Of a stretch of DNA of 21,121 nt, positions 1-21,121 are shown in pieces. A program made the position numbers and the translations under genes. This stretch comes from a virus: positions 1 to 21,121 of the IMG/VR virus record IMGVR_UViG_3300025889_001135; one strand, 5' to 3'. Within the stretch, counting starts at the first letter, position 1. The number at the start of each line of letters is the position of its first letter. The notes under the pieces are model-generated. The model saw only the letters and a list, made by a program, of their open reading frames with translations. It had not been told where the DNA came from and did no database searches.

Positions 1-1479
1 GGTCGAAATCCAGCTAGGCCGCGCACTCGTCGTCGCACCCCTGATCCGAATGGCCGCAGCGCGTCCGTAGCCGCGAACACCGCGCCAGCCCCGGTAGACC
101 TGATCGGCAGACCCCCAGAGACCGATGCCCCACTTGGCAATGCCCCAGAGCGCCGCCGTGGTCGGGCTTTCGACCGTCACGCCCTCGAAGGTCTTGATCT
201 GGAAATCCAGGTTCAATTCAACCGCAGCGGACGGATTGCCGTCGGACTGAAAGATCGGTTCAACCCGCTTGAAGCCCTTCACCGTCTGCGGCGTGTCGAA
301 ATACGAGAACGCCTGCAAGCCATCCCATTCGATGTTGGTCCCGGCATCGCTGTTGCCGTCATCGTACTTGTAGACAACGCCATTGCCGCCGATGTACGCC
401 TCATTCCCCTTCATCGCCCAACACGCGGCATTGATGCCCGTGAAGCGACAGGCGGACCCGGTAATCGTGTTGAACACGAACTGGTTAAACTCGTCATTCC
501 CCTGCGGGATGTTGAAGATCAACTGCGTCCCCTTCGGATACAGGAACGGCTGCCAGCCGAAGCGGTCGCCGTTGTCCCGGACCTGATCGTTGACCGCCTT
601 GTTGATCTTCTGCGACAGCGCGATGATTTCCGTCTGCGAACGGTCCCGCACAAGCGCCGCCGACATCGGAATGAAGCCGTCCTGGGTGACGATGATCAAA
701 TCACCGCCCGCCTTGATCATGCACCGACGCCCGATAGGCCGACCGATGCGGAACACGCCGACGAGAGACCACATAGACGCCGAAGACGGGTTTGTTCCGT
801 TGTAGACAATCGCCTCGCCTTCGGACGTGATGAACACGGCCACATCGTCTTGACCGTCGCCCGCGTCACGGGTCCACGTTCCCATCGCCATGATGTAACC
901 GCCCAGCTTGGCGATCCCGGCGAGAGAGAAGGACGAGAACGTGCCGCCGATGGCATTGGTCCCGCCGTAGTAGGCTGTCAGGCTGTTGACCTCGCCTACC
1001 CACAACCGCCTTTGGTGGAGATTGCACCACACCAGATTGGCAATCGTCGGGCCGGAAATGGTCGAGTTCGCCCAACTGGAACCGTTGTAGGTACGCGGCG
1101 TATCAGCCCCGTTACAGATAAAGACGAACTGCCCGCCACTCGTTCCGATCTGGACCTGCTGGAACCTGTCATTCGACAGTCCCGTGACGACAGCGGCCCC
1201 CACGGCCCCGGAACTCGACACGTCGTAAATGTTGCCGTCATTGACCGCGAACAGCTTGCTTGTGCCGGTCAGCGGCGTGTACTCAACCAGCGTCTCCACG
1301 AGACCGGACATCCCCGTAGCGTGGCTGGTGATGCCCCTCCGAACCGTTATCTTGTCCGTGGTCGGAAACCAGTTATCGAGAACGATAGCGTCCTCGACCG
1401 GCATATCCGCCAAGGCGTCACGGGTGTTCCACCCCCCAACCGGCGGCGGGAGGGATTTGGACTTCGATGCCGATTGCAC
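1..1479 (-). CDS. Tail hub / DNA-stabilization protein, P22 gp10-like (partial, 3' end outside window)
   Basis: The frame is open for 493 codons from a GTG at 1479 to the left edge, so the C-terminus is missing. The GTG shares one base with the TAG of the upstream gene (TAGTG) and has AAGGA 9 nt before it; the next ATG is 25 codons in and has no better site. The protein begins with a proline-rich stretch and then VGGWNTRDALADMP and AIVLDNWFPTT, followed by many short Gly/Asn/Thr-rich beta-type segments (GGDLIIVTQDGFIPM, WGIAKWGIGLW). From memory, this opening and the position after capsid and adaptor genes match podovirus proteins annotated as tail hub or packaged-DNA stabilization proteins (P22 gp10, about 470 aa). 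The role at the head-tail junction is inferred from family resemblance and gene order; sequence identity to gp10 itself may be low. Confidence 0.6.
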   Translation of the reverse strand, partial: MQSASKSKSLPPPVGGWNTRDALADMPVEDAIVLDNWFPTTDKITVRRGITSHATGMSGLVETLVEYTPLTGTSKLFAVNDGNIYDVSSSGAVGAAVVTGLSNDRFQQVQIGTSGGQFVFICNGADTPRTYNGSSWANSTISGPTIANLVWCNLHQRRLWVGEVNSLTAYYGGTNAIGGTFSSFSLAGIAKLGGYIMAMGTWTRDAGDGQDDVAVFITSEGEAIVYNGTNPSSASMWSLVGVFRIGRPIGRRCMIKAGGDLIIVTQDGFIPMSAALVRDRSQTEIIALSQKINKAVNDQVRDNGDRFGWQPFLYPKGTQLIFNIPQGNDEFNQFVFNTITGSACRFTGINAACWAMKGNEAYIGGNGVVYKYDDGNSDAGTNIEWDGLQAFSYFDTPQTVKGFKRVEPIFQSDGNPSAAVELNLDFQIKTFEGVTVESPTTAALWGIAKWGIGLWGSADQVYRGWRGVRGYGRAAAIRIRGATTSARPSWIST

Positions 1480-1907
1480 TAGAAGCGGTCCTTGCTCCGA
1501 GCGCCCGGCGCACCCGACCCCGTACCGCTGCGGCCATCACCCGAAGCCCCACCGCGTCCACCAGCCCGATTGCCGAGGTTGCTGGTGCGGGCTGCCCTGC
1601 GGCTATCCGTCGTGGACCCCGTGCGGCTATTGAATCCGCGCTCCTTGCCGAAGTTCTCCTTCTCGTGCATGGCGTCGGTATACGCACCGAATGCCCTGTC
1701 CATGTTCTGATTGGCGAACGACCGCGCACCCAACAGGCCAAGCGTCATGCCCGGCACCGGAGCCGCCATTGCCAGCCCAAGAGCGACCGGCGAATTAAGC
1801 GCGTTCGCCAGACTGAGGGACTGCGACATATTGCCGATAGGACCCCCGAGAGACCCGGCAAGGCTGCGATTGCGGTTGCGGCCACGCATGAGAGGAGGGG
1901 CGATCAT
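1479..1907 (-). CDS. Hypothetical virion-associated protein, Gly/Ser/Arg-rich tail
   Basis: 142 aa. The start is fixed by an ATGA overlap with the adaptor gene, and the stop TAG overlaps the GTG of the gp10-like gene. The N-terminus is basic (MRGRNRNR), residues about 40-62 form a hydrophobic Ala/Leu/Met/Gly stretch (ALGLAMAAPVPGMTLGLLGA), and the last 50 residues are low-complexity Gly/Ser/Arg/Thr. I do not recognise the family. Its location between adaptor and tail hub suggests a virion or assembly protein. A hydrophobic stretch with a disordered basic tail would fit an ejected internal protein, but this is only inference. Confidence 0.7.
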   Translation of the reverse strand: MIAPPLMRGRNRNRSLAGSLGGPIGNMSQSLSLANALNSPVALGLAMAAPVPGMTLGLLGARSFANQNMDRAFGAYTDAMHEKENFGKERGFNSRTGSTTDSRRAARTSNLGNRAGGRGGASGDGRSGTGSGAPGARSKDRF

Positions 1908-2620
1908 GAGAACACCGCGTCTACTGAGGTGATGGTGGGAACGCCGTCGAAGTGGCGACCGCCCCGGAAGATATCGGCAACCGTTAGGATGCCGCCGTTG
2001 GGCTGGTCGTTCTTCAATAGCGTTTTAAGGTAGTTGTTGAGGTCGCGCTCCGCCTTGGCGGCGGTCGGCTGACCCTCGGAATCGAGGTAGGCGTAAATCA
2101 GCGAGAGCGTCAGCAATTCCTCGTCGAGGATGCCGGTGTCGGTATCCGCCGCGAACGCCGTCTGCCCCGTGCCGCCGGAGGACTGGCACCAATTCTGGCT
2201 GACATACTCAAACGCGAGGGTAGACCCCGCTGAGTACGCAGGGATGATGAACACGGAATCCCCGCGATAGATGAACTTGCGTTGCGTCCCCGTATAGGAA
2301 CTCGCAACCAATCCCTGCCACTCGACGGCGGTAATCGGCCCGGCGATCTGACGGAGGTTAGTGCGGTCCCAGAACGTCTCAGGCACGAAGCGGTCGAAAT
2401 CGGACGGAATCGCCCCGGTCTGCTCAAGCCCGGATACCGTGGTTAGCGTCTGCTCTTTCCGCAGCACTTGCCACGCGGCGCTTTTCATCAACGCCTTGCC
2501 GGACTTGTTCAACAGCCGCAGGAACACCTGCACATCGGGATCGGTGTTGGCGGCAACCGTCGCCGGTTGCGTTGCGCGAACCTCATCCGCTGCGTCCTGA
2601 ACGATGCTAAGAAGCGTCAC
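1904..2620 (-). CDS. Head-to-tail adaptor/connector protein
   Basis: 238 aa, ATGA-coupled both to the DUF115-like gene upstream and to the 142-aa gene downstream. The N-terminal part is helical (SIVQDAADEVRATQP, then VQVFLRLLNKSGKALMKSAAW). It is followed by a strand-rich middle containing GAIPSDFDRFVPETFWDR, TAVEWQGLVAS, RKFIYRGDSVFIIPA and FEYVSQNW, then a helical C-terminus (EELLTLSLIYAYLDSEGQ). This pattern is typical of podovirus adaptor proteins that sit under the portal ring (SU10-type adaptor; functional counterpart of P22 gp4). The assignment rests on the sequence pattern and on the position between capsid and tail hub. The exact family was not confirmed by search. Confidence 0.6.
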   Translation of the reverse strand: MTLLSIVQDAADEVRATQPATVAANTDPDVQVFLRLLNKSGKALMKSAAWQVLRKEQTLTTVSGLEQTGAIPSDFDRFVPETFWDRTNLRQIAGPITAVEWQGLVASSYTGTQRKFIYRGDSVFIIPAYSAGSTLAFEYVSQNWCQSSGGTGQTAFAADTDTGILDEELLTLSLIYAYLDSEGQPTAAKAERDLNNYLKTLLKNDQPNGGILTVADIFRGGRHFDGVPTITSVDAVFS

Positions 2621-3366
2621 GCGACCTCCAAAGTGTCATAGATTTCCTTGCAGACCTTCACCACATCATGCTCCCCGTGCTTTACGAGAGCCGGAAGCAA
2701 CCCGTTACAACGAACAGTGATGTAGGATGGGAACCGGCGAACAATCTTCGCCATCTCCTCCGCCTGCATAAGCATTTGTGGCGATGTCAGGTACTCCCCC
2801 CCGCCACATTCAACGATGATTTCCCGGCCCATGCCTTTAGGGTGTTTGTATGCGTGGCCCTGGCCAGCCGTCTTGCTGCTGTCACATCCGAAAAACGTGA
2901 TGTGTCTATGCCCACGCCAATGTGCGAAGAACGGAACAGTCCCCGCCGACGTTGTGACGTGCTGGTGTTCATCTTTACCTGTGCCGAGAGGGACTATTTC
3001 AATTTTCGTCCCTTCCGCTATCAAGCGGCTGAGTAGCGCCGGACTCACGAAATCACCAAGGACGGCCCGCGCCACTCCATCCACGCCCGGGAAAACCGGG
3101 TCTATCGTGTAGAGGGTTGCGTCAATTCCATTATCCCGACACCATACCCACGTATAGTTGACGGCCCATATTTCACCGTCCCACCCTCGCAACTCGTCCA
3201 GATGGTCGTTAATACTTGGCGCACCGCCGACCACGGCGAGGCTGGGAGCCGCAGCCCCGACCTTGCCCGGCTTGATAACCGGAAGGCCGAGGCTCCGACT
3301 GTAAGATTTGTGGCGGGCGATTGTTTCGGCAGATACCGAACTTACCGCCTCAAACCTCAACCCCAT
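2617..3366 (-). CDS. DUF115/MptE-like protein in the capsid operon
   Basis: 249 aa. Its ATG shares a base with the upstream TAA (TAATG) and its end overlaps the adaptor start by ATGA. Residues about 43-93 carry LAVVGGAPSINDHLDEL, then EIWAVNYTW and DATLYTIDP. This has the layout of the DUF115 (MptE-like) fold: a Gly-rich nucleotide-binding loop followed by an acidic D-P element. A later segment, ITFFGCDSS, is also typical of that fold. Family members include pterin pyrophosphokinase-like and motility-associated glycosyltransferase-like proteins, and phage copies have no assigned role. Its place inside a structural operon suggests a virion- or host-surface-modifying enzyme, which I infer only from context. 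Confidence 0.6.
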   Translation of the reverse strand: MGLRFEAVSSVSAETIARHKSYSRSLGLPVIKPGKVGAAAPSLAVVGGAPSINDHLDELRGWDGEIWAVNYTWVWCRDNGIDATLYTIDPVFPGVDGVARAVLGDFVSPALLSRLIAEGTKIEIVPLGTGKDEHQHVTTSAGTVPFFAHWRGHRHITFFGCDSSKTAGQGHAYKHPKGMGREIIVECGGGEYLTSPQMLMQAEEMAKIVRRFPSYITVRCNGLLPALVKHGEHDVVKVCKEIYDTLEVA

Positions 3367-3575
3367 TACGAGTCAGCAATCAACCCGAGCGACTCCAAAG
3401 CCGCCGAAAGCGACTGGAGGTTGCTGACCACCGTTGCAATGGTTGCGCCCGTTGCGACCGCAGTAACGGTCTGCTGGGCAATGGCCGTGACGCCGTAGAA
3501 CGAAATGAGGTCGGACGTATCCTGACCCACCGAAACGCCGTCGGGACCGCCATCGGAAAGCTGTTTAACAGCCAT
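3366..3575 (-). CDS. Small capsid-associated protein (decoration or head-fibre type)
   Basis: 69 aa. A good ribosome-binding site (AAGGAG, 8 nt before ATG) follows a terminator-like hairpin. The N-terminus MAVKQLSDGGPDGVSVGQ leads into TSDLISFYGVTAIAQQ and a helical Ala/Thr/Ser-rich C-terminus ending in GLIADS. Short proteins with a DG..LG.S.TD.I.FYG.TPV.Q pattern directly after major capsid genes are common in phages and are usually unnamed virion proteins. Placement after the coat gene supports a decoration or head-fibre role; there is no catalytic motif. The stop TAA overlaps the next ATG. Confidence 0.65.
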   Translation of the reverse strand: MAVKQLSDGGPDGVSVGQDTSDLISFYGVTAIAQQTVTAVATGATIATVVSNLQSLSAALESLGLIADS

Positions 3576-3589
3576 GTGCTTTCTCCTTC

Positions 3590-3615
3590 AAAAGGAACGG
3601 GGCCGAAGCCCCGCT
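3590..3615 (-). terminator. Terminator-like hairpin after the major capsid gene
   Basis: In the minus-strand transcript an 8-bp stem, AGCGGGGC paired with GCCCCGTT (two outer weak pairs), closes a TTCG tetraloop and is followed by CCTTTTG. It lies six bases after the coat stop codon and before the ribosome-binding site of the 69-aa gene. The T-run is short, so partial termination or 3'-end protection of abundant coat mRNA seems more likely than full termination. Downstream genes in the same operon must still be expressed. Confidence 0.6.
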
Positions 3616-3620
3616 CATGG

Positions 3621-4841
3621 TTACGCAGTGCCGCTAAGGCGCACGGCCTGACGCGGATCAATGGCCTTCACGCCGTACAGCATGTCGAGACGCCACATGG
3701 AATGGTCGTTGATGCCGTCATAGACGGGGATCACGCGAACCGAGGTTCCCTTGTAGGTCTCGCGGCCCACGTCAGTAGCGCCCGGAGGCGAAACCAACGG
3801 AACCGACACCAGCGCGAAGGCGTTCTTGTTGAACACCATGTTCTGCCGGTAGTTGGTCGAAGCCGTACCTACGCCAGTAATGGCCTTGGTGTTCAGGTCC
3901 GTGGTGCCGGAAGCAACGGCAACATTCTGCTGCGCCCCCGTCCAGATCATCGCCGGGCTGATGACCAGCGAGTTACTGGAGTACGAAACAACGGTGAACT
4001 GCTTGGAGAAACCAAGGTCCGCTTTCGTCACCGGGTTGACCGCGTTCACATCGGCAATCGTGATCACATCACCGGCAACGAACGTGCCGCCAGCAATCGT
4101 GATCGTCTGCTGATTGGTCGTGCGAACGTCCGAGTACGCAATCGTCGAGGTCGTGATAGACTGGTTGACCGTGACGGTCGTGAAGTCGGAACCCGTGGTA
4201 TGGGTGGCGACGTTCTGCGACATGTACGTATCGACACCGCCGATCATGCCAAGCGAACCCTTGCGATAGGCACCCTTCGCCACGTCCTGCATGTACAGGC
4301 TGGTCTGCGAGCCGAGAAGGCCCCAGTGGTCAGCCGGAGACAGGACCGCGCATCGGTCGCCAGCAGGGACGCCGTACTCGTCCAGACGTTCCGGCGCTTT
4401 CGCAAAGTCAGCGTAGGAATTGACCGTCTGGCCCGGAGTGCCGACCCAGTTGGGGACCTCCTTGTAGAGCGCGTGCAGATCGGTATCGACCTGGTTGGCA
4501 AGCTGGATCATCGCCGGACGAATGACGCGCTCGGACAGTTCCTTGATGTCCAGCGTCAGCTCCTGCGACGTGAACTTGAAGTCGATGCCCTTGCGCTTGT
4601 CCACGGTGATCGTGGTGCTGCCCTCGACGACATCCTGTGCATTCGCAACAGCGCCGTCACGGACGGTGAAGTCAGTCGGACGGCGGATGGTGATCGAACT
4701 ACCGACCTCATAGCCGTTGACCTTCTTCGCGAAGTCTTCTTCGTAACCGCGAAACACCTTCTTCGCCATGACCAGCTCGTTGTCGAGAATGGCGACAGCG
4801 GCCTTGGCGATGATGCTCGCAGTAAGTTTGGCGTTTGCCAT
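3621..4841 (-). CDS. Major capsid (coat) protein, P22 gp5-like
   Basis: 406 aa, close to the 430 aa of P22 coat protein. The start has GAAGGAG upstream plus AAGGA directly before the ATG. The N-terminus (MANAKLTASIIAKAAVAIL, then ELVMAKKVFRGYEEDF) and the segments GSSITIRRPTDF, GIDFKFTSQELTL and IRPAMIQLANQVDTDLHALY match the P22-type coat family (HK97 fold). The central Thr/Val-rich stretch (about residues 210-330, with VTVNQSITTS and TIAGGTFVAGDVITI) looks like the inserted beta-domain of that family. The gene lies between scaffold and small virion genes, as expected. Short hairpins sit in both flanking intergenic gaps. Confidence 0.9.
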   Translation of the reverse strand: MANAKLTASIIAKAAVAILDNELVMAKKVFRGYEEDFAKKVNGYEVGSSITIRRPTDFTVRDGAVANAQDVVEGSTTITVDKRKGIDFKFTSQELTLDIKELSERVIRPAMIQLANQVDTDLHALYKEVPNWVGTPGQTVNSYADFAKAPERLDEYGVPAGDRCAVLSPADHWGLLGSQTSLYMQDVAKGAYRKGSLGMIGGVDTYMSQNVATHTTGSDFTTVTVNQSITTSTIAYSDVRTTNQQTITIAGGTFVAGDVITIADVNAVNPVTKADLGFSKQFTVVSYSSNSLVISPAMIWTGAQQNVAVASGTTDLNTKAITGVGTASTNYRQNMVFNKNAFALVSVPLVSPPGATDVGRETYKGTSVRVIPVYDGINDHSMWRLDMLYGVKAIDPRQAVRLSGTA

Positions 4842-4864
4842 TTCCTTACTCCTTCAGAGGGATA

Positions 4865-4884
4865 GCGCCGCTTCTCAGCGGTGC
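4865..4884 (-). other. Short hairpin before the capsid gene
   Basis: A 5-bp stem CCGCT/AGCGG closes a GAGA tetraloop, with a further GC/GC pair beyond an A-C mismatch. It lies in the 50-base gap between the scaffold stop and the coat ribosome-binding site. There is no T-run, so it is not an obvious terminator. It may mark an mRNA processing or stability site that separates coat from scaffold expression. Confidence 0.35.
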
Positions 4885-4891
4885 GTTGAAA

Positions 4892-5824
4892 TCAGCCCGG
4901 TAGGCCGAGGTATTTGGCGAGATCGCCCGTGCTCATGTCCTTGACGGCACGGTTGGCCTTGCCCCCCTTACCTGTCCGACCCTTCACGGGTTCGGCGGGC
5001 TTCGGTTTGGGTTTCGGCTTGGAAGCCTGGGACTGCATCTTGTCGAACTGAGAGGCCTTCCAGACGGCGAGCGTCAGGGCCGGGTTCAGCGCCCAATCGC
5101 TTTCCGCAGAGTCCTTGTCCATCCCGAGCGCGTTGACCGCATAGTCGATGACCTCCGGCAACTTCTCGGTAGCAAAGCCCTTAACCTGACTCTCGATGAC
5201 GGCTTTCCCCTCCTCGATGCGGCGGGAGCGTTCCTCCTGCTGCGCATGAGTGAGTTCGCCTTCCTTCTGAGAGACTTGGTTAACGACCCGCTGGAACTCA
5301 GCCTGCTTACGCGATAGCTGGTCGGAAACGCGGCGTGCCTGGTCCGGGTTGGACTGCCACATCGCATTCAGATCCAGTTGGGATAGCTGCTCGATCTCGG
5401 ACTTGAGTTGCAGACCCCTTGAATAGGTGTCGAGAACCTCGCCGTTGATGCTCGTAATCTTCTCGACGGCGGCTTCCCGCGCTTCGAGCGATTTCGACCT
5501 CTCGGCAACGTCCTGCAATTTGCGAGCGGTCACGGACTCGGCATTGCGAACGAACTGGTCAACCTCGGTCGCCAATTCCTCCGGCAGCGCGTCCTTCGCT
5601 ACTCGCAGCTTCTTTCCGTGGAAATTGAACTCGATTTCCTCGGGTTCTTCCCCGTCCTCGGAATCGTCCTCGCCTTCGGTGTCATCGTCTGCCGACGCTT
5701 CAACCTCGGACTCGTCCGTATCTGCGGTTTCGGGGGATTCCGTGTCCTCGGCAGTGACTTCCGCTTCGTCCACGGTCACGTCATCTGCCTCGCCATCGCT
5801 GGCGAATACAGCGTCTTCGTTCAT
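4892..5824 (-). CDS. Capsid scaffolding protein
   Basis: 310 aa from the ATG at 5824, which has GGAG 6 nt upstream. An ATG four codons earlier lies inside that ribosome-binding site, so it is not preferred. The first 75 residues are extremely acidic (runs such as DDDTEGEDDSEDGEEPEEIE). The middle, about 90-230, is strongly helical and coiled-coil-like (AEFQRVVNQVSQKEGELTHA). The C-terminus is basic with KPKPKPKP and KGRTGKGGKANRAVK. A helical body with a positively charged C-terminal coat-binding region, placed between portal and coat, is the standard picture of a P22 gp8-type scaffold. It acts as an internal core during procapsid assembly and is absent from mature virions. Confidence 0.85.
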   Translation of the reverse strand: MNEDAVFASDGEADDVTVDEAEVTAEDTESPETADTDESEVEASADDDTEGEDDSEDGEEPEEIEFNFHGKKLRVAKDALPEELATEVDQFVRNAESVTARKLQDVAERSKSLEAREAAVEKITSINGEVLDTYSRGLQLKSEIEQLSQLDLNAMWQSNPDQARRVSDQLSRKQAEFQRVVNQVSQKEGELTHAQQEERSRRIEEGKAVIESQVKGFATEKLPEVIDYAVNALGMDKDSAESDWALNPALTLAVWKASQFDKMQSQASKPKPKPKPAEPVKGRTGKGGKANRAVKDMSTGDLAKYLGLPG

Positions 5825-5898
5825 TTTGTACTCCATCTATGGGATCGGGCGTCTCACGACGCTCGGAGTGCCTACGCAATAAATGCAATTCGCCGGAT

Positions 5899-5927
5899 AT
5901 TCGCCGCGCAATAAAATTGCGGCGAAT
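5899..5927. repeat. Inverted repeat between portal and scaffold genes
   Basis: ATTCGCCGC (5899-5907) and GCGGCGAAT (5919-5927) form a perfect 9-bp stem with an 11-nt AT-rich loop. A further copy of ATTCGCCG starts at 5889. It fills the longest gap of the structural operon (5825-5934). No T-run follows on either strand, so a processing hairpin or protein-binding site is as likely as a terminator. No protein-coding signal was seen in the gap. Confidence 0.5.
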
Positions 5928-5934
5928 TGGCGAG

Positions 5935-7830
5935 TTACTGAATAGGCGGCTGACCCGGCATCGGCCCTTGCGGTACCGGCGGGGTTCCTTCCGGCGGCAC
6001 GCCCGGTTGACCCGGAGCCACCATCGGCTGTTGAACAGGCAATCCCTCTGCCTGCTGAATGTTCGGCGGCAACAGCATCTTGAGCCGTTCCGCAACCTTG
6101 TCCGCGCCTTGGAAGTCCATGTGTTCCATAAGCACGTCACCAATGAATTGAGCGGAACCTGGGACGGCCCGCATGATCTCAACCAACGTCTCGCGGGTTT
6201 CCTCACGCTGCGTGGCGTAGCTAGGCCCGCTGGAGACCGTCACGTCGTAGCGGCCAACCGACAGATTGTAGAGTTCGGGCTTGCCGTCCTCGCCAACCTC
6301 GCCGCCGCCGTCCTGCTGCGTCAGCTTAACCACTTTCTCCGCCTCGTCCTCGCCTAGAATGCGGATCGTCTGGCGGGCGCTGTAGACGCTCGGGATGATG
6401 TCCACGATGCACTGACCGGCATACCGAATGGCGCGGTTCAGGTTGTCCACGAAGTGGAAATTCGACACGTCGGATTCACGCTGACGGGCCAAGATGGCCT
6501 TGCCGCTGGTCTCGTTCGACTGAGCACCCAGAGACGAATCGTAGATCGACATGATAGACTTCATGTCATCGGATGCGTTGGCGGCTTCCTGTAGCGCACC
6601 CGTCGGGATCGACGCTGGCGGCTGACGCTGCGGCGCGTTACCGGCAGTCGGGTCGTACTCAAGGTAGGCATACGAACGTGTGTTCGCCGTGTCCCACTTG
6701 CCCTGCTGACCGTCCGGCACGAAACCGACCGGACCAACCCACGGAGCCTTGGGCGCAAGCGCAACCAACTCAGTCGCCGCCGTGCGCCAGAAATTGAACA
6801 TGCTCTGCGGGTCTTTCGCGTCCCGGATCATCGACCGAAAATAACGCCGCCCGTCAACAACGACCTCCTCGCCCCACACAGGGCAAATCGGGATTGTCGG
6901 CCCCGGCCACTCCTCCTCGCGCAGGACCTCGTTCGCATTGATAATGCGGTTCTTGACGTTCCACACGTCCACCTTGCGGCGGCGGGACTCCTCAAGGCCC
7001 ATAAACTGAATGTACATCCGGACAATCTCATCGTCCCTCATGCCGTCCAGCGGCAATTCAGCGGCCTCCGCGGCCATCTTCGCCATGCGCGGCAGATTGT
7101 CCTCACGAATGGCCTTCGGCAACTCGCCGTCAGCCGTCTTGAACAGGATCAGGTCCTTTTCGTCCTTCTCGCGCAGCCAATACTCGGACACGCGGATTTG
7201 ATCTTCCTGCATCCAGTGCTGCGCGTAGTCCTGATAGTCGGAATGCTCCCAACTGGCCGGTTCGGCATCAGGAAACTCGCGCTTGAACTGCTCTTTCGTC
7301 AGGAAGTCGGCAATGAAGGCGTATTCCCAATCGGAAGCGTCGGCCTCCATCGAGTTGACATCCCAATGCACCATGAGCGGATTGGGAATGCGCTTGATGT
7401 ACGCCTCAAGATCGAAACTGTCCTCATGCGCGTAGTCGATGCCGATGCGGAAGAACCCGAAGCCGCCCGTGACCGCGTGGTCAATCGCGGTGTCATAGGC
7501 CACATCTGCGTTACTCTTGCGCTCGATGGACCGGGTAAGTCCCTGAATGACCTCCGCCGTGTCCTCGTCCGCCCCGTTATCGACCGGCGAGACCTTGATG
7601 CCGGGCTTGTTCTGGCGGGCGTCGTTGACAACCTGGCGAATGAACGCCGGTAGCTTGTTGATCGTCAGGCATGGGCGGTTTTCTAGTTCGCGCAGTCGCT
7701 TAATATCGTCCGGCCATTGCTCAGACAGGCGGGCGAAGCGGATGTCCTCATGCGCGGCCTGACGGTTGTAGTCAGAGCTGGCTTCCGATTCCTGATACCG
7801 TTCCAGCGCACCCTTGATGATGTCGTCCAT
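5935..7830 (-). CDS. Portal protein, P22 gp1-like
   Basis: 631 aa; the P22 portal is about 725 aa. The start overlaps the upstream TAA (TAATG). Conserved features are the N-terminal helix with YNRQAAHEDIRFA, then RPCLTINKLPAFIRQVVND, VTGGFGFFRIGIDY, IPNPLMVHWDVNS, the wing segment ending in PICPVWGEEVVVDGRRYFR, the clip/stem region SMFNFWRTAATELVALAPKAPW, and IYDSSLGAQSNETSGKAI. The C-terminus is Pro/Gly/Gln-rich (PGQPGVPPEGTPPVPQGP) and probably disordered. The dodecameric ring is the DNA entry and exit channel at one capsid vertex. The family call is firm and gene order agrees. Confidence 0.92.
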   Translation of the reverse strand: MDDIIKGALERYQESEASSDYNRQAAHEDIRFARLSEQWPDDIKRLRELENRPCLTINKLPAFIRQVVNDARQNKPGIKVSPVDNGADEDTAEVIQGLTRSIERKSNADVAYDTAIDHAVTGGFGFFRIGIDYAHEDSFDLEAYIKRIPNPLMVHWDVNSMEADASDWEYAFIADFLTKEQFKREFPDAEPASWEHSDYQDYAQHWMQEDQIRVSEYWLREKDEKDLILFKTADGELPKAIREDNLPRMAKMAAEAAELPLDGMRDDEIVRMYIQFMGLEESRRRKVDVWNVKNRIINANEVLREEEWPGPTIPICPVWGEEVVVDGRRYFRSMIRDAKDPQSMFNFWRTAATELVALAPKAPWVGPVGFVPDGQQGKWDTANTRSYAYLEYDPTAGNAPQRQPPASIPTGALQEAANASDDMKSIMSIYDSSLGAQSNETSGKAILARQRESDVSNFHFVDNLNRAIRYAGQCIVDIIPSVYSARQTIRILGEDEAEKVVKLTQQDGGGEVGEDGKPELYNLSVGRYDVTVSSGPSYATQREETRETLVEIMRAVPGSAQFIGDVLMEHMDFQGADKVAERLKMLLPPNIQQAEGLPVQQPMVAPGQPGVPPEGTPPVPQGPMPGQPPIQ

Positions 7831-8252
7831 TAGAACCCCTTGTAGGGCGGGTAAAAGTTCATCGCGATACTCGGCGACCGAAGGCGGGCGGCCCTTGTCG
7901 CTTCCGGTATTGAGTCATATCCCTGCATGATGCGCCCCGTTTCAGGATCAACAGCCATTCCGCCCTCTGGCATGCTGCCGGGGACCATGCCGTTTGCAAG
8001 CAGATAAGAGACCGCTTGGTCTTCCCCCATTTGCTGCCCGTTGTAGATGGTCGGAACATTGGTGGGACGCCCTTGATTGAGGCGTGGGTCCAGAACCGTT
8101 GCAGTGCGCTCCGTTGAATAGGACCCATCTGGATTGGCGATGACCGGACGCCCCTCACTCGTCTCGCCAACAACTTGATCGCCAAGCGGCCCCAACCCTC
8201 CACCAGAGCGCCCCAGTAGCATGTCTGTCAGCAAGCGGTTTAGATCGCCCAT
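7830..8252 (-). CDS. Hypothetical phage protein with NPDGSYSTERTATVLDP motif
   Basis: 140 aa, linked by TAATG overlaps on both sides (upstream 94-aa ORF and portal). The central part reads VIANPDGSYSTERTATV, then GRPTNVPTIYNGQQ, and a C-terminal helix DSIPEATRAARLRS. This string resembles a short conserved segment seen in various phage structural proteins (E.S.TV....NGGRPTNIPT..GG....F....EA...A..RS), but I know of no defined function. Its position between terminase and portal suggests a packaging or virion accessory protein. Confidence 0.75.
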   Translation of the reverse strand: MGDLNRLLTDMLLGRSGGGLGPLGDQVVGETSEGRPVIANPDGSYSTERTATVLDPRLNQGRPTNVPTIYNGQQMGEDQAVSYLLANGMVPGSMPEGGMAVDPETGRIMQGYDSIPEATRAARLRSPSIAMNFYPPYKGF

Positions 8253-8536
8253 TATTCCGCCGCCATCCTCTCGCGCTCGCCCTCGATGATCTCCGTCACC
8301 GCGTCAGCGCCCTTGTCCATATCGGCCTGATTGCCGTCCGCGAAGTGATGCGCCTGCGCAATGATGCCGTCGTAGTTCTCCATCGCCGCGCCGTACTCTT
8401 GCCGCGCCTGTTCGTCCGTCAGGGTGCCGTTGAGCGCGAGCGTGGCGTACTGCGCCACCCGAACGCGGTGCATGGCATATCGCGCCGCCACCATCTTCTG
8501 ATCGTGGGAGGGTCCGTACTTCATGCCGTTCTTCAT
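8252..8536 (-). CDS. Small hypothetical protein between terminase and portal
   Basis: 94 aa from the ATG at 8536, which overlaps the terminase stop as ATGA and has AGGAGG 9 nt upstream. An in-frame ATG three codons earlier abuts the AGGAGG and is less likely. The protein is helical and Ala-rich (AARYAMHRVRVAQYATLALNG, then EQARQEYGAAMENYDGIIAQAHH) with an acidic C-terminus (TEIIEGERERMAAE). I do not recognise the family. Coupling to terminase suggests a role in packaging or portal assembly, but the sequence shows nothing specific. Confidence 0.75.
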   Translation of the reverse strand: MKNGMKYGPSHDQKMVAARYAMHRVRVAQYATLALNGTLTDEQARQEYGAAMENYDGIIAQAHHFADGNQADMDKGADAVTEIIEGERERMAAE

Positions 8537-10074
8537 CCCATCCATCCTCCTGCGCCCAGTGACGAAACCACCGGCGCTGTTTCTCTACGCTTCGGTATCG
8601 GCGCTGCGAACGTGAGCGCCACCGAGTCCCACCCATCGGGGGACCGAACGCCCCGACTCCGCATCTTCTCCTTGCTCTCAAGCAGAAGGCGTTGGTTCAT
8701 GTCGTAACCGTAGGAGGGCGCACAAGCGTCAGCCTGCAATGCGTCATCGTCGGGGATATCGACCCCGGCAACATCGTCCAGCCACTCCTTGGACCGCTTC
8801 CACATCTCTGCGCGGCGGTTCTTTGGCCCCGGTTGCTTCGTGCCATCCGGCAGCAACACCTCCGGCTCCTGTGGCTCCGATCCGAAGTTCACCGGCACCA
8901 CCAGCTTCTTGTACGGGTCACCCCACCCCTTGAGGATATCCACGACGCCAGCGCCCAAGCCGCCAACATCGACAAACACCACTGAGGGCTTGTCCGCGTC
9001 GATCACCTGCTTGACCCAGTTCGCGCCGGATACAGTGTCGATCTTCGACTTGCGTTCGACCTTCTCGACCTTCCGGCCACGTCGCCATGCAATCGAGAAA
9101 TCGTCATCGCCAAACCGGGCCGGGTCCACGCCCAGCGCCAATTCACCGATCCCTTGAACTGTGTTCTTACGCGCCCTGACAACAGCAGCGGGCTTGATGT
9201 AGCTGTCATGCCCCGTCATCTGGAAGGCTTCAGCAGCCGTCGCCGGATACTCCTGCTTGAACAGCAATTCATCGTCCAGTTCGATGATCTTGGCCCGACG
9301 CCACGCCATCTGTTCCATCGTCAGGCTGTACGCCTCACGGTAGGCTTCATCCTCTTCCGTCAGCACGAGACCATCGGCGGGCTTCGTGTACTCTTCCTGC
9401 CAAAACCACGGAATGAACACGGCGATATATTCGCTGCGTCCGGTCTCCGCTTCCTGCCAACGCTTGTGGAAGAAGTTCCCGACACCGTTTGCGGTGCTTT
9501 CCAGGATAACTTCCGTATCGTCCATGTCCGGCACAGCCTGCAAGACGCCCGCCGCGTGTGTGTCGGCATGGGGCCAGAATGCGACCTCGGACCCATGAAA
9601 CCGCTGGATCGTCTGCGACCGCCCTACGGCCTTGGTGCCAGCCGTGCCGACCTTGTAGCCGCTGTCTAGCTTGTCGAAGTCCAGTTCCTTGGCATTCGCA
9701 GCACCCGTGTGCGGCTTCACCGGCTTCGGACAATGCTCATGGTATCGAGTGACCATATTGAACAGGTTGTCCGTGGCCTCCTGCTCATGCGTCAGGATAA
9801 ACACCCGCTGCCCGCGTCGATGTGTGACCGCGTGATAGAAGCGCCCGCCGATGTACGTGGAAACACCCTGCTGACGCCCCTTGAGGACCAACGCCCGAAC
9901 GCGCCCCGTTTCCTTACGCTGCGCCTCCAACCTCTCGTGGAGATACTTCTGCGCCCGGTTCAGCTCCAGCGGCTCGACCGCGCCAGCCTTGGTCCTGATT
10001 TTTAAGCAGCGGGATGCGTAGTGCCTGAAATCATCCTTGAGGCGCTGGCGGATAGCCCTTTCTTCCGGCGTCAT
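8533..10074 (-). CDS. terL: Terminase large subunit
   Basis: 513 aa, ATGA-coupled to the small subunit. N-terminal ATPase: Walker A GRQQGVST at residues 66-73, and Walker B with the catalytic Glu in TEVILESTANG at 187-197. C-terminal RNase H-like nuclease: GVDPARFGDDD (Asp317), VVFVDVGGLGAGVVD (Asp369) and SPDGWDSVALTFA (Asp480/Asp483). All expected catalytic acids are present and the length is normal. It translocates DNA into the prohead and cuts the concatemer, working with the portal and small subunit. Its small subunit partner resembles P22 gp3, which would fit headful packaging. Confidence 0.95.
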   Translation of the reverse strand: MTPEERAIRQRLKDDFRHYASRCLKIRTKAGAVEPLELNRAQKYLHERLEAQRKETGRVRALVLKGRQQGVSTYIGGRFYHAVTHRRGQRVFILTHEQEATDNLFNMVTRYHEHCPKPVKPHTGAANAKELDFDKLDSGYKVGTAGTKAVGRSQTIQRFHGSEVAFWPHADTHAAGVLQAVPDMDDTEVILESTANGVGNFFHKRWQEAETGRSEYIAVFIPWFWQEEYTKPADGLVLTEEDEAYREAYSLTMEQMAWRRAKIIELDDELLFKQEYPATAAEAFQMTGHDSYIKPAAVVRARKNTVQGIGELALGVDPARFGDDDFSIAWRRGRKVEKVERKSKIDTVSGANWVKQVIDADKPSVVFVDVGGLGAGVVDILKGWGDPYKKLVVPVNFGSEPQEPEVLLPDGTKQPGPKNRRAEMWKRSKEWLDDVAGVDIPDDDALQADACAPSYGYDMNQRLLLESKEKMRSRGVRSPDGWDSVALTFAAPIPKRRETAPVVSSLGAGGWMG

Positions 10075-10424
10075 TCAAGTTCATCGAGCGTTTCTTCAAG
10101 CGTAACCGAATGGCCGATCTCGCTCTTGTCCCTCCAACCGAAGTTGTTCTTGAGATTGAAGATGACCCCAGTCACCTGACCCGCGTACAAACTCTGCTCT
10201 AGGGTCTGCTCGACCCGAAGACGCGCCCTTTTTACTGTGGGGGAAAACCCCTCATAGGCGGCGTATTCCGCAAGCGCCCCACGGTCCTCGAAGCCGAGGT
10301 GGTAGCACATGCCCGCGATGGTCGGCTTGTCATCGCCAAGCGTGACAAAGTAGTCATCGATCATCAATTGCATCTGCTCGGGCGTTTCGTACTTGCGCGG
10401 CCTCCCGCCCCTGTTCTCTGACAT
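10071..10424 (-). CDS. terS: Terminase small subunit, P22 gp3-like
   Basis: 117 aa. The N-terminus GGRPRKYETPEQMQLMIDDYF, then KPTIAGMCYHLGFEDRGALAEY (helix-turn-helix-like) and FNLKNNFGWRDKSE, matches DNA-packaging gp3-type small terminases, which recognise the pac site and form a ring that regulates the large subunit. The ATG at 10424 has no good ribosome-binding site immediately upstream. AGGAGG lies 25 nt upstream with a small hairpin in between (see 10431-10455). The stop overlaps the terL start. Confidence 0.85.
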   Translation of the reverse strand: MSENRGGRPRKYETPEQMQLMIDDYFVTLGDDKPTIAGMCYHLGFEDRGALAEYAAYEGFSPTVKRARLRVEQTLEQSLYAGQVTGVIFNLKNNFGWRDKSEIGHSVTLEETLDELE

Positions 10425-10430
10425 TCCCGT

Positions 10431-10455
10431 CTGCGGCTTTCGCCTACAGCCTCCT
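10431..10455 (-). promoter_or_regulatory. Hairpin that may bring AGGAGG close to the terS start
   Basis: AGGAGG (10455-10450) is 25 nt from the terS ATG, too far for direct use. The 19 nt at 10449-10431 can fold as CTG/CAG plus GGC/GCC around a GAAA tetraloop, leaving only six bases between hairpin and ATG. If folded, the effective spacing becomes normal. The pairing is visible in the sequence; its effect on translation is inferred. Confidence 0.4.
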
Positions 10456-10675
10456 ATTCCTCACCCATGACCAACTGATCCCCGTACTGCGCGATGATGC
10501 GGCAGTCGTAAAGGATCTCAGGAATGGGGCGTTGATCGTGTGCGATGGTCGCGTTGTCGCCGGTGATGGCAACCATCATAATGTGGTCTATCTCGTCCTG
10601 GTGGCGGTAGAGCCAGTTGATAATGGACTTGGCCGTCGGTGGTGCGTCTGTGTCCAGTTCGATGATGTCAGCCAC
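10454..10675 (-). CDS. Hypothetical protein upstream of terminase
   Basis: 73 aa if started at the GTG at 10675 (MADIIELDTDAPPT...), which overlaps the upstream stop by eight bases. A longer reading from a GTG at 10735 (93 aa) would overlap the upstream gene by 68 bases and has no clear ribosome-binding site. Features are SIINWLYRHQDEIDHIMMVAI and DCRIIAQYGDQLVMGEE, acidic overall. No family recognised. Its stop codon sits inside the AGGAGG sequence that may serve terS, so its translation could influence terS initiation. Confidence 0.65.
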   Translation of the reverse strand: MADIIELDTDAPPTAKSIINWLYRHQDEIDHIMMVAITGDNATIAHDQRPIPEILYDCRIIAQYGDQLVMGEE

Positions 10676-10856
10676 GGGTCTTACTACCAACAAATCCGAA
10701 GGGAACCGTCTCGCGCTGGCGGTAGATACGATCACCCCGTGACGTGACCAGTCCCGTGTCTTCAGGATCGCGGTCGTCTTCCCATACCTCGTCAGCGGTC
10801 ATGCCGGGGTCTTCATAGTCACCACCGATCCAGACTGCGCGAGTTCGGTACTTCAT
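10668..10856 (-). CDS. Small hypothetical protein, first ORF after the late promoter
   Basis: 62 aa from the ATG at 10856, with AGGAG 5 nt upstream; an upstream GTG two codons earlier lies inside the ribosome-binding site. The sequence MKYRTRAVWIGGDY, then GMTADEVWEDDRDPEDTGL and GDRIYRQRETVPFGFV, resembles short unnamed phage proteins ending in a TGLL...G..IYR....IGF pattern. It is the first ORF downstream of the promoter at 11196-11224 and the tRNA-like RNA, so it begins the packaging/morphogenesis unit. Confidence 0.7.
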   Translation of the reverse strand: MKYRTRAVWIGGDYEDPGMTADEVWEDDRDPEDTGLVTSRGDRIYRQRETVPFGFVGSKTRG

Positions 10857-10964
10857 GACCACTCCTATTGAATCCGCCCGCTCACCCCTCGCTCTACCAT
10901 TCGGCGGGAGAGAGAGACCGCCGTTGTTATGGGATGCTGTTGGGGGTGGCGGGCGAAACGAGAA

Positions 10965-11016
10965 ACGGCAGAACAGCCGTAGCCATCCTGCCGTGTCGCA
11001 TGATCGTAACCATGCG
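10965..11016 (-). other. Two hairpins downstream of the tRNA-like RNA
   Basis: In minus-strand order, CGCATG/CATGCG (11016-10997, 8-nt loop) is followed by ACGGCAG/CTGCCGT (10994-10965, 16-nt loop) and then TTTCTCGTTTC. Both stems are perfect. They lie 11 nt and 33 nt after the CCA end of the tRNA-like element, and could act as 3'-processing or weak termination signals separating that RNA from the packaging mRNA. I see no coding signal between 10857 and 11026. Confidence 0.45.
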
Positions 11017-11026
11017 GGGGATTAAC

Positions 11027-11136
11027 TGGTGGAGCCGGGCGGAATTGAACCGCCGTATGGCAGAGGCGTATCGGGTACTCCGGCCTTACGGCTTACATGA
11101 CCCAACTGAGGCGCTTACCCGTTCCCTGTCAGCCCC
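11027..11136 (-). ncRNA. 110-nt tRNA-like RNA (canonical acceptor and T-arm, non-canonical body)
   Basis: In minus orientation the 3' part is textbook tRNA: T-arm GGCGG-TTCAATT-CCGCC (11054-11038), acceptor strand CGGCTCC, discriminator A and encoded CCA (11029-11027). The matching 5' acceptor strand GGGGCTG is at 11136-11130 (seven pairs, two of them G-U). The distance between ends is 110 nt, too long for a normal tRNA. I found no 5-bp/7-nt anticodon arm in the 75-nt interior, which can instead form a 6-bp CGGGTA/TACCCG helix (11121-11116 with 11077-11072). A sigma70-like promoter starts 60 nt upstream. Possible readings are a degenerate or intron-bearing tRNA, a tRNA mimic, a reduced tmRNA-like molecule (GGGGCTG...CTCCACCA ends are similar), or an attachment core copied from a host tRNA 3' end. 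Confidence 0.6.
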
Positions 11137-11195
11137 AATGAAATAGCGCCCGACCGACGAACCGTGGGCGCACGAAACCATCATGGAATAATCAG

Positions 11196-11224
11196 ATTGT
11201 ACGGCTCACTAGACACCGTGTCAA
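11196..11224 (-). promoter_or_regulatory. Near-consensus sigma70 promoter for the tRNA-like RNA and packaging operon
   Basis: TTGACA (11224-11219), a 17-nt spacer and TACAAT (11201-11196) read leftward. Transcription would start near 11189, about 50 nt before the tRNA-like element. The -35 box is embedded in a perfect palindrome GACACCGTGTC (11212-11222). A second TTGACAC lies 23 nt further upstream, near the end of the IS110-like gene. The palindrome over the -35 box is a good operator candidate. This is the only strong promoter I see between the early genes and the structural genes. Confidence 0.75.
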
Positions 11225-11242
11225 CGGGTAATTTACAGGGTG

Positions 11243-12199
11243 TCAAGTTGGCGGGGTGGGGGCAAAGCTTTCTTGGTCGTCATCCCAGACCTGGCCCCTC
11301 CACGCCCGCCACAGGTGCTTGAGCACCCGTTTCTCAGTATAGCGCCTTGCCGCTTTGTCGGCTCGCGCTTTCGTCCACTTACCATCTCCCGCCTCGACCC
11401 GCGCCATGTAGTCGGATTTCTTCGCGTGATAAACCTCGCCGTATGGGCCAAGCGGCTTGATGAACTCGCCGGTTTCCTCATCGACGCGGGACAATTGCGC
11501 CTTGAACAGTGAGTCCATTGCTTGCCACGACACCGACCGGCGCGACGGATTATAGCCCTCGCCAATCCAGCGCATCTTCATCTCCGCCTTGTCTGATGTT
11601 TTATCGGGCGCGCCCTGTCGTTTGCCCCACTCATTCACCGCCAATCCGAGGCGCTTCCACACCTTACCTGGGTTGGCGTAGTTATCGAGATTGCCAGTCT
11701 CACCGATAATCATGGCGAGGGACTTGGCCCCGAGGCCCTTCACGTCCTTGGCCCACGCATCCCAGACTGGCAACTGCTTGCCTAGTTTCTCTAGTGCCTT
11801 ATCGTGTTCCTTGATTGCCGATTCAAACGGCGCAACACCGCCAAGGGTGATTGCGATGAGACCTGAGACAGCATCGAACGCTTCTTGATCAACACCATCC
11901 ATCTTACCTTTCTCAACGGCGGCAATCAGTGAATCGGATTGCTTCTCGATCTTCTTGCGGTCCTTTTCTTCATCGAACGTCGAGTAGCCATAGACGTTGA
12001 ACCGGATAAATGATCCGAGCTGCAAGCGGATACTGTTCTTGACCTTGATAAGATAAAGGCGGCGGCGGTGGTGCGCGCGCATCTCGTCACAAAGGTCTTC
12101 AAGGGCGGGGGAGGCACCAGCCTGATGGGTGTCGGGTATGCAGTGGCCTCCCCCTTCGGCGGCATGCGAGACTCCGCCGAAATCTTCATTCTCTCTCAT
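11243..12199 (-). CDS. IS110-family transposase-like protein with C-terminal Tnp20/HhH domain
   Basis: 318 aa; AGGAG 6 nt before the ATG. Residues 16-31 are encoded by one of the 48-nt hairpin modules. Then comes a helical, basic region (CDEMRAHHRRRLYLIKVKN). At 150-186 lies a helix-hairpin-helix-like stretch (KDVKGLGAKSLAMIIGETG, then VWKRLGLAVNEWGK). A C-terminal part follows, with MRWIGEGYN, GEVYHAKKSDY and YTEKRVLKHLWRAWRG, resembling the second domain of IS110 transposases (G.G..A..L..E.G......LGL). I see no N-terminal RuvC-like DEDD domain and no SG-type catalytic serine, so it is unlikely to be an active IS110 recombinase. Similar stand-alone proteins occur in phages without known function. 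A nucleic-acid-binding role is inferred. No IS ends or target duplication were found. Confidence 0.65.
   Translation of the reverse strand: MRENEDFGGVSHAAEGGGHCIPDTHQAGASPALEDLCDEMRAHHRRRLYLIKVKNSIRLQLGSFIRFNVYGYSTFDEEKDRKKIEKQSDSLIAAVEKGKMDGVDQEAFDAVSGLIAITLGGVAPFESAIKEHDKALEKLGKQLPVWDAWAKDVKGLGAKSLAMIIGETGNLDNYANPGKVWKRLGLAVNEWGKRQGAPDKTSDKAEMKMRWIGEGYNPSRRSVSWQAMDSLFKAQLSRVDEETGEFIKPLGPYGEVYHAKKSDYMARVEAGDGKWTKARADKAARRYTEKRVLKHLWRAWRGQVWDDDQESFAPTPPT
12107..12154 (-). repeat. 48-nt hairpin module, copy A (inside the IS110-like gene)
   Basis: On the plus strand GGGGGAGGC (12107-12115) pairs perfectly with GCCTCCCCC (12146-12154) around a 30-nt loop carrying ATGGGTGTC at 12125-12133. It spans exactly codons 16-31 of the host gene and encodes GGGHCIPDTHQAGASP. 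See copies at 12217, 12283 and 12616. Confidence 0.75.
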
Positions 12200-12216
12200 T
12201 GTCTTCTCCTGTTAAT

Positions 12217-12264
12217 GGGTGGGGCAAGCGGCCCTTGGATAACACTTGAACTTTGGCCCCACCC
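12217..12264 (-). repeat. 48-nt hairpin module, copy D (divergent)
   Basis: On the plus strand GGGTGGGGC (12217-12225) pairs perfectly with GCCCCACCC (12256-12264) around exactly 30 nt. The loop core is degenerate (AGTGTTATC on the strand where the others have ATGGGTRTC). Codon phase and the ends of the encoded peptide (G.GQ...PP) match the other copies. It lies just upstream of the IS110-like gene's ribosome-binding site. Confidence 0.6.
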
Positions 12265-12282
12265 TCCCTTGCGGGATGGTTT

Positions 12283-12330
12283 GCGGGAGACACTAGACGC
12301 ATGGGTGTCAGACAGCCCCTGGCCTCCCGC
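12283..12330 (-). repeat. 48-nt hairpin module, copy B
   Basis: GCGGGAGAC (12283-12291) and GCCTCCCGC (12322-12330) pair at eight of nine positions as plus-strand DNA. In the minus-strand transcript the ninth position is a G-U pair. The loop is 30 nt with ATGGGTGTC at 12301-12309, the same offset (18) as copies A and C. A smaller nested stem GGG.TGT/ACA.CCC (12303-12318) is possible inside the loop. It lies 15 nt after the amber stop of the upstream gene. Confidence 0.75.
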
Positions 12331-12345
12331 ACCCCTTTCGGGGAA

Positions 12346-12888
12346 CTAAACCTGTGTCTGGTTGTCGATCCGCTTCATCAATTTCTCCGCAGATTCTTCC
12401 GTCCAGAAGTCAGAACACGGCTTGCTGCCCGGCGGCATCGGATGCGCCAGCGCGTCGAATATCTTGGACTTCTTGGCATGACGTACTGAAAGGGTCTGCA
12501 ACTGATCCTTGGTCAACGTCCCGACCTTGCCGAACTCGGTGTCCCAATCCAGCAATGACCCGTAAACTTGAGACACCATGCGAATGGCTGATTTTCTCGG
12601 GCCGGGGGATGGTTTGGGCGGGACACGTCCACAATGGGTATCAGTAATGCCCTGGTCCCGCCCTGCCACGTCCCGGAGGTACGCGGCAATCCTGTCATCG
12701 CGTGTCGGGGAGAACAGTTCCCACAACAGCGTTGCGTCTTTCCTCACCATATCAGTGAACAGCTTTTGCGCCCGCTCGAAGCTCTGACCTGATTGCCCAA
12801 TGGCGTCCTTCGCCACGAGCATCAGACGTTCATCTACGGGCTTAAACCCCGCTGCACCAAATGCTTCTTTCATTGCTGTTGCACCCAT
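12346..12888 (-). CDS. Hypothetical protein carrying a hairpin-module insert
   Basis: 180 aa from the ATG at 12888, which overlaps the upstream TGA (TGATG). An in-frame GTG one codon earlier is also possible. The N-terminal half is helical (KPVDERLMLVAKDAIGQSGQ, then FERAQKLFTDMVRKDATLLWE and DDRIAAYLRDVAG). Residues 76-91 are the 48-nt module (GRDQGITDTHCGRVPP), followed by a Pro/Lys-rich linker. The C-terminal half contains RMVSQVYGSLLDWDTEFGK and SVRHAKKSKIFDALAHPMPPG. No family recognised. The module sits between two folded-looking segments, as expected of a tolerated in-frame insertion. The gene ends in TAG with a long in-frame extension (12196-12345). Confidence 0.7.
   Translation of the reverse strand: MGATAMKEAFGAAGFKPVDERLMLVAKDAIGQSGQSFERAQKLFTDMVRKDATLLWELFSPTRDDRIAAYLRDVAGRDQGITDTHCGRVPPKPSPGPRKSAIRMVSQVYGSLLDWDTEFGKVGTLTKDQLQTLSVRHAKKSKIFDALAHPMPPGSKPCSDFWTEESAEKLMKRIDNQTQV
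12616..12663 (-). repeat. 48-nt hairpin module, copy C (inside the 180-aa gene)
   Basis: On the plus strand GGGCGGGAC (12616-12624) pairs perfectly with GTCCCGCCC (12655-12663) around a 30-nt loop with ATGGGTATC at 12634-12642. It fills codons 76-91 of the 180-aa gene in the same codon phase as copy A. The stem differs from copy A at several positions, each compensated on the other arm. Confidence 0.75.
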
Positions 12889-13367
12889 CACGCCACCGCC
12901 CTCTCACCCGCGTTGAACAGCTTGTCGAGGATCTCCAGACCGTCCAGTAGGTGCTTATCGGATCGGCGCTTGCGGGCGTGAAACAGCATTGACGGATAGC
13001 GGCTGTAGACCGCCGCATTGTCCACCGCGTCCTTGATGGCGCGTGAGTGTGATGCCAGCAGGTTTGCAGCCTCCCAGTAGTCGCGCTCGCATTTCTCCAT
13101 CGCCGCTTCGGACAGTTCGGGGCTGCCGTCGCTTGTCCCCGGCGTGGTCCTGCCGAATACCCGCCCGTATAGTTCCGCGTACTTCACGCCAGCGTCATGC
13201 CTTGACTGGTCGATGAACTCCCGCGCCCATAGCGCACCAAGGGGATACGCGCCCCGCTGTTCGTCGCCGTTGGCAATGGAACCGATCTTCGCCTTACGCA
13301 TAGCTTCTTCCTGTTGGTGTACGATTTGCAGCATGATGTCCTTTCTCGGTCTTCCTCGTTTAGCCAT
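12888..13367 (-). CDS. Hypothetical protein with basic RGRPRKD N-terminus
   Basis: 159 aa from the ATG at 13367, which has GGAAGG 8 nt upstream. The open frame extends further upstream, but those codons overlap the neighbouring gene and look non-coding. The N-terminus MAKRGRPRKDIML contains an AT-hook-like RGRP core. The body is helical (MLQIVHQQEEAMRKAKIG, then WAREFIDQSRHDAGVKYAELY, MEKCERDYWEAANLLASHSR and YPSMLFHARKRRSDKHLLDG). A DNA-binding accessory role is possible but not shown. Confidence 0.75.
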   Translation of the reverse strand: MAKRGRPRKDIMLQIVHQQEEAMRKAKIGSIANGDEQRGAYPLGALWAREFIDQSRHDAGVKYAELYGRVFGRTTPGTSDGSPELSEAAMEKCERDYWEAANLLASHSRAIKDAVDNAAVYSRYPSMLFHARKRRSDKHLLDGLEILDKLFNAGERAVA

Positions 13368-13635
13368 CTTCATTGCCTTCCCATGCCTTGAGGGCGGCGC
13401 GGGCCTTTGCGGCGCACGTGAACCCACACCCCGGCGCGTTACAGCCGAACTCCTCAATCTCGCGCAGCGCACCAACCAACCGCGCTATCTCTGCCTGTTG
13501 TGCTTCGAGGGCGGCGGCAAGAGCGTCCATCAACGAAGTGTCCGAACCCCATCCGATGCGCTCGCCAAGCTGGAGTGCCGCAGACATATTCCTCGCCCGC
13601 CCCACCAGTTCCGCTATGTCTGACTTGGTGATCAT
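13360..13635 (-). CDS. Small hypothetical protein with Cys motif
   Basis: 91 aa. The ATG at 13635 overlaps the upstream TGA (ATGA) and has GGAGGT 7 nt before it, so an ATG ten codons earlier is rejected. The N-terminus is helical (KSDIAELVGRARNMSAAL), followed by LMDALAAALEAQQAEIARLV (coiled-coil-like) and a Cys cluster CNAPGCGFTC before a C-terminal helix. The pattern is common among small phage early proteins of unknown role; the cysteines might bind a metal. Confidence 0.75.
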   Translation of the reverse strand: MITKSDIAELVGRARNMSAALQLGERIGWGSDTSLMDALAAALEAQQAEIARLVGALREIEEFGCNAPGCGFTCAAKARAALKAWEGNEDG

Positions 13636-13781
13636 GGTATCCACCTCCATATCCGCACCGGCCATAGGGCCAGCGTCTTCAGGTATTCGAGTGCGCCCGC
13701 ATCGGGTTCCCTGACGATATGGTACAGGGCAGCGATCAGGCCCATCAGGGCGTAAGCGAATAGTGCGTAGGTCATTGTCAT
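13632..13781 (-). CDS. Small membrane protein
   Basis: 49 aa; the ATG at 13781 has AGAGG 4 nt upstream (a second ATG two codons later is also possible). Residues about 3-19 (MTYALFAYALMGLIAALY) form one transmembrane segment, followed by a charged loop (HIVREPDAGALEYLK) and a Trp/Ile-rich C-terminus (WPVRIWRWI) that may lie along the membrane. Function unknown. The frame remains open further upstream, but without a convincing start. Confidence 0.65.
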   Translation of the reverse strand: MTMTYALFAYALMGLIAALYHIVREPDAGALEYLKTLALWPVRIWRWIP

Positions 13782-13792
13782 CAATCCTCTAT

Positions 13793-13878
13793 AGTCTTGA
13801 CCCTTGGTGATTCCCTGAGCGAAGGCATAGTACGGCCCTAGACCGTTACCAGCCTCCGCGTGAAGTCTTGACCCTCGG
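13793..13878. repeat. Pair of 15-nt direct repeats, AGTCTTGACCCTYGG
   Basis: Copies at 13793-13807 and 13864-13878 differ at one base and are 71 nt apart. Read on the minus strand they encode K/E-G-Q-D-Y/F in two different frames, with similar flanking residues. The 13782-13940 stretch has no ORF I can defend. The pair looks like the remnant of a small duplicated gene, or a binding-site pair. Confidence 0.45.
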
Positions 13879-13940
13879 AGCCAATCCCTTCGCTTGTGGC
13901 CCCCACGATGCCGACAGTGGCCCATGAGGTTGGCGGCTGC

Positions 13941-14078
13941 TTATCGGGTGTCTGTCCCCGATGAGTGCGGCGCTCCGCCTTTCGTACTCGCCTGCCCGGT
14001 TATGCACTCGCCCCTGGTACCGGATTGAACAGCACGCCCCAGCGTCACATCCCGCCGACGTGCTGCCTTTGAGATCAC
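13941..14078 (-). CDS. Possible short ORF after the replication-type gene
   Basis: 45 aa from a GTG at 14078 that overlaps the upstream stop as GTGA. The peptide is basic and low-complexity (VISKAARRRDVTLGRAVQ, ending GGAPHSSGTDTR). No family recognised. Only the overlap geometry and a weak GGTGG upstream support it. Its last codons lie in a 6-bp hairpin, ATCGGG/CCCGAT, at about 13944-13963. Confidence 0.3.
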   Translation of the reverse strand: MISKAARRRDVTLGRAVQSGTRGECITGQASTKGGAPHSSGTDTR

Positions 14079-14437
14079 CGCAGGTTCACCACCTTCCGAT
14101 CCGTCATAATCTCCTGTACCCGGTCCCAACGCGCGGCCATCTCGCGGCGCTCGTCGTCTTCAAGGTCCATGAACCGGCCTTTGTTCAGCCACGTTCTCGG
14201 GTGCGGGATGAAGCACAATGCCGTGTCCTGCTCGTTCCACTGCCAGCGGGAAGCCTTCATGGCCTCGACCAACTCTTGCGGCGTGGCTTGCAAGTGCAGC
14301 TTGTGACGGTTGCCGTCCGGGTCCACTGATGTGGTCTCGATGCCGCCGTTGGTGATGCCGTTGAACAGCGCCATACATGTGGGCTTGTCGATCTTACGGC
14401 CTGGCGGGCAGACGGCCCAGAAGTCATTGAATGTCAT
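14075..14437 (-). CDS. Replication-associated protein with FIPHPRTWLN motif
   Basis: 120 aa. The ATG at 14437 overlaps the GcrA-like stop (ATGA). The N-terminus MTFNDFWAVCPPGRKIDKP, then a helix with ELVEAMKASRWQWNEQ and the conserved FIPHPRTWLNKGRFMD near the C-terminus, match the C-terminal domain found on phage replication initiation or helicase-loader proteins (lambda O / DnaT-like; F..FW..YP......FIP.P.TWLN...W). The DNA-binding N-terminal domain of full-length members is absent, so this is a stand-alone version. It probably helps load the replicative helicase, which is inferred from the motif. Confidence 0.6.
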   Translation of the reverse strand: MTFNDFWAVCPPGRKIDKPTCMALFNGITNGGIETTSVDPDGNRHKLHLQATPQELVEAMKASRWQWNEQDTALCFIPHPRTWLNKGRFMDLEDDERREMAARWDRVQEIMTDRKVVNLR

Positions 14438-14988
14438 GCTGCCGACCCCTTGTATATCATGAAGTCGGTCTTTTTCTGGCCGCGCACCCACTTCATGCGT
14501 TTCTTGACATTGTGACGGTCACAGTAGACATCACCGTCTGCCGTGGGAAGACCGCAGAATCGATGCTCGGACGGCTTTACCTTGTGTGGTGTCGTTGCCC
14601 ACCGGCATTCATTGTGGCCGAGGTCGGATAGGTGGCGACCAAGACTGTCCAATAGCGCGATTCGCTTTCTGGATTCATGGTAAGCGATAGCAGCGGGGAT
14701 GCAGGCTGCGGCTTTCTCTGGGTCCTTTGTCCCCGTCGCTCTGCTGTATTCCTTGCCGTCATCATACCACCGGATCGACAGATACCCATCCCGCGAGCTA
14801 CGGTGTATGCGATATGTCGGTTCCTTGTCGACCACGCGGTTTGTCTTTTGGCCCAACCCAAGACGCTTCGCCTTGCCGATCACGGCATTCTTGGACACGC
14901 CGATAGCGTTGCCAATCTCAGATGTTGTTAGGTCGCTTCGCCATAACTGACGAAGTGATGCGACACGAGTATCAGTCCAATCAGTCAC
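14434..14988 (-). CDS. GcrA-like cell-cycle regulator with central insert
   Basis: 184 aa; GTG start with GGAGG 4 nt upstream, overlapping the preceding ORF by eight bases. Residues 1-48 (DWTDTRVASLRQLWRSDL, then IGNAIGVSKNAVIGKAKRLGL) match the GcrA helix-turn-helix. The C-terminal part has ECRWATTP, HRFCGLPTADGDVYCDRH, i.e. the C.W...FCG...YC..H pattern of GcrA. In alphaproteobacteria GcrA binds sigma70-RNA polymerase and acts at promoters carrying CcrM-methylated GANTC. Between the two parts is an insert of about 55 residues (RDGYLSIRWYDDGKEYSRA) not normal for GcrA, resembling a short DNA-binding beta segment. The phage copy may redirect host transcription. Confidence 0.8.
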   Translation of the reverse strand: MTDWTDTRVASLRQLWRSDLTTSEIGNAIGVSKNAVIGKAKRLGLGQKTNRVVDKEPTYRIHRSSRDGYLSIRWYDDGKEYSRATGTKDPEKAAACIPAAIAYHESRKRIALLDSLGRHLSDLGHNECRWATTPHKVKPSEHRFCGLPTADGDVYCDRHNVKKRMKWVRGQKKTDFMIYKGSAA

Positions 14989-15130
14989 GGTCCCTCCACG
15001 TCATCAGAAACGAGAATTGTCCGGGATATCCCGATAGCGGTTTCATCTCAGCACCCATCGCGTAGCAGCACGCGGCAAAGGCCGGGCAGCGACACGCGGC
15101 GATGATGTTGGGGGCGAAGATGGCGTTCAC
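14981..15130 (-). CDS. Small Cys-rich hypothetical protein
   Basis: 49 aa, GTG start with GGAGG 7 nt upstream and a 4-nt GTGA overlap with the preceding ORF; its end overlaps the GcrA-like gene by eight bases. The sequence begins MNAIFAPNIIAACRCPAFAACCY and has four Cys within ten residues, then MKPLSGYPGQFSFLMTWRD. It may bind a metal. No family recognised. Confidence 0.6.
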   Translation of the reverse strand: MNAIFAPNIIAACRCPAFAACCYAMGAEMKPLSGYPGQFSFLMTWRDRD

Positions 15131-15267
15131 GCGCCCGCCTCCAGCATGTCCTTGACCAACAGCCTGAGGGATCGCCAGTGGCCGGTCTTACACCCCGGCT
15201 CCGCCTTGGCGTATCGCTCCTGCTTGCGTTCGTATTCCTGGATTAGGCGGCGTTGTTCGTCGGTCAT
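15127..15267 (-). CDS. Small hypothetical protein after rusA
   Basis: 46 aa. The ATG overlaps the RusA stop (ATGA), with GGAGG 10 nt upstream. It is charged and helical: MTDEQRRLIQEYERKQERYA, then GHWRSLRLLVKDMLEAGA. No family recognised. The overlaps on both sides make translation likely. Confidence 0.6.
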   Translation of the reverse strand: MTDEQRRLIQEYERKQERYAKAEPGCKTGHWRSLRLLVKDMLEAGA

Positions 15268-15602
15268 ATCGGCCATACCTCCACCGTTACGCCTTCATGC
15301 GCGGCCCACTCGATGGTGCCGCGTTCGATTAGTGAGTCGTCCTCAATCACCCCCGACTTCACGAGGTAGTCGGTCAGCGCCTTTTCGAAGTTGAACACAT
15401 CACGCTTCCGAGCATCCGGGCGTCCAAACTTGTAGTGAACCTCGCACTTGCCCACGACGGGCTTGAAGTCCTGCTGTAGCAACGCGCAGTCCGCCTCGTT
15501 GATCCATTCCCGGTAGCGCCGTGACTTGAACCGGCGGTCCTTGCCGGGGAACAGGCCATTGACTGACGGTGGGAATGGAAGCCAGAGGGAGACGGAGTGC
15601 AT
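15264..15602 (-). CDS. rusA: RusA family Holliday-junction resolvase
   Basis: 112 aa, normal for the family (about 120). The start overlaps the methyltransferase stop (TAATG). The N-terminus has LPFPPSVNGLFPG, typical of RusA. The catalytic block reads DARKRDVFNFEKALTDYLV followed by SGVIEDDSLIE, with the acidic and Lys residues (Asp68, Lys74, Asp78, Asp88, Asp89) in the usual arrangement. It resolves four-way junctions from phage recombination and trims branched DNA before packaging. It fits with the ERF annealing protein at the right edge. Confidence 0.9.
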   Translation of the reverse strand: MHSVSLWLPFPPSVNGLFPGKDRRFKSRRYREWINEADCALLQQDFKPVVGKCEVHYKFGRPDARKRDVFNFEKALTDYLVKSGVIEDDSLIERGTIEWAAHEGVTVEVWPI

Positions 15603-16546
15603 TATGCGGCATCCCCTGCGAATAGCCCCTGCTGCCGTTCCTTGGCGTTCGCCAGGTTCTTCACGGCCTGCCGGAAATATGACTCCTTCAGTTCAAATCC
15701 AACGCCCTTGCGGCCCATCTCAATGGCTGAATAAACCTCGGATCCGATACCAAGGAACGGCGTTAAGACGGTCTCACCTGGATTGCTCCAGAGATCGATG
15801 CACCGCTCGATCACGTCGAGTTGAAGGGGCGAGATATGTACCTCGTCGCGCTCGTCACGGGCGGTTCGGAATTGCAGGGTGCGAGTCTGGTCAATGTCCA
15901 TCCAGACCGGCGAGGCGTACCGCTGCCAAACCTCGATGCTGTACCAGTTCCGACCATCGGTCGGCGTCGTGTACTTTGACCTGTCCGGCTCATTCGTGCC
16001 GACGTATCGGTCAAAGCATCCGGCGACCGGATCTGGGTTCTCGCCGGGCTTGCGGAACGAGACGATATAATCAGCCAGCCCCTGCCCGCTGATCGTGCTG
16101 TCTTTCACAATCTGCTTATGCAGAAGCCGGATCGACTTCGTGCGTTGCTGCGCGACCACAGGATCCTTCCAGATGCAAACCTCGGAATGGAAAATCCACC
16201 CATCCGCCTCGAATGCGCGGATCACCTCGCCCCGGAAGTCCCGCATACCGATATAGCCATGCCTGATCTTACTGGTGGGCAATTGCATGACATGGACGGC
16301 GTGAATGCGGCCCGGCATCGTGACTCGGTGCAACTCACGGATCAGGAATCCATAGTGTTTCCAGAATTCCGCCCCCTCGCTGTTGCTAAGGTCGCGCTCA
16401 CTCGACGAAAACTTGTAAAGACCCTCGAACGGCGGCGAGTGAATGCCGAAGTGAATGCTGCTATCGGGGATACCAGAAATCAATTCACAGCTATCGCCTT
16501 GATAAACTGCATAGTCGTCAGTAATGACCTGATTGATGGCCTTCAT
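15602..16546 (-). CDS. DNA methyltransferase (N4-cytosine/N6-adenine type)
   Basis: 314 aa, ATGA-coupled to the helicase. Motif IV SPPF is at residues 37-40 (GIHSPPFEGLYKF). The AdoMet-binding motif I PFLGIGSE is near the C-terminus at 263-270, preceded by HISPLQLDVIERCI. This order (catalytic motif first) is that of the beta class. SPPF rather than DPPY leans towards N4-methylcytosine but does not exclude N6-adenine. No restriction nuclease is adjacent, so it is probably an orphan enzyme protecting phage DNA or altering host methylation marks. The target sequence cannot be read from the gene. Confidence 0.85.
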   Translation of the reverse strand: MKAINQVITDDYAVYQGDSCELISGIPDSSIHFGIHSPPFEGLYKFSSSERDLSNSEGAEFWKHYGFLIRELHRVTMPGRIHAVHVMQLPTSKIRHGYIGMRDFRGEVIRAFEADGWIFHSEVCIWKDPVVAQQRTKSIRLLHKQIVKDSTISGQGLADYIVSFRKPGENPDPVAGCFDRYVGTNEPDRSKYTTPTDGRNWYSIEVWQRYASPVWMDIDQTRTLQFRTARDERDEVHISPLQLDVIERCIDLWSNPGETVLTPFLGIGSEVYSAIEMGRKGVGFELKESYFRQAVKNLANAKERQQGLFAGDAA

Positions 16547-17934
16547 GCGGCGTTACTCCCCATCCATTCCGGCAAGGCCATATCGACCTGCGGCTCGTAT
16601 TCCTCGCGATCCCGAACGAGACCGCGCACGTTCTCGGCGCTCAGTTCCGCCATATGCGCGACCATCGCTTGCGCCATGCGGTCGGCGTCGGATTCCTTAC
16701 GTTTGATGTTTTGCAGAACCGCGCCCTCGATTTCGGACGCGATGAAATGCACATTGACGGGCTTGGTTTGGCCAAACCGCCAAAAGCGCCGAGTTGCCTG
16801 ATAAATCTGCTCGAAGCTGTCGCTGAGACCGACGAACCCGGTATCGCAACAATGCTGCCAGTTCATGCCGAAACCGGCGATTGATGGTTTGGTCACGAGT
16901 ACGCGAATGCGGCCCTCAGAGAAGTCGATCAGCTTGCGTTCTTTCTCGGAATCCTTATCGGATCCGCGAACCTCGACGGCATCAGGAATGGCGGCAGCAA
17001 GTGCCTCACTTTCCGAATTGAGGTTGCACCACCATACGAACGGTCGATCAGCAGGGGTAACTGACGCGGCTTGCGCCACTCGATCGGCGACGGTCTCGCG
17101 CCTCGCGGCGATCCGCTCGGATAGTGTCTCGGCCTGCATCGGGAACAGATGCCCGGTCTCAATGCTCGGCCCGTCATTACTCTGCACGATATGCAGATGC
17201 CGCTTCATCGGCGGCAGATCGTAGCCGTCCTGATCGAATCCAAGATCACGAGGATGCCGGATCATTACCGACCAAGACGCCATCCATCGCCAGAAACGAT
17301 CCTCTGCCCATCCCTTCAATCGCCATTTCTGCGTCTCGCCGCCATCGTGCGTAAAGAAAGAGGCCAGCATGTCGGTATAGGACATGACGCCAAGAAACTC
17401 GGCGTGATTGCCCAACTCCATGAAGTCGTTTGGGGCCGGGGTAGCCGTCGCCGCAAGCCGGAACGGAACCGTCGCACACTCCGCAATCAGCCGCGTGCGA
17501 TAGTGACCGTCAGTGCTTTTGAGGATGCTGGATTCGTCAAGAACGACACCGCCAAACGCGGCCATATCGAAATGGTCCAGCTTCTGATAGTTCGTTACGT
17601 TGATACCAGGACCGCACTCGGATTGGTCGCGGACCATCCTGGCTTCAATACCGAATTTCGGGGCCTCGCTGCGGACCATCTGCGAAGACACGGCCAACGG
17701 CGTGAATAGCAAGATCGGATTGCCAGTATGACGGGCCACGTTGTCCGCCCACGTCAATTCCATGAGGGACTTGCCGAGGCCCGTACCAGCAAACAGCGCC
17801 GCCCGGCCACGCTTGAGCGACCAGCGGCTTAGGGCGGCCTGAAAATCAAATGCCTGATCGGGAACGATAGCATCACCATCGAACCCGGTAGGCGCGTCAA
17901 CCTTCGCCTTGGATTGTATGAATTCGCTATACAT
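16543..17934 (-). CDS. SNF2-type DEAD/DEAH-box helicase
   Basis: 463 aa from the second of two adjacent ATGs at 17934, which has GGAGG 5 nt upstream and a TGATG overlap with a short upstream frame. The open frame extends 15 codons further, but without support. Motifs: Walker A GTGLGKS (50-56), DESS (133-136), TATPAP (163-168), and motif VI QATRRFWRFGQ (379-389), the SNF2 signature. Domain 2 includes IRVLVTKPSIAGFGMNWQ. It is a phage-type single polypeptide without extra domains. The overlap with the methyltransferase gene suggests they act together; in phages this pair is common and its role unproven. Confidence 0.88.
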   Translation of the reverse strand: MYSEFIQSKAKVDAPTGFDGDAIVPDQAFDFQAALSRWSLKRGRAALFAGTGLGKSLMELTWADNVARHTGNPILLFTPLAVSSQMVRSEAPKFGIEARMVRDQSECGPGINVTNYQKLDHFDMAAFGGVVLDESSILKSTDGHYRTRLIAECATVPFRLAATATPAPNDFMELGNHAEFLGVMSYTDMLASFFTHDGGETQKWRLKGWAEDRFWRWMASWSVMIRHPRDLGFDQDGYDLPPMKRHLHIVQSNDGPSIETGHLFPMQAETLSERIAARRETVADRVAQAASVTPADRPFVWWCNLNSESEALAAAIPDAVEVRGSDKDSEKERKLIDFSEGRIRVLVTKPSIAGFGMNWQHCCDTGFVGLSDSFEQIYQATRRFWRFGQTKPVNVHFIASEIEGAVLQNIKRKESDADRMAQAMVAHMAELSAENVRGLVRDREEYEPQVDMALPEWMGSNAA

Positions 17935-18032
17935 CATCCCCTCCCCTGCGGCGGACAGGGGCTGGATTGACCTTCCCACCGCCCCGGTGAGAACATCAAA
18001 GACACCCTTTCATGGAGGTTAGAGACACGCAT
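17934..18032 (-). CDS. Possible 32-aa ORF before the helicase
   Basis: From the ATG at 18032, two bases after the preceding ORF's stop, to a TGA sharing a base with the helicase ATG (TGATG). The peptide begins MRVSNLHERVSLMFSPGRW and ends in a Pro/Gly-rich tail (CPPQGRG). There is no clear ribosome-binding site. If translated it would couple the upstream ORF to the helicase; otherwise this is a 97-base leader. Confidence 0.3.
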   Translation of the reverse strand: MRVSNLHERVSLMFSPGRWEGQSSPCPPQGRG

Positions 18033-18034
18033 TG

Positions 18035-18313
18035 TCAGACGCCGCCGTGACGGGGCGTGTCGAACCCGCCGTCGTCGAGAATGTGGTGGTTATGTGGCTC
18101 ACAGGGCAGCCAGTGGACGGATCGACCGTCAGCGCCCCATGCCTGAATAAAGGGGGCAGACCCCGAAGGGTCCGCCAGTTTGCTGGCGAGGGAGTCACCA
18201 GGGGAGGAAGGGTTGGGGGCGGTCCCTTGGGCAGAAGAAAAACCGCCCCCCATCGCCTGACGTTTTAAGGAGGCCAGTCCGCACCATGCGGTCGTCAGGT
18301 GAAGTGTGTTCAT
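18035..18313 (-). CDS. Hypothetical hairpin-rich ORF after the GapR-like gene
   Basis: 92 aa. The ATG overlaps the GapR-like stop (ATGA) and has AGAGG 5 nt upstream. The protein lacks obvious domains: MNTLHLTTAWCGLASLKRQA, a Gly/Ser/Pro-rich middle, then GADGRSVHWLPCEPHNHHIL. The DNA contains three hairpins: GGGGGCGGT/ACCGCCCCC with an 18-nt loop starting on a codon boundary, CGCCAG/CTGGCG, and GACCC/GGGTC. It may be a real gene carrying palindromic inserts or a structured untranslated region. Overlap geometry slightly favours a gene. Confidence 0.45.
   Translation of the reverse strand: MNTLHLTTAWCGLASLKRQAMGGGFSSAQGTAPNPSSPGDSLASKLADPSGSAPFIQAWGADGRSVHWLPCEPHNHHILDDGGFDTPRHGGV
18144..18250. 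repeat. Cluster of three hairpins
   Basis: Read on the plus strand: GACCC-CGAA-GGGTC, then CGCCAG-TTTG-CTGGCG, then GGGGGCGGT and ACCGCCCCC separated by 18 nt. All three stems are perfect. No T-run follows on either strand in a terminator position. They lie within the 92-aa ORF. Confidence 0.55.
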
Positions 18314-18801
18314 GCTTGCCTCTTGAGGAATGCGGGAATGGGATCGTCACCCAGGATGTCTTCAGGGGTGCGAGTGTCGATGTGCCGGGCTTCCACCGGC
18401 TGCGGGCTGGTACCCGACAAAGGATCACCCCCAATGTCGCCCTCTACCGGAGTAGCGCCATCGCAGCTTACCGGCGCGCTCGGCGTCAATTCGCCGGACT
18501 CGATAATCTCGCCCGTCTCCGGGTCGTGGTCGGTGTTCGGTGCGACAGACAAATTGTTTGTCGATCCCGACAGGGCGTCGAAGATCAACTGGTCCTCGTC
18601 CATCGTCTCGCGCAGCTTTTCGATAGTGTCGTTGGCGCGGGCCTTCACGATCCGCTTGACGGCACGAAGCTGCATGTTCGTGATTTCCGCGTTGGCCTTG
18701 ATGACCGTGCAGATGTCCGCGATTTCCACGCGCAGGTCATTCTGGCGACGGAAGGCGTCTTCCAGTTCGGTGGCCATCTGCTTGAGGCGGTCGATCTTCA
18801 T
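18310..18801 (-). CDS. GapR-like (DUF2312-like) protein with acidic tail
   Basis: 163 aa, ATGA-coupled to the repressor gene. Residues 1-75 are a long helical region: MKIDRLKQMATELEDAFRR, then VEIADICTVIKANAEI, QLRAVKRIVKARANDT and METMDEDQL-like acidic helix (RETMDEDQLIFDAL). The layout matches GapR/DUF2312: R.....I..LE.......I.D....AK..G.....R.IVR.R. GapR is an alphaproteobacterial protein that binds overtwisted DNA ahead of replication and transcription. The remaining 85 residues are acidic and Pro/Ser/Thr-rich and have no counterpart in GapR. Resemblance is at pattern level only. Confidence 0.6.
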   Translation of the reverse strand: MKIDRLKQMATELEDAFRRQNDLRVEIADICTVIKANAEITNMQLRAVKRIVKARANDTIEKLRETMDEDQLIFDALSGSTNNLSVAPNTDHDPETGEIIESGELTPSAPVSCDGATPVEGDIGGDPLSGTSPQPVEARHIDTRTPEDILGDDPIPAFLKRQA

Positions 18802-19025
18802 GCTTGCACCTTCTTTTGCGAGAGCCGCTCCACATCCGATTCGCTAACCTTGACGCCCAAGCGGTCGAGGACGGGGCGCAACTCGAACCAGCGCCAGTGC
18901 GGAATGCGGTTTTTCTCGGACCAGTTCTGCACCGTCGTCGGGTGCTTGTGGCCCAGCTCCCGCGCCAGTGCGGTAAGCCCGCCGCAGCGTTCAACGATGT
19001 CGGAAACGGTAGTGCATTTTGCCAT
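18798..19025 (-). CDS. Cro/CI-like helix-turn-helix repressor
   Basis: 75 aa. The ATG at 19025 has AGGAG 8 nt upstream; seven upstream codons in the open frame overlap the promoter and are rejected. The helix-turn-helix covers SDIVERCGGLTALARELGH, KHPTTVQNWSEKN and RIPHWRWFEL, typical of the small Cro-like/carph-isopro phage regulators. There is no cleavage or dimerization domain, so it resembles Cro or a minimal repressor rather than full CI. It lies directly at the divergent promoter region with three operator-like sites, one overlapping its own -10 box, so it probably represses both directions. Confidence 0.8.
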   Translation of the reverse strand: MAKCTTVSDIVERCGGLTALARELGHKHPTTVQNWSEKNRIPHWRWFELRPVLDRLGVKVSESDVERLSQKKVQA

Positions 19026-19045
19026 GTGTAAATCTCCTGCCACCA

Positions 19046-19074
19046 TCTATACGGTGATCGTACTGCGCCGTCAA
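19046..19074 (-). promoter_or_regulatory. Leftward promoter of the repressor operon
   Basis: TTGACG (19074-19069), a 17-nt spacer and TATAGA (19051-19046) on the minus strand. Transcription would start near 19039, about 14 nt before the repressor ATG. The -10 box overlaps operator-like site O1. Confidence 0.7.
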
Positions 19075-19131
19075 CAATAAAAATCTACGCCATCGGTATT
19101 TTTCTATTGACGCGGTGTTACGGCAATCGTA
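19050..19131. promoter_or_regulatory. Three operator-like sites between divergent promoters
   Basis: O1 TACGGTGATCGTA (19050-19062), O2 TACGCCATCGGTA (19086-19098) and O3 TACGGCAATCGTA (19119-19131). O1 and O3 agree at 11 of 13 bases. All have TAC...GTA ends, and centres are 36 and 33 bp apart, near whole helical turns. O1 touches the leftward -10 and O3 the rightward -10. O2 is the weakest match and lies between the promoters. The likely ligand is the adjacent repressor. Confidence 0.65.
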
Positions 19132-19135
19132 TTGT
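19107..19135 (+). promoter_or_regulatory. Rightward early promoter
   Basis: TTGACG (19107-19112), a 17-nt spacer and TATTGT (19130-19135). It lies 25 nt before the first early gene start. The first 12 bases, TTGACGCGGTGT, match the late promoter at 11224-11213 except at one position. Confidence 0.7.
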
Positions 19136-19160
19136 GGCGCTATCAACACAGGAGAGAGAC

Positions 19161-19463
19161 ATGCAGGACAGCAAGCAGCACACGCCGGGGCCATGGATTG
19201 CGAAAGCAAGTCTTACGCGGTGGAACGTCACCACCAAGTGCGGCGAACGCACCTACAACATCTGCGACATCAACACTGATCGCATGGAGCAAGATGCCAA
19301 CGCCCGCCTGATCGCCGCCGCGCCGGACCTGTTGGAGGCGTTGTGCGACCTCACTGAGACATTTTGGGGCATCGATCACGACGATAACGGCGACGGCCTT
19401 GATGAAGTCCCCACATGCATCGTCAACGCCCGCACCGCCATCGCCAAGGCACGGGGTGAGTGA
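19161..19463 (+). CDS. HTPGPW-type early phage protein
   Basis: 100 aa; AGGAG 6 nt before the ATG at 19161. The N-terminal HTPGPWIAKA and the segment EQDANARLIAAAPDLLEAL are diagnostic of a very common small phage protein family of unknown function. The family is usually encoded near recombination genes. First gene of the rightward early operon; the stop overlaps the next start (TGATG). Confidence 0.85.
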   Translation: MQDSKQHTPGPWIAKASLTRWNVTTKCGERTYNICDINTDRMEQDANARLIAAAPDLLEALCDLTETFWGIDHDDNGDGLDEVPTCIVNARTAIAKARGE

Positions 19464-19705
19464 TGCACACCATCGACTTCACCTACACCCTCTGCGACGG
19501 CATCGACCTTCAGGTCTCCGCTGAGATACGCAGCGAGGGAGCGAATGCCTTCTACGTGTACGACTACGAATGCACGTTGAGCGGCGAGCCGGTCGATCCG
19601 TCGGCGCTGTCGATGCGCCCGTTTCGTGCAACCGAACTCAAGAGCGTGGATCAGGACATCAAGGACGCGGCGCTGGCCGAGTTCTTCGAGCAGGAGGCGG
19701 CGTGA
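19463..19705 (+). CDS. Hypothetical early protein
   Basis: 80 aa, starting at the ATG at 19463 (TGATG overlap; a GTG one codon earlier is possible). The sequence is beta-like at first (HTIDFTYTLCDGIDLQVSAEI, then FYVYDYECTLSGEPVDPS) and ends in an acidic helix (DQDIKDAALAEFFEQEAA). It resembles small phage proteins of this position but has no known function. Confidence 0.75.
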   Translation: MHTIDFTYTLCDGIDLQVSAEIRSEGANAFYVYDYECTLSGEPVDPSALSMRPFRATELKSVDQDIKDAALAEFFEQEAA

Positions 19706-19848
19706 TGTCGTATCTCGACGCCCTCGCGATCCTCGCCAACGCCCAACACTTCCCCTCTGCCGTGCAGTTGATTGACGAGGCATGGGAAGTCGTCAGGCAG
19801 CACGAGCGCCGGGTTATCGAGCAACACGAACAGCCGGAAGCGGCTTAG
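19705..19848 (+). CDS. Small helical early protein
   Basis: 47 aa; GGAGG 7 nt upstream and a TGATG overlap with the preceding gene. The peptide is helical: MSYLDALAILANAQ, then AVQLIDEAWEVVRQHERRVI. No family recognised. Confidence 0.6.
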   Translation: MSYLDALAILANAQHFPSAVQLIDEAWEVVRQHERRVIEQHEQPEAA

Positions 19849-19862
19849 GACAGGAGCGCAGG

Positions 19863-20075
19863 ATGAGAGACATGTTTGAGAAACTTGGCGTGATGGCCGC
19901 TGTTGTCGCTGCCTTGGGCGGCATCTTCGGCCCGTTCCTGACGCACATCGTTTGGTGCATCGGGGCTGCGTCAGAGACCGGATCGGCAATCGCGTTGTTG
20001 ATTGTTGGCGTGATCTTTCCGCCGCTCGGATGGTTGCATGGCCTTTGCCTGTGGTTCGGCTTCACCTGGATTTAG
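19863..20075 (+). CDS. Small two-helix membrane protein
   Basis: 70 aa; AGGAG 6 nt before the ATG. Two hydrophobic segments, VMAAVVAALGGIFGPFLTHI and AIALLIVGVIFPPLGWLHGL, are separated by a short polar loop; the C-terminus is aromatic. Small early membrane proteins in phages often affect superinfection or the membrane, but nothing specific is visible. Not a convincing holin by context, since no lysis gene is near. Confidence 0.7.
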   Translation: MRDMFEKLGVMAAVVAALGGIFGPFLTHIVWCIGAASETGSAIALLIVGVIFPPLGWLHGLCLWFGFTWI

Positions 20076-20084
20076 GAGCGCGTC

Positions 20085-20231
20085 ATGAGTGAGTATACGA
20101 GAGAGTCGCTGGTCTGGAACGGCAACGAACTGACTTTCGCAAGCCAGCCGCTTGTCGGAGTCGCGGGTATCGGCACGAGCCAGCCAGACGAGATTGGCGC
20201 ACGCCTCGCCGCCTTCAAGGGAGAAGGGTGA
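20085..20231 (+). CDS. Small hypothetical early protein
   Basis: 48 aa; AGGAG 6 nt before the ATG; the stop overlaps the next start (TGATG). The sequence MSEYTRESLVWNGNELTF continues into a Gly-rich stretch and ends EIGARLAAFKGEG. No family recognised. Confidence 0.6.
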   Translation: MSEYTRESLVWNGNELTFASQPLVGVAGIGTSQPDEIGARLAAFKGEG

Positions 20232-20425
20232 TGGCGCTTAACGAAAAAGTCCTGTGTTGGGCGAATGGCGACCGTTGCCCCGGATGCGCTCACTATTGGG
20301 GCAAAGCTGACCAGTGCACCTATAAGCCGAAGCGGGGCTTCTGGATGGCCGTCAATTCCCTTGGTCGCTGGTTGCAAGACATCGCACGAGACCGGCTCTC
20401 CACCACCCCGGAGACAGAGCAATGA
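20231..20425 (+). CDS. Small Cys-containing early protein
   Basis: 64 aa; GGGAG 7 nt upstream and TGATG overlap. Cysteines in CWANGDRCPGCAHYWGKADQC suggest a zinc-binding knuckle. The C-terminal half is amphipathic (FWMAVNSLGRWLQDIARDR). No family recognised. Confidence 0.65.
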   Translation: MALNEKVLCWANGDRCPGCAHYWGKADQCTYKPKRGFWMAVNSLGRWLQDIARDRLSTTPETEQ

Positions 20426-20589
20426 CCCCCACCCCCGACATGGCCGTATACGACAGCCGCGCTGAAGACGACGCGAGAGAGAAGACGCGCCGCCGTGAGG
20501 CCGTTCTGTTCTGGGCCTTCATCCTGGCTGTGTTCGCCTTCGCCATGATCGGCATGCGGATTTGGGCCGACATGAACGTAACACCGTAG
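20422..20589 (+). CDS. Small single-pass membrane protein
   Basis: 55 aa; the ATG overlaps the previous stop (ATGA), with GGAG 8 nt upstream. A charged N-terminus (DSRAEDDAREKTRRREA) precedes one transmembrane helix (VLFWAFILAVFAFAMIGM) and a short tail. By the positive-inside rule the N-terminus would face the cytoplasm. Function unknown. Confidence 0.65.
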   Translation: MTPTPDMAVYDSRAEDDAREKTRRREAVLFWAFILAVFAFAMIGMRIWADMNVTP

Positions 20590-20599
20590 GAGAGAGATG

Positions 20600-21121
20600 A
20601 TGAATGAATACGCACACCCGGATTCCTTTGGCTCGCTGCCAAGCGACCGTGTCGGAAAGAACATCGCCGCCGCGTTCGTCAAGGCGCAAGCCGCGATGAC
20701 CAACCCGAAGAAGGACGCAGACAATCCGTTCTTCAAGTCCAAGTATGCCGATCTGACTTCGTGCTGGCTGGCGTGCAAGGCTGCGCTGGCGGCGAATGAG
20801 ATTGCCGTCATGCAGGGTGTATTCGGGGACCGTCTCCGCACCACCCTTGTTCATTCGTCTGGCGAAACCATGTCGGACGAAGGTGTCCCACTCAACCCCG
20901 CCGGGGCGAAGGCCGTCATGCAAGGCTGGGGGTCGGCTATCACCTACGCCCGCCGCTTCGGACTGTGCGCGATGCTCGGCATGGCCCCGGAGGATGATGA
21001 CGGCAACAGCCTGATCGACAATCACCCGATGGCCGACATGGAACCGGACGGTCCCGCCACCATCACCGGGGATCAGGCGAAGGAATTGAATGCCCTTGCC
21101 GACGAGGTAGGGGCCGACAAG
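20600..21121 (+). CDS. erf: ERF-family ssDNA annealing protein (partial, runs off the right edge)
   Basis: 174 codons are present with no stop. The ATG at 20600 has AGGAG 7 nt upstream; an adjacent ATG at 20597 is also possible. AFVKAQAAMTNPKKDADNPF, then FKSKYADLTSCWLACKAAL, and GSAITYARRFGLCAMLGM, followed by APEDDDGN, are the conserved blocks of the ERF core (P22 Erf type), spanning about residues 25-140. The last residues visible begin the linker to a C-terminal domain outside the window. It anneals complementary single strands in phage recombination and likely works with RusA. Confidence 0.9.
   Translation, partial: MNEYAHPDSFGSLPSDRVGKNIAAAFVKAQAAMTNPKKDADNPFFKSKYADLTSCWLACKAALAANEIAVMQGVFGDRLRTTLVHSSGETMSDEGVPLNPAGAKAVMQGWGSAITYARRFGLCAMLGMAPEDDDGNSLIDNHPMADMEPDGPATITGDQAKELNALADEVGADK

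What the first reader, a model, noticed from the sequence alone, without database searches (positions are those of the whole stretch)
12107..12663. Four 48-nt hairpin modules with covarying stems and a fixed loop core
Copies at 12107-12154, 12217-12264, 12283-12330 and 12616-12663 all have 9-nt stem arms and exactly 30 nt of loop. Three share ATGGGTRTC at the same offset of 18, with AC at the loop start and TG at its end. Stem bases differ between copies but change in compensated pairs: position 2 with 47 is G-C or C-G; position 4 with 45 is G-C, C-G or T-A; position 6 with 43 is A-T or G-C; position 8 with 41 is G-C, A-T or G-U. That is the signature of a structure being maintained. It is not a CRISPR array, an IS end or a known REP that I recognise. 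It looks like a small dispersing palindromic element with both structural and coding constraints.
Basis: seen in the sequence. Interest (0 to 1): 0.85.

Follow-up and report, generated by a model that had tools for sequence, protein, structure and literature searches.

The report
Phage TIGR stem-loop guide-RNA array
The four hairpins are not a mobile repeat but guide-RNA units of a recently described RNA-guided system (TIGR-Tas): each appears to carry two 9-letter guide segments, and the protein that should use them is encoded right next to them in this phage.

Summary
Four 48-nt hairpins (9-bp stem, 30-nt loop) lie at the stated places; 0 of 300 shuffles gives one this strong. The reading as a mobile palindrome does not hold. 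That is the stem-loop form of a TIGR guide RNA (Faure et al. 2025): box C/D motifs around two 9-nt spacers, with variable palindromic stems. They surround the gene at 11243-12199(-), whose best sequence and fold match in the PDB is the RNA-guided protein TasR (E 5e-11; the top ten folds are all TasR or TasH). It has no nuclease domain, so it is a TasA. Related loci (Rhizobium, Shinella and Mycobacterium phages, IMG/VR contigs) carry the same units beside the same gene. In 14 sister mycobacteriophages the tas gene differs by 2.4% and the spacers by 52-69%, as expected of guides. Targets were not found. New points: units embedded in frame in ORFs; last bases of the two spacers complementary far above chance; tractable phages that carry the system. 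New member of a known kind.

The parts
11243..12199 (-). tasA-like gene (318 codons from ATG 12199 with a Shine-Dalgarno AGGAGA upstream; conserved protein from about Met40, 12082). Solo Nop/IS110-C-terminal-type domain with N-terminal helices, no RuvC or HNH domain
   Evidence: phrog_4285 'transposase' 3e-13; PDB profile search 9MTY TasR E 5e-11, TasH E 0.012; AF2 pLDDT 77, Foldseek top ten all TasR/TasH, then IS621 and box C/D Nop5
12616..12663 (-). stem-loop unit 4: stem GGGCGGGAC/GTCCCGCCC; spacer A GGGCATTAC (12644-12652), loop repeat UGAUACCCA (12635-12643), spacer B TTGTGGACG (12626-12634); lies in frame inside ORF 12346-12891(-)
12283..12330 (-). stem-loop unit 3: stem GCGGGAGGC/GTCTCCCGC (extends by one pair to 12331/12282); spacer A GGGGCTGTC (12311-12319), loop repeat UGACACCCA (12302-12310), spacer B TGCGTCTAG (12293-12301); intergenic
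12217..12264 (-). stem-loop unit 2: stem GGGTGGGGC/GCCCCACCC; spacer A AAGTTCAAG (12245-12253), loop repeat UGUUAUCCA (12236-12244), spacer B AGGGCCGCT (12227-12235); intergenic, just upstream of the tas start
12107..12154 (-). stem-loop unit 1: stem GGGGGAGGC/GCCTCCCCC; spacer A CTGCATACC (12135-12143), loop repeat CGACACCCA (12126-12134), spacer B TCAGGCTGG (12117-12125); in frame in codons 16-31 of the tas ORF, upstream of the conserved protein
12346..12891 (-). ORF of unknown function (181 aa) that carries unit 4 in frame; codon-position G+C is gene-like before and after the unit, not inside it
   Evidence: no Pfam or PHROG match

Best explanation
A TIGR-Tas locus of the stem-loop type. 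The minus strand, which also carries tasA, encodes at least four tigRNA units. In each, a variable palindromic stem closes a loop made of box C (CCA), 9-nt spacer A, box D' and C' (YG-4 nt-CCA), 9-nt spacer B and box D (UG). The adjacent TasA protein is expected to bind the two C/D box pairs as a dimer, one protomer per pair. It would then use spacers A and B together to find a DNA site, A on one strand and B on the other. With no nuclease domain it would bind, bend or block the target rather than cut it, most plausibly in competition with other phages or mobile DNA. Shown here: unit architecture, linkage to a Tas-type protein, conservation of boxes and stems with hypervariable spacers in relatives. 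Inferred from Faure et al. 2025 (PMC12045711): processing, protein binding, tandem-spacer targeting. Guess: the biological role.
For: All four hairpins fit the box and spacer grammar, 0 of 300 shuffles do. TasR (9MTY) is the best PDB match by sequence, E 5e-11, and by fold: the ten best folds are TasR or TasH. The same units, same strand, 9/9-nt spacers, lie beside homologous genes in Rhizobium phage RHph_X2_25, Rhizobium esperanzae, Shinella sumterensis, mycobacteriophages, and IMG/VR contigs L041 and L005, and in genome locus L080. Stem-only hairpins near tas have the boxes in 30/38 cases against 7/179 elsewhere. In 14 mycobacteriophages spacers differ by 52-69% while tas differs by 2.4% and stems of units 1-4 by 0-14%. 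The last bases of A and B are complementary in 38/81 units against 20.4 expected.
Against: Only four units in the window, fewer than the usual 5-15, and the contig is a 21-kb fragment. No target was found: none in the phages' own genomes, none in five phage genomes above a mispaired control, and IMG/VR matches of 16-17 nt look like chance. No RNA data. TM-scores to TasR/TasH are about 0.45-0.5, so the domain arrangement differs or the model is imperfect.
Confidence: 0.92

Rival explanations
1. A small dispersing palindromic mobile element (like Rickettsia palindromic elements, REP/MITE-type repeats), moved by the neighbouring 'transposase'.
For: Palindromic, several copies, two of them in frame in ORFs; neighbour annotated as transposase in PHROGs; units 3 and 4 share a 10-nt 3' flank AAACCATCCC.
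Against: Copies share no body sequence; stems and 9-nt segments differ in each while only boxes persist. In sister phages stems and flanks stay and only spacers change, the reverse of transposition. The protein lacks a RuvC/DEDD catalytic domain; units are confined to the tas neighbourhood in most genomes.
Confidence: 0.03
2. An IS110-family element whose hairpins are bridge-RNA loops.
For: The protein has an IS110 C-terminal type domain (Pfam Transposase_20 at E 0.18); IS621 structures follow TasR/TasH in the fold search; bridge RNA loops are also dual-guide stem-loops.
Against: No N-terminal DEDD RuvC domain (almost all-helical model); four or more separate single-loop units instead of one two-loop RNA; no transposon ends noticed; closest structures are TasR/TasH, not IS110.
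Confidence: 0.03
3. Cis-acting RNA regulators or protein-binding hairpins in the tas leader mRNA, not guides.
For: All units lie on the sense strand in or just upstream of tas; unit 1 is in its 5' coding part.
Against: Loop segments that would be the binding surface are hypervariable among sister phages; units also lie downstream of tas and tens of kb away in L041.
Confidence: 0.02

Closest known systems
TIGR-Tas, stem-loop array type with TasA (Faure et al. 2025, Science, PMC12045711, section 9)
   Same: Solo Nop-domain Tas protein; palindromic variable stems in place of edge repeats; two 8-12-nt spacers bounded by box C (CCA) and box D (UG); unit-to-unit variation; mobile/phage genome.
   Different: Only four scattered units here; two units sit in frame inside ORFs (not described in the main text I read); loop repeat is a constant-length 9 nt as in dual-repeat arrays; protein only distantly related to solved Tas proteins (about 14-19% identity in the fold alignment).
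TIGR-Tas, dual-repeat type with TasR or TasH (9MTY, 21KL)
   Same: Spacer length 9, box grammar UG...CCA, homologous protein.
   Different: No constant edge repeat, units not in head-to-tail register, no RuvC or HNH nuclease.
IS110/IS621 bridge-RNA recombinase
   Same: Homologous C-terminal RNA-binding domain; dual guides.
   Different: No DEDD domain, no transposon ends noticed, many single-loop units.
Rickettsia palindromic elements and similar ORF-embedded palindromes (from own knowledge)
   Same: Palindromes in frame in genes.
   Different: No shared body sequence, no dispersion; restricted to a tas locus.

Membership tests
TIGR-Tas (stem-loop type) | Nop-domain Tas protein next to the array | tested here: met
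   TasR 9MTY E 5e-11 by profile, top ten PDB folds TasR/TasH
TIGR-Tas (stem-loop type) | Units with two 8-12-nt spacers, each bounded by box C and box D | tested here: met
   CCA-N9-YGNNNNCCA-N9-UG in 4 of 4 units
TIGR-Tas (stem-loop type) | Variable but consistently palindromic stems in place of edge repeats | tested here: met
   9 of 9 pairs on the minus strand in all four; covariation in 38 units
TIGR-Tas (stem-loop type) | Spacers vary between units and between related loci | tested here: met
   Within the window and in 14 mycobacteriophages; the window's own near relatives are too similar to test
TIGR-Tas (stem-loop type) | Tandem array, most often 5-15 units | tested here: inconclusive
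   Four units over 560 bp with a gap; other loci have 5-11
TIGR-Tas (stem-loop type) | Unit RNAs expressed, processed and bound by Tas | not testable with these tools
   needs RNA data
TIGR-Tas (stem-loop type) | Spacers A and B guide binding to opposite DNA strands | tested here: inconclusive
   No target found; complementarity of the last bases of A and B fits
TIGR-Tas (dual-repeat type) | Constant edge repeat alternating with loop repeat | tested here: not met
   stems differ between units
IS110 transposon | N-terminal DEDD RuvC-like catalytic domain | tested here: not met
   279-aa almost all-helical core, no RuvC domain
Mobile palindromic element | Copies share a common body sequence and insert at many places | tested here: not met
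   only box motifs shared; units mostly confined to tas loci
Any Rfam family | Score above the family's gathering cut-off | tested here: not met
   no match; best sub-threshold is COG3860 RNA, 17.4 bits against 42.5

The most novel reading that the evidence does not exclude
Guide-RNA units can be dual-use. Two units here, and two in the L041 phage, are in-frame parts of protein genes, one in the 5' end of tas itself, so that cutting out the guide destroys the message and couples guide supply to TasA level. Sister phages swap the spacer pairs of fixed units as cassettes, which would make this a fast-evolving phage-against-phage interference system whose two spacers read opposite strands with a 1-bp overlap.
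Probability: 0.3. Interest if true: 0.8.

Novelty: new member of a known kind. Interest (0 to 1): 0.62.

Why it matters
Natural targets, spacer turnover and the role of nuclease-free TasA are open questions in the TIGR paper, largely because most loci were metagenomic. This finding leads to homologous loci in isolated, genetically workable phages: at least 74 M. smegmatis cluster-A phage records carry most of the locus, plus a Sinorhizobium phage. Their spacers diverge while everything else stays fixed, and related phages such as Bruns lack the module. That makes the questions testable at the bench. It also shows that genes annotated 'transposase' in phages can be Tas proteins, and that annotated N-termini can run over guide units.

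Tried and rejected
Rfam at gathering and at permissive cut-off: nothing. Nucleotide search in phages: nothing. Near relatives of the window are almost identical and give no covariation. Protein alignment A2 as query gave weak patterns. AF2 with three sequences was poor (pLDDT 50); with five it was usable (pLDDT 77). Target searches: own genomes, five mycobacteriophage genomes against a mispaired control, IMG/VR 16-17-mers. None gave a credible target; the 68 hits of the 16-mer fall in several unrelated gene contexts. Mobile palindrome, IS110 bridge RNA, CRISPR and REP readings were considered and dropped for the reasons in the rivals and membership tables. L035 has two unit-like hairpins inside an ORF with no tas on its 10.8 kb and was left open. 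Most loci from the first pattern scan were chance matches.

Full report
WHAT IS THERE. The window is a 21-kb fragment of a tailed-phage genome held as a virus record, with P22-like portal and coat genes, a GcrA homolog and an ERF recombinase. The four hairpins are real and at the stated coordinates. Each is 48 nt with a 9-bp stem and 30-nt loop. Nothing in Rfam matches.

READ ON THE RIGHT STRAND. All genes around the hairpins are on the minus strand, and the stem of the copy at 12283 is fully paired only on that strand (G.U there, A.C on the plus strand). On the minus strand the four loops read CA-CTGCATACC-CGACACCCA-TCAGGCTGG-T, CA-AAGTTCAAG-TGTTATCCA-AGGGCCGCT-T, CA-GGGGCTGTC-TGACACCCA-TGCGTCTAG-T and CA-GGGCATTAC-TGATACCCA-TTGTGGACG-T, each closed by C.G. 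So the grammar is stem, CCA, 9 nt, YG-4 nt-CCA, 9 nt, UG, stem. A scan for this grammar plus a stem finds exactly these four in the window and none in 300 dinucleotide shuffles.

THE NEIGHBOUR. The gene at 11243-12199(-) matches phrog_4285 'transposase' (3e-13) but Pfam's IS110 C-terminal domain only at E 0.18. A profile of it and its relatives finds, in the PDB, TasR (9MTY) at E 5e-11 and TasH (21KL) at 0.012, and no IS110 recombinase; 9MTY is the accession given in the TIGR-Tas paper. An AlphaFold2 model (five sequences, pLDDT 77) has as its ten best PDB folds only TasR and TasH, followed by IS621/IS110 recombinases, the archaeal box C/D Nop5 RNP and Prp31. It has no RuvC or HNH domain, so by the paper's nomenclature it is a TasA.

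RELATIVES. Unit arrays with the same grammar and strand lie beside homologous genes in Rhizobium phage RHph_X2_25 (about 9 units), Mycobacterium phage Euphoria (5), Rhizobium esperanzae (8), Shinella sumterensis (10 or 11), IMG/VR contig L041 (5 at tas, others in groups elsewhere on the contig), L005 (2, with a longer loop repeat, parsed by eye) and genome locus L080 (3, loop repeats with their own small hairpins). A scan for stems alone, with 30-nt loops and no motif, gives 38 hairpins on the sense strand within 2 kb of tas, of which 30 carry the boxes; elsewhere or antisense it is 7 of 179. Covariation in 38 units is strong, with the caveat that those units were picked with the stem in view. 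The system is rare: 3 of 397 genomes of the order and 1 of 385 of the class, the centre genome counted in each.

SPACERS BEHAVE LIKE GUIDES. In 14 cluster-A mycobacteriophages the five units upstream of tas keep place, stem and boxes, but the 9-10-nt segments differ: mean pairwise difference 52-69% for spacers, 2.4% for tas, 0-14% for the stems of units 1-4 (unit 5: 43%, two stem types). The same spacer pairs recur in different combinations among phages, as if exchanged. Phage Bruns lacks tas and array; in Bxb1 the equivalent stretch between repressor and exonuclease holds other small genes, one annotated superinfection immunity.

A SIGN OF TANDEM TARGETING. The last base of spacer A is complementary to the last base of spacer B in 18 of 43 units of the first set (p 0.003) and 20 of 38 of the mycobacteriophage set (p 0.0008); together 38 of 81 against 20.4 expected, and it is the only strong outlier among 81 position pairs. 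This fits A and the reverse complement of B being read from one site on opposite strands with a 1-bp overlap. A direct RNA pair is not excluded. Caveats: spacers of sister phages are not fully independent, and some spacer ends were set by hand.

UNITS IN GENES. Unit 4 lies in frame in ORF 12346-12891, whose codon-position composition is gene-like on both sides of the unit but not in it. Unit 1 lies in frame in codons 16-31 of the tas ORF, behind a good ribosome-binding site. Whether this couples guide release to TasA level is speculation.

WHAT IS NOT SHOWN. No expression, processing, binding or target. Self-targets are absent in the held genomes, matches in five mycobacteriophages do not exceed a mispaired control, and 16-17-nt composite matches in IMG/VR fall in unrelated contexts. 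A role in competition with other mobile DNA is inferred from the paper's discussion and the immunity-proximal position in mycobacteriophages.

COMPARISON. The paper (PMC12045711, section 9) describes stem-loop arrays with TasA in two clades: palindromic variable stems, two 8-12-nt spacers, boxes C and D. The window fits all features that sequence can test. I could not read the paper's supplement, so I do not know whether these phage loci are listed there; the main text cites mycobacteriophages only through a general reference. I therefore file it as a new member of a known kind.

Noticed in passing
L060 (Mycobacterium phage Euphoria) 44013-45060 and about 74 sister phage records: Genes annotated transposase, HTH or hypothetical in cluster-A mycobacteriophages are TasA-like, each with a five-unit stem-loop array upstream whose spacers are hypervariable while stems and gene are conserved.
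   Followed up: yes
81 units from seven kinds of loci: Last base of spacer A is complementary to last base of spacer B in 38 of 81 units against 20.4 expected; unique among 81 position pairs. Suggests a 1-bp overlap of the two half-targets or an RNA pair.
   Followed up: partly
G001 (IMGVR_UViG_3300049734_000491) 3255-3830 plus, 82197-82590 minus, 126927 minus: This 128-kb phage has more units with another loop repeat (CGACAGCCR) at places far from its tas gene; a second Tas may exist there.
   Followed up: no
L035 2953-3864 minus (IMGVR_UViG_3300032360_000200): Two unit-like hairpins inside an ORF of a phage fragment with no recognised tas gene on its 10.8 kb.
   Followed up: partly
12273-12282 and 12606-12615: Units 3 and 4 share the 10-nt 3' flank AAACCATCCC (minus strand), hinting that they arose by duplication with later change of stem and spacers.
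   Followed up: no
L096 (Bxb1) 42720-43505, L095 (Bruns): The slot between repressor and exonuclease that holds tas and array in Euphoria holds other small genes, one annotated superinfection immunity, in Bxb1; Bruns lacks the module.
   Followed up: partly
L055 1575-2630, L076 4620-5663, L077 4647-5882: Annotated or longest-ORF N-termini of Tas genes in Rhizobiales phages run over one or more guide units; true starts are probably downstream.
   Followed up: no
RHph_X2_25 24832 and L077 4583: The same spacer A (ATGAAGCAT) occurs in a Sinorhizobium phage and a Shinella genome locus with different spacer B.
   Followed up: no
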